Positions 1 to 64,000 of a stretch of 64,000 nucleotides of DNA are shown here, piece after piece. The stretch is from NCBI GenBank assembly GCA_029856045.1, contig JAHQWG010000016.1, forward strand, positions 62,001 through 126,000, written 5' to 3'. Made by a program: the position numbers and the translations under genes. The notes under the pieces are model-generated. The model was not told the origin of the DNA and searched no databases. It saw only the letters and a program-made list of their open reading frames with translations. How positions within the stretch are numbered: the first letter of the stretch is position 1; each line of letters opens with the position of its first letter. Origin of the DNA: Promethearchaeia archaeon. GTDB taxonomy: Archaea; Asgardarchaeota; Lokiarchaeia; Sigyniarchaeales; SOKP01.

Positions 1-296
1 TCCTTTAATTTGCCTCCAGGAGCGTGAAATTTTAATAAATTTTTAAAAGCCTCAATGGCATCCGGGATTACATCTTCAGGATTATTTTTTAATATCTCTG
101 CTAATGCGGGATCAAATGCATTTAGATCTTCAAATAAAAACTCAAGAGTATTTTCTCCTTCTGCGTAAATTTTAGAGATTTTATCTCTATATTTAAATTC
201 AGTTGGTTTTTCTTGAAATAACCTGAAAAAATCTTCAAATCTTTTGATTTTATTAATTGGAATACTTGGTTGAGGCTGTTTATTATTAATTGTCAT
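1..296 (-). CDS. mcm: MCM replicative helicase, N-terminal part (cut by window edge)
   Basis: Reading the minus strand from the ATG at 296 gives 98 codons with no stop before the window edge, so only the N-terminus of the protein is present. The peptide has the archaeal MCM N-terminal A-domain pattern: RFEDFFRLF near the start, then TLEFLFEDLNAFDPALAEIL and a PEDVIPDAIEAFKNLL helix. MCM is the ring-shaped ATPase that unwinds DNA at the replication fork and works with GINS; a GINS gene lies at 4072-4623. The ATPase domain is outside the window. The ORF is too short for a length-filtered gene call. The product is seen from sequence pattern; function is by family knowledge. Confidence 0.85.
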   Translation of the reverse strand, partial: MTINNKQPQPSIPINKIKRFEDFFRLFQEKPTEFKYRDKISKIYAEGENTLEFLFEDLNAFDPALAEILKNNPEDVIPDAIEAFKNLLKFHAPGGKLK

Positions 297-505
297 GTAT
301 TAACCCATTACTTTTGATCATTTTTTTTTATAAAATGTCGGTATTTTTAAATTAAAGAATTTTAGATTATAAAACAATTTATTAATTCACAGATATTATC
401 AGTAGATTAATACTGCATTAATATATTCAAAAAATAAAATATTAAGAGATTGTAAATTTAGAGATTTATAAAATACAAGAAGCAAAATTATTACTTGAAA
501 TTATT

Positions 506-3500
506 TTATTGAAGTTCTTGTAGCACATTACAAATTATTGAGTCTTGAGACATCTCACATCTAATTTTTAAAAGAGCTATTATTCTCTTTTTAATATCTT
601 CTTTTTCATATTTTGCTGTTCTTAAAAAGATTTTTGCAACAGATCTTTGTGTATTTATTGGAGTATCAGAAGAAAGTAGCTTTAAAAGAGTAGATAATAA
701 ATTTTGAATTCCAATTTTATTTATTAATTGAGAAACTGATATAATAGTTTTTTCTCGGACAGAATCTGATGGATCGTTAAGTAAATCAACGATATAAGGA
801 AAAATTTCATCTAAATCTTCTGAACTATAAATTTTTATCAATTTTATTGAAGATTCCCTTACAATTTCATCATCATCTCTTAAATTTTTGGAAATTTTAT
901 TAAACGGAATTAATTTTGGGGATATATTTGGGATTTCAGTTAATATTTCCATTGAACTTCTACGTACCCATTTTTGATCATCATCAAGCATTTTAATAAG
1001 TTGATTTAAAATGATATCATAATTCTTGATATCTTTTATTAAATTTCCTAAACTTTTTATGATAGCATCCCTGACTACCCATTCGTCATCAGACATTGAA
1101 TCTATTAACACATTAGCTACTTTATCGGGAGCTTTATGCCCAATAAAAAATAAAACATTAGCTGCTGATTCCCGTACGAAAGGTTCCTTATCTTTTAATA
1201 AATTGATGATAGGGTCAATAGGTATTATCTCAGGGGAATTTTTTGCAATATCTATAAGCGATTTAGACAAAGTTATTTTTACTGATTTTTCTTGTACAAT
1301 TATAGTGTTTAAAAGAACAGAAATTAAAGGTTCGACATAATTGGGCATTCTAATCGCAATAATCGAAATAATCTTAGATGCTTCTGTTTTTAATTGCTTA
1401 GTTCCCTCAGATTTTAAAATATTTATAAAGGGATCAATGTTTATTAAATCAATATAATCTTCTGCTAGTTCAGATAATGAATTAATTGAAGTTAATTTAA
1501 TATATTCTTGATCTGAATTCAAATTTACTAGTAATTTTGGAATAAAAAGTTTAGGATTTTCTTTAACGATATTGATTACAGTTTTGGTTATTATACCTTT
1601 CGTGATAAATTTTGCTGAATCAGGGATTTTAATCAATTTACTAAAAACCATCTCAGGATTTTGTTTTCCAATATTAATAATCATATTGGAAATGCTATTT
1701 TTTATCTGTTCATCATCTGATTTAATATATTTTAATAAGATATCTGTGATTTTCTCAGGATTTGTCTCCCAGATTTTTCCTAATAATCTCAGAATACTAT
1801 ATTGAATTTCTAATTTTGATGAAGCCATCTTACTTAATAAGTAATCCAAATTAAGAGCGGTCGGAACTTCATTATGATATTTTTCTAATGCTTTTATTGC
1901 AGAATTCCTAACAGCTTCATTAGGATCTAAGAGTCCATCTAAAAAAGGTTTTATTGGAATAAAATATTCTTTAAAATTCCCGATTTTAGCTATTGTAGAA
2001 AAAATTTCGGCCCTAACCTCTTTATTTGGGTCATTCATTAGGGATATTAATTCATTAACTGTACTTGAATCTAAATCTTCAATATTAATTCCTTGGAGAG
2101 AAAATGCTGCTGCAGCTCTTACATTCTTATTTGGATGCTTCAATTTTTCAATAACTAAGGCTAAAGGAAATTTTTTAGGGGATTTTACTAAAAATTTAAG
2201 CGTCTCTTCTTGAACCTTATAATCAGAATCTTGTAATAAATGTTCAAACTCTGTTAATGCGATATAATTTAAACTTTGGTTAGGAATTCTTGATAAAACC
2301 ATAATTGCATAATATTTCATATGCCATTCAGTATCTTTGATTAATGATACAAGAACATTGATTGGAATCTGATTTATTAATTTTTTATCTGCTTTAGTTA
2401 AGGTTTCTAAGATGGGGATTTTTTTATCATAATTTGGGCTATTTAATCCTTCAATTATCCATGAAAGTATTGTATCTGGAGCATCTTTTTCAAGTTGAAC
2501 TAATACTTCAGTTGAGATTCTTTTAGAATTAGGATTAGGATCACTTATACCATCAAGTAATGTATTTTTAAATTTATTGCTTGTAAGGTCGATATCTCCC
2601 TTCCGAGGTATTCTCTCAAACATTAATTTTATTGTTTCCTCTGCATGATCCCGTATTTTTTTATCTGAATTTTTAATAAAATTAAATAAAGGGATTGGAT
2701 CAAAAGTTTGCCCGGATTTTGTTATCATTGAATATCTAAGATTTTGAGGGAACTCATTTTTTAAATTGATTACATAAAAAATAATAAAAAATAACAAAAT
2801 AGTTTCTTCAATAATTGCTGCCGGAACAAATTCTATAAACCTAGTATTTATTGGTTGCGTGAAAATCCAAGAATTAAAAATTTTTTCTAATTTACTGGCG
2901 TTTACTATTAAAAAATTGACTAAAACATTTAAACCAACAGCTGCAATTAAATACCCTGCAAAATATACATCAATTCCTCTGTATTTAATTTTTCGACCCC
3001 AAAATCTAGTAAAATAACCAATAATGCCAAATATCAATACTATAATAACCATCCAAGCATAGGACATGGTAGATATTGCCATTGAACCAGAAAAGTAGTA
3101 ATTTATAGTTTGTATTAATGAGATCCATGTCCAAACAAATACAAACAACATAACTCCAAGAATTATGTAAGGGGCTGGATCTCTGCCAAATTCTTCCATA
3201 GAACGCTTACTATTTTCAAATCCTAGAAAGAGATATCTATTTAACTCAGGTAGATGATAATATACATTACTTATTCCAGCTACATACCCTTTTGCTCCAT
3301 AGAATGTTAAAATCATTAAGGGATAAACTAACATCCATGACATCCAAATAATAATAACAGGAACGTTTGTGATTAACCATATCATAATAGGGGGAAAAAT
3401 AAAAATTATAAAATATAAAAGAACAGCAACAAGGAGAGAATAGGGTTTTGGAAATCGATTTATGATTTTTTTTCCAAGAAATTCATGAAAAGGAGTTAGA

Positions 3501-3889
3501 CCTTCACTCTTGTTCTCAGTCCATGCAATAAAGATAAAATCAAAGAGGGGATACCCTGAGATATAAAAAAGACCTGCAATCATTGGAAGGATTAATGCAT
3601 AAGGTGAAATCTCTGGAGGTGATACTCCTAATTGCCAAAATTCAGGAGTTTCGATAATAAAAATAACAATCATTGCAATAATCGTTATTGTTGCTAATCC
3701 AAAGATTAAACCGTAAATAACGCACACAAACCGATCCAAAATTGAAAATTCTCCTTTTTTAACAATAGAAACCTGTTTATAAATAAGTAAAAATCCGAAA
3801 ATGCTCGTACCAATGTAAAAAAACAATAATAAAATAGAAGTATCATTCCATGAGAATTGTAAATTGAATAGATCTCCGAAGATCCCCAT
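506..3889 (-). CDS. Large polytopic membrane protein with C-terminal HEAT-repeat solenoid
   Basis: About 1127 residues. The first ~390 residues hold roughly nine to ten hydrophobic segments (for example around residues 20-40, 55-80, 100-125, 150-205, 245-300, 310-335, 355-380). The remaining ~700 residues are a regular array of ~35-40-residue helical units with HEAT signatures such as DPNPNSKRISTEVL, DPNKEVRAEIFSTIAKIG, DEWVVRDAIIKSLGNL and DDQKWVRRSSMEIL. A GTG nine bases upstream (3898) is an alternative start; I prefer the ATG at 3889. The HEAT array suggests a membrane-anchored protein-binding scaffold, but the partner is unknown. It lies between mcm and a GINS gene, divergent from the latter. 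I recognise no named family for the membrane domain. Confidence 0.75.
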   Translation of the reverse strand: MGIFGDLFNLQFSWNDTSILLLFFYIGTSIFGFLLIYKQVSIVKKGEFSILDRFVCVIYGLIFGLATITIIAMIVIFIIETPEFWQLGVSPPEISPYALILPMIAGLFYISGYPLFDFIFIAWTENKSEGLTPFHEFLGKKIINRFPKPYSLLVAVLLYFIIFIFPPIMIWLITNVPVIIIWMSWMLVYPLMILTFYGAKGYVAGISNVYYHLPELNRYLFLGFENSKRSMEEFGRDPAPYIILGVMLFVFVWTWISLIQTINYYFSGSMAISTMSYAWMVIIVLIFGIIGYFTRFWGRKIKYRGIDVYFAGYLIAAVGLNVLVNFLIVNASKLEKIFNSWIFTQPINTRFIEFVPAAIIEETILLFFIIFYVINLKNEFPQNLRYSMITKSGQTFDPIPLFNFIKNSDKKIRDHAEETIKLMFERIPRKGDIDLTSNKFKNTLLDGISDPNPNSKRISTEVLVQLEKDAPDTILSWIIEGLNSPNYDKKIPILETLTKADKKLINQIPINVLVSLIKDTEWHMKYYAIMVLSRIPNQSLNYIALTEFEHLLQDSDYKVQEETLKFLVKSPKKFPLALVIEKLKHPNKNVRAAAAFSLQGINIEDLDSSTVNELISLMNDPNKEVRAEIFSTIAKIGNFKEYFIPIKPFLDGLLDPNEAVRNSAIKALEKYHNEVPTALNLDYLLSKMASSKLEIQYSILRLLGKIWETNPEKITDILLKYIKSDDEQIKNSISNMIINIGKQNPEMVFSKLIKIPDSAKFITKGIITKTVINIVKENPKLFIPKLLVNLNSDQEYIKLTSINSLSELAEDYIDLINIDPFINILKSEGTKQLKTEASKIISIIAIRMPNYVEPLISVLLNTIIVQEKSVKITLSKSLIDIAKNSPEIIPIDPIINLLKDKEPFVRESAANVLFFIGHKAPDKVANVLIDSMSDDEWVVRDAIIKSLGNLIKDIKNYDIILNQLIKMLDDDQKWVRRSSMEILTEIPNISPKLIPFNKISKNLRDDDEIVRESSIKLIKIYSSEDLDEIFPYIVDLLNDPSDSVREKTIISVSQLINKIGIQNLLSTLLKLLSSDTPINTQRSVAKIFLRTAKYEKEDIKKRIIALLKIRCEMSQDSIICNVLQELQ

Positions 3890-4071
3890 ATTAAACACTT
3901 TAAATTTTAGAATAATTAAGGAATTTTCTAATTAAATTAAATTTTATATTGTTATTTTAATATTAAATTTTAAAAAAGTAATGAATCTTATTATTTTAAT
4001 ATACTTTAAGTTATAATTTATTTGTGAATTTTTCTTTAGAATTGACAATCTTATTGAGTTAGTATATTAGA

Positions 4072-4623
4072 ATGCTAAAATTAGAAACAGACATCAGCTC
4101 TTATTTAGAGAGATTGAAGTTTATTTTTATAAACAAAATGATAGTTGTAGAATGTATTAAGGATAGTGATAGAATTAATTTATTTAGTGAAAATATTGGA
4201 CCTTTCAAAAGAGGACAAACTTATAAATTACCGTTTTGGAAAATAAAACCTTTTATTGAAAGAAACTATGTAAAAATTCAATCAGAGAATGATGTTAACA
4301 GTTCTTTAATTCAACAATTTGCAGAAAATGAACGAGATAATGCAAAATTGATAAAAAAAGAACATGATTTTTTTATAGAAATTAAAGAACTTAAGAAAAT
4401 AATTAAAAATAAAATTGAGAATGGTATAATTCCTAAAGAAGAATTGATTAAATTCCAATTGCATTTGGAATTTTTTTTGCATCAAAGAATCGCAAAAATT
4501 GAAAAATTGGCTACTAGTACCCCATCAATTGAGATATTGGGAAGATTAACCGATACAGAAAAGATATTATTTAAGGGATTTGAGAGTTTAATAAAAGAAT
4601 TTAAAGAATTTATATTAAATTAA
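4072..4623 (+). CDS. GINS complex subunit, Gins23-like (B-domain then A-domain)
   Basis: 183 residues. The N-terminal part has a small beta domain with the GINS B-domain pattern: VVECIKDSDRINLFSENIGP, then G-x-x-Y-x-LPFWKIKPFIERNYVKI. A helical A-domain-like region follows (residues ~85-183, with EELIKFQLHLEFFLHQRIAKIEKLA and LTDTEKILFKGFESLIKEF). B-before-A is the order found in Psf2/Psf3 and archaeal Gins23. GINS links MCM to GAN/Cdc45-like protein in the archaeal replisome. The gene is divergent from the membrane HEAT gene, with a short AT-rich promoter region between them, and close to mcm. The Gins23 assignment rests on domain order and length; membership of the GINS family is more certain than the subtype. 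Confidence 0.75.
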   Translation: MLKLETDISSYLERLKFIFINKMIVVECIKDSDRINLFSENIGPFKRGQTYKLPFWKIKPFIERNYVKIQSENDVNSSLIQQFAENERDNAKLIKKEHDFFIEIKELKKIIKNKIENGIIPKEELIKFQLHLEFFLHQRIAKIEKLATSTPSIEILGRLTDTEKILFKGFESLIKEFKEFILN

Positions 4624-4642
4624 ACCTTCTAATTTTTCCTCT

Positions 4643-7315
4643 TTATTCAATAAAATCATAATAATTAATAATTTTAACAAATAATTTTAATAACCATATT
4701 GGAAGCAAGCTGCTTCCATAATCCAATAACATTAAATAATCGCTTTCTTTTGAATGCAATTCATTTTTAAAGTCAGGAAAATATAAGCCCCCACTAGCTT
4801 TTGGAGGACACCCAAAACTTAAACACAACTTCCAAGGCACGACAATATCAGTTGTTATATTCCAATTTTCTAAATTTTTTCGTGTAGCAATCCAACTGGA
4901 ATCACTATGAATTTGCAGTTTTTCCCCAGTTATTAAAAATATCTCTCCGAATACATTAATTGGGCCAATCCCTGTAATATAATCAATATTTTCTATTCCA
5001 ATTACATTTTTTCCTATTTTTAGAAATTTTCTAATATCAAAGATTTGAATGTTATTTTCTAACATGTTATAATTTAATGATTGTCGAGAAATGACGTGTC
5101 CAAGATATTCACCATTAATATAGACTTTGGAGAAACATCCAGCAATAACTTGTAAAAAGGCGTTTTTAATTTCCTCTTTAATCTCAATTATCTTTTTAAA
5201 ATAAGTGGGGGTACATCTTGCCTTTTTTGCTTCTGATTTCTCTTTTTCTTTAAGTGACTTAATAAAATAGCTATTAAAACTTCTTACTCTATCAGCTTTC
5301 AAGTAAATCCATTCACTAGGAATATTAGGGTTTTCCCATTCACTATTTTTTTTTAATTGTTCAATTTTATCATCATAAAATCTTACTAGCCAATAATAAT
5401 TATTTTTTAAGGTTGTGAAGCAATCAGATTTTGCGCTTTTTAACCATAAATACTCATAATCTTTAAATAAATTGGTAATTTCATCTTTTAAATCCACAAT
5501 CTCGCTACGTATTTTAGTAATTTTCTCTTTTTTTGCTTTTTTAAGATTGAGTTTAACTAATTTTTTTGAATTTATTTGTCTCTTACAAAAGAATTGTATT
5601 TGTTTCGCAACAAATCTTAAATTTTCAATATTGATTTTATTTTTCAATACAATATTTTCTAATTCAGAACAGTTTTCAATTATTTTATCCATATCATTGA
5701 TAATATTATTAAAGTCCTTTATCTTCCTAGTTCTCTTATATTTTGATGAATTTTTTCCGAAAGGATGGCTAAAAAATTTATTATAAAACCTTTTCCATCT
5801 AAAATGTAGTAATTTTTCATCTTGAATTCTTCGAAATATATCAATAATTTCTTTAGTCCTATCATCATATAACCCAAAGAAATGAAGTATAAGTTTTTTC
5901 CAAAATTCTTCTAAATCAATTTCTTTTCCCGGGTTCCAGCCAACTTCTGCAGAAAGAATAAATCCATATAATCGATTTTCTCTTATTTCTTTATTTCGGA
6001 AATCACCCCATGCAGACGTGATTTCCCCTAACATTCCACCCAATTCATAACCATATTTTATGAGATTGATAATATTTTTTTCAAAACCTGATATTGACGG
6101 GAATGGACGATTATAATCCCAAATTGAAGGACTTACAATAAATGGGAGGTCAAAACTTTTTATTTTATCTAATATTTTGTGTTTTTTTCTTGTGTTATAT
6201 TTCCAGTACATTATAATCATATCTTTGGGAAGATCTTCGAGTACTTCTGGATATTTATAGAGAATATCATGATAAATAATCACATATTTATTCCCATATT
6301 TTTTTACAGTATCATATATCTTGTTATAATGATTAAGATAAGCCTGAGCAATACCAATTTCTTCTACATACTCAGAAGATGCTCCTTTTCCTACATCCCA
6401 ACTCTCATCAGCAGCTATATGGAAATATTCTGTATCAAATGCTTCGCTTAATTCTCCAATCATCTCATCTAATAGGGGATATATTTCTTCATTACTGATA
6501 TTTAAACTATTAGAGCCGGGAAATTCCCCAAATTGCCAGTAATTTTGATTACTTAAGATATTTTCCCAATGACCAATTGTTTGAAATATTGGAATTAATT
6601 CAACAAAATGTTTTTTTGCATATTGAGATACTTCTTTAATTTCTTCTTTAGTATAAGATCCACGATTTTTGCCAATTTCAGGGTGATTTCGAAATTTAAA
6701 CATATCTTGCATATATACGAGGTAATATTGATTAATCTTAAAATGGCTTAATTCCAGAATGAAACGTTTAAGATTTTCAACAGTTGGGGCTTGACCTCGT
6801 GAAATATCATCTGAAATCCCCCTAATTAGCAATAAAGGATAATCAATTATGCAAAATTCAGGAAAAATTAACTTATTTTCTACACAATTTAATAATTGAA
6901 AAAAGGTTTGAACTCCATAAAATATACCTTGAGCACTTTCGGCTTGGATAATTAAATTAGTCCCTAATGTGTTTAAAGTATAACCTTGTTGTAAGAAATT
7001 ATCTTGATTTATTATTTGATTAATATTTATTTCTGAAAAGGTTTCTTGAAGAAAAATTAAATTCTCATTATCATTTTCTAATTTTTGAACCTTAATTATT
7101 TCTAAATTTTCAGATAAACCAAATTCAATTAATTTATCTTGGAGTTGTGAAATGACGTGCTTAAACTCCTCTGGTAAATTAGTTTTAATCTGTGATTTAG
7201 AAGTAATTTTATTATTTTTTTTAAAAATCTTAATGAATTGTGGTTCAGGTAATATTTTTATTTCATTTAAATTGAAATCTGAAGTTTTTTTAATTGAATC
7301 TATTATTAAAAACAT
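4643..7315 (-). CDS. Glycoside hydrolase family 20 (beta-N-acetylhexosaminidase-like)
   Basis: 890 residues. Residues ~1-150 look like the GH20 accessory domain ([18 protein letters not shown]). The TIM-barrel domain starts with [20 protein letters not shown] and carries the catalytic Asp-Glu pair in [11 protein letters not shown] near residue 300. Family enzymes remove terminal GlcNAc/GalNAc using substrate-assisted catalysis with this pair. A long basic helical region (residues ~500-640) follows, then a C-terminal beta-sandwich ([43 protein letters not shown]) like sugar-binding jelly-roll modules. No signal peptide is evident, so action may be intracellular. The helical insert and extra module make it much longer than the ~500-600 residues of simple GH20 enzymes. 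It converges on the GINS gene with a 19-bp gap. Confidence 0.85.
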
Positions 7316-7412
7316 TTCTTTCAGTTGCTATTTTAAGTTGATCTATTAAACAAAATTTAAAACTTAATCTATGGAAAAAAATTTTTCTAATATTAAATAT
7401 TATAATACTTAA

Positions 7413-8432
7413 ATGGAAGAAGTACTTACAGACATATTTTTAATTAAGGAAAAAGGTGCTTGGGGTGCATATAAACCAACACAAAATATTTACATACTAG
7501 TTGGGACTGGAGGCAATGATGGATTAATCTATGATGCTGGATATGGCAATAAAAAGACAGTTAAGTATCTTGTAGCTCAAATTAATAAACTAAGAAATTT
7601 TTTTAAAGAAAAGAATAAGGAATTTAACCTTTCTCGACTTCTTGTGAGTCATGCCCATCCAGATCATTTTTCTGGCGCAATAAAATTAAGAAAATATTTA
7701 GGAATAAAAATTATTCTTACAGAAAAAACAGCAAGGAAACTCAGTGATATAAAATATTTTTCTCAAAATTTTGAAGCCTCAAATGAAAAAGTATTAAAAA
7801 AGAAGAAATCTTGGTTTAAACGATTTAAAGGTTATTTCTTGACACAATTTGGTCATTTTTTTTTCAAAAGAGTATATGGACTAACATTAATTAAAAATCC
7901 TGATATTATTATTCCTGAAAATTGTGAAATTTTAATTAATGGAGAGAAATGGAAAATATTTCCATCTCCTGGACATAGCTCTGATCATATATCACTTTAT
8001 AATGAGAAAAAGGGAGTCTTATTTTCAGGTGATAATGTACTAAGTTCAATTACTACGTGGCTTGGTCCACCTGATTCAAATTTAGAAGATTATATAAGTT
8101 GGGTTAAAGAAATCTCAAACCTTCCAAATCTTAAACTAATTTTAGGAGCCCATGGAAGTGTAATTAAAGATCCAAGGCAGAGGCTTAAGGAAATATTGGA
8201 ACATAGAGAAGATAGAACAAAACAAATTGAAGAACTTGTAATGAAAAATAATGAAAATGGAGCTACAGTAACTGCAATCACTAAAGAATTATACCCCGGC
8301 GAAAGTCGGATGAAACACCGGATGGCAAAAGGATATGTAGTGTTAACACTTCGATATTTAGAAAAGAATCAAAAAATTTATAGCAAAATTGATAAGAAAA
8401 GTAAAATAAAATATTTTCCGATTAGGAGCTAA
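7413..8432 (+). CDS. Metallo-beta-lactamase fold hydrolase
   Basis: 339 residues. The metal ligands are clear: SHAHPDHFSGA (HxHxDH, residues ~78-83), SPGHSSDHISLY (~190), FSGDNVL (bridging Asp, ~211) and GAHGSVIKDP (~246). The C-terminal winged-helix-like tail (AITKELYP...HRMAKGYVVLTLRYLEKNQKIYSK) is typical of the LACTB2/glyoxalase-II-like subgroup, which hydrolyses thioesters or RNA. An insert of ~50 basic residues between the first and second ligand blocks (KKKKSWFKRFKGYFLTQFG) is unusual. Substrate cannot be told from sequence. The gene is divergent from the GH20 gene with ~97 bp between starts and converges on pyrE. Confidence 0.85.
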   Translation: MEEVLTDIFLIKEKGAWGAYKPTQNIYILVGTGGNDGLIYDAGYGNKKTVKYLVAQINKLRNFFKEKNKEFNLSRLLVSHAHPDHFSGAIKLRKYLGIKIILTEKTARKLSDIKYFSQNFEASNEKVLKKKKSWFKRFKGYFLTQFGHFFFKRVYGLTLIKNPDIIIPENCEILINGEKWKIFPSPGHSSDHISLYNEKKGVLFSGDNVLSSITTWLGPPDSNLEDYISWVKEISNLPNLKLILGAHGSVIKDPRQRLKEILEHREDRTKQIEELVMKNNENGATVTAITKELYPGESRMKHRMAKGYVVLTLRYLEKNQKIYSKIDKKSKIKYFPIRS

Positions 8433-8444
8433 AATATTTTAATT

Positions 8445-9197
8445 TTAAATTTTCGCCAAAGAAATGATTTCTTTTATTTTGGCTTGATCTTGAAATTTAG
8501 AATAATCTTCAAAATATTCTCTTATAATCGAATATTCTTGGGGGTCGAATTTATCTTCAAGCCAATGAAGTTTGGATTTAAAGGGAATTAAGGAATAAAG
8601 ACTATACCCCAATTCTTCAGCTTTTTCTTTAGCTCCTTGTTCTCGATCTAAGAGAACAACAAAATCCTTACAGCTAACCTTGATATTTCGCTTTTTAGCA
8701 ACATACTTTAATTGTTCAAGGGCTAAGATTTTACTCGTAAATTTTGTAACTAAATCATCAATAATAACAATTTTATCATTATTTTCAATATCGCCTTCTA
8801 TTAATTTATGGTCGCCATATTGTGAAATAAATTTTTCAAAATCTTCTAAATTTTTTACATTTTCAAGCTTTCTAGTATATAAGGAAGGTATTCCAGAGAA
8901 AGCTGTTATAGAGGTAGCTATATAAATTCCAGTCATAGCAATACCTATAACTTTATCTACTTGGCCAATTTCATTCTTAATCAACTTTCCAAGGCTATTT
9001 CCAATAAGTTCTAATAATTTTTGAGCATTCTTTTTACTCGTTAATTCTCTTAGGGAGATATATATTGGGCTCCACAAGCCACTATGTAAAGTCCATCCTT
9101 CTTTTGTATCCCTATACCAAGTTTTAATAGCTCGAATTTGATATAATTCTTCAAGAATTTGTTTTCCGAGTTTTTCCTTTTCTTCTTTCCAAATCAT
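8445..9197 (-). CDS. pyrE: Orotate phosphoribosyltransferase
   Basis: 250 residues, type I phosphoribosyltransferase. The PRPP loop region is IVIIDDLVTKFTSK at residues ~142-156 (usual form VVIVDDVITTG), preceded by the VIGIAMTGIYIATSITAFSGIPSLYTRK block that in OPRTases holds the catalytic lysine region. The enzyme joins orotate to PRPP to make OMP in pyrimidine synthesis. The PRPP motif is slightly degenerate (K-F where T-G is usual), so substrate specificity should be held with some caution. It is the last gene of a tight minus-strand run top6B-top6A-HEAT-pyrE, only 9 bp after the stop of the preceding gene. pyrI lies elsewhere in the window at 57.8 kb. Confidence 0.75.
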   Translation of the reverse strand: MIWKEEKEKLGKQILEELYQIRAIKTWYRDTKEGWTLHSGLWSPIYISLRELTSKKNAQKLLELIGNSLGKLIKNEIGQVDKVIGIAMTGIYIATSITAFSGIPSLYTRKLENVKNLEDFEKFISQYGDHKLIEGDIENNDKIVIIDDLVTKFTSKILALEQLKYVAKKRNIKVSCKDFVVLLDREQGAKEKAEELGYSLYSLIPFKSKLHWLEDKFDPQEYSIIREYFEDYSKFQDQAKIKEIISLAKI

Positions 9198-9206
9198 TTT
9201 TAGTTA

Positions 9207-9749
9207 TTAATCGCCAATTTCTGCTTGTAATTTTAATAATTTTTTTCTTTCTGAGGCGTATTCTTCATTAGATACCTTTTCTTCTAGCCAATCTTTCTCA
9301 AGTTGTTCCATTTTTTTACGCATTTGCTCTAACTGTTTTTTCTTTTTGGCTTTCTCAAAGTTATTTAACGCTTTTTGGGCTAATTTTTTAATTTTTTCAT
9401 TTTCATCTTTAAGGAGTTTTTCTAGATAAGGTATAATTGGTTTAGCCATTTCAGTTTTTTTCCTAGTAATCTCCTCTAAACGTGTTAATAACGTTAATCT
9501 TTCCTCACTATTTTCTGTTTCCAAACCCTTAGCCATTAAGGGGATTGCAACATCTTTAATAAGTTCGTCCAAGTGTTTATTTATTTCAGATCTTAATTTA
9601 TTATTAGTAAATCTTGATAAATGGTCTTTTCGATAGTTTTCGATAATTACAATTGGAATCTCGGGAGACCAATCCATCATTTTCTCTTTATCAATTAATT
9701 GAACGATGCCACCATCGATATTTTTATTATTTTTATAAAATATTTTCAT
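9207..9749 (-). CDS. HEAT-like/coiled-coil protein of the topoisomerase VI operon
   Basis: 180 residues, not a family I can name. Residues ~60-125 form HEAT-like helical pairs (IPLMAKGLE..., AKPIIPYLEKLLKDENEKIKKLAQKALNNFE), followed by a highly charged helix (KKKKQLEQMRKKMEQLEKDWLEE) and a short C-terminal helical hairpin (KVSNEEYASERKKLLKLQAEIGD) resembling SHOCT-type tails. The start codon lies 2 bp after the top6A stop and the gene is followed 9 bp later by pyrE, so it is almost certainly co-transcribed with top6B and top6A. An accessory role for topoisomerase VI is possible but is inferred only from position. Confidence 0.6.
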   Translation of the reverse strand: MKIFYKNNKNIDGGIVQLIDKEKMMDWSPEIPIVIIENYRKDHLSRFTNNKLRSEINKHLDELIKDVAIPLMAKGLETENSEERLTLLTRLEEITRKKTEMAKPIIPYLEKLLKDENEKIKKLAQKALNNFEKAKKKKQLEQMRKKMEQLEKDWLEEKVSNEEYASERKKLLKLQAEIGD

Positions 9750-9750
9750 C

Positions 9751-10935
9751 TTATATCCAATCTCCCGTAGTTAATTTTGTTGGTAAATATTTATCGGCTA
9801 AAAAGTTAAATCCATGAGAAGTAAAAGCTTGTATTTCCGCCTTTATTTTTAATTTAAGGGCTAAATTGAGATCTGCTTCCCATTTTTTATTTTTTTTAAC
9901 GAACTTTTCATTTAACATATCCTTTATTCTTTTAATGTCATTTGAATTCATAGGAATTCTAGCTTCTTGAGGTATTTTATATTCATCGAGATCTTTAGTT
10001 AGTACACCAAGGAGTTTAATATTGGGAGTTGCGAGAAACGGTGATTCGTAGCTTAACCTTTTAGAGCCTCTTAAATAAACAGAATGAATATAATGCCCAT
10101 ATGGATCACTATCAACTAATGAAAAGACTGGTAGATTCAATTCTTTACTAAGACGCTTTAAAAACATTCTAACTGCAACATTTCCAACGCCTTGAGCTGT
10201 TATCAGGATACTAGGATATTTTTCCCAGAATTTATGCTTGTTAAGGCGCATCATAGCGGCGTCTTTTTCAATTACTAAAATAAATTCGGCATCTGATTCA
10301 ATAATATCTATTTCATCTAACATAGTAGATACTTGCCAATATCCACTTCCTATCCTTTCAAGGTCAATTATTTCAGTACCATCTCTAATTCTAAGTTTAC
10401 CAACACACGCACCTCTTGGAGCAGCAATAATGTGAGTTGAATTTCTTATAGTATATAACATAGTAGAAATATCTTCTATATTTTTATCACTATTCTTTTG
10501 ATCTTGAAATAATTTCACAGCAGTATAGAAAATTTCACGTTTCGTTGCGTAATCATTTGTTTTAAGGAGTTCGTAGATCTTTTCTAAAACTTTCATTAAT
10601 CTAGTAATATCAACAACGCTAGTAAGACTGTGAAAGTGTTTTTCTACTATCTGCTTTCCTAATAGCAATAAGTCGTTTTCCTCGTCCCATATTATATTTG
10701 ATCCTGACCTCGAGGGCAGTTTAATTGAAGGTCGACCAGTTGTGTAAATTACCTGGACTAATTTATCTACAAGTTCGTTAATTCTTATAATTGTGTTTTT
10801 TACAGGAAGATCTTCGATTTTAATTGTATCTTCTGGAAATTTTATTTCCTTTTTTTGTTGTCCTATTTCTAAATATTGGCTTAATAGATCTTTAGTAGCT
10901 TTTAAATCGTAATTTTCTTTACTCTTTGATGCCAT
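9751..10935 (-). CDS. top6A: DNA topoisomerase VI subunit A
   Basis: 394 residues, the usual length for the Spo11/Top6A family. The winged-helix 5Y-CAP domain carries the catalytic tyrosine in NDYATKREIFYTAV (around residue 131). The Toprim domain follows, with the acidic motif LVIEKDAAMMRL (~222), ILITAQGVGNVAVRMFLKRL (~245-265) and FSLVDSDPYGHY (~278, usually D-x-DPYG). It makes the double-strand break in type IIB topoisomerase, working as an A2B2 tetramer with Top6B, whose gene ends 14 bp upstream. It is the second gene of the operon. All catalytic motifs are present, so the protein should be active. Confidence 0.92.
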   Translation of the reverse strand: MASKSKENYDLKATKDLLSQYLEIGQQKKEIKFPEDTIKIEDLPVKNTIIRINELVDKLVQVIYTTGRPSIKLPSRSGSNIIWDEENDLLLLGKQIVEKHFHSLTSVVDITRLMKVLEKIYELLKTNDYATKREIFYTAVKLFQDQKNSDKNIEDISTMLYTIRNSTHIIAAPRGACVGKLRIRDGTEIIDLERIGSGYWQVSTMLDEIDIIESDAEFILVIEKDAAMMRLNKHKFWEKYPSILITAQGVGNVAVRMFLKRLSKELNLPVFSLVDSDPYGHYIHSVYLRGSKRLSYESPFLATPNIKLLGVLTKDLDEYKIPQEARIPMNSNDIKRIKDMLNEKFVKKNKKWEADLNLALKLKIKAEIQAFTSHGFNFLADKYLPTKLTTGDWI

Positions 10936-10949
10936 TATATTTACCTATT

Positions 10950-13898
10950 TTATTTTTTTAACTTCCAATATTTTTTCCCACTTTGAATATTAGCTAAGAC
11001 TTTATTTTCCCGTTCAAGCTGTTTAAGTTTAACTTGTAATAATCGGGCATCCATCATATCACTGATTCCTAATCTAAATATCAAGTGCTTAATTGATTGC
11101 CATTCTTCATTTAATATAGAGAAGATTTTTTCTGTTGTTATTACAGGTAATGATGTTTGTACAGTTTTCTTTATAGGTTTTTTAATAGGTGTTATTTTTG
11201 GGGGAGTTCCAAGTTTTTTAGCCATTGCTATGGGTTGAGAGGTTTTAGGTTTTGAAATTAATGGTTTTGTAATTAGTTTTTTAGGAGTGGAAGTTTTCTT
11301 TGGAATAGTGGTAGGAATTTTTCCTATAGATGTAGGAACCTTAGTTTTTATAGATGGTGTAATTATTTTTGCTGGTTGAGGTTTAGGAGAGATTTGAGGT
11401 GTTTTAATAGCAGGTTTCGGTATTTCCGATATAATTTTTGATGGAATTATTGGAGGTTTTTCAACTTTAGGTACTTCTGGCAATAACACCTTCTCTGGTT
11501 TTTCACCTATAGCACTACGCAATAGATTTTCTAATTCAACCTTTTTCAATTTATTTTTGTATTTATCTTCATTTTTTGCAATATTATAAAGAGAATTAAC
11601 AAAAATTGGAATAAATTTCAAAATTTTTTTCTCTCTATCCATACCTCTACGTATTTTTTCTCTTCTGTTTAAATAACTCTTAATCTGGAGACCAATTTTC
11701 TGTAGAGTTAATTTAATTTCGGTCATTAAAATTTCGTCTTCAGCCAACGCATTTTTTGACTGAGATTTAAACATAAGATGAACAAATGGACCAGAAACAT
11801 TTATTATTAATCTAAGAGGCCCTTTAGGCAAGCCGTTATCATAAACATCCAATCTGTAATTCTCCTTCCACTTGACGGATTGTGCTGCTTTCATTATAGC
11901 ACAATCTGCACTATCTCGCAATTTCGATGTGCGATTAACATATCTTAAAAGAATATCCCTAGGTAATTTTGGACTCTCTAATCCCTCTTTATAAGCTAAT
12001 GCAGCCTCAACCACAAATGCAAGACCTTTTCCACTCGTAGGTGATCTAGTTTCAGCTGCAACAAAATCTTTTGGCATCATTTCATTGATTTCTCTTTGAG
12101 TTTCATTTTCAGTGATACTTTGAAGATCAATTTTGGATTCATCAATATCTTCGAGATTAGTAGAAACGTTTAGATTATATTCGTCAATTAAAATGTTTTT
12201 TAATATAGTTGAGCTTATGGGTATTGCTGTATCGGTCGGGGGAGATAAGTATTTCATAGATTTAAAAGCTAGAAATAACTCATTAAATTGATCACTTGTT
12301 ATTTCAGCTGGTTTAGTTTTAGAAATTAAAACCTTTTTAATTAATTCTAAATTCTTTGTTCGAACTTCAGAAGATTTAAGTTCTGTAATTCCATCTTTAA
12401 TATTTTCAAATTTATCTTCTAATTTCTTTTTAATTTCAACTTTTTGCTTTTCCTTTCTATCAATTTCATTATTAAGGTTATTTATACTTTTTCTTATTAT
12501 ATTTTCTCGCTTCTTAGTAATTTTTTCTTTCTCAAATTCATTTTTCGTAGATTTTATTTTTTTCTGTATTCCTTTAATTTCTTTACATTCTTGATTGAAT
12601 TGTTCGATTAAATCCCAGTATGTTTTTTTTAGGTCCATATTTTCAATTTTATAGGTTATTAACTGGTCTCTTTTTTTTGTAGATTTTCCCCAGACTCTTG
12701 GTTCATAGCGCATTAAATGTATTGGAGAAGTCAATTTTGGGGCTCTATTAATATAAAATTTATCTACTACTAATAGGTTTAATTTCTCCTCCAATTGCTG
12801 TTCAGCTTTATTAGTTATAGTTTTTGCTATTTTTGAGCTCATTCTAACAAAACTGTCCTGTAGGAAGGAAGATATCGTTTTATGTTCAGATTTTGTAATA
12901 TAATCTTGAAAATCTCCAATATTTACAGAAGAGGGATGTGGTAACGCATATTTTGGTTCAGGCGGAAATTTATTAACCCTTCTGGAATAATTAAAGCTTT
13001 CATTATTCGGATCGATATATTTTATTGTAACATGAGGGTTCATAAGTGCTGTTTTTTTAATATATTCATCAACATAACGTGCTATATATTTAATATTCAA
13101 GTAATTCAATTTAATATAGGTTCCGTGAAGAAATGATGTTTCAATTTCTGTATGGGGTATTACATATTTCTTTTCATTTTTTGAAGTCGTAAAAAATTGA
13201 GAGGCTGTTGCATAAACATCAAACTGAGTTTTGGAAACAGCAATTATTGGTTCTCCTGTTGTATTTTGTGAATCACTAAATGCACTAGGAGCTCCAAATC
13301 CTTGACTACCTCTGGTTTGTTTTAATTTTACACTTTTACTTGATGCTAAGTAGATACCGAATTTTCTTAAATCAGAACGATTCATTCCAGTTCCATTATC
13401 AAAGATTTCAAAGGTATATCTCATTATATTCTTTTTTCCTAATTCATCTGTTAAAACAGAAGGAGCTTCAGATTCTGTTAATTTAATAATTATAATTGGC
13501 TCATTATCTACAATATGCTCAAATGGTAAGAGCAACTTCTCCATATCATGAATTAAATTTTTTACTAACTTCTCTTTTTTCTTTTTATCTCTTTTTTCTG
13601 TAGGTTTTTCTTCAGTGAGCATAATTTTTTTTGGACTTGTTTCTGTTTTTAATTCCGCTTCTGAAGTTTTATAACTTTCTCCATTAATTTCCAATATTAG
13701 ATCTTCATTTAATTTTGCTCCAAACTTAATAACATCAAAATCTTTATCTATAGTGAATTTGGTTTTTGATTCATTTTTTAATTGTTCCCATTGGAAAGAT
13801 TCGATCGCATCAATAGCATTATCCATGAATTCTGCTGCATATTGAACATGTTTCCAATGGCCAAACTCAAATCCAACTAATTGAGTTCTCTTTCTCAT
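10950..13898 (-). CDS. top6B: DNA topoisomerase VI subunit B, enlarged, with coiled-coil insert and C-terminal winged helix
   Basis: 982 residues from the first in-frame ATG, against ~530-650 in most archaea. The GHKL ATPase has the N-box EFMDNAIDA (~residue 24), the DNGTGM box (~168) and GSQGFGAPSAFSDSQNTTG (~198). A long basic coiled coil (~430-510) is inserted ahead of the transducer (ETRSPTSGKGLAFVVEAALAYKEG, YVNRTSKLRDSADCAIMKAA, ~650-750). A Pro/Lys/Thr-rich linker (~820-920) leads to a C-terminal winged-helix-like segment (KIFSILNEEWQSIKHLIFRLG). ATP binding dimerises this subunit and gates strand passage by Top6A. The ATG at 13898 starts inside the conserved first helix: the codons just upstream spell IAEF, as in other Top6B proteins. 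The true N-terminus is therefore probably upstream (next entry). Confidence 0.9.
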   Translation of the reverse strand: MRKRTQLVGFEFGHWKHVQYAAEFMDNAIDAIESFQWEQLKNESKTKFTIDKDFDVIKFGAKLNEDLILEINGESYKTSEAELKTETSPKKIMLTEEKPTEKRDKKKKEKLVKNLIHDMEKLLLPFEHIVDNEPIIIIKLTESEAPSVLTDELGKKNIMRYTFEIFDNGTGMNRSDLRKFGIYLASSKSVKLKQTRGSQGFGAPSAFSDSQNTTGEPIIAVSKTQFDVYATASQFFTTSKNEKKYVIPHTEIETSFLHGTYIKLNYLNIKYIARYVDEYIKKTALMNPHVTIKYIDPNNESFNYSRRVNKFPPEPKYALPHPSSVNIGDFQDYITKSEHKTISSFLQDSFVRMSSKIAKTITNKAEQQLEEKLNLLVVDKFYINRAPKLTSPIHLMRYEPRVWGKSTKKRDQLITYKIENMDLKKTYWDLIEQFNQECKEIKGIQKKIKSTKNEFEKEKITKKRENIIRKSINNLNNEIDRKEKQKVEIKKKLEDKFENIKDGITELKSSEVRTKNLELIKKVLISKTKPAEITSDQFNELFLAFKSMKYLSPPTDTAIPISSTILKNILIDEYNLNVSTNLEDIDESKIDLQSITENETQREINEMMPKDFVAAETRSPTSGKGLAFVVEAALAYKEGLESPKLPRDILLRYVNRTSKLRDSADCAIMKAAQSVKWKENYRLDVYDNGLPKGPLRLIINVSGPFVHLMFKSQSKNALAEDEILMTEIKLTLQKIGLQIKSYLNRREKIRRGMDREKKILKFIPIFVNSLYNIAKNEDKYKNKLKKVELENLLRSAIGEKPEKVLLPEVPKVEKPPIIPSKIISEIPKPAIKTPQISPKPQPAKIITPSIKTKVPTSIGKIPTTIPKKTSTPKKLITKPLISKPKTSQPIAMAKKLGTPPKITPIKKPIKKTVQTSLPVITTEKIFSILNEEWQSIKHLIFRLGISDMMDARLLQVKLKQLERENKVLANIQSGKKYWKLKK

Positions 13899-13981
13899 AA
13901 ATTCGGCAATAGTGCCTTCCTTTATTTTACCTTCTTCTTCGTCTAAACCTTTTTTTCTTGGGCTAATTTTAACTCTACCAC
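13899..13981 (-). other. top6B: Probable true N-terminus of top6B, reached by a -1 frameshift at A-AAA-AAG
   Basis: In the top6B frame the ORF stays open above 13898 (GLDEEEGKIKEGTIAEF), but no ATG, GTG or TTG occurs before the in-frame TAA at 13998-14000. One frame over, a GTG at 13981-13979 opens VVELKLAQEKKV and meets TAG at 13945-13943. Between them lies a run of seven A read as GAA AAA AAG, i.e. the slippery heptamer A-AAA-AAG at 13955-13949. A -1 slip there joins the two frames into MVELKLAQEKKGLDEEEGK...IAEF, which resembles other Top6B N-termini. The GTG sits ~23 bases from a TATA box. A missing A in the assembly would give the same picture. Confidence 0.6.
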
Positions 13982-13997
13982 AGAATGGGTGTTTTTT

Positions 13998-14010
13998 TTA
14001 TATATTTAAA
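13998..14010 (-). promoter_or_regulatory. Putative TATA box of the top6B-top6A-HEAT-pyrE operon
   Basis: On the minus strand the sequence TTTAAATATATA lies ~23-26 bases before the GTG at 13981, the normal archaeal TATA-to-start-site distance. This predicts a leaderless or nearly leaderless transcript starting at that GTG. The rest of the gap up to 14252 is AT-rich and shows no other gene. Confidence 0.5.
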
Positions 14011-14252
14011 TTTAGTTGTATACTTATGATATATCTATATTATTAACTCTATAATTTGTTATCCGTATTAACTATTATATTGATCTACTTTACTACTTCT
14101 TTAATTTCTTTTTAATGTTTCAATTTTAATCAGAAATAATTCTAATATTTAAATCTTTTTCTTTAATTAAATTCAATTAAAAAAATGTGAATAACCCTAT
14201 TTAAAAATAAGGAGTTTATGTATTAACATCCAAAATAAAAGATATTGATTAA

Positions 14253-14770
14253 CTAAGAATTTTTTAATCTAAAGATTTCTAAGGAAACATCTATGATTTT
14301 TGATGCTACATATCGTTTTGTATTTAATGGAACGTGGGTAATATGTTTTTCTTTGTCAATAATAAAAACTTCATTTGTTTTGGTTCCGAACCCTCTTTCA
14401 TCACGTCCTACATCATTGGCGACTATTAAGTCCATATTTGATTTTAAAAGGCGTTTATAGGCTCTTTCGATAAGTTCCTTTTCTAAAACTTTCGTTTCAG
14501 CCTTAAAACCTACAATAAAAACGTTTTTATCCGTTTCTCTTGCTATATCAATAATTTTTGGAGTTAATCTTAATCCCAGTTTTAATTCTTCATTTTTATT
14601 CGAAGAGATTTTTCCTTCTAAGTATTGTTTTGGGGTATAATCACCAATTGCTGCTGCAGAAATGAAAAAATCATATTTATGTTTTGTTAATTCTTCTTTA
14701 GCCATATTTAAAAAATCATTTGTAGAAGTCGCTGGAACCATATCAATATATGCAGATTCGTCGATAAATT
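14253..14770 (-). pseudogene. Truncated second copy of coaBC (C-terminal CoaB part only)
   Basis: The frame encodes ~170 residues closely similar to the C-terminal third of the full coaBC at 21767-23038. Shared blocks include YDFFISAAAI-DYTP, LTPKIIDIARETDKNVFIV, LDLIVANDVG-type segments and NTKRYVASKIIDV. Similarity begins at an AYID block (~14765; AYIE in the full copy) and stops abruptly upstream. The phosphopantothenate decarboxylase domain and the nucleotide-binding N-terminal half of the synthetase domain are missing, so it cannot make an active CoaBC. An ATG at 14741 could give a 162-residue protein, but this start lies mid-domain. The copy is in direct orientation to the intact gene and bounds the three-gene block between them. 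Confidence 0.8.
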
Positions 14771-14934
14771 TGTTAAAATTGGAATAAACTCAAATTTAAC
14801 TGACAATACGGAACAAAATCGTATGAGAAATAATCTCTTAGATATGAAATTAAATAAAAAAAAAGTTGTTTTAATTTTTTTTGAGTTTTTGAACTTTTCT
14901 TCATTTAAATACTTTCAATATATTGGTAATAAAA

Positions 14935-15195
14935 ATGGCTAAATTAAATTTTAAATTTCTGAACATTATTGATATTTTTATTAATGATTTAGGTACTGCT
15001 TTAGGAGAATTTTGGGAGTTTATGAGATCAGTTCTCTCATTAAGTGGTCTCTTTGGAGCTGTATATTTCCTTATAATGATATTAATTGGAAAACACATAG
15101 GCGTAAAACCCCCTGTAAAAACATTGATAGTTTCAATAACATTACTGACAATTTTTGGGCCAGACTATGGTCTGAGGTATTTTAGAATAATATAG
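14935..15195 (+). CDS. Small membrane protein, first gene of the coaBC element
   Basis: 86 residues from the ATG at 14935; a TTG 12 bases upstream is possible but would precede the expected start site. An amphipathic N-terminal part (KFLNIIDIFINDLGTALGEFWEFM) is followed by two hydrophobic segments, LFGAVYFLIMILIG and TLIVSITLLTIFG. I know no family for it. ATTTAAATA lies ~25-30 bases upstream, so the transcript is probably leaderless. The gene is followed within 50 bp by the membrane ATPase gene and points the same way, so the products may form one membrane complex. Confidence 0.5.
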   Translation: MAKLNFKFLNIIDIFINDLGTALGEFWEFMRSVLSLSGLFGAVYFLIMILIGKHIGVKPPVKTLIVSITLLTIFGPDYGLRYFRII

Positions 15196-15242
15196 TAAGA
15201 AGTAGTAAAATGTAAGTTTAAAAATAAAAAGTGGTTTAAAAA

Positions 15243-18200
15243 ATGGTATATATGTTTGAAATGTTCTTCCAGATTTTGCTGCTATTAACATGTGTTTTTG
15301 GAATCTTTGTAATTCTTGGTTTATTATTTTCAAAAAAAAATAGAGGAAAAATTTTTAAAAAAGCATTGTATTTATGCATTCCTCTGTGTAGCCTACTCCT
15401 TTTATTTTGGAGTTTTTTCATACTAGAAACTAACATATATAGATCTTTCGATTCGTTTATTGTTCTTATCTTTGAACTGGAATTTTTAGGCATATTAATT
15501 TGTATTGTTGCATTGTATTTTAATCTTAAAAAACACCCCCGACCCCCAAATCTTATCTATATCCTTGCAGTTTTCATGATTTTTCTCTCTCACATAGTGC
15601 TCGCAGGTCTAATGGCAGATTTATTTCGCGGGACCGTTGTTTCGATCATAATTGCCCTAATTGTATTTTTATATAATGACTTTTTTAGAGGTAAATTTAA
15701 ATCAGTAATACATACTATTCAAATGAATTTAAGAACTCCATTTTTTATTAGGAGAACTAATTTTGAAAGCAAACTGCCTGTAATTAATTCTGAGTATTTA
15801 CCGTGTGATTATGAAATGGATAATGCTAGTGACATAAACGAGAAAGATAATGAAGGAATAAAAACCAAAAAAATGAGGAGAGTAAAATTCTGGCATGCAG
15901 TCGTTGTGATAACCCAACCTCCAATCAATGATCAATTTAATAACAGAAATTGGGAAAAAACATGGCTTAAAAATTTTTTTAATAAGAAATCTTCATATGC
16001 TCTTAGACTTAAAATCCATAATAAGCTTCAATGGGAATTTTTTATGAATGTTCGTAATAGGTTTGGGGCAATAAGAGCAGGTAAAGCAATTCTCACAGAA
16101 TTAAAGCATATTTACCAAGGATTGGATGGAATAATTAAAGTAGTTCCAATCACCTCAGATGATCTTTATCAAAAAAGAATATTTTATGAAATTTTCCTTC
16201 CAAAACCGCCATTTATGAATAAAATTTTATTCATCGAAAAAGCAATAAAAATTTTTGATCAGACTCAGAATGAAATCGAGATATATATCTTATGGAAAGA
16301 AGCTCATCCCTATAAACGCGAAAAAATCCGATTAAAAATTAATGATATGATCTATGAGGACAATTATACTAAAAATAAAATTTTTGAGATGTGGACAGCG
16401 GTTCCGTTTAAGATTAGGATTTTTATTGCATCTAAGGTCCATTCGGAAGACCCTAATGAAATAGAAGAGCAAGAAGCGGACCTTCAAGGGATATTAAAAA
16501 CACTATTAATGGATATTAAAAACGAAAAAAAACGGGCACATTTTAAAAGAACCTCATCTGGAACGTATATCGACATCTTAAAGATAAATCATTATAAAGG
16601 CAGGGTAATCACCCATAAAGTGATAGATTTCGATTTCCCGAAAAATATTCCGTTATTAAAAGCACCAATATTATCAGTTGAAAATATTAAGGATAAATCT
16701 GTTTCAATTAATGATAAAAATCATATTGCCCTAGGATTGCAATACCACGTGGGAGTCTTAACAAAAAATATTGGATATGTACATATAGATGCTTTTGCTT
16801 CAAGCTGCTTTATAGGCGGGCTTTCTGGTACCGGAAAAACTTACTTGATTCTTTGGATTATCAAGGAATTGGCATCTAAACACTCTGAAGTAGGAATTTT
16901 GAATATTAACATTAGTAAAGAAAATCAACAGGAGTTATATGAAAAAGGTTTTAACGTAATTAAGTACGGTGATCCGGAATTTAAAGTTCCTTATTATGTT
17001 AAAGGGTCAAATCCAGATCAAACGCGTCAAGAAACATCATCAATTTTAGCAGCAAGTTTAGGATTAAATAATGTAGTTATTAATCTGCTTTTAAATGTAA
17101 TGCAACAATATGATGAGCAATTAGGAGATCAACCCGAATCACTGATGGTATTATTTAATACACTCATAATTTTCATGGAAAAAAACCCATATCACGAGAA
17201 ACTTCAAACAAATCTATTACGAGCAATTAAAAATCGAATAATGCCGCTCTTAGCCGGTAAAACATTTCATGATACAGTAATATACACCCAAAAGATACCA
17301 AAATGGTTTGTTGATTGGCAAAATGGAGAAAATGTTTTCCTTGATTTAAGCATGTGTAATGAATTTCAGAAACGATTATTAATCATGCTAGTCCTTCAAA
17401 TGGTTAGAACTTTAACTCCAAAAGGAGAAGCAGGTAAATTAACAAATCTAATCATAATTGATGAGTCTAAAAACATAGTTCGAAAACCAACTAACAATAA
17501 CCCATATGATTATGATTTCATTTCAAAGGAACAATTAGAGGAGATATTTATCAAATTAGTTTCAGAATTTCGAGCATTGGGAGTAGGATTTCTTTTTGCA
17601 GACCAATATCCTTCGTTATTATTTCCTTGTGTAGTAAAAGTAAGCCTTCAAATAATCTTTCGCGTTAAATACCCTTGCAATACTATCTTCACCGAAAATT
17701 ATGGCGATAGAGATTTATTACCAAATTTAAAAAACCGTGTAGCGTTGGTAATGAATGGTATTGAGAGTGAAAATTTTCTAATACAAACGCCGGACTATGC
17801 ACCTCCTAAGCAACCACAAGTTAATTTAACTTCTTCACAAGCTTTTCAGTCAAAACCTGAAAAGAAAAAACAAGAAAGACTTACTTTACTCGAAAAAATA
17901 TTTGAAAACCCGAATTGTCTAGTTCTAATGGACATAAAAGTTGATATAAAATTAAATAATTACTTCAAAGAGAAAATTAAGAAACTTGAAAAGAAAAAAA
18001 AAATAAAAGAACTTTATTGCCTAAAATATGCCATTTTTTATTATCAACTTAGAAAAAAAGTGGAACGAGCGCTTAGTCCAAATATTGAAAGGAATATTGA
18101 TCTCTATGGTTATATTTATTCTTTAACACAATTTTTATATCAAAGAGGATGGGAATTAGACCTTAAAATATATGATGATTTCATGTCATTTGGTTCCTTG

Positions 18201-18341
18201 CATGATTATTTCTTATTAAATAAGCCGGGAATAGAACATGAGATTAAGCGGTTAAATCACTCCTTTATGGCATTATATAACGAAATTTGTCCTATAATAA
18301 AACCGTTTGAACAGGATCAAAAAGATAAAGCGGTGATTTAA
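15243..18341 (+). CDS. Membrane-anchored HerA/VirB4-type P-loop ATPase
   Basis: 1032 residues. About four transmembrane segments fill residues ~5-150. A mixed region of ~350 residues follows, then a pumping-ATPase domain with Walker A IGGLSGTGKTYL (~residue 523-534) and Walker B NLIIIDESKN (~736-745). After Walker B come FRALGVGFLFADQYPSLL, the sensor-like helix found in HerA/VirB4/TraG proteins, and a charged C-terminal tail. Members of this superfamily move DNA or protein using ATP, in conjugation, chromosome segregation, DNA-end processing or anti-phage defence. The membrane anchor fits a secretion or DNA-transfer motor. It lies between the small membrane protein and the repeat protein, whose start is one base after its stop, so coupled translation is likely. 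The exact family is uncertain. Confidence 0.75.
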   Translation: MVYMFEMFFQILLLLTCVFGIFVILGLLFSKKNRGKIFKKALYLCIPLCSLLLLFWSFFILETNIYRSFDSFIVLIFELEFLGILICIVALYFNLKKHPRPPNLIYILAVFMIFLSHIVLAGLMADLFRGTVVSIIIALIVFLYNDFFRGKFKSVIHTIQMNLRTPFFIRRTNFESKLPVINSEYLPCDYEMDNASDINEKDNEGIKTKKMRRVKFWHAVVVITQPPINDQFNNRNWEKTWLKNFFNKKSSYALRLKIHNKLQWEFFMNVRNRFGAIRAGKAILTELKHIYQGLDGIIKVVPITSDDLYQKRIFYEIFLPKPPFMNKILFIEKAIKIFDQTQNEIEIYILWKEAHPYKREKIRLKINDMIYEDNYTKNKIFEMWTAVPFKIRIFIASKVHSEDPNEIEEQEADLQGILKTLLMDIKNEKKRAHFKRTSSGTYIDILKINHYKGRVITHKVIDFDFPKNIPLLKAPILSVENIKDKSVSINDKNHIALGLQYHVGVLTKNIGYVHIDAFASSCFIGGLSGTGKTYLILWIIKELASKHSEVGILNINISKENQQELYEKGFNVIKYGDPEFKVPYYVKGSNPDQTRQETSSILAASLGLNNVVINLLLNVMQQYDEQLGDQPESLMVLFNTLIIFMEKNPYHEKLQTNLLRAIKNRIMPLLAGKTFHDTVIYTQKIPKWFVDWQNGENVFLDLSMCNEFQKRLLIMLVLQMVRTLTPKGEAGKLTNLIIIDESKNIVRKPTNNNPYDYDFISKEQLEEIFIKLVSEFRALGVGFLFADQYPSLLFPCVVKVSLQIIFRVKYPCNTIFTENYGDRDLLPNLKNRVALVMNGIESENFLIQTPDYAPPKQPQVNLTSSQAFQSKPEKKKQERLTLLEKIFENPNCLVLMDIKVDIKLNNYFKEKIKKLEKKKKIKELYCLKYAIFYYQLRKKVERALSPNIERNIDLYGYIYSLTQFLYQRGWELDLKIYDDFMSFGSLHDYFLLNKPGIEHEIKRLNHSFMALYNEICPIIKPFEQDQKDKAVI

Positions 18342-18342
18342 A

Positions 18343-21300
18343 ATGGTTGAAGGCGAAAGTGGTGGAGATGCAAGTCGAGACACAAGCGGAGATACAAGTG
18401 GAGATGCAGGAGAAGATACAGAAGGAGATAGTGAAGTAGATTATGAGGAAGGTCGCACAAAGGAAGAAGTAGAAGGTTATGATTCTCAGCAAGAATCTGA
18501 AGAAACAGAGAGTGTTCACAGTGAAGCTGAAGAATCTCCTACAATCGAAGATGAATTAAAAGAGATAGAAGAAGAACCTATTCAAGATGAGCTTCCAATG
18601 AGTGAAAATGATATAGAAAATCCAGATGATTTACTATCTGATGATGATCTTCCCATGAGAGGAGAAGATTTAAAGGATTCTGAAGAGAATTTAGATCTCC
18701 AAGAACTTCCCCAAACATTTGATGAAGTAGAAAAAGCAATTAAGGAAAGTGAGGAGCGACTTGACCTTACTGAGGTCCCCCAAACCTTCGATGAGGTTGA
18801 AAAAGCACTTAAGGAAAGTAAGGAACGACTTGACCTTTCAGAGATTCCTCAAACCTTCGATGAGGTTGAAAAAGCACTTAAGGAGAGTGAAGAGCGACTT
18901 GACCTTACTGAGGTCCCCCAAACATTCGATGAGGTTGAAAAAGCACTTAAAGAGAGTGAAGAGCGACTTAACCTTTCTGAAGTTCCTAAATCAATAGATG
19001 AATTAAACGCGTTAGAAGATTACCAAAACAAGAATATTGTTAAAAATTCAATTCGCAACATAATGCGAATGAGTCCAGAACAGCGGGAAAGTCATGGATT
19101 GCCTAGAGAATATACAAACCATGAGTTGGATATATTTTTTGCGCAAATTGATACTACTGCGACTTTAGATAGCAATAATGCCAAACCAAGTGAAGTTAGT
19201 AATCCAGAAGGCTCAGGACCATTTTCTCGTAATGGTTCATTTGATGGAAAATCTGAGGGTTTAAAAAAGGAAAGTGTAAATAAAATTATAGATAAAGAAA
19301 TGACATCAGATTCAGATATTAAACAAAAAGAAACATCATCTACTCTCAATAAAGATATAGAAAAGAGTTCTATTGATAATTATAAAAGCAAACTTGCTAA
19401 TATTGATTGGAAAAGACAATATCTACAAACAAAAAAAGGCATGGAGGAAACAAGTAATGAAAAATCGGAATTTGATATAAATAATTTAGAGAAAATTGAA
19501 AACACATTAGACTCGAAAAAAATAGAATTAGCTACTATTAATGACAAAATAAAAAAAGATAATAAAGATTTGAAAGAATGGGAAAAACTAAAAAAAGAAA
19601 AAAAAGAAGAAGGAAAATCAAAGAAAAAAATAGAGGAATTAAATAAAGAAAACTTAAAAAATAAATCTGAATCGGAAATTGAACAATTAAACATTATTTC
19701 TGGAAAAAATAGAAATGACACTTCTGAAGATTTATTAAAGAATGATTTGTCAATTTTTGCAACAAAAAGATCTTGGAAAGATTGGACATACGAAATGTTA
19801 TTGGAAGAATTTACAAAAATATGTTATAAACTAGGAGTTAAAGATGGTTTTGCACCAACTAAAACCCAGATTGAAAATATCGAATATCGCTATATTATGA
19901 GTGGAATAACATCTTTACGGAAAATGTATAAGAAAAAAGGAATAGATAAAAAAATTAATTATTCGACATTAGTAAAGGACGCAGGATTTAATATAAAACA
20001 TGATATATATAAATACTCGAATATTAGAACTTTAAAAGAAGCGGCGGAGAAATTAATGTCCATAAAAGATAAATTAGGAATTTTACGGGAACGACCACCA
20101 ACAAGAGCCGAATTAGAAGATGGAGGATACTCTGGTTTTTTAAATATGTTTCGCAATAAAAAATTTACATATAACGATGCTGTGAGAGCAGCAGGTTTAA
20201 TTCCAAATTACGACTCTCAAAAATGGATGTGGCTGGATAAAGGTGATACTCTATATTTAGCGAGTAATTATTTTAAAAAGATATATGAGCAAAAATTGAA
20301 GAATTTACTAGATTTAGAGAACAATAAAGCTCCTAGAAGTGGCGATTTGATTGAATACGGGCCAAAAGGATTTTATTACGCTGTTGTTGATCGAGGATTC
20401 ACTTATAATGAGTTGGTTAGAGCAGCTAGCTTATATCCAAATGTAGAACCTTTTAAATGGGGTAATACTTTCAATATTGTTGATGCTAAGGATTATTTAA
20501 TGAAACTAATTAATTCAGGTGCTTTAGATCATTTGGAATTATCAGAGGGAGAATCTCCTACCATTCAACAGCTTAAAAATAGTAATAATGATTTTGTTCA
20601 AAAATTTTCGAAGCAAGGAATAAAATACAACGATATATTACGATTAACGGGATTACAACCTAATCATGAGCCTTATAAATATTACAATTATAAGATTTCT
20701 GATTTCATAGGTCTTTTTAAAGAGATAATGGATACTAATGAAATTAAAGATTTAAATTTAGGTGTTAGAGAAGCACCTACATTAAGACAATTATATGAGT
20801 TGGGATTTGGTTTTTTTCCTAGTGCGATACAAAAGAAGGAGATTAATTATAACGAGATATTAAGAAAATCTGGATATGACATTAATCATGAAATTCGTAA
20901 ATATGAGGGATATTCAAATAATGATTTCAAACAAGAGGTAAAGAAAATAATTCTTGGCTCTTTTCTTAGAGATGAATTAAATCTTACAACTAAGGAAGCC
21001 CCTACTATAAAACAACTAATAAATCTGGGCTATGGAGATATAATTCATCAACTGATTGATCGAAAAATAAGTTATAACGATGTTGTTAAAGATGCTGATT
21101 TAGTCCCTAATATGTTCCAGACTAGTCAAGAGATAGGGAAAATACTTCACCCAATCCTAGAATACTTTTTTATGATCCATACAATTTCAAAAAATATTAA
21201 TTCTTATTTCGAAATAAGACCTAGTATTTTAGATAATCGGAAGCAATGCGACATTACGATACTATATCCTGAAACTTATTACATTGCCCCTTCAAAAAAT

Positions 21301-21732
21301 ATTAAAATGATAAATATCGACTATACTATGTCTTCAGATAGCGAGTTACTTCTTGACAAATGTTTTCGAGGTTATCAAGGAAAACATAAAAAATTAATTA
21401 TAGTACCTTTATACATGCCGAAAAATTATATTAAGATGACTAAATCTAAGCTACACTCTTTTAGCATACCTTTTATGGAAAAAGTTGATATCTTAACTTC
21501 TCAAGAATTTCTTAATCTTTTCTCATTTCCTGATAATATTAGAGATAAATTTTTCTATTACTTAAGATTAGCAAAGGATTCGTTTGATGACGAAGCATTA
21601 TACAATCAACTTGAGAGAGATTCCCTTAAGGCCAAAAATATTTTAAAAACTAAATTTAAAGCAAGACAACAAAACGGGTTTGAAAAATTTCTTAGAGAAA
21701 GAGGAGATTACTCTCTTTTAAAACAAGGATAA
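18343..21732 (+). CDS. Acidic, repeat-rich protein with helical repeats resembling homing-endonuclease-associated repeats and a possible nuclease end
   Basis: 1129 residues. Residues 1-110 are very acidic; 114-205 hold four 23-residue repeats plus a partial one; ~370-480 is a charged coiled coil. From ~490 to ~925 there are six units of ~75 residues, each with L-x-n-(A/P)PT-x-x-(D/Q)L, then (I/F)-x-Y-(N/S)-x-(L/V)-(V/I)-(R/K)-x-(A/S)-G. They recall the DNA-binding repeats that accompany homing endonucleases. The C-terminus (~935-1129) has LHPILEYFF, CDITILYP, INIDYT and KCFRGYQGKHKKLIIV. This is the order of acidic positions expected for a PD-(D/E)XK-like fold, but the usual lysine is not in place. 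A GGTGAT Shine-Dalgarno-like site sits inside the end of the ATPase gene. A DNA-targeting partner of the ATPase is plausible; no function is established. Confidence 0.6.
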   Translation: MVEGESGGDASRDTSGDTSGDAGEDTEGDSEVDYEEGRTKEEVEGYDSQQESEETESVHSEAEESPTIEDELKEIEEEPIQDELPMSENDIENPDDLLSDDDLPMRGEDLKDSEENLDLQELPQTFDEVEKAIKESEERLDLTEVPQTFDEVEKALKESKERLDLSEIPQTFDEVEKALKESEERLDLTEVPQTFDEVEKALKESEERLNLSEVPKSIDELNALEDYQNKNIVKNSIRNIMRMSPEQRESHGLPREYTNHELDIFFAQIDTTATLDSNNAKPSEVSNPEGSGPFSRNGSFDGKSEGLKKESVNKIIDKEMTSDSDIKQKETSSTLNKDIEKSSIDNYKSKLANIDWKRQYLQTKKGMEETSNEKSEFDINNLEKIENTLDSKKIELATINDKIKKDNKDLKEWEKLKKEKKEEGKSKKKIEELNKENLKNKSESEIEQLNIISGKNRNDTSEDLLKNDLSIFATKRSWKDWTYEMLLEEFTKICYKLGVKDGFAPTKTQIENIEYRYIMSGITSLRKMYKKKGIDKKINYSTLVKDAGFNIKHDIYKYSNIRTLKEAAEKLMSIKDKLGILRERPPTRAELEDGGYSGFLNMFRNKKFTYNDAVRAAGLIPNYDSQKWMWLDKGDTLYLASNYFKKIYEQKLKNLLDLENNKAPRSGDLIEYGPKGFYYAVVDRGFTYNELVRAASLYPNVEPFKWGNTFNIVDAKDYLMKLINSGALDHLELSEGESPTIQQLKNSNNDFVQKFSKQGIKYNDILRLTGLQPNHEPYKYYNYKISDFIGLFKEIMDTNEIKDLNLGVREAPTLRQLYELGFGFFPSAIQKKEINYNEILRKSGYDINHEIRKYEGYSNNDFKQEVKKIILGSFLRDELNLTTKEAPTIKQLINLGYGDIIHQLIDRKISYNDVVKDADLVPNMFQTSQEIGKILHPILEYFFMIHTISKNINSYFEIRPSILDNRKQCDITILYPETYYIAPSKNIKMINIDYTMSSDSELLLDKCFRGYQGKHKKLIIVPLYMPKNYIKMTKSKLHSFSIPFMEKVDILTSQEFLNLFSFPDNIRDKFFYYLRLAKDSFDDEALYNQLERDSLKAKNILKTKFKARQQNGFEKFLRERGDYSLLKQG
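18682..18957 (+). repeat. Four 69-bp in-frame tandem repeats
   Basis: Units at 18682-18750, 18751-18819, 18820-18888 and 18889-18957 each encode 23 residues on the pattern ERLDLTEVPQTFDEVEKALK plus E/K-S. A diverged fifth unit starts at 18958. Units two to four are nearly identical at DNA level, which suggests recent copy-number change. Confidence 0.9.
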
Positions 21733-21766
21733 AGTAGTATTATTTTATATTTTTTAAAAATTTTAA

Positions 21767-23038
21767 TTAATAATTTTTTATTCTGAAGTTTTCAATAGCA
21801 ACGTCAATTATCTTCGATGCTACATATCGTTTCGTATTTAATTCAACATGTGTAATATTTTTTTCTTTATCAATAATATAAACTTCATTCGTCTTGGACA
21901 CAAAACCTCTTTCCTTAAGTCCTACATCATTTGCTACAATTAAATCGACATCAGATTTTATTAAACGCTGATAAGCTCTTTCGATGAGTTCTTCTTTTGA
22001 AACCTTAGTTTCAGCCTTAAAAGCTACAATAAAAACATTTTTATCTGTTTCTCTTGCTATATCAATGATTTTAGGAGTTAACTTTAAATTAAGAATAAGT
22101 TCTTTACGCTCATCAGTCGATATCTTTCCTTTAAGACGTCGAATCGGTGTATAATCACTAATAGCTGCAGCCGATATGAAAAAATCATAACTATTTTTCG
22201 ACAATTCTTCTTTTACCACATTCAAGAAATCTTCAGTTGTGATAACAGATCTCGTTTCTATATATGCCGGAACCTTAGTTGTACCTTGACCATATACCAA
22301 TAAAACATCTCCTCCTCTAACCTTTACTTCTTTAGCTAGTTCAATTCCTTGACGACCTGAAGACCAATTCGTTAAATATCTCACCGTATCAAGCGGTTCT
22401 TTACTAGGACCAGCTGTTATAAGAAATTTTTTTCCTTCTAATTCTTTTACCGGGTGGACTAAATCAATCACTCTTTGGATGATATCATCAACTCTTGCAA
22501 TTTTAGCCTTACCTTCAGAGATTCTTGGACCTAAGATATCAACCCCTAGTCGTTTTAATTTAAGAATATTTTTCTCTAAAATTGGGTGATTGAACATACT
22601 CTCATGCATTGCGGGAACAATAATTATAGGAATCTGAGTTCCAAAAGCTGTGGTCACGACTGTAGTAACAGCTGTATCGTCAATTCCAGTAGCTATCTTT
22701 GAAATCGTATTTGCTGTCGCAGGACATACTAAAATAAGATCTGCTTTTCCTAACTTTTTTGGTCGTTCTCCTGCTAAATAGATATGTTCAACATTGCCTG
22801 TTAATTTTGTTATTGCTGGATTTCCGGTAGCCCAGTGCATTAGATCGGGACCAAGTAATTTTGTGGCAGCTCTAGTCATAACACATACCACCTCAGCACC
22901 AAGTCGCATTAATTCCCGGGAAATTATTGGAGCTTGAATTATCGCAACACTACCAGTGACACACAAGCAGATTGTTTTTCCTCTTAAAATTGTTCCCTTA
23001 GATTCTAAAATTTCCTTAGAGGGATGATCTTTATTCAT
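21767..23038 (-). CDS. coaBC: Bifunctional phosphopantothenoylcysteine decarboxylase/phosphopantothenate-cysteine ligase
   Basis: 423 residues from the ATG at 23038; an in-frame TTG at 23077 would add 13 residues. The N-terminal CoaC half is a flavoprotein domain with ICLCVTGSVAIIQAPIISREL, the HWATGNPAITKLTG region and VPAMHESMFNHP. The C-terminal CoaB half starts near residue 200 with KKFLITAGPSKEPLDTVRYLTNWSSGRQG and continues with FFISAAAISDYTP, KLTPKIIDIARE and DLIVANDVG. It makes 4'-phosphopantetheine on the way to coenzyme A. It is the intact partner of the truncated copy at 14253-14770. If the element model is right, the CoaB 3' end here is element-borne and replaced the original host tail. 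Confidence 0.92.
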   Translation of the reverse strand: MNKDHPSKEILESKGTILRGKTICLCVTGSVAIIQAPIISRELMRLGAEVVCVMTRAATKLLGPDLMHWATGNPAITKLTGNVEHIYLAGERPKKLGKADLILVCPATANTISKIATGIDDTAVTTVVTTAFGTQIPIIIVPAMHESMFNHPILEKNILKLKRLGVDILGPRISEGKAKIARVDDIIQRVIDLVHPVKELEGKKFLITAGPSKEPLDTVRYLTNWSSGRQGIELAKEVKVRGGDVLLVYGQGTTKVPAYIETRSVITTEDFLNVVKEELSKNSYDFFISAAAISDYTPIRRLKGKISTDERKELILNLKLTPKIIDIARETDKNVFIVAFKAETKVSKEELIERAYQRLIKSDVDLIVANDVGLKERGFVSKTNEVYIIDKEKNITHVELNTKRYVASKIIDVAIENFRIKNY

Positions 23039-23325
23039 ATTAATCAAACTCTTAAATATGTACTTTTTTAAATTCAAAATAAAAGTAATGATTATTTCAT
23101 TAAAATTTTTTTAAAAAAAAAACATAATGATAATTTAACTGATTTTTAATTTTAATTAAATCATCTTGTTATTGGATATTTCGAATTATCTGGTATAAAT
23201 TCATATCTTTACTATTTATAAACAATTGTTTAATTTAAAAAAGTATTATAATCTCTTAATCGAGATATTTTTATTAAAATAAGATAAAACTTAGGAAAAT
23301 CCATGTGGTGTAAAAAAAAATTCCA

Positions 23326-25809
23326 TTGGATATAATAGAAAATCAGAAAATTAGAATTCTTCTCGATATAAACGATGAAATTTCTTCTCAAAAAATTGAA
23401 ATAAGAGATGGAAATAAATATATTCCTGTTATCGGGAGTTCAGAATCGTTGGGTACTTTACTCTTCATATTTAAAAATTGCTTATATTCTAAGCCGTTGA
23501 TACTCAAAAAAAAGTCTGAAAGTAATTTAATCTTAAATTATGAAGATTCTATATTATCAATCCTTTTAGAAATTACAATTGAAAATGATGATTTAATTCA
23601 TTTTAAATATACAATAAAATTTAATCATAAATTAAAATTAACAAAACTTATTTCAAATTATGATATATTATTAGGAAATAATCCAGATTATACTTGGGTT
23701 CCTCATATTCGTCCAAAAGAAAATTATGTTATGGCAGATCATATTTTTCGCTCTCCTGCTGTAATATATAATAAAGGGAAATATTCTTTTTCATTAATTC
23801 CAGATTTAGATATCCTTGCTAAAAATAGACATTTCCAGACTATATTAGATTTAAATTTAAAGAATAAAGAATATACGGACTTTCCTCAACTATATTTTGG
23901 CTTCGGAAATTATAAAGCCGTTGAACATATTCTATTTCGTCACAATCCAAAGAAACATATGAAAATAAAAGCGGATTCAAATTTAATTTTTGGATACTAT
24001 GTGAAATTATTTAATGACTCACCTATTAATGATGTTTTAGCATATATTAATTCATTTTTATGGGAGAAATATGGAAAAAAAAGATTATATGCTGATTGTA
24101 AACCACAAGTATTATCATATGACACCTTTGTTGAGGAAGGTTTTAAAGCAATTTTTAAACGCCATAATTATTGGGGAAATTTTCAAATTGATAATATAGA
24201 ATGCGGAGGTGTTTTTCTTAGATCTTGGATGGGCTCCAAAAAAAAGCCACTTAAATATATAAAACCAGAAAAATTTGAAAAATATAAAAAAACAAGTTCA
24301 ATAGAATTATCTGGTCAAAGTAAACTTATCAATAGAATAATTTCAAGGTTTTCAAATAGTCCCTTTTGGATTAAAAGATTTGATAATTTCACGCGTCATC
24401 ATGCAATTATTACAAGAAACGCAGAGATACGAAATAATGCTTGGTTTTTAAATGTTCGGACTGGTTATGGTTTTAGATATTTTGCGAAATTATGGAATGA
24501 TCAATTTCTTAAAGATAAGGGAAATAGAACATTAAATACGGTATTAAATCTTCCTCGAATTAGAGGAGTATTTCCAAGTGTTATTTTACCAGAGAAAGAA
24601 AACGCAGTAAATTTTTCTACAATAAATGGGTTAAAAGCCTTTATCTTCACTGATGATTTTCACATAGTTGATATTTGTCTAGCTATTTACTGGGCAATCA
24701 AATTTTTTGAAGATTTTGGTGAAGTTAATGGAATTAAAGAAAAATGCAAGGAACTTTTTGATCTAATAGAAGAAGTTCAATTAGATAATGGTGCAATCCC
24801 CACATACATAGGTTTCAAAGAGGATAATAAGACACCGATTATTAGAGATACATTAATAAATTCGGCAAGTACAGGGGCACCATTGATGTTTCTAACAGAA
24901 TATTATAAAATTTCTAGAGATAAAAGAATCATTCCAATTGCTGAAAAATGTGCAAAATATATTCAAACTGAAATTATTCCTCAAGATAAATGGCATGATT
25001 ATGAACCTTTCTTTAGTTGCACACATTTACCTTTTGATATATATGATGATTTTACAAAATCTCATGTCATAAATACTTTGTCAATATATTGGAGCGCAGA
25101 AGGATTAAAAGAATTATATAAAATCACTAAGAACAAGGATTATTTAATATTAGGAGAAAGAGTTTTATCCGTTCTATCATTATTTCAACAAGTATGGGAC
25201 ATTCCTTACATCAGTTATAATACATTTGGAGGTTTTGGAGTGCAAAATGCAGATGCTGAATTGAGTGATGCGAGACAAGGTCTCTTTGTCCGGACGTATA
25301 TGGAGTATTATTTAGAAACAGGAAAAAAAGAATATATGGAAAGAGGAATCGCGACATTAAGAGCTTGTTTTGCTTTAATGCTTTTAAGAGAACTTAAAGA
25401 ACAATGTCCAGGTAACTTAAAAGGAATCGAAACGCTTGATGGTATTGATAGAGGATGTATCTGTGAAAATTATGGCCATTCAGGAAATGATCTACGAATT
25501 CCTGGATATATAATGTTTGATTGGGGAGTAGGTACATCTGCTTCAGCTTCTGCATATATAAAAAAACACTTTGGTGATTTATTCATTGATTTTAAAGAAA
25601 ATATTGCATGGGGGATTGATGGATTAATCGTGAGAACATTTGAATACAAGGATGATAAAATTTTCATAAAATTTGATAAAATTGAAGATAAAAAAGATAT
25701 TCTTGTAAAAGCGAGGGATCCTCCAAAAGAAAAACTAGAAATTTTTATAAATGACAAATCACTTGGGTTAAGAAGTAAAAAAGATTTAGAAGAAGGGTTC
25801 ATATTTTAA
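23326..25809 (+). CDS. Six-hairpin glycosidase-like protein
   Basis: 827 residues from a TTG at 23326; an in-frame TAA at 23311 leaves no ATG upstream. The N-terminal ~270 residues look like a beta-sandwich domain. Residues ~430-740 are alpha-helical and resemble (alpha/alpha)6 barrels of glycosidases and epimerases, with repeated helical hairpins such as FTDDFHIVDICLAIYWAIKFFEDFGE, LFDLIEEVQLDNGAIPTY and ARQGLFVRTYMEYYLETGKKEYMERG. Substrate and catalytic residues cannot be fixed. No signal peptide is visible. It is followed 62 bp later by geranylgeranyl reductase in the same direction. Together with the GH20 gene it points to glycan processing. Confidence 0.5.
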   Translation: MDIIENQKIRILLDINDEISSQKIEIRDGNKYIPVIGSSESLGTLLFIFKNCLYSKPLILKKKSESNLILNYEDSILSILLEITIENDDLIHFKYTIKFNHKLKLTKLISNYDILLGNNPDYTWVPHIRPKENYVMADHIFRSPAVIYNKGKYSFSLIPDLDILAKNRHFQTILDLNLKNKEYTDFPQLYFGFGNYKAVEHILFRHNPKKHMKIKADSNLIFGYYVKLFNDSPINDVLAYINSFLWEKYGKKRLYADCKPQVLSYDTFVEEGFKAIFKRHNYWGNFQIDNIECGGVFLRSWMGSKKKPLKYIKPEKFEKYKKTSSIELSGQSKLINRIISRFSNSPFWIKRFDNFTRHHAIITRNAEIRNNAWFLNVRTGYGFRYFAKLWNDQFLKDKGNRTLNTVLNLPRIRGVFPSVILPEKENAVNFSTINGLKAFIFTDDFHIVDICLAIYWAIKFFEDFGEVNGIKEKCKELFDLIEEVQLDNGAIPTYIGFKEDNKTPIIRDTLINSASTGAPLMFLTEYYKISRDKRIIPIAEKCAKYIQTEIIPQDKWHDYEPFFSCTHLPFDIYDDFTKSHVINTLSIYWSAEGLKELYKITKNKDYLILGERVLSVLSLFQQVWDIPYISYNTFGGFGVQNADAELSDARQGLFVRTYMEYYLETGKKEYMERGIATLRACFALMLLRELKEQCPGNLKGIETLDGIDRGCICENYGHSGNDLRIPGYIMFDWGVGTSASASAYIKKHFGDLFIDFKENIAWGIDGLIVRTFEYKDDKIFIKFDKIEDKKDILVKARDPPKEKLEIFINDKSLGLRSKKDLEEGFIF

Positions 25810-25871
25810 TAAAATTTAAATAATTCATCAATTAATTGTAATATATTTCTTATAATCTTTAATGGATTTTT

Positions 25872-27053
25872 ATGTTTGATGTAGTAATTTCGGGAGCTGG
25901 TCCATCTGGTTCTAAATGTGCAGAAATTTTAGCTAAAAATGGTTTTAAGGTTGCATTAATTGAAAAAGATACTAATTGGCGAAAACCTTGTGGAGGTGGT
26001 GTAAGTGCGAGGATTTTTAAATATTTTCCTCAGTTGAGAAAATACAATATACCAAAAAAGAAAGGTATTGTTATGTTTTCCTCAAAATATTATAAATTGG
26101 AAAATAGATGGGAAGATCTTAAAGATTACTCAATTGTAATGGATCGATTGGAATTGGATAATTTAATCAGAGATGTTGCAGTTGATGCGGGAGTAGAACT
26201 TTTTGATAAGAATATTTCATTTGATTATGTAATTAAAAATCAAAAAAAAATTGGAATTAGGACAAAGACACCTTCAGGTGTTAATGAATATTTAGGGAAA
26301 ATAATTATTGTGGCCGATGGAATGAGTTCTAAATTGGCAATAAAATCCGGATTGAGAGAACGATGGAAAACTGAACAACTTGGTATAGCAAAATGTGCTA
26401 TTTTGGAAGGGGAGAATTCTTTAGATTCAAGTTCTATTTATATTTTCTTTCGACCTTATAAAGGATACGGATGGATATTTCCTATAGATGAACACCGTTT
26501 TAATATTGGATGTGGAACATTTGAAGAAGATAATTTAAGCTATAATTTAAATGAAATTTACAAGGAGTTTATAAATAATCCAAATATTAAAAATCTTTTA
26601 CCAAAATCGAATTATAAACAAATATGGATGGGATCTTATCCCTTACCAAGTCTAGGAGTATTAGAAAAAAGTTTATTTGGAGAAAATATAATGCTTATTG
26701 GAGATGCTGCAGGATTTGTATCCCCCATAAGTGGGGAAGGAATACATGCAAGTATAGTATCAGGAGATATAGCTGCTGAAACTGCAATTTATGCTTTAGA
26801 AAAAGAAGATGTGTCAGAAAAGACGTTAAAAAAATATAAATTCCATCCAAAAATTAAAAAAATAATTCGAAATTTCAAATTAAAACATTCAATGGCAAAT
26901 TTCTTTTTTGAAAATAGGGGTCAAAATCTTAATACCGTATTTAAAATAGCTGAGAAAGAGATATCATTTAAACAAGAAGTTATAAATATATTTTTATACA
27001 ACACTACTCCTCCAAAGGAATTCTTTCAAAGAATAAAAAACACGATTTCTTAA
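25872..27053 (+). CDS. Geranylgeranyl reductase family flavoprotein
   Basis: 393 residues. The FAD Rossmann fold opens with VVISGAGPSGSKCAEILAKNG at residue 4, followed by RKPCGGGVSARIF, the family PxxCGGG motif. The second FAD motif is LIGDAAGFVSPISGEGIHASIVSG near residue 280. In archaea these enzymes saturate the isoprenoid chains of membrane lipids; related proteins reduce other prenyl groups. The C-terminal ~100 residues are helical and probably contact the lipid substrate. The PYxWIFP-type block is present (KGYGWIFP). Length and motifs are those of a full, active family member. Confidence 0.88.
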   Translation: MFDVVISGAGPSGSKCAEILAKNGFKVALIEKDTNWRKPCGGGVSARIFKYFPQLRKYNIPKKKGIVMFSSKYYKLENRWEDLKDYSIVMDRLELDNLIRDVAVDAGVELFDKNISFDYVIKNQKKIGIRTKTPSGVNEYLGKIIIVADGMSSKLAIKSGLRERWKTEQLGIAKCAILEGENSLDSSSIYIFFRPYKGYGWIFPIDEHRFNIGCGTFEEDNLSYNLNEIYKEFINNPNIKNLLPKSNYKQIWMGSYPLPSLGVLEKSLFGENIMLIGDAAGFVSPISGEGIHASIVSGDIAAETAIYALEKEDVSEKTLKKYKFHPKIKKIIRNFKLKHSMANFFFENRGQNLNTVFKIAEKEISFKQEVINIFLYNTTPPKEFFQRIKNTIS

Positions 27054-27089
27054 AAATTAATTATAAGTTATTGATAAAAAGAATTTGAA

Positions 27090-27111
27090 TGGACTTGACG
27101 GGATTCGAACC
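27090..27111 (-). pseudogene. Degenerate tRNA 3' end
   Basis: The sequence matches the 3' end of tRNA-Ala at 32064 with two changes in the first 18 bases, and extends through the T-loop (minus-strand GGTTCGAATCC). The 5' side of the T-stem no longer pairs and there is no recognisable anticodon arm or 5' acceptor strand in the next 150 bases. It is a remnant rather than a working tRNA, and could be an old attachment site. The rest of the gap 27054-27269 shows nothing else. Confidence 0.6.
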
Positions 27112-27269
27112 AAAGCTATGTCGTCACGGCATAGTATTTTTCTTCAAATGAGAAAAATTCATATATAAAAGCTAATTCAAAAGTAATAGAAATAATCAAC
27201 CGAAATAAGGAAAACTCATTTCTTAATATCAGTTAAAATTTCATAGAATAAAAAAAATCTCAAAATAGT

Positions 27270-28949
27270 CTATAAGTTAATTTTATTCATCATATCATCT
27301 GGTATAATGATATACAATGGCCACTTTTTTAAAATCCCTTTTGGGACTTTCCCACTTCCTACGTTTTTTAAAACTAAATCACGTGATAAAACAAAATCTA
27401 TGGGTTTTTCATTTATAACTTCAAGCTCTAATGAGTTATTATTCAATAGGTTATTGATATTTGAATTTAATGGGCATTTCATAATCAACATTCGAAGCAC
27501 CCCTAAATCCATTGATTTATCTTCATTAGATACAAACAATGAAAACTTCCATGGTTTAGAATTAGAATAACTTTTATATAATACCAAATAGTTTAAAGAA
27601 TATTCCATATTTTTTTTTATACAATCTAATAGTTTTTTAGGGTTTAAAATAAAGAAATTTGGTAATTTAAAATAATATCCAGCTAATATTTTAAATTTGC
27701 TTGGTATAGTTAATTTTGGAGATAATTTTAGAGGGTATTTTATTATAAATCCCGAACGGATAATATCTCCACTGATTTGAGGAACCCCTTCTTGTTTTTT
27801 TATAGTGATCATATCTCCTAAATCAATATTAACTAATGGGTTTTTATCATCATAGCGAGAAACAAGTAACTTACCAAATTTATTTTTAGATTGGGTAAGT
27901 AAAGAACGGGAATTATTATATTCTAAAACGGGAATAGTTAATGGAAATACATACATCTTATTTTCTCTTGATATTGTGAAGTCTCCATTTGGGAGACTCG
28001 ATGCAAATGGTCCAATTTCTGATGCAACATAAAGGTTCGTGAACTTTTCCTTTCCTCTCTCCCATTGCATAAAACTCCTAATTAAATTCCACTGATTTTC
28101 AGAAAGATTCGATGTACTAAAAATAATTATTGCTTTTGATAAATGGACAGATAATAAATTCCGAATCTTCAATGCCGCTTTCTCTATATTATATTTATTT
28201 ATAATTTTTCTAATCTTATTTAAAACCTTGTTTTGGATTTCCTTATCGTCCCTTTGAAATTCAGTCTTTTTAAATATGCTAATAGAAGATTTTAACCGTT
28301 CAATATTATTCCATTTGAGGATGGTCAAAGCTGGGGCGGAGATCACAGAGATTTTAGGAATAGATAAGATTTTCGCAATTGTATCTATTTGAATAGAATG
28401 TTTATACTCATCTATTAAATATGAGTTAGGTTGGATAATAGAAAGCATGAGACGTTGTGAAAACTCAGAAGAATATAGCGAGACATACTTCAATCCATTT
28501 TTTTCATTTAATCCATCAAAACTCATTCGAGAAGGAATGAAAATAACCACAGATCCTTCTTTTGTTAGCCTGCTTGATTCAAATATTGCTTGCATCCCAG
28601 GTCCCCAAATTTTATATATTAATTGAGGGGACATATAAAACCACTTGAGATCTGAAACCCTACTGCTTGTCGTACCAGATGTATGGCATAATATGGGTAA
28701 TTTTAACCCTACTTTTGATTCAAAAAACGAATGTAAATCCAATGAAAACTCTCTCGATTTTATTTTCTCGACCTTAATACGTCGTAAAAGATATAAAACT
28801 TTATCAAGACCAGAAAGCCTAAGGGAGAGTTCCTCATATTCTTCTCTTGAATTAATATCTAACCAAGCTTTCCAATCCATCTTTTTATAATCTGATAGCT
28901 TTCTTTTAAATACACTCTGGAGTTTTGGATCAAAATCATATTTTAACAT
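27270..28949 (-). CDS. Adenylate-forming enzyme, phenylacetate-CoA ligase (PaaK)-like
   Basis: 559 residues. It has the ANL-superfamily phosphate loop CHTSGTTSSR (~residue 90), a NLYVASEIGPF segment in the place of the YGxxE motif, and GKLLVSRYDDKNPLVNIDLGDMITI, the adenylate-anchoring RY-x-x-GD region (here with N-I instead of R-Y). Family enzymes activate a carboxylate as an acyl-AMP and often pass it to CoA. Some core positions are altered, so the substrate, and even activity, are uncertain. The gene stands alone, convergent with the reductase gene, and lies between two tRNA-end remnants, so it may belong to an accessory region. Confidence 0.6.
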   Translation of the reverse strand: MLKYDFDPKLQSVFKRKLSDYKKMDWKAWLDINSREEYEELSLRLSGLDKVLYLLRRIKVEKIKSREFSLDLHSFFESKVGLKLPILCHTSGTTSSRVSDLKWFYMSPQLIYKIWGPGMQAIFESSRLTKEGSVVIFIPSRMSFDGLNEKNGLKYVSLYSSEFSQRLMLSIIQPNSYLIDEYKHSIQIDTIAKILSIPKISVISAPALTILKWNNIERLKSSISIFKKTEFQRDDKEIQNKVLNKIRKIINKYNIEKAALKIRNLLSVHLSKAIIIFSTSNLSENQWNLIRSFMQWERGKEKFTNLYVASEIGPFASSLPNGDFTISRENKMYVFPLTIPVLEYNNSRSLLTQSKNKFGKLLVSRYDDKNPLVNIDLGDMITIKKQEGVPQISGDIIRSGFIIKYPLKLSPKLTIPSKFKILAGYYFKLPNFFILNPKKLLDCIKKNMEYSLNYLVLYKSYSNSKPWKFSLFVSNEDKSMDLGVLRMLIMKCPLNSNINNLLNNNSLELEVINEKPIDFVLSRDLVLKNVGSGKVPKGILKKWPLYIIIPDDMMNKINL

Positions 28950-28987
28950 AATAAAATAGTAGTAAGAGTAGTTTTAAAATAAAGTGA

Positions 28988-29137
28988 TTAATATTTTTTT
29001 GTATAGGGGATGTTCTGTGCAAGCCATTTAAAGCTTTCTTTCAAACCTATCCCAGTTTTAGCAGAGACCATATCATATCTAGCTTTTATTCCATATTTTC
29101 TAGGATCATATAGTTTTGAGTTTTCCTTTAGATTAAA
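28988..29137 (-). pseudogene. C-terminal fragment of a Ras-superfamily small GTPase
   Basis: 49 codons from a stop-bounded frame, ending ...ARYDMVSAKTGIGLKESFKWLAQNI... and a TAA. VSAKTG is the G5 motif (SAK) of small GTPases and the following helix is the usual C-terminal alpha-5. The P-loop, switch regions and G4 motif are absent here. A different GTPase fragment on the same strand lies at 29581-29945. The rest of 29138-29387 shows no gene. Confidence 0.65.
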
Positions 29138-29387
29138 TCAAGGATTTTAATCAATATAAAAAAAAGAGAGCCAAAAATAACTAAATACAAATAATTAAAG
29201 TCATAATATTGATTTTCTTTAAGCGATAATGAAATAATTATATTAAAGAAAAATAAAAAAAGATATTTTTTTTGGATCTACTAAAATGGGGGATTCGATC
29301 CCTTTTTTTCAAAAAAAACAAACAGTATTAAATTTAAAATAGTCCAACCCTATTTTCATATTCTAATAATACTTGAAAAATTTTCAA

Positions 29388-29405
29388 TGGACCTGACGGG
29401 AATCG
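29388..29405. repeat. Left direct repeat (tRNA-Ala 3' end), putative attachment site
   Basis: TGGACCTGACGGGAATCG is identical to the 3' end of the intact tRNA-Ala gene (32064-32081, as read on the plus strand) and in the same orientation. Homology stops directly after it. This is the classic footprint of integration at a tRNA 3' end. Confidence 0.75.
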
Positions 29406-29412
29406 TTTAAAA

Positions 29413-29433
29413 GTGATATCACTGTGATATCAC
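29413..29433. repeat. Left double palindrome of the tRNA-Ala island
   Basis: Two copies of the perfect palindrome GTGATATCAC separated by a single T, starting 7 bases inside the left attachment repeat. The same unit occurs at 32036-32056, in both cases with a central T. Confidence 0.85.
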
Positions 29434-29580
29434 CAAAATGTATTTTTTCCAGATTTTTAATTTAAACTGGAATATTTACTTTCCTCATTCAATTTCGTCA
29501 ATTGAGTAAGAAAATATTAGATTATCTTAGTGATTAATTGAGAAAAAGCAAGATATATTTAGTAAGAACTCACATTTCTT

Positions 29581-29945
29581 CTATGATTTAATACTATTTG
29601 TAGTTAAGTAAATTTTTGCTATCTTTATATCATTATTTTTACACGACTTCTCGGGATAAAGCCAAGAACACTTCTTCAACATTTCGACCTGTTTTTGCAG
29701 AGCATTAATAATATCCAAGCATTTATACTTTATTGCAAACAATAATGCATCTTCTCTTTTAACTCCTCTCCCGCTTTCGATGTCTATCTTATTTCCAATT
29801 AGTAAAAGGGGTAAATTTATTAGCAAATTAGGGTGTTGTTCCAAAATTATTTTTAAATTATTTTCACCTTCCCTTAATGATCTCTCACTCAAGATGTCAT
29901 ATACAAAAATTCCTCCATTTCTTTAGGATTTAAACGATCCCAAGA
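29581..29945 (-). pseudogene. Middle fragment of a Rab/Ras-like small GTPase
   Basis: The frame gives GGIFVYDILSERSLREG, the usual hydrophobic beta-4 strand and following helix, then PLLLIGNKIDIE with the G4 motif NKxD. After that it loses GTPase similarity. Upstream, DRLNPKEMEE lies in another frame, so there is at least one frameshift, and no P-loop follows. A TTG at 29892 could start a 103-residue ORF, but that lacks the nucleotide-phosphate binding half. The large family of such GTPases is a hallmark of Asgard archaea. It may be related to the C-terminal fragment at 28988-29137, which continues the fold order on the same strand. Confidence 0.65.
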
Positions 29946-30093
29946 TTAAACTAATTGTTTTATTAATCAACAAATTTAATTAAACTAATTTTATTCTTTT
30001 TAAAAAAATAAAATATATAGAAAAAGTAATAGGTTAGCAATTATTATTTATATAAGTAATAAAAAATAATTTTCAATATTTTCTCCATTTAAA

Positions 30094-30231
30094 ATGTCTG
30101 ATAAAGATTTAGAAACTCTTATATTCAAAATCGCACTTGATAATGCATTAAATTATAGGGGAAAAACAAGAGAAAAAAATATACTTTCAAAATTATTGGG
30201 ATTGATACAAGAAAAAAATAAATCAATTTAA
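30094..30231 (+). pseudogene. Short ORF resembling the N-terminus of archaeal glutamyl-tRNA synthetase
   Basis: 45 residues with ATG and TAA. The segment ETLIFKIALDNALNYRGK, then NILSKLLG, matches the helical N-terminal extension of archaeal GluRS (pattern: IRKYALQNAVKYGGKA, then a GKVLG-like end). The catalytic domain with HIGH is absent. It could be a captured gene fragment left in the island or a free-standing small protein. The likeness is by eye only. Confidence 0.4.
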
Positions 30232-30349
30232 TCTTTGTTTAAAATGATAATACTCTCGGTACCTTGTTTTCACGGGAAGACCCTTCACTTCTCAAAATTT
30301 ATAATTTATAATTATTAAATTAAAAATAATAGATCTCTTAATATTTTAT

Positions 30350-30892
30350 ATGAATCAATCTTCAAAAACTGAACCTAAACAGAGTTTACTTAAAAATAAA
30401 TCTTTTATCGCTGAAACAATCTATCTCATTATTATTATCATAATCATGGCATTAATTTTTCTTGATTTTATTGATACGGGATTTTTCCTCGGTCCATTAC
30501 GCTTTTCCCATTGGATGGGAATAATAGGAACCTTTTTTATCATGGTTTTTGCACCATTCTTTTATGTCATGAAACGTCGTTATCCCAAACGATATAAAAT
30601 TTTGTTGAATATCCATGTATTTGGATTTACTACTTCTTTTCTACTTGTGTCCATCCATTTTGCCGGACAACTGAGTCGTCCATTACAATTTTATCCGGAT
30701 CTAGGAGCTGGATTAGCACTATATATTATTGTAGCCGTCCTTGTTGGCACGGGGTATTTGTTTAGATATCATCTCTTTAAATCGAAAAGTGGAAAAATTC
30801 GCCCTCATTTTAGCAGGTGGTTACACGTTAGTCTGATAAGTGGATTATACATTGTAATGATCATTCACGTTGTATTAAACTTTCCAATTTAA
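30350..30892 (+). CDS. Four-helix membrane protein, cytochrome b561/ferric-reductase-like
   Basis: 180 residues with a hydrophobic segment at ~20-40 and further ones at ~52-75, ~85-105, ~115-140 and ~152-178. Histidines sit in or near the membrane helices: RFSHWMGIIG, NIHVFGF and VSIHFAGQL, and RWLHVSLISG with MIIHVVLNF. Pairs of His on facing helices ~13-14 residues apart are typical of b-haem binding in cytochrome b561/ferric reductase-like proteins. No redox partner is nearby, so an electron-transfer role is inferred. The ATG is preceded by an AT-rich promoter-like stretch. It is the only gene in the tRNA-Ala island with ordinary host-like AT-rich codon use that looks intact. Confidence 0.6.
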   Translation: MNQSSKTEPKQSLLKNKSFIAETIYLIIIIIIMALIFLDFIDTGFFLGPLRFSHWMGIIGTFFIMVFAPFFYVMKRRYPKRYKILLNIHVFGFTTSFLLVSIHFAGQLSRPLQFYPDLGAGLALYIIVAVLVGTGYLFRYHLFKSKSGKIRPHFSRWLHVSLISGLYIVMIIHVVLNFPI

Positions 30893-31039
30893 TTCAATAT
30901 CTAAAAAAACATTAAGAAATAGGATCTCCCCATAGAATTTTATTTTATTTTTTCTTTAGACAACGGGTGCAACCACAAAATGCAGCTCGTAAAAAACAAA
31001 AGCAAAAATCAAAGAAATGCTAAAATCCAAGGTTCAAAT

Positions 31040-31642
31040 TTAGACCCTTAGCGAGCCACGGAACCCCCTAACGCCATAGAAAGAGGGCGCACTGTTATGA
31101 AACACGAAGACATGACCGTAGCGACGATCAACAAAGATGGCGCCGCCTAGTTTTCTAATATCAGAAGGCGTTTTCACCCAGCTCGACGTCTTCGTATCGA
31201 AATTTCCAAGTTTCTGCAACTCTCGATATTGTCCTTCCGTTAAAAGCTCAATGCCCATGGCAGCTGCCATATCAATAGCGTTACCTTCTGGATGCACCCC
31301 TCGCTTTTCCTTCGCCTCCTGCCCTTCACGGTCGTAACAAACATTTCTGCGGCCTTTAGGACTTTCCGCTGAACAATCATAAAAAATGTATTCGCCCGTC
31401 TTTTTATCATGATCAAAAACATCTGGTTCACCGCCAGTTCTTTCCATTTCATTGAGTGACCACAGTTTTTCAGTATTAGCTTCCAGCTTTGCTTGTACTT
31501 TAGCCCATTCAAGAACTTTATGGCGGTTCATGTTTTTCTCAAAACGGGCTTTCAATGCTCTGAGTAGTTCTTCACGTTGTTCTGGTGACAACTCTTTTTT
31601 GAATGCAGTAAATGATGGCTTGCGCATAATCATAGTATTCAT
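31040..31642 (-). CDS. DUF4256 family protein, probably acquired from bacteria
   Basis: 200 residues. The N-terminal half (ELLRALKARFEKNMNRHKVLEWAKVQAKLEA) and the core GGEPDVF, YIFYDCSAESPKGRRNVCYD and GVHPEGNAIDMAAAMGIELLTEGQYRELQ follow the DUF4256 pattern, known mostly from bacteria. Function of the family is unknown. Base composition is clearly richer in G and C than everything around it, and its codon use differs (Arg CGN, Leu CTG), which supports recent transfer. Two further ATG codons lie within six codons of the first; all follow a GGATG-like site. It sits near the right end of the tRNA-Ala island. Confidence 0.8.
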   Translation of the reverse strand: MNTMIMRKPSFTAFKKELSPEQREELLRALKARFEKNMNRHKVLEWAKVQAKLEANTEKLWSLNEMERTGGEPDVFDHDKKTGEYIFYDCSAESPKGRRNVCYDREGQEAKEKRGVHPEGNAIDMAAAMGIELLTEGQYRELQKLGNFDTKTSSWVKTPSDIRKLGGAIFVDRRYGHVFVFHNSAPSFYGVRGFRGSLRV

Positions 31643-31665
31643 CCTGAGTTTATAAAATTATCTAG

Positions 31666-31743
31666 GCAGGGAAGGACATTTTTTGTCCTAATTGCGGTGA
31701 AAAATTAGAAAACAATCGATTACTAAGATGGAACAATAATTGA
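31666..31743 (+). pseudogene. Zinc-ribbon gene scrap
   Basis: A stop-bounded frame encodes GKDIFCPNCGEKLEN followed by an early TGA. The CPxCG knuckle with EKL is typical of the N-terminus of small archaeal zinc-ribbon proteins. No start codon and no second knuckle are present. The remaining sequence to 32035 contains no supported gene. Confidence 0.4.
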
Positions 31744-32035
31744 ACAAATATATCAACCAATTAAAGAATTATTTTAAATATGTTATTAATTATGGTGTTC
31801 CAAGAGACCGAAAAATCAGACCAAGTTGTCTAGTTTTCGAAAATACTTTTTATTAATTTGCACGAATAATTCAAGTGGAGCTTACTTTTTTCTACAAACC
31901 CATTTTGATTAAGGATAAAAGAGGTAACTAATATCAAACTGATATTAAGGTTGCTTGAATTTTAAATCTGGACAAAAATATTACCGAGCTTTCATATTAA
32001 GTGTAGGAATGATTTTTTCCAATTTTTGGAATAAA

Positions 32036-32056
32036 GTGATATCACTGTGATATCAC
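32036..32056. repeat. Right double palindrome of the tRNA-Ala island
   Basis: Same 21-bp unit as at 29413-29433 (two GTGATATCAC copies around one T). It ends 7 bases before the tRNA-Ala 3' end, mirroring the left side. Confidence 0.85.
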
Positions 32057-32063
32057 AAAAAGA

Positions 32064-32135
32064 TGGACCTGACGGGAATCGAACCCGTGACCTCTTGAAT
32101 GCGAATCAAGCGATCTTCCTCTGATCTACAGGCCC
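32064..32135 (-). tRNA. tRNA-Ala (anticodon CGC)
   Basis: 72 bases on the minus strand with a full cloverleaf: acceptor GGGCCTG/CAGGTCC, D-stem GATC/GATC, anticodon stem CTTGA/TCAAG with loop TTCGCAT, T-arm ACGGG-TTCGATT-CCCGT, discriminator A. The anticodon is CGC. The acceptor contains the G3-U70 pair that marks alanine tRNAs. CCA is not encoded. The gene is intact despite serving as the right end of the island. Confidence 0.95.
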
Positions 32136-32360
32136 TTATTTTAGACAATTACTATGAGGAAATGAATTTCTACTAATTCTTTTTAAATTACTAAATAATA
32201 TTTTTAGATCTTCTTAATCGATAGCAACTTTTAATTTATATTTAATATTTAGAATCATCAAAAATAAATAATTTTGATGTATTCTGATTATATACATTTA
32301 TACATAAAAAAGAAAATTGCAAAACTTAACTAGTAATTGAATTAATTTGGCTAAAATATA

Positions 32361-34958
32361 ATGTTGGAGAAAAATAACTTCCCTAAACGATATAATTTTT
32401 CAGAAATCGAAAAAAAATGGATAAAATACTGGAAAAAAGAAAATATATATAAATTTGATTTAAATAAAGCAGGACAAATATTTTCGATTGATACACCCCC
32501 CGATTTTACAAGTGGGGATTTGCATATGGGACATATATTGAATCATTCATGGATTGATTTTGTAGCACGATTTCGAAGAATGCAAGGAATTAATGTTTAT
32601 TTTCCTCAAGGTTATGATTGCCATGGTCTTCCAACAGAATTAGCGGTCGCGGAAGAATTTAAAATAGATAAATATGATAGAGAAAATTTTCTTAAAAAGT
32701 GCATTGAATGGACAGAATATTGCATAAAACGAATGACTAGGCAATTTGATGAATTAGGATATTCTACAGATTGGAATTATATTTATAGAACAATGGATAA
32801 TACGTATAAAAAGCAAGTTCAAGAATCTCTTTTGGATTTTTATGAGAAAGGTTGGCTATATCGTGCTAAACATCCTACACATTATTGCATGAACTGTCAG
32901 ACTTCTGTCGCTAAAGCAGAAGTAGGATATATGGATGAAGAGGCAAAAATTTGGGAAGTTAAATTACCTTTAGCAAATTATCCTGAAGAATACATCACTA
33001 TTGCGACGACTAGACCAGAATATATTGAAGCATGTGTAGGCATCTTTGTTCATCCGAATGATGAAAGGCATTATGATTTAATAGGAACTCAGATAAGAAT
33101 CCCATTTTCAGAGAGAATTGTTCGTGTTGAAGCAGATAAAGAAGTGGATATGAATTTTGGAACTGGAATTGTATATTTATGTACATTTGGAGATGAGATG
33201 GATATACGATTGCAGATGAGATATAATCTTCCAATCGTACAAATTTTTACTAAAGATGGTCACATGAATGAAAACTCAAAATTTCAAGGTTTGACAATTC
33301 TTAAAGCTCGTGAAAAAATTTTAGAAGAATTAGATAAAAAGGGATTATTAGTAAGTGAGAAAGAATATCAACATCGAATAATAGTCCATACAGAAAGATC
33401 TTCCTGTAAGCAACCAATTGAATATCTCCCAATACCTCAATGGTTTATTAAAGTTAAGGATTTCACGAGAGATATTATAGAATCTGGAGAAAAAATGAAA
33501 TGGTTTCCGGAAAAACATAAACAACGACTAATTGATTGGTGCGAAAGTTTAGATTGGGATTGGGTCGTTTCTAGGCAGAGAGTATTTGGAACACCTATAC
33601 CATTTTGGTATTGTAATGATTGTGGGGAAATTTTTTCCGCAAAAAGAGAAGATTTGCCCGTTGATCCAGCAAAAGAAGAGTCGCCTGTAAAAGAATGCAC
33701 TAAATGTAAGAGTAAAGATATTATTGGTGAAAAGGACGTTTTAGACTGTTGGATTGACTCAAGCATCACACCTCTGGTTATATCAAAATGGAAAATTGAT
33801 AATGCTTTCTTTAATAAGACATATATGAAAGCCCAAGTTCATAGACCACAAGGTTATGAAATTATCAGAACATGGCTATTTTATACATTATTTCGCTGTA
33901 AAAAATTAACAGGGAAAGATCCATTTGATGAGGTTATGATTAATGGGATGGTTGCAGGCCCTGATGGAAGAAAAATGTCTAAAAGTTTTGGTAATGTTGT
34001 TTCTCCAGATGAAGTTTTGCCCCTATATGGAGCCGATGCACTAAGACAGTGGGCTGCAATGGGTTCATTAGGTGATGATTACCCGTTTGAATATTCGTGG
34101 ATTGAGAAAAATACCAAACAACCTGTTAGTAAAGATAAAATCGAAGATGATAAAAATAAATTACCTGAAGATAAATTCAAGAGAAAATATGAGAGAAGAT
34201 ACAATCAATTAATAGGGGCTTCTAAATTTCTAACAAAAATCTGGAATGCATATAGATTTTTATATTTAACTAATGAGAAAATTGATTTAAAAGAGATTGA
34301 CATAGATATAAATGAATTATCACCTATTGATAGCTATTTTTATAATAAATTTAATGAAGTTCTTGAATATATAACTAATTCTTTCGAAGGATATAATTGG
34401 CATGAAGGATTTGCAGCATTTCGCTCATTTTTTTGGTATGAAATATGTGATGATTACATTGAGGCAATAAAATATAAATTTTATTTAGAAGATGCAGCTA
34501 TAAAACAAAATGCATTAAAAGCCGTATTAAATCTGATGTATAAAATACTAAAGATTTTAGCAATAATAAGTCCTTTTATTTCAGAGGATATATATTCAAT
34601 TCTCTTTAAAAATTATATAAAACAGAAATCAATCCATCTTGAAAAATGGTCAGTTCCTTATCAAAGAATTCCAGAAAAATTCGCTGAACAAGGAAAATTT
34701 TGTTTAGAAATTATTAAAAATATTAGAATGGTTAAATCTTCAAATAAAATTCCATTGAATCAAGAATTAAATAAAGTTATATTAATTTTAGACATTAATA
34801 GAGTAAAAATGTTGGAAGCGTTACAAATCGATATAAAAAAAACAATTAGAATTAAAGAATTAATAGTAATTGATAAAGAGACACAGGAATCATTAGATAC
34901 ACCCGATATAGAAGAGAATATAGAAGATTTAGGGTTAAATATTTTAATTTTTAAATAA
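32361..34958 (+). CDS. valS: Valyl-tRNA synthetase
   Basis: 865 residues, class I synthetase. HIGH-type motif GDLHMGHILNHSWIDFVARFRRMQG near residue 54, FPQGYDCHGLPTE, the editing domain with YITIATTRPEYIEACVGIFVHP (~212-235), WDWVVSRQRVFGTPIPFWYC (~395) followed by two CxxC-like zinc knuckles, and GRKMSKSFGN (~538). The C-terminal anticodon-binding helical bundle ends near residue 865. The GDLH and VSRQR blocks distinguish ValRS from IleRS and LeuRS. It charges tRNA-Val and hydrolyses mischarged Thr. It is divergent from tRNA-Ala and converges on scpB with 38 bp between stops. Confidence 0.92.
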   Translation: MLEKNNFPKRYNFSEIEKKWIKYWKKENIYKFDLNKAGQIFSIDTPPDFTSGDLHMGHILNHSWIDFVARFRRMQGINVYFPQGYDCHGLPTELAVAEEFKIDKYDRENFLKKCIEWTEYCIKRMTRQFDELGYSTDWNYIYRTMDNTYKKQVQESLLDFYEKGWLYRAKHPTHYCMNCQTSVAKAEVGYMDEEAKIWEVKLPLANYPEEYITIATTRPEYIEACVGIFVHPNDERHYDLIGTQIRIPFSERIVRVEADKEVDMNFGTGIVYLCTFGDEMDIRLQMRYNLPIVQIFTKDGHMNENSKFQGLTILKAREKILEELDKKGLLVSEKEYQHRIIVHTERSSCKQPIEYLPIPQWFIKVKDFTRDIIESGEKMKWFPEKHKQRLIDWCESLDWDWVVSRQRVFGTPIPFWYCNDCGEIFSAKREDLPVDPAKEESPVKECTKCKSKDIIGEKDVLDCWIDSSITPLVISKWKIDNAFFNKTYMKAQVHRPQGYEIIRTWLFYTLFRCKKLTGKDPFDEVMINGMVAGPDGRKMSKSFGNVVSPDEVLPLYGADALRQWAAMGSLGDDYPFEYSWIEKNTKQPVSKDKIEDDKNKLPEDKFKRKYERRYNQLIGASKFLTKIWNAYRFLYLTNEKIDLKEIDIDINELSPIDSYFYNKFNEVLEYITNSFEGYNWHEGFAAFRSFFWYEICDDYIEAIKYKFYLEDAAIKQNALKAVLNLMYKILKILAIISPFISEDIYSILFKNYIKQKSIHLEKWSVPYQRIPEKFAEQGKFCLEIIKNIRMVKSSNKIPLNQELNKVILILDINRVKMLEALQIDIKKTIRIKELIVIDKETQESLDTPDIEENIEDLGLNILIFK

Positions 34959-34996
34959 CTTTCCATTTATTGGAGCAACTAATACTTCTTGTTAAA

Positions 34997-35875
34997 CTAT
35001 AGCTCGCCTTCAAGTTGAGAAATTATTTGCTTTTTCATTTCTTCAACGTTTGTTGAGAAGCCGAAAGTTTCAGCGAATTTTTGGTTCGTAGTTAACTCGT
35101 GAGTTCTTCCTTTTTTAATGGCGTTAATGAATTCATTATCTAATAACCATTTCACATGTTCGTAAGCGCCAGAACCACGTATTTTAATAAGTTTTGATTT
35201 CAGAATTGGTTGTTTTAAGGCAATAATAGTTAATGTTCGCATTATTCTTTGGGGAATAAGGCCACCAGCAGCAAACTTTGCAACTTTTTCAGTATATTCA
35301 GGTTTTATTTGCATACTATATTTATCTCCAATTTGAACGATTTCAATTGCAGTAGTTCTATCCAGAAACTCAAATGCGAGTTCATTGATTATATTTTTTA
35401 TTAAATCTTGCTTAATCTCTAATTTTGAAGAAAGTTCTTCAAGCCCAAGTGGACGACCTGCGACAAATAAAGCGGCTTCAATTTGATTTTTGTGAAAATC
35501 TAAATCAAGTCTTTCTTTTCTTTCTTCATCCGATAATTCTTGAATTTCTGGTTCAACTTTATTAATTTCCATTTCTATTAAGGATTCATCTATTGGTTTA
35601 ACTACTTCCTCTGTAGATTTATCCATTAATTCAACTTCATCTTCTCGTAAAGATTTATCTATTAATTCAATTTCATCTTCTTCTGTTGACTCATCTAATA
35701 ATTCAATTTTATCTTCTTCTAGAGATTCATCTATTAGTTTAACTTCTTCTTCTGTAGATTCATCTTTTAATTCAACTTCATCTTCTTCTAGAGATTCACC
35801 AATAGATTTATTTTCTAAATCTTGCTCTAATTCATTATTTTCATTATTTTCATTATTTTCTTGTTCCATGCACAT
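34997..35875 (-). CDS. scpB: Segregation and condensation protein B with acidic repeat tail
   Basis: 292 residues; the ATG at 35875 is taken, with another at 35869 (MEQENN). Residues ~20-115 are acidic repeats of ~15 residues on the pattern ESLEEDEVELxD. The ScpB domain with two winged helices follows: FHKNQIEAALFVAGRPLGLEELSSKL, IQIGDKYSMQIKPEYTEKV, RTLTIIALKQPILKSKLIKIRGSGAYEHVKWLLDNEFI and GRTHELTTNQKFAETFGF. ScpB dimers bind the kleisin ScpA and regulate SMC. It is the third gene of smc-scpA-scpB, 35 bp after scpA. The acidic tail is not usual for the family. Confidence 0.88.
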   Translation of the reverse strand: MCMEQENNENNENNELEQDLENKSIGESLEEDEVELKDESTEEEVKLIDESLEEDKIELLDESTEEDEIELIDKSLREDEVELMDKSTEEVVKPIDESLIEMEINKVEPEIQELSDEERKERLDLDFHKNQIEAALFVAGRPLGLEELSSKLEIKQDLIKNIINELAFEFLDRTTAIEIVQIGDKYSMQIKPEYTEKVAKFAAGGLIPQRIMRTLTIIALKQPILKSKLIKIRGSGAYEHVKWLLDNEFINAIKKGRTHELTTNQKFAETFGFSTNVEEMKKQIISQLEGEL

Positions 35876-35910
35876 CAAAATTTTTTTTTATTCTAATAAT
35901 TCTTTGTATA

Positions 35911-36900
35911 TTATTTAATTGTAATTGAAATATCTTCAAAATCATCTGCTTGAAATATATTTATTTTATTGGAAGTTCCTAAGAACATTAATGAAAGGAA
36001 CATCCTAACAAGAGCAAACTTACGGGAAATTGTTTCCTCTTGTTCATTTTTTATTAAATTTAAAAGTTTAAAAAAGGAGATATAATCAGTGTCATTAAGA
36101 TCTTGGGAAGCTTTAATTTTGTTATACCATCCATCGATCAATTCTTCAATCGTTTGGTCTTTTCCTGTAATATGTTTTAATAATTCTTTGGGTAATTTTG
36201 CTTTTGATTTTTTTAATTCTACCATTTGTTTTGCATCTTCTCTTCGTTCACGTGCGCGTCTTAATTTTTCTCGGTTTTGCATTGTTTCTAAAATAGCAGA
36301 TCTCATTGCAGAAAAGAGTTCTTCCCTAGTAGCGACTTTCTTTTTGGGTTGAATCGGTTGAGCAAATGCTTTTGGGATTGAACGTTTAGTTCGTTCCCTT
36401 AATTCCTCTAATTCTTGTTCCTGCTGTACTTTTTGTTCATGTTCAATGACATCCTTTATTTTTGTATGATGAATAGTTGCCGCACCTAAAATTGCCATTC
36501 CAGAAATTCTAAAATTAATAAAATCTTCTTTAAGCATCTTTTCAAAGAATTTATGAATTATCGGTGTGAAGTCTTGATTTAAAAATGTTGAATCCTTTAA
36601 TAATTCCGGATCCAAAAGTGAATTATATGGAGGTTTTTGCCAGAATTTTTTATCAGCTTCAATTTTTTTTTTCATTTCTTCTGTTATTTCTTTTAATAAT
36701 TCACCATCTTCTTCAAATTCTGCGATTAATTCTTCTTTAACTTCAATTTCCTTTTGGATTTCAGGTAATGGTTTTTCAATTGAATTTATTTGATCAATAT
36801 TTGATTTAGAAATATTTGGTGTTTCATCTTTAGGCTTTTTAGGGCATTTATGTTGAGATAGCCTTTTAAAGGTTTTTCCACAATAAGGGCATTTTGGCAT
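35911..36900 (-). CDS. scpA: ScpA-like kleisin with N-terminal zinc finger
   Basis: 329 residues. It starts MPKCPYCGKTFKRLSQHKCPK, a CxxC...HxxxC zinc finger, then a charged linker. A helical kleisin N-terminal part follows (FFEKMLKEDFINFRISGMAILGAATIHHTKIKDV). A long basic coiled helix (~residues 160-240) comes next. The C-terminal winged helix is EETISRKFALVRMFLSLMFLGTSNKINIFQADDFEDISITIK, the part that binds the SMC head. Identity rests on position between smc and scpB plus this C-terminus; the middle is diverged. A GGAG site lies 9 bases before the ATG, which is 22 bp after the smc stop. ScpA closes the SMC ring and recruits ScpB. Confidence 0.78.
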   Translation of the reverse strand: MPKCPYCGKTFKRLSQHKCPKKPKDETPNISKSNIDQINSIEKPLPEIQKEIEVKEELIAEFEEDGELLKEITEEMKKKIEADKKFWQKPPYNSLLDPELLKDSTFLNQDFTPIIHKFFEKMLKEDFINFRISGMAILGAATIHHTKIKDVIEHEQKVQQEQELEELRERTKRSIPKAFAQPIQPKKKVATREELFSAMRSAILETMQNREKLRRARERREDAKQMVELKKSKAKLPKELLKHITGKDQTIEELIDGWYNKIKASQDLNDTDYISFFKLLNLIKNEQEETISRKFALVRMFLSLMFLGTSNKINIFQADDFEDISITIK

Positions 36901-36922
36901 ATTTACGTTCTCCTTATTTTTT

Positions 36923-39900
36923 TTAAGTTTCCTCTAATTCCAATATTTGTTTAGCTTCTTTTTCTAAATCCACACTAAAAACATCTGTAATTCCACCTTG
37001 CATTGAAACACCGTATATTCTATCTGCATTTACAATGTTTTCTTCACGGTGACTAATAACTAAAAATTGAGCTTGTTTAGCGAATTCCTTAATAACCATC
37101 GAAACACGATGAACATTTGGGCCGTCTAAGGCCGCATCGATCTCATCTAAAATATAAAATGGAGCAGGATAAAATTCTTGAACGGCAAAGATGAAAGATA
37201 ATGCAACTAGAGTCTTTTCTCCGCCACTTAAAATTTCAAGTGAACTAATTTTTTTACCTCTTGGGCGAGCTTCTATGTCAATTCCTCCTTCAAAAGGTTT
37301 ATCTGGTCGCTCTAATATCATTTTAGCAGAGCCGCCTGGTGATAATTTTTGAAACACACTTGAAAATTGTCTATTAATCTCATGGTAAGCTTTCATGAAA
37401 TTTCTAGTTTTTTCCAATTCAATTTTATCAATAGAGTCAAGAATCGCTTTTCTTTCTCGTTGGATGGTTTGTCTTCTCATATCTATTTCATCAAATCGCT
37501 CTTTAACATCATCATATTGATCAATCGCTTTAAGATTTACTGGTTCAAGTTTCTTCTTAGCATTTTGCGTTTCTATGATATCATTTTGAAGTCCTTGTTC
37601 TGTAAGTTCTTCAGTTACTGGTGGAAGAGCTCCGTAATCTTTACCTCTTTCATAAAGTGTTTCAATCTGATCAGTCGTTATTATTTTTTTAGATTCAAGA
37701 TTATTTAATTTGGAATGTTCCATCGATAGATCCGCTTTTAATGAGGAAATAACATTTTGCATTTCTTTTTGTTTTTTCCAGGATTCATCTTTTTTAATCA
37801 CTATCTCGTCGATTTCTTTTTGTTTTTCTATTTTATCATTATTTACTTCAGTAAGAGTTTCATTAATTTTTTCTATATCTTTTTCAATCTGTTCAATGAG
37901 CTGATTAGAATTCTCAATTTCTTCTACCAAAATTTTAATTTGTTGTTCTCGTTCTTTATTTTTAGATAATTCGTTTAGATCTTTTTGTTGTTTCTGTAAT
38001 TTTTTGTTCATGTCTTTCAAGTATTTTTGAATTTCCTTCTGTTTATTGAATTCCTCATCTTTATGGTTTTTTAATTCATTAATTGTAATTTGTTCTTCAT
38101 CGATTTTCTTTTGAATTTCTTCTTGAGAAAGAGTTTGTTCCTCAATTTTTTTATTATTAGCATCGATTTTATTATTCGAGTCAACATTTTCAGTTTTTAA
38201 TTCTTCAATAGAATCTATGAGTCGCTGAATATTTTGTAGAGCTCTCAAATTATCAGTTATTAATTCTAGATTTTGATTTTCTACATCAATTTGTTTTTGT
38301 AATTCCGCTGTTTTTCCCCAGAATTTTTCTTTCTCTAATTTTAAATCGTTAATTTTGTTCTGATGTGTTTCTAATTCTTTTTTCCTTGTTTCAATGCTTT
38401 TATTTGTTGCAATAATTTCATTATTTTTTTCTTCAATCTCTATTTCAATAGACTTAATATTTTCCTCAATTTCTGTTATGTTTTCCAATAAATTTTGTAT
38501 GCCTTTGAGATCTTGTAAATTCTCTTGAATATTATCAAGTTCCTTCTGATTATTTTCAACCTTATCTTGAATCTCTTTCTTTATTGTCCAAAACTGTTTT
38601 TTCAGCTCTTTAATATTTTCTTGTTCTTTAATTAATTGTTCTTTCTCTTTGTTTTTCTCATCGATAAATTTATTTTTTTCAGTGGTCTCGTTTTCAAATT
38701 CTATAATTTTATTTTTTATTTCTTCCGATTGAGAAGAGAAATCATCTAATTTTCTTTTATCCTCTGATAATTTTTGATCGAATGATTCCTTTTTTGAATT
38801 AAAAACAGTTAGTTTTTGTTCATGATCATTCAATTCATTTAATTGGGAATTAATACTTTCAGAAATTTCTTCTAATTCTTTATAAAGATCTTGACTTTTT
38901 GATAATGTTAATTTTCTTAAAGCAAGATAAACATTTTCTAATATTTCCATTAAATCTTGGACGAAATCGTCAATATTGGAGGTTGATTCTTGGACAGCAA
39001 CGTCTGTAGATTCTTTTACGGATGTAAGTAATTGAGAAATTGAAGAGTCTGCATTTTCAATATATAAATTCAGAGTTTGAGTGAAAGAATTCAATGACCC
39101 ACGAATATTCTCATCAGATAATTCCTCCTTATTAATTTCTTCAATAATTTTCATCATTTCAACAATATCATAGATATAAGTTTTGAAATCTTCAGCAGAT
39201 GTTGAAATTGCTTCAAAATTTGATTCTTGAATTGCGCCTTTTATTGATTCAACAGAAATATGTATATTTTGGGTTAACATATTTAAAATTTGTAAAATTC
39301 CTGTTAAATTTTCTTTATTTTGATCATAATCTTCCTCAGAAACCCTAATTCGGTCTAAAAGAGTTTCTTTTTCCTTACTCAATTCATTTATTCTTTTGTT
39401 AATATTTTCTTTCTTTTTAGAGAGATTATTAAGATTAGAATTTGTTTCATTCAAATCCTCGGTAAGTGACTTTGTTTCTAAGTTAAGGTTTTTGATTTCT
39501 CGCTCAAAATTTTTTTGATTCTTTTGGAGAATTCTTATTTCAGTTTTAATGTTAGAGATTCTGGTATTATATTCAGTAATTTCAGATTCTGATGTATTTT
39601 TTTTCATTTGAATTAATTCATAATTCTGTTCATTCTTTTTTAAAGTATTTTCTTCTTGTAGAAGTTGTTTCTTTAAATCTGCTATATTCTTAATATAACT
39701 ATCTTTCTTTTTCATTAATTCTATTATTCTTACTTGAACTTCTTTTCCCTCACTTAATCTCTTGAATTCTTCTTCGATTTCAATTTTCTTTTTATTGAGT
39801 GTATTGATTTGGTTTTTATTCATTTTTATCTCTGTATTTAAAGATGAAAAAGATGAATGTAAATCAGAGATGATTTTATTAATATCACTTCTCTGGTTCT

Positions 39901-41353
39901 CGATTTCAGTAATTTGCGATTCCAAATCTTTCTGAACTTTATTTTCATTATTAATATTTTTCTTAATTTCTGCTATTTTTTCTCGAATTTGCTGCTGTTT
40001 TTGTTTAGTTTTATCAACGGCTTTTTCAATGTCTTCTTCTTCCCCCTTTAATTTTTCTAGTTCGGTTTCAAGTTCAACTTTTTTATTCTTATTTCGTTTA
40101 ATATTATTTTTCAATACCCCAATTTCAGCTTTGAGTGAAGAAATATTTTGTTTTATTGTAGAGATTTCACCTTTAAAACCTGCAACAATTTTTGTATGTT
40201 CATTAATATCTCCTTCAATTTCTTTATGCTTTGATTGACTAATTTCAAATGAGTTTCTAGAATTTTCTATTTCTTTTTCAATATTTGATATATCTTTCTG
40301 GACATCTTCAATCATATTATCAAATGTTTGACCCTCTTCCAAAACCTTTAGCTCTTTTTCAAGGTTCTCCTTTTTTATTTTTGATTTTTCAAGGGATTGT
40401 TTTTCTATTTCCATCGTTGTTTTATTAGAACTAAGTTCTGTTTTAATCTTAGTGATTTTTTCAGAGATATCTTCTCGTTCCTTTTCTTTCTCACTTATCG
40501 TTTGTTGAAGATTTTCCATAATAAGAGCTTCTTGTTTATAAATATCCTCTTGTCTATCAATTTTTCCTTTAAATTCTTCAATGATTTCTTGGGTCTTTTC
40601 CATATATTTTTCTAATTGTTCCTCTTCCGCTTGTAATTGGGATATTTTTAGAGCAATCAATTGCGAATTATAATAGTTAATTTTTTCATCTAATTCCTTC
40701 CATTTTAACGCATCATTTTTTTCTTTCTCAACTTTTTTCAGTTGAGAAGATACTTCTGAGAAAATTGCTTCAAATTTTCCTAAATCACGTTCTGCTTTAT
40801 CTAATTTTTTAAGAGTAGCATCTCTCATTTCATCATATTTTTCTAAACCTATAAGCGTTTCAATGAATGCGCGTCTATCAACAGAATTCATATGAGTTAA
40901 TTCCACTATTTTTCCTTGTAAAACAAATTGATTTGAGCCATCGGGGTCAATATTTGCTTGTGCTAAAGCATTTAATAATGCTGAGCGGGTTGCATTCTTT
41001 CCATTAATTAAATATTTACTTCCTGTTGTTTTTCTTACTTCTCTTGCTATTTCAAATGTATCTCCACCACCAGGAAATATTCCCTCTGAATTATCAAATG
41101 TAATTGCTACCCTTGAAGTTGAGGCAGGCTTTTCTTTTTGGGTTCCAGCAAAAATTAAATCCTTTAATGATTCAGCTCTCATAGTTTTTTTCGATAAACG
41201 CCCAAGACAAAAACATAATGCATCAATAACATTCGATTTTCCTGCCCCATTAGGTCCTACAATACAAGTAAAACCAGGAGAGAGCTTAATCGAAACCGTT
41301 CTATCTCCAAAGGATTTAAAACCAGTCATACTGATTTTCTTTATAATAGTCAT
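36923..41353 (-). CDS. smc: SMC chromosome-organising ATPase, extra long, without recognisable canonical hinge
   Basis: 1476 residues, against ~1170-1200 for typical prokaryotic SMC. The N-terminal head has Walker A CIVGPNGAGKSNVIDALCF (~residue 33), the SLKDLIFAG block and the Q-loop region QFVLQGKIVELTHM. The C-terminal head has the signature LEILSGGEKTLVALSFIF (~1372) and Walker B FYILDEIDAALDGP (~1395). Very long coiled coils (~170-690 and ~830-1290) join them. The centre (~695-830) should hold the glycine-rich hinge but instead reads as a Ser/Asp/Glu-rich helical region (SVESIKGAIQESNFEAISTS..., YIENADSSISQLLTSVKEST...). With ScpA and ScpB it should form a condensin-like complex. There is also no CxxC zinc hook, so it is not Rad50. 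Confidence 0.92.
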   Translation of the reverse strand: MTIIKKISMTGFKSFGDRTVSIKLSPGFTCIVGPNGAGKSNVIDALCFCLGRLSKKTMRAESLKDLIFAGTQKEKPASTSRVAITFDNSEGIFPGGGDTFEIAREVRKTTGSKYLINGKNATRSALLNALAQANIDPDGSNQFVLQGKIVELTHMNSVDRRAFIETLIGLEKYDEMRDATLKKLDKAERDLGKFEAIFSEVSSQLKKVEKEKNDALKWKELDEKINYYNSQLIALKISQLQAEEEQLEKYMEKTQEIIEEFKGKIDRQEDIYKQEALIMENLQQTISEKEKEREDISEKITKIKTELSSNKTTMEIEKQSLEKSKIKKENLEKELKVLEEGQTFDNMIEDVQKDISNIEKEIENSRNSFEISQSKHKEIEGDINEHTKIVAGFKGEISTIKQNISSLKAEIGVLKNNIKRNKNKKVELETELEKLKGEEEDIEKAVDKTKQKQQQIREKIAEIKKNINNENKVQKDLESQITEIENQRSDINKIISDLHSSFSSLNTEIKMNKNQINTLNKKKIEIEEEFKRLSEGKEVQVRIIELMKKKDSYIKNIADLKKQLLQEENTLKKNEQNYELIQMKKNTSESEITEYNTRISNIKTEIRILQKNQKNFEREIKNLNLETKSLTEDLNETNSNLNNLSKKKENINKRINELSKEKETLLDRIRVSEEDYDQNKENLTGILQILNMLTQNIHISVESIKGAIQESNFEAISTSAEDFKTYIYDIVEMMKIIEEINKEELSDENIRGSLNSFTQTLNLYIENADSSISQLLTSVKESTDVAVQESTSNIDDFVQDLMEILENVYLALRKLTLSKSQDLYKELEEISESINSQLNELNDHEQKLTVFNSKKESFDQKLSEDKRKLDDFSSQSEEIKNKIIEFENETTEKNKFIDEKNKEKEQLIKEQENIKELKKQFWTIKKEIQDKVENNQKELDNIQENLQDLKGIQNLLENITEIEENIKSIEIEIEEKNNEIIATNKSIETRKKELETHQNKINDLKLEKEKFWGKTAELQKQIDVENQNLELITDNLRALQNIQRLIDSIEELKTENVDSNNKIDANNKKIEEQTLSQEEIQKKIDEEQITINELKNHKDEEFNKQKEIQKYLKDMNKKLQKQQKDLNELSKNKEREQQIKILVEEIENSNQLIEQIEKDIEKINETLTEVNNDKIEKQKEIDEIVIKKDESWKKQKEMQNVISSLKADLSMEHSKLNNLESKKIITTDQIETLYERGKDYGALPPVTEELTEQGLQNDIIETQNAKKKLEPVNLKAIDQYDDVKERFDEIDMRRQTIQRERKAILDSIDKIELEKTRNFMKAYHEINRQFSSVFQKLSPGGSAKMILERPDKPFEGGIDIEARPRGKKISSLEILSGGEKTLVALSFIFAVQEFYPAPFYILDEIDAALDGPNVHRVSMVIKEFAKQAQFLVISHREENIVNADRIYGVSMQGGITDVFSVDLEKEAKQILELEET

Positions 41354-41472
41354 AAGATGAAAAACCTTTTGATCTAATATCTTACTTTAATTTAAATAAT
41401 CACATTTATTTATAATTATTTTTAATTTCTTATAATTTATTTATTGGAATTTATAACGTAGAATTTTAATTG

Positions 41473-41898
41473 TTATAAAATTTTTTCACATTCAATATTA
41501 ATTTCACGCATTACTTTTGCAAAAGTAGTCCATAACTGTTGAGAAAATTGACTTACTAATATGGTATCTGTTCGTTTTGAATCTAAACATTTTAATTCTT
41601 CTTTATGAGATTTAATTTTTGTTTTCCAAATTTCCGAAAAGATTTCCTGTAGATTTATCTTTACTTTTTTTGCAATTTGTTCATATGTTTCATCGATATC
41701 TGCCTCCTTTTGCAATTTTTGAAGTTGTTCATATCTTCTTTTTTCTTTTGCATGCGTTAAATCTTTGCAATCAATAATAATTTGAAATGGATTTTTTTTT
41801 CCATATTGGCAGCCTCTAATATCACATTCATTACATATATCTTCGAATGAGATTGTAAATTGAGAAAGACCAGTTATAGAATATTTTAGAGTTGCCAT
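41473..41898 (-). CDS. Unknown protein with Cys cluster, upstream of smc
   Basis: 141 residues, no family recognised. The N-terminal half is beta-like with a cysteine group CNECDIRGCQYG near residue 25 and a further C-K-D, suggestive of a small metal site. The C-terminal half is helical and charged (THAKEKRRYEQLQKLQKEADIDETYEQIAKKVK...). It precedes smc by ~120 bp on the same strand, so it may be part of the smc-scpA-scpB transcription unit, though the gap could also hold the smc promoter. Confidence 0.6.
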   Translation of the reverse strand: MATLKYSITGLSQFTISFEDICNECDIRGCQYGKKNPFQIIIDCKDLTHAKEKRRYEQLQKLQKEADIDETYEQIAKKVKINLQEIFSEIWKTKIKSHKEELKCLDSKRTDTILVSQFSQQLWTTFAKVMREINIECEKIL

Positions 41899-42007
41899 TA
41901 TCTTTTTTTTTTTTTCTCTTTAATAAATTAAGTGTTTATATAATATTTTAACTTTAATTAATGATTAAATCAATAAGGTTAAGAAATAATTTGATTAGTT
42001 GTGATAG

Positions 42008-42102
42008 TGCGCCCGGGGGGATTTGGACCCCCGACTTCACGGTTATATCGGCAGTAATTTTTACTTCAGCCGTGCGCTCTAACCAAGCTAAGCCACGGGC
42101 GC
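42008..42102 (-). tRNA. tRNA-Phe (anticodon GAA) with a 20-nt intron
   Basis: Minus-strand cloverleaf: acceptor GCGCCCG/CGGGCGC, D-stem GCTT/GAGC, anticodon stem CACGG/CCGTG with anticodon GAA at 42067-42065, T-stem GGGGG/CCCCC, discriminator A. A 20-base intron at 42044-42063 lies between positions 37 and 38, the canonical archaeal site, and is spliced by the tRNA endonuclease. The mature tRNA is 75 nt. The T-loop reads TCCAAAT: position 55 is C where almost all tRNAs have U (pseudouridine). Confidence 0.88.
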
Positions 42103-42536
42103 AAAATCTCAAGAACTATATTTATAATTTTAATAATCTTGGATTTAAATAAAAAATTTACTTTTTTAATATATCATAAGAAAACTTTTGTCCAGTCTCT
42201 AATTCAAATTCATATATAAAAACGGTTTAAAACTTATAAGAAAGTTAGATATTATTCGGTGAATTTCTTACTAGCCGGAGATTCTTGAGTAGAAATTCTT
42301 AATAATGTTATTGATAACTTATTGCAAAGAGAAGAGCCTTTAACTATTGCTCTAAAGACGATTCAGTTACATGAAATTAAGAAAAATATAAACTTTTTCC
42401 TCGAAGTATGCAATCTTGTGATGGATGATGAGAATAAAGAGATACTGAATTTATAGTATTTCATTTTTTTATTTAAATTTGGTCGGTTATTATAAGTTAT
42501 TATAAAAACATTAGTTTAGAAGGTCTTTATTCGAAC
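42103..42536. other. Intergenic stretch between tRNA-Phe and the AK6-like gene
   Basis: 434 bases. Between about 42285 and 42456 one plus-strand frame without a normal start reads EILNNVIDNLLQREEP..., then LHEIKKNINFFLEVCNLVMDD to a TAG; it could be a gene remnant but matches nothing I know. ATTTAAATTTGG near 42472 may be the promoter of the next gene. Otherwise nothing is supported. Confidence 0.3.
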
Positions 42537-43217
42537 ATGCCGATAAGCCTAAGCATATTATTGACGGCAACTAAAGGAATCTTCCTTTTTCTCTGCTCAT
42601 TTTTCAAAAGAGGTGATATTAATAAAGTTTGTATTATTTCTGGAACACCCGGGACGGGGAAAACTTTTTTGACAAAAATAATTAGTCAAAAAATTAACAC
42701 ATTTTGTGTTTTTTTAAATGAATTAATTATTAATGAAAAACACACATTGAATTATGATAATGCAAGAGAAACATGGGTAGTAAATGAAAAAACATTGATT
42801 CCGCGATTAAAAGAAATCATAAAACGAGAGAAAAGAAGTAAAAATTATGAATTAATTATCATTGAAGGTCATTTATCCGATTTAGTTCCTAATAAATTAA
42901 TTGATTATGGAATTGTTCTTAGATGCCATCCAGACGTATTAAAGAGGAGATTGGAAAAAAGAAATTATAAAGAGGGAAAAATAAAGGAAAATGTACAAGC
43001 TGAAATTTTAGGAGATTGTGTTTCCTTCCTCTTAGAGAAAAAGAGAATAAAATCAATTTTGGAAATTGATACAACAAATGAAAATTTTGAAGAAATTGCT
43101 AAAAATGTGGTTTCAATAATTAGAAATGATAAAAGTTTTAAAAAATATGCATTAGGAAAGATAGACTGGCTAGAAGAGTTATTTTCAAATAATCGCCTAG
43201 GTGAATTTTTTGAATAA
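42537..43217 (+). CDS. AK6/Fap7-like adenylate kinase family NTPase
   Basis: 226 residues from the ATG. Walker A is CIISGTPGTGKTFL (~residues 34-47). The family signature is VLRCHPDVLKRRLEKRNYKEGKIKENVQAEILGDC (~125-160), diagnostic for AK6/Fap7, which in archaea and eukaryotes acts in small-subunit ribosome maturation (binds RPS14/uS11) and has adenylate kinase activity. The first ~30 residues (MPISLSILLTATKGIFLFLCSFF) are hydrophobic and not part of the usual protein, which starts just before the P-loop; a non-ATG start near the GAGGTGAT site at ~42611 is possible. It heads a plus-strand RNA-related cluster with tgtA, DUF371 and trm5. Confidence 0.75.
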   Translation: MPISLSILLTATKGIFLFLCSFFKRGDINKVCIISGTPGTGKTFLTKIISQKINTFCVFLNELIINEKHTLNYDNARETWVVNEKTLIPRLKEIIKREKRSKNYELIIIEGHLSDLVPNKLIDYGIVLRCHPDVLKRRLEKRNYKEGKIKENVQAEILGDCVSFLLEKKRIKSILEIDTTNENFEEIAKNVVSIIRNDKSFKKYALGKIDWLEELFSNNRLGEFFE

Positions 43218-43271
43218 AAATAATATTTGTAGAGTCTATATTTATATGAAAAGAAGAAAAATTCTAGAACA

Positions 43272-44912
43272 ATGAATTTTGAAATTATCGAGACGGACGG
43301 ACTCGGAAGAATCGGAAAAATTGAAGTGAACGGTAAAAAATTAATAACTCCCAATTTATTTGCTGTAGTTAAACCTTCAGGGAATTTAATTACCCCGTAT
43401 GAGCTTAAAAGATTAGGGGTTGATTGTATATTTACAAATGCATATATATTATATCAAAATGAAATTTTAAAAGAGAGAGCATTAAGGAATGGCATTCATA
43501 AATTATTAGAGTATGATGGCATTATTGCAACAGATTCCGGAGCTTTTCAGCAATATATGTATAATGACAAAATAGATATTAATCCAGAGGAAATTGAGCT
43601 TTTCCAAGAGGATATTGGTTCAGATTTTCCTGTGATTTTAGATATCCCAGTGCAACCCAATGATTCTTACGAAGTTGCAAAAAGTAAAGTATTAAAAACC
43701 ATTGAAAGGGCAAAAGAAAACATAAAAAGAAGGAAGCAAACTAAATCTGAATGGATGGGACCAATTCATGGAGCAAAATATAAAGATTTGCTCCAAATGA
43801 GTGCTAAAGAAATGAGTAAATTAGATTTTAGTATAAATGCTATAGGAGGGTTGGTTAAATTATTTGTAAATTATCGTTTTGATTTAGCAGTTGATATTTT
43901 ATTAACTGTTAAGAAAAATGTTATTCCAAATAGACCATTACATATGTTTGGTTTAGGACTCCCTCAATTTTTTTCTTTAGCTGTTGCTTGTGGGTGTGAT
44001 TTTATGGATTCAGCAGCTTTTATGTTATATGCTAAAGACGAGCGATATTTTACCTTATCCACCGGGACTAAGAAATTAGATCAATTAAAAGAATTTCCTT
44101 GTACATGTCCAGTTTGTTTTAATTTTAGTCCCAAAGAACTGATGACGTTCAATAAAAAATTAAGAACAGAATTATTAGCAAAACACAATTTACATGTTTC
44201 TTATTCAGAATTAAAGACAATTAGACAAGCTATTAGGGAGGGGAAATTGTGGGAATTAGTAGAAATAAGAACTCGTTCCCATCCAAATTTAATTAGAGGT
44301 TTAAATGTATTAAAAAAATATTCTGGTTTTATTGAAAAATATGAAAAAAGATATAAAAAAGGAGGTTTATTTTACATTTCTTCAGAAACACTTAATCGTC
44401 CAATAATTACGCGGCAATTAAAGTATTTAAAAAACACCTATATTGTTCCTGAATCAGTTAAATATGTTCTAATATTACCAGAATTAGATGTTAATAGAGA
44501 GAGTTCTCCAATCATAAAAAAATGGCTAAATTTTATAGAGAATTTTAAGGAGATAAATAGAAAATTGATCCATGTGATTTTTATGACAACCCTCTTTGGA
44601 ATAGTACCTTTAGAATTAAGTGATTCTTATCCATTTGGTCAGAATGAAACAATTACATTTCCAGATCAATTTAATGAGCTATATAAAAAATCTATAAGGA
44701 ATTCGGTAGATTTTTTCGAAAATTATGCCAAATTATATCAAAAATGCGGAATTTTAGTTCCAAAAACCTATTATAATCAATTTAATGAAAAAAAAGAATT
44801 TATTTCCCATCCAATAAAAGACTTAAAGGCTTATTTAGAGAAAAACTTTCAAAACACTCTGATTGAAAGCGATTCATTAGAAGAAATTTTAAATTTTTTT
44901 ATTGAAAATTAA
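43272..44912 (+). CDS. tgtA: Archaeosine tRNA-guanine transglycosylase
   Basis: 546 residues. The catalytic TIM barrel shows ATDSGAFQQYMY (~residue 87), DIPVQPNDSYEVAKSKV (with the second active-site Asp), WMGPIHGAKYKDLLQ, AIGGLVKLFVNYRF and PLHMFGLGLPQFFSLAVACGCDFMDSAAF, followed by the zinc motif CTCPVCFNF (~278). The C-terminal ~200 residues correspond to the archaeal C1 domain region (the PUA domain is not clearly seen at the end). It exchanges guanine-15 of tRNA for preQ0, the first step of archaeosine synthesis. It lies between the AK6-like gene and DUF371, all plus strand. The full catalytic set is present. Confidence 0.92.
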   Translation: MNFEIIETDGLGRIGKIEVNGKKLITPNLFAVVKPSGNLITPYELKRLGVDCIFTNAYILYQNEILKERALRNGIHKLLEYDGIIATDSGAFQQYMYNDKIDINPEEIELFQEDIGSDFPVILDIPVQPNDSYEVAKSKVLKTIERAKENIKRRKQTKSEWMGPIHGAKYKDLLQMSAKEMSKLDFSINAIGGLVKLFVNYRFDLAVDILLTVKKNVIPNRPLHMFGLGLPQFFSLAVACGCDFMDSAAFMLYAKDERYFTLSTGTKKLDQLKEFPCTCPVCFNFSPKELMTFNKKLRTELLAKHNLHVSYSELKTIRQAIREGKLWELVEIRTRSHPNLIRGLNVLKKYSGFIEKYEKRYKKGGLFYISSETLNRPIITRQLKYLKNTYIVPESVKYVLILPELDVNRESSPIIKKWLNFIENFKEINRKLIHVIFMTTLFGIVPLELSDSYPFGQNETITFPDQFNELYKKSIRNSVDFFENYAKLYQKCGILVPKTYYNQFNEKKEFISHPIKDLKAYLEKNFQNTLIESDSLEEILNFFIEN

Positions 44913-44937
44913 TTTTTAATAAAATTTGTGAATAAAG

Positions 44938-45363
44938 ATGGATTCTTTGGAAGTTCTTAAAGCGTTCGGTCATGCAAACATTCTAGGAACACATAAAACT
45001 ACTATTGAGATTACAAAAGAGAAAGATTTAACTTTAAAAGGAGATTGTATAATAGGAATTAAAGCAGATAAAGCATGTTCTGATTTAAATATAAAACTAA
45101 AACAAGAAATTAGGAGAGAAAATAAATTTAAAGTGGTTATAAAATTAAATAATATAAGTGAAACTTTTTATGGATGGGGTCATAAAGGTTTAAAATTAAG
45201 GAGTTCTAGAGATATCGTTTTTAGAAAGAGTAATTTTATTTGTAACCGAACAATTTTAATTAATTGCACCAAATCAAGTCAAGATTTAAATCGCACATTG
45301 ATTGAAAAATTAAAGAATGAAAATCAACTAATTGAATTGACTATTGGATTATCAGATGAATGA
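44938..45363 (+). CDS. DUF371 family protein
   Basis: 141 residues with the archaeal DUF371 signature AFGHANILGTHKTTIEITKEKDLTLKGDCIIGIKADKACSDL at the N-terminus and FYGWGHKGLKLRSSRDIVFRKSNFICNRTI further on. The family is widespread in archaea with no known role. It starts 25 bp after tgtA and its last codons overlap the start of trm5, so it is translationally coupled to tRNA-modification genes. A role in RNA modification is a guess from context only. Confidence 0.85.
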   Translation: MDSLEVLKAFGHANILGTHKTTIEITKEKDLTLKGDCIIGIKADKACSDLNIKLKQEIRRENKFKVVIKLNNISETFYGWGHKGLKLRSSRDIVFRKSNFICNRTILINCTKSSQDLNRTLIEKLKNENQLIELTIGLSDE

Positions 45364-46489
45364 AGAAAATATTCATTATTTAAAGATTGATAGAGAAAAA
45401 TCAAACTCTATTAAAAAATTATTCTCAAAAAAAAAAATTATCGAAAAGAAATATCGCATTTTAAGAAGCCAAGATTATGTTTTATTTCCTTTAAAAGAGG
45501 AGATTTTCACTCAAGAAAAAATTATAAAAATAATTGAACAAAAACCATTTATGGAGATAATTGTTAGCAAACCAATAATTAATGAGAATTACGATTATAA
45601 AGATATAATCGGAGAATTAAAAAATAAATTAGATAATAACTATTTATATTTAATTCCAAGATCTTTTGATATAATTGGGTCAAAAAAATCAAAAAGATTT
45701 GCAATTATTGAATTTCCAGAAAATACGGATATCGAAAGAGAAAGATTTAACCAAATTAAAAAGACTATTGCCGTTGCGTTTCTGAATGTAAATAAAAGTA
45801 TTAATTCAGTATTTGAGAAAAAAGGTGAAAGAGAAGGAATATATAGAACTAGAAGATTAAACCTTTTAGCAGGTGAGGAGAGATCAGAAACAATACACAA
45901 GGAAAACAACTGTTTTTTTAAATTGGACATTAAAAAAGTTTTCTTTTCTCCCAGGCTAGTTCATGAAAGGCAGAGAATAACGCATTCAGGTTTAAATGAG
46001 AAAAATTTCGTTTTAGATTTATTTGCTGGGGTAGGAACGTTTTCAATTCAGATAGCAAAAAAGTGTAATTCGAAAATTTTTGCGATAGATATTAATCCTG
46101 ATGCAATTAAATACCTGAAGGAAAACACTAAAATTAATAAAGTTGAAGGAAATATAACTTGTTTTCTGATGGATGCTAAAGATCTGCTGAATAAAAATAA
46201 TGATTTAGGAAAAAAGCTCAAAGATAAAGTGGATAGAATAATTATGAATTTACCAAAAAATTCAATAGACTATTTAGAAGTAGCATGTAATATGATAAAA
46301 AAGAAAGAAGGGATTATTCATTTTTATAGTATTTCTGGAGAACCTTATCCTTTAGAAAATGTTAACAAGAAATTTAAATCAAAATTAGAAGAATTGAATT
46401 TTAATATTGAGAAAGTCTTAACAACAAAAATCGTTAAAACATATAGTCCTTATAAATATCTAACTGTGATGGATGTAAAGATTAGATAA
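45356..46489 (+). CDS. trm5: tRNA (guanine37-N1)-methyltransferase Trm5
   Basis: 377 residues from the ATG at 45356, which overlaps the DUF371 stop by 8 bases; a TTG at 45344 is in frame but less likely. The N-terminal D1-like domain is followed by VFFSPRLVHERQRI, the SAM-binding Rossmann motif VLDLFAGVGTFSIQIAKK (~219) and the catalytic motif MNLPKNSIDYL (~297). Trm5 methylates N1 of G37 next to the anticodon to prevent frameshifting; archaeal versions also start wyosine synthesis in tRNA-Phe. The nearby tRNA-Phe has G37. Length fits Trm5. Confidence 0.88.
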   Translation: MNEENIHYLKIDREKSNSIKKLFSKKKIIEKKYRILRSQDYVLFPLKEEIFTQEKIIKIIEQKPFMEIIVSKPIINENYDYKDIIGELKNKLDNNYLYLIPRSFDIIGSKKSKRFAIIEFPENTDIERERFNQIKKTIAVAFLNVNKSINSVFEKKGEREGIYRTRRLNLLAGEERSETIHKENNCFFKLDIKKVFFSPRLVHERQRITHSGLNEKNFVLDLFAGVGTFSIQIAKKCNSKIFAIDINPDAIKYLKENTKINKVEGNITCFLMDAKDLLNKNNDLGKKLKDKVDRIIMNLPKNSIDYLEVACNMIKKKEGIIHFYSISGEPYPLENVNKKFKSKLEELNFNIEKVLTTKIVKTYSPYKYLTVMDVKIR

Positions 46490-46502
46490 GTAAATATGGT
46501 AA

Positions 46503-47549
46503 TTATGATACCTTTCTACCTCTAATGAAAGGTTCCATAATTGTTGGTTTAAATATATTAATTAAATCGATTGAATCAGTAAAAATTCCAATCGTTTTTT
46601 CATCCCTTGTTATTCCGATAGTAATAGTAGCGGAATCTATATTTAAAGCAAAAATACCTTCATTAGAATAATTAATAATCTGATATCTTTTTCTTATTTC
46701 TTGAATAAATTTATTATCGGCTTGTTCATCAATTTTTCCTGCAACCCAAACATTTACATTTTCAGGCAATTCATTTAGAATTTCTAATAAACCATATCTT
46801 TCGAGATCCCTAATATTTGGTAAAACTAATCGAATATTTCGCTTAGTATTTTTTATATGGTTTTTGAAATAATTTTCCATAGCAGAAATATCTGAAATTA
46901 TTCCTGTTCCTTGAATGTCAATATCTTGTTTGAATTCTACTTTTTGAGTTTCCTCGTGATCCAACCGAATTATTTGTTGAAGTTCCGCCACTTTTTGCTT
47001 ATAATTTACCAATTCTTCAAAAATTAACGTTCTGGTTTCTTCCAACTCTTTCTGATTATTTAGATTTTTTTCAAAATCCATTTGTTTTATTAAAATTTGA
47101 CTTAAAGCCCTGTTAAATTTGGCTTTTAAATCAGCTATTTTTACCTCTCTCTCTTGCATTTTAAGTTTTAAATTAGCATTTTCTTGAAGAATTTCATTCT
47201 TTTTTTCTAAGATTTGTGCTTTTTCATTTAAAATTGTTTCTCGATCTTTTAATAAATATTCATTCTTTTGTCGATATTCTGATAATTGTTGTTCGAGTTT
47301 CATTTGCTCTCTTGATAAATTTTTAACCCGTTCTTCCATTACTTCTGTGTTTTTTACTTTAATCTCCATTAATTTCATTTCTGAATTTATTGCTTTCAAA
47401 TCGCCTTCAAATTTAACTTTTGAAATTTTAGTTTCATTTAATTCCGACTTCAATTGTGATATTTTTTCATTTAACTGGATAATAAGATCTTCTTTTTCTT
47501 TTAATTCTTTCTGGAGGTTTTCTATCTCAAGTTCATTTTCTAAACTCAT
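46503..47549 (-). CDS. Coiled-coil protein with C-terminal PLD/TrmB-like domain
   Basis: 348 residues. Residues 1-200 are an almost unbroken coiled coil (ELEIENLQKELKEKEDLIIQLNEKISQ...). The C-terminal ~140 residues form an alpha/beta domain: AMENYFKNHIKNTKRNIRLVLPNI, ENVNVWVAGKID, FALNIDSATITIGITRD and EKTIGIFTDSIDLINIF. This resembles the phospholipase-D-like effector domain found in TrmB-type regulators, without the HKD catalytic motif and without a DNA-binding N-terminus. It could be a sensor or scaffold; function is unknown. A GAGGAAATAA site precedes the ATG. It converges on trm5 with a 13-bp gap. Confidence 0.5.
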   Translation of the reverse strand: MSLENELEIENLQKELKEKEDLIIQLNEKISQLKSELNETKISKVKFEGDLKAINSEMKLMEIKVKNTEVMEERVKNLSREQMKLEQQLSEYRQKNEYLLKDRETILNEKAQILEKKNEILQENANLKLKMQEREVKIADLKAKFNRALSQILIKQMDFEKNLNNQKELEETRTLIFEELVNYKQKVAELQQIIRLDHEETQKVEFKQDIDIQGTGIISDISAMENYFKNHIKNTKRNIRLVLPNIRDLERYGLLEILNELPENVNVWVAGKIDEQADNKFIQEIRKRYQIINYSNEGIFALNIDSATITIGITRDEKTIGIFTDSIDLINIFKPTIMEPFIRGRKVS

Positions 47550-47919
47550 TTATTTCCTCACAAATAGAAGATGAATATTTTATTTATTATAAGCTTAGAG
47601 AGGTGATTATTAATACTCTTTTGAATAATAAAAAATATTTTATATTATTAATTATCTTCGAGAAATTTATCTTTTAATTTTATGAATTAAATTGAAATTG
47701 ATAAAAAACAATTTAGTATTATATATAAGCAGGTTTAATAGGATTGAATGTTCTTAAATTAACTTAATGATTTTACCTTTTATTTTTTTTTTTTATATTT
47801 TCAAACACCATAATTATTTTTGAAATGAAATCATATCAATTTTTTAATTTTAAAGAAAAATTTAACTTAAATGACCTTTTCTTTTTAAATAGATTTAGGT
47901 TTAAAATAATAAAAAAAAT
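47550..47919. other. Gene-free AT-rich stretch
   Basis: 370 bases of very AT-rich sequence with long T runs. It should contain the promoters of the minus-strand coiled-coil gene and of tRNA-Arg (an A/T-rich TATA-like stretch lies shortly before 47920). No gene is visible. Confidence 0.5.
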
Positions 47920-48056
47920 GGACCTATAGCCTAGCCTGGATTTAATACATTATTTATACTGTCAAATGGGTAAATAGGGCATCGGACTTCTAATCCGAGG
48001 GTCGGCGGTTCAAAAAAAAGTGCATTTCGTACTTTTTGAAATTCCGCCTAGGTCCG
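47920..48056 (+). tRNA. tRNA-Arg (anticodon UCU) with two non-canonical introns
   Basis: The acceptor strands GGACCTA (47920-47926) and TAGGTCC-G (48049-48056) pair fully. D-stem GCCT/GGGC, anticodon stem TCGGA/TCCGA with loop CTTCTAA (anticodon TCT at 47989-47991), T-stem GGCGG/CCGCC. Two extra segments break the standard tRNA: about 34 bases in the D-loop (47942-47975) and about 28 bases in the T-loop (~48015-48042). The latter folds into a hairpin with AGTGC/GTACT and A/T-rich flanks. Removing both gives a normal 75-nt tRNA. Exact splice points are ambiguous by a few bases. Confidence 0.88.
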
Positions 48057-48265
48057 CTAATTTAAAATATTTAATTTATGGAAGCATCTTAATTAATGTA
48101 CTTTTAGAATTAGAGTAAGTTTCTTTTGATATTGTCGGTAATATACTCAAATAAAATCGGGTAAAATTAATAATTCATTAATATCTTAATTTTATTAAGA
48201 ACAGTTAGTTATTTCTTTTTATAAATCTAATATTAAATTGAATTAACAATTTTAAAGTTTTTTTT

Positions 48266-48982
48266 TTGATAAAAAGAAAGAATTTTCATCATAAAAATCT
48301 GGTATATTCCTTTAATTGGAATATGGAAAATCATAAAAAATTAAAACATATTTCAAATAATCCAGATATTATTAAACTTTGGAATTTTTTTGAAAGAATT
48401 GGAAAAGGAGATATACCAAATCAACTATTTAATGATTATAATCTTCCAAGAATATCACAATTCAAATTATCGGGAATTAATCCTAAATTACTTGGATCAT
48501 TTAAAACAAAATTAATAAGACAAGGAAAAATAAAACGATTAGATGAAACATCTAAATATTCTAAAATGGTTCAAAGCGTATTTAGAAATTTTAAACAGAA
48601 TGGTTTTAAAAAAAAACCCAATCATGAAGCCGTATTAAAAAATATTCTTATAAAAGATGAGGAATCTCTTGCTATAGAAATTCCAGTTTGGAAAAGAGGT
48701 CAAAATGGCTCCTTAACAGGACATATTGATTTGATTCAAGCAAATGAAAATTTAATTAAAGTTATTGACTATAAACCTGAGGGAAGGTTCCTGTGGAGCC
48801 TACCACAAGTAGCAACATATGGGAATTTAATAAAAAATCTTTTAAAAGTGAAGAAATTACGTTGTATTTCATTTAGTTTGAGGGAAGTTTGGGAATACAA
48901 TCCAGAAATATTATTAACAGACATCAAGGATTTTTTAAGTAATCATGGTTATGAAGATAGAATGTGGGAGAAATATTTTTAA
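48266..48982 (+). CDS. PD-(D/E)XK nuclease-like protein
   Basis: 238 residues from a TTG at 48266; an in-frame ATG at 48323 would give 219 residues. The C-terminal half has the nuclease core: HEAVLKNILIKDE, a conserved-looking E-x-PVWKRG strand, TGHIDLIQANENLIKVIDYKPEG (Asp, then D-x-K after ~13 residues), then WSLPQVATYGNLIKNLL, as in Cas4/RecB-type and archaeal Holliday-junction-like nucleases. The N-terminal ~110 residues are basic and helical and may bind nucleic acid. There is no CRISPR array or cas gene here. It stands alone after tRNA-Arg; role unknown. Confidence 0.65.
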   Translation: MIKRKNFHHKNLVYSFNWNMENHKKLKHISNNPDIIKLWNFFERIGKGDIPNQLFNDYNLPRISQFKLSGINPKLLGSFKTKLIRQGKIKRLDETSKYSKMVQSVFRNFKQNGFKKKPNHEAVLKNILIKDEESLAIEIPVWKRGQNGSLTGHIDLIQANENLIKVIDYKPEGRFLWSLPQVATYGNLIKNLLKVKKLRCISFSLREVWEYNPEILLTDIKDFLSNHGYEDRMWEKYF

Positions 48983-48999
48983 AAAAAAAATTAAAGTAA

Positions 49000-49281
49000 T
49001 TACATTATATTATTTGATTTTCCTTTATTGATTGGCTTTTTCTGTTCTTCTGATATTAAAAAGCCTTTTAGTAAAAAATAAAGTAGGGTAATACAAATTA
49101 ATTCAATAATTATTGAAAAAAACAAAATAATTAATCCATCAAATTCAAGAAATCTCAAAATTGTGGCAACAGCAACCCCACTAACCGCCAAAATAAAAAC
49201 TAATGAAGCCATAATAATTTCTGAAGTAGATGCAATGAGTTGTTTGAACTGATCTTTTAGCCAGATAGTGAAAGTCCCCAA
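49000..49281 (-). CDS. Small two-helix membrane protein
   Basis: 93 residues starting at TTG (no ATG is available). Two hydrophobic segments, IIMASLVFILAVSGVAVATIL and LIILFFSIIIELICITLLYFLL, are joined by a short acidic loop; a basic tail follows. No family is recognised. It is the gene after the 801/771-residue pair on the same strand, ~160 bp downstream, and converges on the nuclease-like gene. Confidence 0.45.
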   Translation of the reverse strand: MGTFTIWLKDQFKQLIASTSEIIMASLVFILAVSGVAVATILRFLEFDGLIILFFSIIIELICITLLYFLLKGFLISEEQKKPINKGKSNNIM

Positions 49282-49444
49282 TTTTTTTCACATATTATCA
49301 TTATAAGATATTTAATTAAGAAAAAATAATTTAAGATTTATTTTAATCCCTTAGGTTTTTTTAAAATTTCTTTAAAATTTCATTCAGAAATTTATTTTAA
49401 TAGGGGAATTAATGATTAAAAATTAAATACTTACTTTTATCAAA

Positions 49445-51850
49445 TTATTTTTTTCGATGCGTTTTGAATTTCTCATATAATGCTTTATCCAAAAATTTTC
49501 CGATTTTTTTTGATATATTACTAGCAATTCCCAAACGTTCTCCTTCAATCATTAATTTAAAATCTTCAGAAGTTGGCTCACGATTCAGTCTTGTTTGTAA
49601 AATTGGAGCTGCAATTTTGATTACTATTTCTTTTATTTCTTCATACGCCGGAATTCGGATAGGATCCCAGCGTTCTTTTATTTTCTGTAGTGCAAAATAA
49701 TAATATTGAGTGAGTAATTCAATAGGATCTCCTTTTAATTCACTATGAAGTTTAATATTTTCAGCTGCTGTTTTATTATCTTTTTCATTCCAATATAATT
49801 GATTAGGATTTATTCCTGGACTAGTAATTCTCATTAATGATGAGGTTATTTTTCTCTCTATCCAATTTAACGTACTAATTTCTTGTTTCTCTCTTATTTC
49901 TTTTTTCTTCTCTTCTTCTTTTTGTTTCTTTTCTTCATAGATTTCTTCAATTCTTAATTTTCTAAGCTGTTCATATGTTTTAAGTCTTTGAATTAAATCA
50001 TATGCAATTATATAAGAGACTGGAGAAACATATTCTTCTTTTAATGTCAATGAAGCAAAATCCTCAAAAATTGGACTAACTTCAGTTTTTAATTCATTAA
50101 TACCTTCTTTTAATGATTTATCTGTAAGTCTAGCCAAAATGAAACCGTTTACTAAGAAAGGATTGTTTTGTGCGTTAAAAATATTACTTAACTCTGTTTG
50201 TCTTCTTAACATTCTCTCAATCATTAACTCTTCAATTTTAACACTAACCCATCCTTCAGTACTTGTTGTACCGAATATTCTTTCTAATCCTTTTAAAAAT
50301 AATGATTTATCATCACTGATTTTAATATACGCTTCAAGAATTCGGCCCAAATGTCGATTAATTTCCGAAAAAATATTAAAATATACTTCTTTTGCGAGAT
50401 TTAATAGTATTTCTTTATATTCTAATATTTTTAATAATTGAGAATAATTTTGAAGATTATATTTTTTAATAATTCGATTATTAATAATTTGGTGTTTAAG
50501 ATTATATGTTTTTAACTCTTTCGGTGAGATGCCAATACCATTGCAAATTCGTGCAATTATTTTTTGATTTTTATCATCTGAGAATAGTTCCTTTAAATTC
50601 ATGTATTTTAATTCATTTACATTTTCCATGGCAGTTAATCCTTGATAATGAGGCTTTTTTAGTTCATTATAAAAAAGTTTTGCAAGAATTATTGGATTCC
50701 TTTGAGGATCTCGCAATTTATTTATATCTGATTTATCAATATTAAAATTCTTCATTGTTTCTATAACATTTTCTACAACTTCAAGTGAAATTTTATTAAG
50801 ATGGTTAAGGTTAAAAACACCATACTTATTTAGTACAAAAATGGTATCGGAAAATGAATAATTCATTAAACTTTGAAAGTAATAGACAAAATCATTAACA
50901 TTTTTACTATTTATTTGAGCAAGATCATTAAATATGAATCCAATTATTTCTTTCTCAAAATCTTCATAATTTATTTCTTGTTGAAGACCATCTTCAATTT
51001 TACTTACAAGTTCTTGTTTAGTTTGATTTGCATGTAGAAATAAATTTAACCCACGTTTTGAAATGGGAAAAGTATCAAAATTAAATTCTAAAGCTTTTCT
51101 TAAAATCATTCTAATAGACATTGTCTGCATTTGGAGATCTTTAAATGACTTGAATTCAAATTTTTTTTTTAACGTTTCTTCTAATCGAGAAATTAAGGAT
51201 AATTCAATATATTTATCTTCTTTTTCTTTTAAGGCTAGTTCCTTCTCAATCTCAATAGAAATGCTTTTTAATTCTGATCCTTCTTCAATAATTTCACCTT
51301 TAATTTGATTGGTAAACCCTAAAAGATCTCCAAGAAAATCATAGAAATGATATTCAGGATAATTTTGTATTAGTAGGACAAGAAAATCTTCCATTTCTTG
51401 TTTAATTTTTTGTTTTTCTTGTTCTTTTTGAAAATCAGCTAACTTATCATAATTTAGTAAATAGGTTATTATGTTCTTTCTAATATTTAACTTCTTATTA
51501 TTAAGTTTTATCTCATAATCAAATGAATCTTTTCCAAATGATTTTATTTCTTTAAATAAAGTATCTTTTTCCATTTTTTCAATTTTATATGTAGATTCCA
51601 CAGAGATTTGAGCTAAATTAGATGAATCCTGTATTCTTATACCTAAATTATGATATGCATGGATTGCAGCAGCAGCTATGAGTACATTATGAAGTTTATT
51701 TTTATTACCAATTAATTCAAAAATTTTCTGTTTATCTGCCTTACGTTTCAAGTGTGAAATTATTAAGTATATAGTTTGAAAAAACTTTTGAGTGCTCTCA
51801 GCTGCTGTAGTTTTTCTTTTTATTCCAGAGATGCTCAATATATCATCCAC
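49445..51850 (-). CDS. Unknown 801-residue alpha-helical protein, partner of the upstream gene
   Basis: Almost entirely alpha-helical with no transmembrane segment and no motif I recognise. The N-terminal part (SESTAAESTQKFF-like region, HNVLIAAAAIHAYHNLGI) is compact; the middle is long helices; residues ~620-690 hold a charged coil (YEEKKQKEEEKKKEIREKQE); the C-terminus is again helical (APILQTRLNREPTSEDFKLMIEGERLGIASNISKKIG). Its ATG lies inside the end of the 771-residue gene (16-base overlap), so the two are translationally coupled and probably form one complex. It is large and intact, so it is very likely functional, but the role is unknown. Confidence 0.6.
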   Translation of the reverse strand: MDDILSISGIKRKTTAAESTQKFFQTIYLIISHLKRKADKQKIFELIGNKNKLHNVLIAAAAIHAYHNLGIRIQDSSNLAQISVESTYKIEKMEKDTLFKEIKSFGKDSFDYEIKLNNKKLNIRKNIITYLLNYDKLADFQKEQEKQKIKQEMEDFLVLLIQNYPEYHFYDFLGDLLGFTNQIKGEIIEEGSELKSISIEIEKELALKEKEDKYIELSLISRLEETLKKKFEFKSFKDLQMQTMSIRMILRKALEFNFDTFPISKRGLNLFLHANQTKQELVSKIEDGLQQEINYEDFEKEIIGFIFNDLAQINSKNVNDFVYYFQSLMNYSFSDTIFVLNKYGVFNLNHLNKISLEVVENVIETMKNFNIDKSDINKLRDPQRNPIILAKLFYNELKKPHYQGLTAMENVNELKYMNLKELFSDDKNQKIIARICNGIGISPKELKTYNLKHQIINNRIIKKYNLQNYSQLLKILEYKEILLNLAKEVYFNIFSEINRHLGRILEAYIKISDDKSLFLKGLERIFGTTSTEGWVSVKIEELMIERMLRRQTELSNIFNAQNNPFLVNGFILARLTDKSLKEGINELKTEVSPIFEDFASLTLKEEYVSPVSYIIAYDLIQRLKTYEQLRKLRIEEIYEEKKQKEEEKKKEIREKQEISTLNWIERKITSSLMRITSPGINPNQLYWNEKDNKTAAENIKLHSELKGDPIELLTQYYYFALQKIKERWDPIRIPAYEEIKEIVIKIAAPILQTRLNREPTSEDFKLMIEGERLGIASNISKKIGKFLDKALYEKFKTHRKK

Positions 51851-54150
51851 TCTTTATATATTTCATTCCAATTATTTTTTAATCGAATTTTAAGATTATT
51901 ATGCCAATATTGAAAATCAAGGACATGATATAATTCCTCTTTAACCCGGTCTTTTTCATTCTCATCTAAAATATGCTTTAGAGTTATAGTCATAGGTCGT
52001 GCGATTAATTTCGAGAAATATTTTAATTCTATTCTTTCTAAAAATTCAAATAATGATTCTTGAGAATCATCTGGAAAAATTAATTTAATAGGTATTTGAG
52101 GTTCTAATTCAAATCTAATTTTTTTTAGATCCTCAATTATAATGTTTTCTATATATTTAGGAAAATTTTGTTTAATTTCTAATGAAGCTTGATAATGTTT
52201 AGAGAAATTTAAGAGAATACTTTTTTCTTCTTGATTAATAATGGTTTCAATGTATCTATTCAAAACTGCGCTAAAATTTTTTGGGTCTTGATCTTGTTTT
52301 TCAATTTTTTCCAAGAAATCAATAAATTCATTAACAATTTCATAAATTTGCCAATCTTTCTTTTCTATTATGTTCAAGTATTGTTTAACATATAATTTTA
52401 TCCAATTTAGACAATGCTCGCTCCATTTTAAATCAATCCCTCCCACTCTTTTTTGTAAGAATCTATGAAAGTAATTTCCAAATGTAACTGGATCTTGAAT
52501 TTCATCTATAGATATTCCTCTAAGGAATCGGTTTATTGTAGAATATCGTAAAATAAAATTTAGTAGATATTTTATTTCTTCAGAAAAAACTTTAAGTTTA
52601 TCTAAATGTATTCTAATTCGGCTTGGGTCTTCATCCATCATTATCTCTGAAAAAGAAATAAGATCGGATATATTGAAATCTAGATTTTCAAAAAATTCCA
52701 TTATACTGGAATTAATTATTTCTTTAATTTCTTCAATTGGTTGTGTCTCATCATATTTATTTATTCTTTCAATAATCAATCTTTTTTCTATTAAATTACT
52801 AATGAAATCATCCAATTTATCAATAAATTTATTTCCGAGGATATTTGAGAGTTTTGGCTTATTTTTCATCAAGATTCTTAGACTTTGTATATATTTCTTT
52901 AAATAGAATTTTAATCGATAGCCAAAAAGGTATTTTGGAAGCGCGATAATGAATATTTTTAAGGTTTTTTTAAATAACTCATTCAAATAGTTTAGTGTTG
53001 ATTCGAGCTCAGCAGCGTGAATATAATTATATTCTTTTAACAATTGTTTCAGAGTAAATTCAACTAAATAATTATATTCTTTGTAATTTTCTTCGGTTAT
53101 TTCTATTTTATGAGAAGCATATTTTAATAATTTTTCTATAATTTCCTCTAAATTGCCAGTTTCGCCCGTTTTAATGAATTTAAAAATGAAATCGAAATAT
53201 TTACTAAAAGATAAAGAACAATTCATTAATATTGCATTTATCTTATCAATTAACCATTGATCATTTTTAAGCTCTTTTATTGGTTGAATTTTTTGAGCAA
53301 TATGTTCAATTAAGTAAGTAACAATCTTTTCTTGAATCTCGTCAATTGTACCAGTATTTGCAATTTTTAATAAATTCGCCCCCAATTTCAACGTATTTAA
53401 CGTAATGAAATATGCGCTTGGTGATGAGATAAAATATTTAGTATGTTCATTAATAACAGTTTCTTTAAAATTTAAAGGCATTTTTACAAATATAGGGTTC
53501 TCAACTCGTATTTCAGGGGGGGATTCTCCATATAAAAATATATTATCACCCTTAATTGTGCTATATACATTCATTGATTCATCTTCAGTAGGTGTCGAAG
53601 ATTTTATTCCAACTAATTTTTTATTCCATTTACCCTCCAATAAATCTCCTTGTAGTTTAAATGTGAAATGAGTGGCAAATTTCGCTAGAACTGCTTCTTT
53701 ATGAAATTTATTTAAATCAGGACGTCTAGTAAATTCCTCAACTTCAAAAAATAATTTACTGATTTTATCGAGAGATTCTCGGGAATTATGAATTTCTAAA
53801 ACTTTTTTTTCAGGCTTTAATGCAAGTAGAAGAGTTTCACAATCCTTAAAAGAACCAGGAATAAAAATCATAGAATTTGGATATAATTTAGTTTTTGCAT
53901 CTTTCTCATCAATATTAAATAATTCAAATTCAATGAAATAAATTTCTGAGCCAGCATAATCTTTTAACATTGCATTATATTGAGCTTGAAATATCAATAG
54001 TTCACTAACTAAGTTTTTTATTTTTTCCTGTGTTAATTTTCCAGGTCCAATAACTTCTCCAACTTTTATATTTCGATCTGGAGAGGAATATCCAAAGATT
54101 ATGGTATAAATATTCTCAATATATTCGCGTGTAGTAATCAAATAAATCAA
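51835..54150 (-). CDS. Unknown 771-residue protein with alpha/beta N-terminus and helical body
   Basis: 771 residues from a TTG at 54150; no ATG is available upstream. The first ~130 residues look alpha/beta (MIYLITTREYIENIYTIIFGYSS, GSEIYFIEFELFNID, PNSMIFIPGSF), of a size and pattern compatible with a longin- or profilin-like fold, though I cannot show this. The remaining ~600 residues are helical with few small residues. It shares a promoter region with the divergent Roadblock gene at 54360. Asgard archaea use longin and roadblock folds in GTPase-linked complexes, so a link to that system is a reasonable hypothesis, not a finding. Confidence 0.55.
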   Translation of the reverse strand: MIYLITTREYIENIYTIIFGYSSPDRNIKVGEVIGPGKLTQEKIKNLVSELLIFQAQYNAMLKDYAGSEIYFIEFELFNIDEKDAKTKLYPNSMIFIPGSFKDCETLLLALKPEKKVLEIHNSRESLDKISKLFFEVEEFTRRPDLNKFHKEAVLAKFATHFTFKLQGDLLEGKWNKKLVGIKSSTPTEDESMNVYSTIKGDNIFLYGESPPEIRVENPIFVKMPLNFKETVINEHTKYFISSPSAYFITLNTLKLGANLLKIANTGTIDEIQEKIVTYLIEHIAQKIQPIKELKNDQWLIDKINAILMNCSLSFSKYFDFIFKFIKTGETGNLEEIIEKLLKYASHKIEITEENYKEYNYLVEFTLKQLLKEYNYIHAAELESTLNYLNELFKKTLKIFIIALPKYLFGYRLKFYLKKYIQSLRILMKNKPKLSNILGNKFIDKLDDFISNLIEKRLIIERINKYDETQPIEEIKEIINSSIMEFFENLDFNISDLISFSEIMMDEDPSRIRIHLDKLKVFSEEIKYLLNFILRYSTINRFLRGISIDEIQDPVTFGNYFHRFLQKRVGGIDLKWSEHCLNWIKLYVKQYLNIIEKKDWQIYEIVNEFIDFLEKIEKQDQDPKNFSAVLNRYIETIINQEEKSILLNFSKHYQASLEIKQNFPKYIENIIIEDLKKIRFELEPQIPIKLIFPDDSQESLFEFLERIELKYFSKLIARPMTITLKHILDENEKDRVKEELYHVLDFQYWHNNLKIRLKNNWNEIYKEWMIY

Positions 54151-54334
54151 AAAAAATTTTTTATTATCTATATTTATTTTAAAATCTTATATAAATAATT
54201 ATATCGTTATTTTTAATTTAATCCATCCTAAATTTATCTGAAATCATATTTACATTTTTTATTTAAAAATAATCTTAAAAGAAAAAAAATAAATAACCAT
54301 TTCCTTATTAGAATTATATTAGTCATAAAAAAAG

Positions 54335-54340
54335 TTTAAA
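54335..54340 (+). promoter_or_regulatory. Putative TATA element of the Roadblock gene
   Basis: TTTAAA, preceded by an A-rich BRE-like run, is centred ~23 bases before the ACG at 54360. This spacing places the transcription start at or next to that codon, i.e. a leaderless mRNA. Confidence 0.45.
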
Positions 54341-54359
54341 TTTGTGGACGTGAGAATAA

Positions 54360-54764
54360 ACGCAATTCGGTTCTGACCTAGGATTAGATCAGCGGGTTAT
54401 TGATGAAATTGCCCCTCAAATAACTTTTATCACATCAAATTGTGAAATAGAGGCACTAGCACTTGTAAGCCAAGAAGGATATGTCATAGCTTTCAGTTGT
54501 CTCCCACAATATAAAATGGATGGAGATAGATTTGGAGGTCTAAGTTCGGCAATTCTAATGACAGCGAGGAGCGCAATGAACTCACTTTTTGGAGAAAATA
54601 TTAATGAAATAATTGTAAGAGGAGATACAGGTTATTTTATTGTATCAAATGCCGGTCGTTTCGTTTTAGTTGGAGCAGGAACTATTATTCAAACAATGAT
54701 GAAAACAGTGAAGGTATTTAGAATCGCCGCAAATAAAATCAGAGAAATTCTAAGCAGAGTCTAA
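54360..54764 (+). CDS. Roadblock/LC7 domain protein, probable ACG start
   Basis: 134 residues if read from ACG at 54360. The first ATG (54516) would remove about half of the Roadblock fold. The core EIEALALVSQEGYVIAFSCLP, DRFGGLSSAILMTARSAMNSLFG, EIIVRGDTGYFIVSNAGRFVLVGAG is a typical Roadblock/LC7 beta-alpha-beta pattern. Such small dimeric proteins act as regulators or scaffolds of Ras-like GTPases and are abundant in Asgard archaea. In frame, the codon directly after a TAA is ACG, with no ATG, GTG or TTG before the conserved domain. It is divergent from the 771-residue unknown gene. Confidence 0.75.
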   Translation, partial: TQFGSDLGLDQRVIDEIAPQITFITSNCEIEALALVSQEGYVIAFSCLPQYKMDGDRFGGLSSAILMTARSAMNSLFGENINEIIVRGDTGYFIVSNAGRFVLVGAGTIIQTMMKTVKVFRIAANKIREILSRV

Positions 54765-54898
54765 TATTCTAATTTTGTTTTAAAAAAAAAGATTTATATA
54801 TTTTAAAATATATCACATTTTAATATTGGGAAATTTTAAAAAAATTGGTTAAAAAGCTTGAAAATTAAGGAATTTAATTGTAATTTTTTTAATTGTTC

Positions 54899-54961
54899 AT
54901 GGCGTTGGCAGTGGGCTTGGCGTTGGTGTCGATAAGCCTATTGGCATTGGTCTTTCCTTAA
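54899..54961 (+). other. Possible 20-residue hydrophobic peptide in the gap before trpB
   Basis: ATG at 54899 opens a 20-codon frame (MALAVGLALVSISLLALVFP) to TAA, enough for one membrane helix. The DNA is locally much richer in G and T (GGCGTTGG occurs twice) than its AT-rich surroundings. Another frame reads glycine-rich (GVGSGLGVGVDKPIGIGLSL). Either a micropeptide, a remnant or a structured leader is possible. The rest of the gap 54765-55121 holds the trpB control region. Confidence 0.2.
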
Positions 54962-54993
54962 TATAATCTTGCAACTTTATTAACTTTTACTTA

Positions 54994-55079
54994 AATAGTT
55001 TATAATAACTATTTCGCGTCCTAAAACTGCATCATTCTTATTAAGATCTAATAAGAGATGAATCACATCTTAGATGTGA
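54994..55079 (+). promoter_or_regulatory. trpB promoter and structured leader with three inverted repeats
   Basis: Three perfect inverted repeats precede trpB. AATAGTT-TATAAT-AACTATT (54994-55013) overlaps a likely TATA box. TCTTATTA-AGATC-TAATAAGA (55036-55056) and TCACATCT-T-AGATGTGA (55063-55079) lie in the probable ~95-base leader. The last is operator-like; the middle one could form an RNA hairpin. This points to repressor and/or RNA-level control of tryptophan synthase. Confidence 0.5.
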
Positions 55080-55121
55080 ATAAATTGTAATATTAAAAAT
55101 AATATTGAAGGAAAATTGAAT

Positions 55122-56519
55122 ATGGATTTATTTAATAGCAGAATAATATTGCCAACTAGTGAAATACCAAAAGAATGGATAAATATACTTCCAGATTTAC
55201 CAACTCCAATAACACCACTAGTCAATCCTGCCGATGGTAAACCAGCACCTCCCGAATTAGCAATGAGGATTTTCGCAAAGGAATGTGTTTTACAAGAGGT
55301 ATCACAAGAAAACTCAATTCCAATCCCAAATGATTTAAGAGCAATGTATGCATCTATAGGAAGACCTACACCACTTCATAGAGCATACAGATTGGAAAAA
55401 GAACTTGGAATAGAAGGAGATAATATAAAGATTTTTTATAAAAATGAATCAGTAAGCCCAACTGGTAGCCACAAATTGAATACTGCACTTGCACAAGCAT
55501 ATTTTTGCAAGAAACAAGGTATTACTGAGATGGTGACAGAAACAGGTGCAGGTCAATGGGGTAGTGCTTTAGCTTTAGCATGTAATTTATTTGGGATAAA
55601 ATGTACAGTGTATATGGTTCGAATAAGTTTTTTACAAAAACCAGGAAGAAAAATTTTAATGAGTATTTTTAATGCCAAAGTACATGCTAGTCCATCAGAA
55701 TTCACAGAATCTGGAAGGAGATATTGGGAAAAAGATAATAATCATAATGGAAGTTTAGGACTTGCAATATCTGAAGCGATAGAACATTGTTTAAGGGATG
55801 AATCTATTAGATATTCTTTAGGAAGCGTTGTAAATCACGTGCTTTTACATCAAACAGTAATCGGTCAGGAGGCAAAATCCCAGCTTTCTAAAATAGGAGA
55901 ATATCCTGACATTGTGATTGGTTGTGCTGGAGGTGGATCAAATTTTGCTGGAACCGCCATTCCTTTTATAAGAGAAAAGATAAGGGGTATACACCCCGAA
56001 ACGGAAATGATCGCTGTTGAGCCTAGAGCATGTCCAAGTATGTGTAAAGGAAAGTATATGTGGGATTATGGAGATACGGCAAAGATGGCACCTATTGTGA
56101 AGATGTATACTTTAGGGCATAACTTTATTCCCTCTCCAATTCATGCGGGAGGATTAAGATATCATGGAATGGCACCAATCCTCTCTATTTTATTGAAGAA
56201 TAACGTCATAAAAACAGTTATGCACCATCAAACAGATGTTATTAAAGCGGGAATTTTATTTGCAAAAACAGAAAATATATTACCTGCACCAGAAACATGT
56301 CATGCGATAAAAGAAGCAATAGATCAGGCATTAAAAGCTAAGGAAAATAAAGAGAAAAAAACAATTCTATTTAATTTTAGTGGTCATGGATTTTTTGATT
56401 TGTTAGCTTATAAAGAATATATGGATGGAGCCCTAAAAGATTATGAGATGCCAACGGAAGAAATTGAAAAGGCGTTATCTGCAGAGGATATGCCGAATAT
56501 AGATGAAGCCTTATTTTAA
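55122..56519 (+). CDS. trpB: Tryptophan synthase beta chain, TrpB2 type
   Basis: 465 residues from the ATG at 55122; a TTG two codons upstream is also open. The PLP lysine is in SPTGSHKLNTALAQAY (~residue 118), followed by TETGAGQWGSALALAC and the phosphate-binding GCAGGGSNFAGTAIPF (~267). The long N-terminus with PTPITPLVNPADGKPAPPELAMRIFAKECVLQE and the RPTPLHRAYRLEKELG block are TrpB2 features. TrpB2 proteins work without a standard TrpA and may serve as an indole-to-tryptophan salvage enzyme or serine-utilising synthase. No other trp gene is in the window. Confidence 0.9.
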   Translation: MDLFNSRIILPTSEIPKEWINILPDLPTPITPLVNPADGKPAPPELAMRIFAKECVLQEVSQENSIPIPNDLRAMYASIGRPTPLHRAYRLEKELGIEGDNIKIFYKNESVSPTGSHKLNTALAQAYFCKKQGITEMVTETGAGQWGSALALACNLFGIKCTVYMVRISFLQKPGRKILMSIFNAKVHASPSEFTESGRRYWEKDNNHNGSLGLAISEAIEHCLRDESIRYSLGSVVNHVLLHQTVIGQEAKSQLSKIGEYPDIVIGCAGGGSNFAGTAIPFIREKIRGIHPETEMIAVEPRACPSMCKGKYMWDYGDTAKMAPIVKMYTLGHNFIPSPIHAGGLRYHGMAPILSILLKNNVIKTVMHHQTDVIKAGILFAKTENILPAPETCHAIKEAIDQALKAKENKEKKTILFNFSGHGFFDLLAYKEYMDGALKDYEMPTEEIEKALSAEDMPNIDEALF

Positions 56520-56529
56520 ATTTAATAAA

Positions 56530-56551
56530 TTTTTTTTTTTTTTATTTTTTT
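56530..56551 (+). terminator. T-rich terminator after trpB
   Basis: A run of 13 T, one A and six T follows the trpB stop within 15 bases. Archaeal RNA polymerase terminates at such T tracts in the non-template strand, so this probably ends the trpB transcript before the downstream membrane-protein gene. Confidence 0.5.
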
Positions 56552-56602
56552 AGTTAAGTTAAAATTTTTTTTAATATTTAACTTAATAATAAAAATTAGT
56601 AA

Positions 56603-57697
56603 TTGTGCATTTTTTTGATAGTTACGTACCTAATATATTTATTTTTACTATTTTTGACATGTGGTACGTTATTTAAACTTTCATTTATTTCATATAAATA
56701 TGATGAAATGATTGCTTTTATTAATAATATTATTACTAGTTCAACATTACTATTCGCAATTATTTCAAGTATTTTGAGATCTATTATTAACCCAAATATT
56801 AATCCAATTTTAATATATCCATTTGATTTCTTTACTATAATATTTATGTTCCCCTTTTTTCTTGCGTTCCATTTATTAATATATAGAGAAAGAAAAAGAA
56901 TGAAAAAAGATACGAATAATTTAACTGAATTACGTGTTGATGCTGAAGGATTGAGAGTATTACCTCTTAAATATGAGATATACAGGAAATTAACTCATTT
57001 AATAGTTATTTGCATTTGCTTTTTCTATTTCATATTTGGAGTATTTACAAAATTTCTTTTAGATAATTTTATTTCCATTCTTCCCGATTTTATTAAGAAT
57101 TTTTTTTCTGGGGCAAATTTAATAATTTTAAATAATGTAGATTTTACTCAATATTTAGTTGTTTTTTTAACCAGTATTTCATTAATGGGACTTTTAACAG
57201 CAGATTATGTGAGAATAATTGCTCCCGAAGATTATCCTTTGAAATCAATTAATCGACTTTTACGACAAAGAGAATTAAAAACTAGAATAGGACCTCATAT
57301 TACAATGGCAGTAGGGACTATTTCAATAGTCCTAATTTTTGGACCTCTATCAAACATTGGTCCGTTAATAGTTAGTCTTTCAATACTTATGTCCTCCGTT
57401 GGTGATAGTTCAGCAAATTTAATAGGAATCACAATAGGATGTCATAAAATAAGAGAGGGAAAAAAGAGTTATGAAGGATTAATTGGTGGGATTTTATTTT
57501 CTTTTTTATCCGGAATTTTCTTTTTAATTTTTCAATTCTTCCCGAACTTTATAAGCCCTCAGAAAATACTTCTTATCTCATTAACAGTTGCTTTAATAAT
57601 TGGGATAATAGATTATCTTGATTTGCCAATTGATGATAATCTTAGTTTCCTAATAACATCTTCAATTATTATATATTTATTATTGCAAAGTTTTTAA
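56603..57697 (+). CDS. Dolichol/phytol kinase-like membrane protein (CTP-dependent polyprenol kinase family)
   Basis: 364 residues from a TTG at 56603, with about eight to nine transmembrane helices. After an N-terminal membrane region, YEIYRKLTHLIVICICFFYF matches the RKxxH start of the dolichol kinase/phosphatidate cytidylyltransferase fold. The conserved end includes SSVGDSSANLIGITIGCHKIREGKKSYEGLIGGILFSFLSG, the family GDxxAxxIGxxxG...KSxEG motif. Related enzymes phosphorylate dolichol, phytol or other isoprenoid alcohols with CTP. In archaea this could serve N-glycosylation or isoprenoid salvage. The substrate is inferred only at the level of family. Confidence 0.7.
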   Translation: MCIFLIVTYLIYLFLLFLTCGTLFKLSFISYKYDEMIAFINNIITSSTLLFAIISSILRSIINPNINPILIYPFDFFTIIFMFPFFLAFHLLIYRERKRMKKDTNNLTELRVDAEGLRVLPLKYEIYRKLTHLIVICICFFYFIFGVFTKFLLDNFISILPDFIKNFFSGANLIILNNVDFTQYLVVFLTSISLMGLLTADYVRIIAPEDYPLKSINRLLRQRELKTRIGPHITMAVGTISIVLIFGPLSNIGPLIVSLSILMSSVGDSSANLIGITIGCHKIREGKKSYEGLIGGILFSFLSGIFFLIFQFFPNFISPQKILLISLTVALIIGIIDYLDLPIDDNLSFLITSSIIIYLLLQSF

Positions 57698-57764
57698 TTA
57701 TGGATAATTTCTTAAAAGATAAATAAAGAACAATTATTGGTTTTATTATTAAAGTGAGATAGAT

Positions 57765-58271
57765 ATGGAAGAATTAGACAAATTAAAAATACCAAAAATT
57801 AAAAAAGGGACAGTAATTGATCATATAGACCCAGGATATGCATTATCTATTATGGATATTATTGGGTTAGGAGAGACACAGAATCTAATGACAATTGGTG
57901 TTAATATTGAATCAAAAAAATACGGAAAAAAGGACCTTATTAAAGTTGAAAATATATTTTTAACAGAAACTCAAATACAACAAATTTCAATAATCACACC
58001 AAATGTGTCAATATCGTTAATAGAAGATTTCAATGTAATAGAAAAAGTAAGATTAAAGTTACCAAAAATAATTAAAAAATTAATCAAGTGCCCAAATGGT
58101 ACTTGCATTTCTAATTCTGAAAAAGAACCAATTGACTCTGAATTTAATGTATTAAATGAAAAACCTTTAAAAATTCAATGTATTTATTGTGATCGAATTT
58201 TAAATTTAGATGAATTAGTTTTTATTGAAAAAAAGCGAGAAAAGAGAATAAAACAGAGAATATTATTATAA
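57765..58271 (+). CDS. pyrI: Aspartate carbamoyltransferase regulatory chain
   Basis: 168 residues. The N-terminal nucleotide-binding domain has IKKGTVIDHIDPGYALSIMDIIGL, then ESKKYGKKDLIKVENIFL, followed by SIITPNVSISLIEDFNVIEKVRLKLP. The zinc domain has four cysteines: CPNGTC (~112) and CIYC (~145). PyrI binds ATP/CTP and feeds back on the catalytic PyrB chain, whose gene is not in this window; in many archaea pyrB and pyrI are adjacent, so separation here is notable. Its end overlaps the stop of the convergent membrane-protein gene by 6 bases. Confidence 0.92.
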   Translation: MEELDKLKIPKIKKGTVIDHIDPGYALSIMDIIGLGETQNLMTIGVNIESKKYGKKDLIKVENIFLTETQIQQISIITPNVSISLIEDFNVIEKVRLKLPKIIKKLIKCPNGTCISNSEKEPIDSEFNVLNEKPLKIQCIYCDRILNLDELVFIEKKREKRIKQRILL

Positions 58272-58592
58272 AAATAAAAATTTTAAAATTGTATGTATCA
58301 AAGTCCCAGCTACCATGAAAGTAAAGAAAAAAATTCCAATACCAGTTTTTAACATTATTTTCCAATTCCATTCTTCATTATCATAAGGAGAAATCAAAAA
58401 ACCAATTATAAAAGGAAAGCCGAGCCAAAAAGAGAGCATCCAAATAAACATCGGCCAACCAATTAAACCAAGAAATAATCTTCCAACTAATGCACTAACG
58501 ACACCTGTTATTGCTTTAGTCCAATAAAGCTTATTTTCTTTCTTCAATCGTATTTCTAAGAGATCAGTTTCTTCCTCTTTTTTATTGGACAT
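58266..58592 (-). CDS. Small membrane protein
   Basis: 108 residues. A charged N-terminus (~25 residues) is followed by hydrophobic segments AITGVVSALVGRLFLGLIGWPMFIWMLSFWLGFPFIIGFLI and MLKTGIGIFFFTFMVAGTLIHTILKFLFL, probably three transmembrane helices. A glycine-rich membrane pattern is visible but no family is recognised. It shares a 39-bp divergent start region with rqcH and converges on pyrI with a small overlap. Confidence 0.5.
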   Translation of the reverse strand: MSNKKEEETDLLEIRLKKENKLYWTKAITGVVSALVGRLFLGLIGWPMFIWMLSFWLGFPFIIGFLISPYDNEEWNWKIMLKTGIGIFFFTFMVAGTLIHTILKFLFL

Positions 58593-58631
58593 AAAATCTA
58601 ATAATTATAATTATTTTAAATAATTATTGTT

Positions 58632-60677
58632 ATGAAAACGCAACTCTCCAATATTGATGTTTTTGCTGTAGCTAAGGAATTAAATGATAAGTTATCTGAT
58701 GGATTTATTGATAATATATACGAGGTAAAAGATTTATTAATAATAAAAATTAGAACTAGAGAAGCAAATAGAAATCTAGTTATTGAACGAGATTCAAGAG
58801 TAAATCTTACCAATTATAATTATCCTGTACTAAAATTTCCAAGTCAATATTGTAGTTCTTTAAGAAAATTTTTAAAAAATCGTCGAATTTTAAGCGTCTA
58901 TCAGCATAATTTAGATAGAATATTGATAATTGAGTTGAGTAATCAGAACACAGCTTCATGGAAATTTATTATTGAACTTTTTGCCAAAGGTAACTATATT
59001 CTCATAAATGAAGAAAATTTAGTTATGGTAGCAAAGAAATATAAAAAATTTAAAGATCGAGATATATTAGCTAAAAGAGAATATAAATTTCCTCCATCAA
59101 GAGGTTTAGATTTATTTTCATTAGATAAAGATACCTTATCTAAAATTATTTATACTTCTAATGATGAGTTAGTGAGAATAATCGCAAGAAACATTAATAT
59201 AGCAGGATTATATAGTGAAGAAATTTGTAAAACGTCCCAATTAGATAAGAATGTTAAATCAAATACATTAAGCGAAGAAAATTTTAGCGAATTATTCAAT
59301 AAATTAAAGAAATTTGCTCTAAAATTAAAAAATGAAAAATTTAAGCCTCAATTTATTTTAGATGATAAGAATGAAGCGATTGATGTAGTACCATTTGATC
59401 TATCCATATATGATGGGTATCAGAAACAATATTTTGAATCTTTTAATGAAGGTCTTGATAATTATTTTTCAAAGTTAGATTCTGCGAAAATTATAACTCA
59501 ACCAATTGAAAAATATGATCGAGAGATGCAGAAATTAGAAAAAAGATTACAAACACAAAAGGAATATATAAAAGAGCAAGAAAATAAAAAAGAAAAAAAT
59601 TACATTATTGGAGAGAGTATATATAAACATTTCAAAGAATTAGAAAAACTATTAAAAACCATATTGGAAGCAAAAAAGAAAGGATATCATTGGAATGAGA
59701 TTGATGATAAATTAAATTCTGGAAAAGAACAAGGAATTAAAGAGACAATTCCATTTAGAAAAATCATAGCTTCTAAAAAGCAAATTGTTATTCAATTAGA
59801 TGGGAATGAATTTATCATAGATTTAAATAAAAGTATAGGAGTAAATGCAAATTTATTTTTTTCCATAGGTAAAAAAGCACAAAAAAAAATTGAAGGAACT
59901 TATTCTGCCATTGAGGAAACAAAAAAAAAGATAAAAAAACTTATAATTGAGAAAGAAAGTGAACAAGTTATTGTTGATCATTTGGTAAGAAAACCAAAGA
60001 AAAAATGGTATGAAAAATATAGATGGTTCATTTCCAGTGATGATTTTTTAGTAATTGGAGGAAGGGATATCAGTTCGAATGAAGCAATCTATAGAAAATA
60101 TATTGAGCCTAATGATTTGGTTTTACATTCAGAAATTAGAGGATCTCCATTAACAGTTATAAAAAATCCAGAAAATAAGGAGATACCTCTTAATACTATT
60201 AATGAAGCTAGTATTTTTGTTGGTTGCTATTCTCGAGCATGGAAAGAAGGTTATAAAATAACTGACATTTTTTATGTTTTACCTAAACAAGTAAGTAAAA
60301 CGCCCCCTTCGGGAGAATTTTTACAAAAAGGTTCATTTATAATCTCAGGAAAAAAGAATTTTATTCAAAAAGTAAAATTAATATTGGGAATTGGAATTAT
60401 AATTGAAAAAATTAAGGATGATTTGAATCCTGAATTAATACATTTTTACCCGAAGGTAATTTCAGGACCAGAATCATCTATTAAAAAACAAACGCAGATT
60501 TATGAGCTATTAATTCCTCAAAAAGAGGGAAAATCTTCAGGGAGTATCGCAAAAAAATTAAAAATTCTTTTTTTGAAGAAAGTTGATAATGATTTGAAAA
60601 AGTGGGTGAATATTTTGTCCCTAGATGATATAATATTACTGATCCCAGCCGGAAACTCGGAAATATTAGCTAATTAA
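58632..60677 (+). CDS. rqcH: RqcH/NEMF (Rqc2) ribosome-quality-control protein
   Basis: 681 residues with the NFACT layout. The NFACT-N domain opens with QLSNIDVFAVAKELNDKLSDGFIDNIYEV and includes RDSRVNLTNYNYPV and FAKGNYILINEENLVMVAKKY. Helix-hairpin-helix and coiled-coil middle parts (~180-440) follow. The NFACT-R domain is KWYEKYRWFISSDDFLVIGGRDISSNEAIYRKY, LVLHSEIRGSPLTVIKNP and ASIFVGCYSRAWKEG (~460-540). These proteins bind the 60S/50S subunit with stalled peptidyl-tRNA and can add C-terminal tails. The family is universal in archaea. Its stop overlaps that of the convergent GDPD gene by 8 bases. Confidence 0.92.
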   Translation: MKTQLSNIDVFAVAKELNDKLSDGFIDNIYEVKDLLIIKIRTREANRNLVIERDSRVNLTNYNYPVLKFPSQYCSSLRKFLKNRRILSVYQHNLDRILIIELSNQNTASWKFIIELFAKGNYILINEENLVMVAKKYKKFKDRDILAKREYKFPPSRGLDLFSLDKDTLSKIIYTSNDELVRIIARNINIAGLYSEEICKTSQLDKNVKSNTLSEENFSELFNKLKKFALKLKNEKFKPQFILDDKNEAIDVVPFDLSIYDGYQKQYFESFNEGLDNYFSKLDSAKIITQPIEKYDREMQKLEKRLQTQKEYIKEQENKKEKNYIIGESIYKHFKELEKLLKTILEAKKKGYHWNEIDDKLNSGKEQGIKETIPFRKIIASKKQIVIQLDGNEFIIDLNKSIGVNANLFFSIGKKAQKKIEGTYSAIEETKKKIKKLIIEKESEQVIVDHLVRKPKKKWYEKYRWFISSDDFLVIGGRDISSNEAIYRKYIEPNDLVLHSEIRGSPLTVIKNPENKEIPLNTINEASIFVGCYSRAWKEGYKITDIFYVLPKQVSKTPPSGEFLQKGSFIISGKKNFIQKVKLILGIGIIIEKIKDDLNPELIHFYPKVISGPESSIKKQTQIYELLIPQKEGKSSGSIAKKLKILFLKKVDNDLKKWVNILSLDDIILLIPAGNSEILAN

Positions 60678-61425
60678 TCAATCTTTCTTTTATTAATTCA
60701 TTTCTGATAATTTTTAAATTAGTTAATGAATCAAATAGAATTCCATCGATATCTAATTTTAATAATTCTCTGATCTTTAAAATGGAATTCTTGAGATTAA
60801 TGAAATCCCAAGCTAAGGCGATAATATTATTAGAATGACAAATTTTAATAAAATTTTGTGAAACCAATGTAGAGCGGAGGGAAATCATATCAAATTTCAT
60901 GGATTTAATCTTTTCAGAATTATTTTTTAGGAATTTTTTTAACGTATATTCCTTTGCTTTCGTTATATTATAGCAAATTCTACAATTTGGTAAAATAGAT
61001 TTGACTTTTTCTAATTTCCAAAGGTCTCTTGAGCTAATCACACAATTTGAAATAAGATTATATTTTTCAATTATTCTTACGGCAGGTTCTACTACATTAT
61101 CTCCTTTTAATTCTACTAAAAATTTAGTTTTATTTTTAAATGCTGAAATTAATTCAGTAAATAATGGCATTTTCTGACCATCTTTTTTTGATCTAAACTT
61201 ACAAATTTCTCCGTAAGTCATTTTGGAAATTATACCATTTCCATTATAAGTTCTTTGTAAAGTATTATCATGATTAATGACTAATTTTTGATCTTTTGTT
61301 ATATGGATATCAAATTCAATAAAATCTACACCGTTCTCTATAGCTTTAGAAAATGAAATTATAGTATTTTCATCATAATCTAATCTAGTTCCACGATGGG
61401 CAATTAATAAAGGGTTTTTTGTCAT
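60670..61425 (-). CDS. Glycerophosphodiester phosphodiesterase
   Basis: 251 residues, GDPD TIM barrel. The start LLIAHRGTRLDYDENTIISFSKAIENGVDFIEFDIHITKDQKLVINHDNTLQRT contains every hallmark: HRG, EN, E-x-D and the catalytic HD. The remainder (FLVELKGD, CVISSRDLWKLEKVK, ALAWDFINL, IDGILFDSL) completes the barrel. The enzyme hydrolyses glycerophosphodiesters to glycerol phosphate and an alcohol, usually for lipid turnover. No signal peptide is visible. Confidence 0.9.
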   Translation of the reverse strand: MTKNPLLIAHRGTRLDYDENTIISFSKAIENGVDFIEFDIHITKDQKLVINHDNTLQRTYNGNGIISKMTYGEICKFRSKKDGQKMPLFTELISAFKNKTKFLVELKGDNVVEPAVRIIEKYNLISNCVISSRDLWKLEKVKSILPNCRICYNITKAKEYTLKKFLKNNSEKIKSMKFDMISLRSTLVSQNFIKICHSNNIIALAWDFINLKNSILKIRELLKLDIDGILFDSLTNLKIIRNELIKERLIN

Positions 61426-61512
61426 ATGATTTAAAATAAGCTTTTTTCATTCCAATTTTATAATACTGAAATAATATACGTAATTATATTTTTGAATTCT
61501 TATTTAAATTTC

Positions 61513-61659
61513 ATGAAATTAATTACAATTCATCTACCTGAAAAATATATAGATAAATTGGAAGAATTAGTAACGCGAGATCTATATCCAAATAGAAGTG
61601 AAGCAATCCGCATGGCCGTAAGAGACCTTTTAAAAGAAGAACTAGGCAGGTTAACTTAA
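61513..61659 (+). CDS. 48-residue ribbon-helix-helix DNA-binding protein
   Basis: A short ORF with ATG and TAA: MKLITIHLPEKYIDKLEELV, then YPNRSEAIRMAVRDLLKEEL. This is the CopG/NikR N-terminal ribbon-helix-helix pattern, with the beta strand KLITIHLP, an NRSEAIR turn and a second helix, and nothing beyond the DNA-binding unit. Such proteins act as dimeric repressors. An AT-rich TATA-like stretch lies ~25-35 bases upstream, so it is likely leaderless. No partner toxin gene is adjacent. Confidence 0.8.
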   Translation: MKLITIHLPEKYIDKLEELVTRDLYPNRSEAIRMAVRDLLKEELGRLT

Positions 61660-61685
61660 TTTATAAAGTTATTCTCTCTTTTTTA

Positions 61686-62111
61686 TCAACTTTCTTGGAG
61701 CAACCAAAAATAAAGAATTAATACAATAATCCCTAGACTTGAGAAAAGAAATACCCAACCATTTCTTATGGATTGAATTAATGATATTATTATGAGGATC
61801 GTGAGTTTTTTCCAACCAAGTACTTTTCCGTTTATTTCTTCTACATTACCTATTGCAACACTAAAAAACAAGAAAAATAGTATAATTGTAATAGTTTTAA
61901 TTGAAATATCAACAATATCTAGGAAAAGATTTTGATTCATAAAAATAGTTACTATCCCCGAATTGAATAATATGGAAACAACAAAGAATATACCAGCTAG
62001 ATAAAACGAATTAACTCCCGATTTTATTATAAATTCATCTGTTGATAATATTTTCTCAGGTTTTTGTTTTTCTACGGTTTCTTTTTCGGGAATTTTTTTA
62101 TATTTTGACGT
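61686..62111 (-). CDS. Three-helix membrane protein, probable ACG start
   Basis: 141 residues if started at ACG 62111, the codon directly after the TAA of the upstream gene and preceded by a strong GGAGGAG site 7 bases away. The first ATG (61940) would remove a 57-residue segment that keeps a coding look: charged KYKKIPEKETVEKQKPEKIL, then membrane helix FYLAGIFFVVSILF. Further helices are TITIILFFLFFSVAIG and two in the C-terminal part. No family is recognised. It follows the secreted-type protein gene in frame and without a gap, so a nonsense-split fusion of the two is the main alternative. Confidence 0.5.
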   Translation of the reverse strand, partial: TSKYKKIPEKETVEKQKPEKILSTDEFIIKSGVNSFYLAGIFFVVSILFNSGIVTIFMNQNLFLDIVDISIKTITIILFFLFFSVAIGNVEEINGKVLGWKKLTILIIISLIQSIRNGWVFLFSSLGIIVLILYFWLLQES

Positions 62112-62948
62112 TTATCTACTCCTCCTTTTATGTTTGCTTTTAGTTTTAAAGATATAAAAACCAAAATAACTATAAATAATCCCTGCACTAATAAAAAAAA
62201 TTATTGTAAAAACATTTATTGTTAATTCTAATAGATCTAAAGGTAATTCTTCAGATTCTTCGAACAAACCAATCGTTATTTTTAGAGTTGCAGATTCTTT
62301 TAAAATAGAGCTTGAGCTATTATAATTGGGATTATCTCCATATATGAATTTAATTGCATAAGTTTGTGAGACATTCAATAAAACATCCTGCTTATCTGTA
62401 TTATTTTCATTGAATTTTATTTCAAATTCATATTTAGTCTTCTTCTCATCAAGCTTACAGGAGCCATTTCCATTTATATTAGTATCTAGAATATAATTGG
62501 TCCCACTAACTATATTAAAATCAAAAAATGACGTATTATGAAGTGATAAACTGTCCAAATTATAGTTTTGAACAATTTTCGCGTCTAAAAATTCTGTTTC
62601 ATTTTCATCTGAAGAATTGCAAAGAATTATTCCTAAAAATTCATTGGAAGGATGGATTTCTAACTCAATACTAATTGCTATATATAGTGATGAATTAGAT
62701 TTATTATGACAAACCCAAATTTCAATAGGAAGATCATCAATAACTCCTTCTGTACTATTTGCATTCATCCATTCATTTTCTTTAGATGAAAAATTTCCAT
62801 CAATAATTGGTGGCATTGTTTCAATTGAGGTTAAAATATCATCATTAAAACCAGCTCCAACAAATTTTGGATAAGAATTTAGAGAATAACTAATTAAGAC
62901 AAGAATAATAAATGCAAGAAATATTTTTACACTATTAATTTTCTTCAC
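62112..62948 (-). CDS. Secreted/anchored protein with CBM9/DOMON-like domain
   Basis: 278 residues from GTG. An N-terminal signal-like helix (KIFLAFIILVLISYSLNSYP) precedes an extracellular beta-rich domain opening with TMPPIIDGNFSSKENEW, the P-x-IDG-x-x-x-x-EW pattern of CBM9/DOMON-like folds that bind sugars or haem. There are many N-x-S/T sites, as expected for archaeal surface glycoproteins. A C-terminal transmembrane helix (LTINVFTIIFFISAGIIYSYFGFYIF) and a basic tail (KTKSKHKRRSR) anchor it. It is followed with no gap by the three-helix membrane protein, so the pair may act together at the cell surface. Confidence 0.6.
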   Translation of the reverse strand: MKKINSVKIFLAFIILVLISYSLNSYPKFVGAGFNDDILTSIETMPPIIDGNFSSKENEWMNANSTEGVIDDLPIEIWVCHNKSNSSLYIAISIELEIHPSNEFLGIILCNSSDENETEFLDAKIVQNYNLDSLSLHNTSFFDFNIVSGTNYILDTNINGNGSCKLDEKKTKYEFEIKFNENNTDKQDVLLNVSQTYAIKFIYGDNPNYNSSSSILKESATLKITIGLFEESEELPLDLLELTINVFTIIFFISAGIIYSYFGFYIFKTKSKHKRRSR

Positions 62949-63116
62949 AAGAGTCGAACCAATTTATTTCAACATTATTAAATATAATATTAGATTATAG
63001 TGAAAAATACATTTTAAATAGATACTAAAGTAGTAAAAATCAACATCACTCACTATGATAAAGATTTTTTAGTTAAAATATATAAGAGAATATAAGAAAA
63101 GAGAAAAACCTTCTTT

Positions 63117-63560
63117 TTAAAGAAAATTTGGGAGCAGAACTAGATTTGCCCACTTGCTAGGGTACGCTATAAAGTAATTTAATAATTTCTTAATAGTTTT
63201 ATCTGATTCCTTTCTAGAATTTAGATAGTTTGCAAATTGTTTTGGACCTATTGCAACCAGTAATCCATCTAGATTTTTTTCTCTTTTAAACAAGAGCCAA
63301 ATTGGTTTTTGATTTTCCAATTCTTTTATTAATAAAAAAAGCCATGGATTGTTTGTCCAATCAGATCCATCTGGTCCAGAAACTTTATTAATTGCTTTCC
63401 CCGTAATATATTTTGGGTTATCTTTTATTTGTTTAATTAATTCATTAAAATACTTTCGTTTGATGGTTATATATTCATTGAATATTGATGCGCAATCATA
63501 TAAATCTAACTGATCATTGGTTCCATCAGAAAAATTAATCCCAATTTTCCATATCTTCAT
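63117..63560 (-). CDS. Unknown soluble protein
   Basis: 147 residues, no family recognised. The first half is beta-rich (MKIWKIGINFSDGTNDQLDLYDCASIF), the second helical (NNPWLFLLIKELENQKPIWLLFKREKNLDGLLVAIGPKQFANYL). No transmembrane helix or signal peptide. It lies downstream of the gene cut by the window edge, 40 bp after its stop, so the two may be co-transcribed. The 168-base gap on its other side holds nothing visible. Confidence 0.5.
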   Translation of the reverse strand: MKIWKIGINFSDGTNDQLDLYDCASIFNEYITIKRKYFNELIKQIKDNPKYITGKAINKVSGPDGSDWTNNPWLFLLIKELENQKPIWLLFKREKNLDGLLVAIGPKQFANYLNSRKESDKTIKKLLNYFIAYPSKWANLVLLPNFL

Positions 63561-63600
63561 TAAAGTTTATTTATTCTGATTAAATTTTTTTTATACATTT

Positions 63601-64000
63601 TTAGTAATTTATTTTCTCAATTAATAATTTATAAATTCCTTCTATGTCTTTAATTTCTTTTTCCAAAATACTTTGATCAATTTCTTTAGGGTTTAAATAT
63701 ATTTCTTGAATTATTTCATCTTTTTTTAATGATACTCCGGAGGTATGAATAATATTAAATTTTTTGAGAATTTCAAATATTTTTAATGTGTTTTCACTGG
63801 AAAAGTTAATTCCATAAGTTGTTATTTTTATGACAGTATCATTTTGGACTGGATAAACCATATATTTTATAAATTTTTTTGAAATAGTTCGTATTATTAA
63901 AATACTACTTTTATTTTTTAAACTTTGCAAGGTGGATTTTGAAATATCGATTTTTAATGAAAAATCATCATTAATTTTCTTCAAAAATGCGGTAGTTAAT
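63601..64000 (-). CDS. Unknown protein, C-terminal part (N-terminus outside the window)
   Basis: The frame is open to the window edge (upstream codons read LTTAFLKKINDDF), so the TTG at 63984 is probably not the start. The visible 133 residues include an alpha/beta region ILIIRTISKKFIKYMVYP, VIKITTYGINFSSENTLKIFEILKKFNIIHTSGVSLKKDEIIQEIYL and a helical end. The pattern is compatible with an ACT-like regulatory fold, but this is only an impression. Confidence 0.45.
   Translation of the reverse strand, partial: LTTAFLKKINDDFSLKIDISKSTLQSLKNKSSILIIRTISKKFIKYMVYPVQNDTVIKITTYGINFSSENTLKIFEILKKFNIIHTSGVSLKKDEIIQEIYLNPKEIDQSILEKEIKDIEGIYKLLIEKINY

Follow-up and report, generated by a model that had tools for sequence, protein, structure and literature searches.

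A probable homing-type mobile element carrying a VirB4-like ATPase in the coaBC gene of a Lokiarchaeon

Results

The 64-kb window, that is, the whole stretch of Lokiarchaeal DNA analysed here, contains two copies of the coaBC 3' end with only three ORFs between them. The first encodes a small two-helix membrane protein with a pilin-like hairpin and the ending GLRYFRII (14935..15195, +; ORF and family alignment). The second encodes a membrane-anchored VirB4/CedD/HerA-like ATPase of 1032 aa (15243..18341, +; profiles, Foldseek and AF2), and the third a homing-endonuclease-like protein of 1129 aa (18343..21732, +; ORF, family alignment, AF2 and Foldseek). The gap between the last two genes is 1 bp. 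An earlier note on this DNA had placed all three ORFs, and this gap, correctly. The sole tRNA of the window lies at 32064-32135. Searches with the single window proteins against Pfam, PHROGs and PDB sequences gave nothing decisive, and family profiles were needed to place them. In two single-protein scans no relative was detected on viral contigs. Phages gave none either, and plasmids gave one weak partial match from Exiguobacterium.

The small protein has 86 aa if it begins at the same ATG as the relative at locus L062, to which it is 80% identical, and 90 aa from an upstream TTG. Its family (n = 7) occurs in ATPase loci and shares an invariant S-x2-G-x2-G plus a YF motif. A PDB search with this family, up to an E of 10, yielded no pilin and no identifying match; the protein is like VirB2/CedA1 in length and two-helix layout only.

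For the ATPase, a P-loop was found and six N-terminal membrane helices were predicted (AF2). Its profile matched HerA in the PDB (2.4e-7). Among 29 relatives, DUF87 was matched in 21, NCBIfam CedD in nine and NCBIfam VirB4 in three, and similarity to NCBIfam HerA_antiphage was also seen; the window ATPase itself had no NCBIfam match at 1e-3. With Foldseek, TrwK/VirB4 (2.7e-15) and a Thermoanaerobacter VirB4 (TMt 0.69) were identified, and the VirB4 fold extends across ~857 columns. The motor had been described as membrane-anchored and HerA/VirB4-like, which P-loop, predicted helices and the kinship by profile and Foldseek bear out. PADLOC reported weak HerA/mad8 similarity only. Neither a relaxase nor a VirB6/CedA-type polytopic channel gene was found in the element, whose sole polytopic part is the six helices of the ATPase. 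Relatives of the ATPase are present in dozens of Lokiarchaeal genomes. At L062, in a sister genome, an 85%-identical ATPase accompanies the 80%-identical small protein in a different setting.

The acidic tandem-repeat N-terminus proposed earlier for the third protein is real; it consists of short repeats of the ESEERLDLTEVPQTFDEVEKALK type (18712..18975, +). Comparable acidic N-termini come after the ATPase in many other loci. Six helical repeats of ~70-75 residues, presumably DNA-binding, follow at approximately 19798..21111 (+). Their type, (A)PTxxxL...YNxxxxxxGLxPN, was recognised by eye in the translation, and AF2 modelled them as helices (residues 560-1129; 570 residues, mean pLDDT 83.5). 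The Pfam entry PF18780, 'Homing endonuclease associated repeat', was matched by one of 23 relatives (E 1.7e-4), and the window protein gave no match at E 1. The six repeats of the earlier note are visible, and a profile match to homing-associated ones was obtained for this relative, not for the window protein.

The C-terminus (21115..21729, +) is a predicted PD-(D/E)xK-type nuclease domain, from an alignment of 20 sequences, AF2 and Foldseek. H936, E940, E957, D970, D993 and Y1011 are conserved in the alignment, and in the AF2 model the region folds as the alpha-beta-beta-beta-alpha-beta core of PD-(D/E)xK enzymes, in agreement with the nuclease-like end noted before. The best nucleases in Foldseek were Can2, an R2 retrotransposon protein, EcoO109I, BsoBI and MUS81, all with E > 0.01. 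The catalytic lysine lies away from its canonical place. No match to the domain was obtained in Pfam, nor to the nuclease in PADLOC at E 0.01. The most plausible reading of the third protein is a homing endonuclease rather than a generic DNA-targeting repeat protein. Its family is patchy, multicopy (up to 10 per genome) and essentially confined to one Lokiarchaeal family, and most copies stand alone, without the ATPase.

The insertion site was examined by comparison with three sister species of the same genus (G001, G002 and G004). An element of ~7.7 kb (~14756 to ~22430) with the three genes as cargo sits in coaBC, and the site is empty in all three sisters, where coaBC and topoVI-B are contiguous and the element is absent. 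In the window the coaBC 3' end is duplicated on either side of the element, at 14253-14755 and 21767-~22430. The left copy is the displaced native 3' end without a 5' part (14253..14755, -), recognised by its identity to the three species. It is still attached to the topoisomerase VI gene; a single nucleotide match to the sisters of ~2 kb (~92%, 12756-14753/14755) spans it and continues into topoVI-B. Its amino acid identity is 89-90% to the 3' ends of the three sisters and 72% to the window's own coaBC. Homology to the sisters ends at 14753-14755, and nucleotide comparison sets the junction of native DNA and element at 14755/14756, where the left end of the element begins (14756..14934, no strand assigned).

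The right-hand coaBC is a hybrid. Amino acids 1-266 are 90-93% identical to those of G001, G002 and G004, and amino acids 272-436 only 73-75%. At the nucleotide level, identity to the sisters drops inside this gene from ~95% to ~55-80% at ~22430. The native 5' part (22431..23077, -; mostly 90-100% nucleotide identity to the sisters per 40 nt) is followed by a foreign, element-borne 3' end in in-frame fusion (21767..22430, -), delimited by this drop. A scan of the genome contigs gave nothing beyond the G002 contig. From these comparisons, arrival of the element by a homing-type insertion, with gene-end replacement by homing, is well supported, and the gene-end replacement holds even without the claim of transfer. 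The earlier note did not recognise this context, namely that the genes lie in a homing-type mobile element that replaced the coaBC 3' end, nor the duplicated 3' end on both sides of them.

Furthermore, the signature of a native and a foreign gene end was identified at three loci besides coaBC. For an AIR-synthase-like gene the displaced end is 93-97% and the fused end 60-61% identical to G000/G004. For dapB (89% and 60%) and for the target at L085 (82% and 70%) the values refer to G000. L085 also has a gene from the ATPase family of the element, with an interrupted reading frame and a partner protein without recognised nuclease domain; only two of the four native/foreign cases carry the ATPase. 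Further flanking gene-end duplications were detected at L107, L108, L118 and L190. With a cut-off of at least 25 aa, chosen after the data were seen, duplications within 1.5 kb flank 4 of 24 nuclease genes and 0 of 131 control genes (p 0.0005); with all match lengths the numbers are 6 of 24 and 6 of 131 (p 0.004). At four thermosome-linked loci with GIY-YIG enzyme and ATPase, no duplication of the gene end (thermosome 3') was found. Nuclease genes abut a convergent neighbour in 10 of 31 cases, compared to 22 of 104 other genes; this difference is not significant (p 0.15), so no such rule is claimed. Among the targets are housekeeping genes, for example coaBC, dapB and hisS.

In other Lokiarchaea, relatives of the ATPase adjoin homing enzymes of different classes: LAGLIDADG (L063, L065, L066, L068, L086), GIY-YIG/NUMOD3 (L075, L076, L077, L083), HNH (L064) and the PD-(D/E)xK domain of the window type (L070, L091, L093). 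No recognised homing enzyme adjoins the ATPase at L067, L069, L080 and L095. The C-termini at L074, L079 and L104 share the motif E-(F/Y)-N-G-I-Q-H-Y; an EDxHD/Vsr-like identity was considered for it and was not confirmed by a PDB profile search. On the ATPase tree the class of the partner changes at least three times each for LAGLIDADG and PD-(D/E)xK (starred branches). The enzyme class was repeatedly swapped along the tree. ATPase relatives recur in dozens of Lokiarchaeal genomes, repeatedly beside homing-type endonucleases, and for this reason the linkage is not due to chance. The earlier note had named missing co-occurrence in other genomes as evidence against its proposal; co-occurrence was found, and in this respect the proposed transfer system is not refuted.

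Discussion

Homing endonucleases can insert only where element-bearing and element-free gene copies share one cell, and for the passage of selfish homing elements from one prokaryotic cell to another, other carriers are usually invoked. The best explanation of the locus, to which we assign a probability of about 0.6, is a mobile element that propagates by homing and has a DNA-transfer-like motor of its own. With its endonuclease coupled to this type-IV-secretion-like motor, such an element may move itself between cells.

According to the sequence comparison, the ~7.7-kb segment entered coaBC, its foreign 3' end was fused in frame and the native 3' end was pushed aside. Fold, repeats and comparative genomics suggest that the third protein cuts coaBC alleles without the element, and that repair from the element-bearing copy installs the element together with the altered gene end. 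The latter would keep coaBC intact and abolish the target site. More tentatively, the ATPase and the small two-helix protein could together make up a minimal type-IV-secretion/Ced-like apparatus for moving the DNA of the element, with the endonuclease perhaps docked via its acidic N-terminal repeats during passage from donor to recipient. In the recipient cell the endonuclease would install the element, which would require neither relaxase nor integrase. Ced ATPases work in DNA import (PMC11868833); hence, export by the ATPase of the element is an assumption.

Of the transfer or defence function proposed earlier, transfer fits and is compatible with the evidence; defence does not fit and has the weak PADLOC match of the ATPase only. 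A reading of the locus as a HerA-nuclease anti-phage system is not supported, its nuclease matching no defence family in PADLOC at E 0.01. A related explanation, rather unlikely in our view, is that the element homes but its VirB4-like ATPase and small protein are passengers, kept by selection for a different task in defence, DNA processing or the envelope rather than for transfer. HerA-like ATPases do partner nucleases in anti-phage systems, mad8/HerA (PADLOC) and HerA_antiphage (NCBIfam) similarities occur among the relatives, and channel and relaxase genes are absent. However, the ATPase has six predicted membrane helices, its fold is matched best by VirB4, and it is found with homing enzymes from several catalytic classes, unlike the nucleases of known HerA systems; the nuclease of the window also lacks a PADLOC match. 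We give an equally low chance to an effector system, in which the ATPase would deliver the nuclease to neighbours, where it cuts a conserved gene, the altered end protects the bearers and replacement is a by-product. The acidic N-terminal region followed by an exchangeable C-terminal nuclease is reminiscent of polymorphic effectors, and coaBC, dapB and hisS as targets would suit this role. Gene-end replacement and multicopy spread are predicted by homing, though, and most nuclease copies stand alone with the ATPase absent.

That a stand-alone homing endonuclease landed by chance beside an existing ATPase operon is very improbable and already disfavoured. Stand-alone copies are common, but here both genes lie 1 bp apart within one pair of coaBC copies, the sister sites are empty, and the linkage of ATPase and homing enzyme recurs across several enzyme classes. 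Still less credence is given to an assembly chimera or an ordinary tandem gene duplication: the assembly is of metagenome type with 55 contigs, but the contig measures 564 kb and is collinear on both flanks with three sister genomes, the hybrid gene is in frame and the same signature occurs in other genomes.

One type of DNA-transfer-like motor has repeatedly been combined with homing enzymes of several unrelated catalytic classes. In the open-licence PMC literature no paper linking homing endonucleases and VirB4-type transfer genes was found, and we could not find a description of this pairing there. Lokiarchaea are close archaeal relatives of eukaryotes. If the coupling is functional, it would offer a testable route for the travel of homing elements, candidate machinery for DNA exchange among Asgard archaea, and a source of hybrid housekeeping genes. 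Such hybrids can distort gene trees in a lineage that is pivotal for the origin of eukaryotes.

Regarding known systems, the closest arrangement of the gene end is that of fungal mitochondrial mORFs (Glomus atp6, atp9, cox2 and nad3; Allomyces atp6), where an endonuclease ORF likewise stands beside an in-frame foreign gene end. These are hybrid genes with single-gene targets and LAGLIDADG or GIY-YIG enzymes, and for atp6 the displaced native end is nearer to relatives (91% vs 64%) (PMC3630166). In contrast to the element with its predicted PD-(D/E)xK enzyme, they reside in organelle genomes and comprise one ORF, without transfer-type ATPase or membrane proteins. With the Ced/Ted systems of Crenarchaeota and bacterial T4SS the element shares a VirB4/CedB/CedD-type ATPase and a small two-helix membrane protein (PMC9905601, PMC11868833), and with the archaeal Ced/Ted systems also the lack of a recognisable relaxase. 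It differs in that it has no separate VirB6/CedA channel gene, is not a chromosomal DNA-repair system, is linked to homing enzymes and sits within a host gene. HerA-NurA, HerA-Sir2 and HerA-DUF4297 likewise combine an FtsK/HerA-superfamily ATPase with an adjoining nuclease gene; the membrane-anchored VirB4-like ATPase, the homing-type nucleases of several classes and the gene-end replacement distinguish the element from them.

Aloposons and HeimM2 of Heimdallarchaea are, as here, mobile elements of Asgard archaea (PMC8813620). Aloposons have twin proteins of 3,000-6,000 aa, tRNA sites and a MinD/ParA-like ATPase (PMC8813620). The element does not qualify as an Aloposon; its largest protein has 1129 aa and it lies in coaBC, with no tRNA integration. 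HeimM2 is reported with two proteins; it lies between the gene for 16S rRNA and a tRNA gene, and a homing-endonuclease-like gene is part of it at this site (PMC8813620).

Insertion site and hybrid coaBC

The three open reading frames claimed in the earlier note, with 1 bp between the last two, could be confirmed. All lie on the + strand of a 564-kb contig of a Lokiarchaeal genome and code for a small membrane protein (14935-15195), an ATPase of 1032 aa (15243-18341) and the homing-endonuclease-like protein 3 of 1129 aa (18343-21732). To their right, intact coaBC (21767-23077) is found on the - strand, and to their left, on the same strand, a headless second copy of the coaBC 3' end (ORF 14253-14741, homology to 14755). 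Elsewhere in the window, 506-3898 encode a HEAT-repeat protein of 1130 aa with condensin/adaptin-like profile matches.

Both copies were compared with coaBC of three congeneric sister species. In the intact gene, aa 1-266 (5' part) share 92.5, 91.0 and 90.2% identity with the sisters, and aa 272-436 (3' part) only 74.5, 73.3 and 73.9%. For the displaced fragment 90.3, 89.1 and 89.7% were determined. In the nucleotide comparison, one match of about 2 kb (91-92% identity) extends from topoisomerase VI-B across the displaced fragment as far as 14753-14755, and identity within intact coaBC falls at about 22430. Thus, the three sisters represent the empty site. The displaced fragment is the native coaBC end, and the 3' end of today's intact gene arrived with the element, which extends roughly from 14756 to 22430. 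The exchange starts at a conserved CoaBC stretch reading GPSKEPLDTVRYLTNWSSGRQG in the window; the sister genome G001 has its own version. A short patch at about 22300-22340 is again near the sisters' sequence, hence the exchange is slightly mosaic. Except for this patch, about 150 bp of coaBC between the two junctions are absent in native form. A second displaced coaBC 3' fragment, possibly a remnant with no element adjoining, was seen in another genus (G006, L182 10506-10718).

Native and foreign gene ends at other loci

Three further loci were comparable with sister species. At L119 (G001) the displaced gene start is 93-97% identical to G000/G004 and the fused start 60-61%. At L185 (G002, dapB) the displaced end shows 89% and the fused end 60% identity to G000; G001 has a similar pair of dapB ends. 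At L085 (G001) identity to G000 is 82% for the displaced and 70% for the fused end; with 56-63 compared residues it is the weakest case, and it includes an ATPase of the window's family with interrupted reading frame. Spanning duplications were also detected at L107, L108, L118 and L190. Flanking duplications occur at 6 of 24 nuclease genes versus 6 of 131 control genes (p 0.004), and duplications no shorter than 25 aa, a limit picked post hoc, at 4/24 versus 0/131 (p 0.0005). dapB adjoins the nuclease family at L185, L190, L116 and L241/L244 (G002, G054, G007).

Putative nuclease domain of protein 3

The C-terminal 220 residues of protein 3 are conserved in its family. Among 20 aligned members H936, E957, D970 and Y1011 are invariant, E940 and D993 nearly so. 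In the AlphaFold2 model of residues 560-1129 (22 sequences; mean pLDDT 83.5, pTM 0.45), helical repeats precede an alpha-beta-beta-beta-alpha-beta core. Foldseek gave no match under E 0.001; the best nuclease matches were the PD-(D/E)xK enzymes Can2, R2 retrotransposon protein (probability 0.91), EcoO109I, BsoBI and MUS81. We consider the PD-(D/E)xK fold likely and the C-terminus a putative nuclease. The domain was found in 37 of the 228 Asgard-phylum genomes searched, with at most ten copies per genome and nearly all in one family. Adjoining genes, named from their sequence and only partly profile-tested, include hisS, dapB, pyrG, a pantoate-kinase-like gene, ftsZ and actin.

ATPase and small membrane protein

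In a PDB profile search with the 29-member ATPase alignment HerA ranked first (2.4e-7). DUF87/HerA matched 21 of the 29 members, NCBIfam CedD nine and a VirB4 model three. In the AlphaFold2 model (mean pLDDT 77.2), six helices at the N-terminus precede a VirB4-like two-part body. Foldseek ranked TrwK/VirB4 first with this model (2.7e-15, about 857 columns); Thermoanaerobacter VirB4 reached a TMt of 0.69 and HerA was strong, too.

In the small-protein family, represented by seven members at ATPase loci, a two-helix hairpin and a YFRI-type motif at the C-terminus are common to all. This layout is the same as in VirB2/CedA1 pilins, but a PDB search with the family found no pilin among matches up to E 10. 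At L187 (5607-8653) a truncated small two-helix protein lies immediately next to a nuclease gene, an arrangement that deletion of an ATPase between them would give.

Partners of the ATPase family

Elsewhere, ATPases of this family adjoin genes for LAGLIDADG (L063, L065, L066, L068, L086), GIY-YIG or NUMOD3 (L075, L076, L077, L083), HNH (L064) and window-type PD-(D/E)xK domains (L070, L091, L093). In several cases, as for the window protein, the homing-type domain is preceded by an acidic N-terminal region containing short tandem repeats. In the ATPase tree LAGLIDADG and PD-(D/E)xK labels require at least three changes each on well-supported branches; unknown and EDxHD-like partners were labelled by us, with less certainty. 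In the clade of L069, L080 and L095 the neighbours are T2SSE-type or their relatives, and no homing enzyme was recognised among them.

Possible mechanism

By sequence comparison we could show a hybrid gene, a displaced native end, empty sites and repeated occurrence. From fold and family, element-free alleles would be cleaved and the element inserted by repair. One step further, ATPase and small protein might move the element from cell to cell, and the acidic repeats could serve for docking. Ced and Ted are T4SS-like DNA-exchange systems without recognisable relaxase (PMC9905601). Against transfer speak the missing channel gene, ATPase loci without homing enzymes and the action of Ced ATPases in import, as described for CedD (PMC11868833). 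Mobile ORFs (mORFs) of fungal mitochondria insert in the same pattern; in atp6, identity to a relative is 91% for displaced native ends and 64% for foreign ones (PMC3630166). Insertion with replacement of a gene end is of a known kind; a self-transmissible class would be the novel part. The open-licence PMC literature searched yielded no homing element paired with a transfer-type motor.

Further observations at ATPase loci

In four genomes (L075, L077, L082, L083) a thermosome (chaperonin) gene is directly followed by a GIY-YIG-type or related gene and the ATPase; duplication of the thermosome end was not seen there. A membrane protein with HExxH-like motif, absent from the window element, is encoded (almost) directly upstream of the ATPase in five loci: L062 (1085-2290, weak Peptidase M50 match), L071 (2311-3093), L073 (10631-11389), L074 (645-1406) and L089 (7544-8302). 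Several of these proteins end in ...QW. At L063 (11517-13643) and L065 (4632-7298) the ATPase is followed by an acidic protein whose C-terminal end holds an intein-like splicing domain with LAGLIDADG, leaving almost no C-extein.
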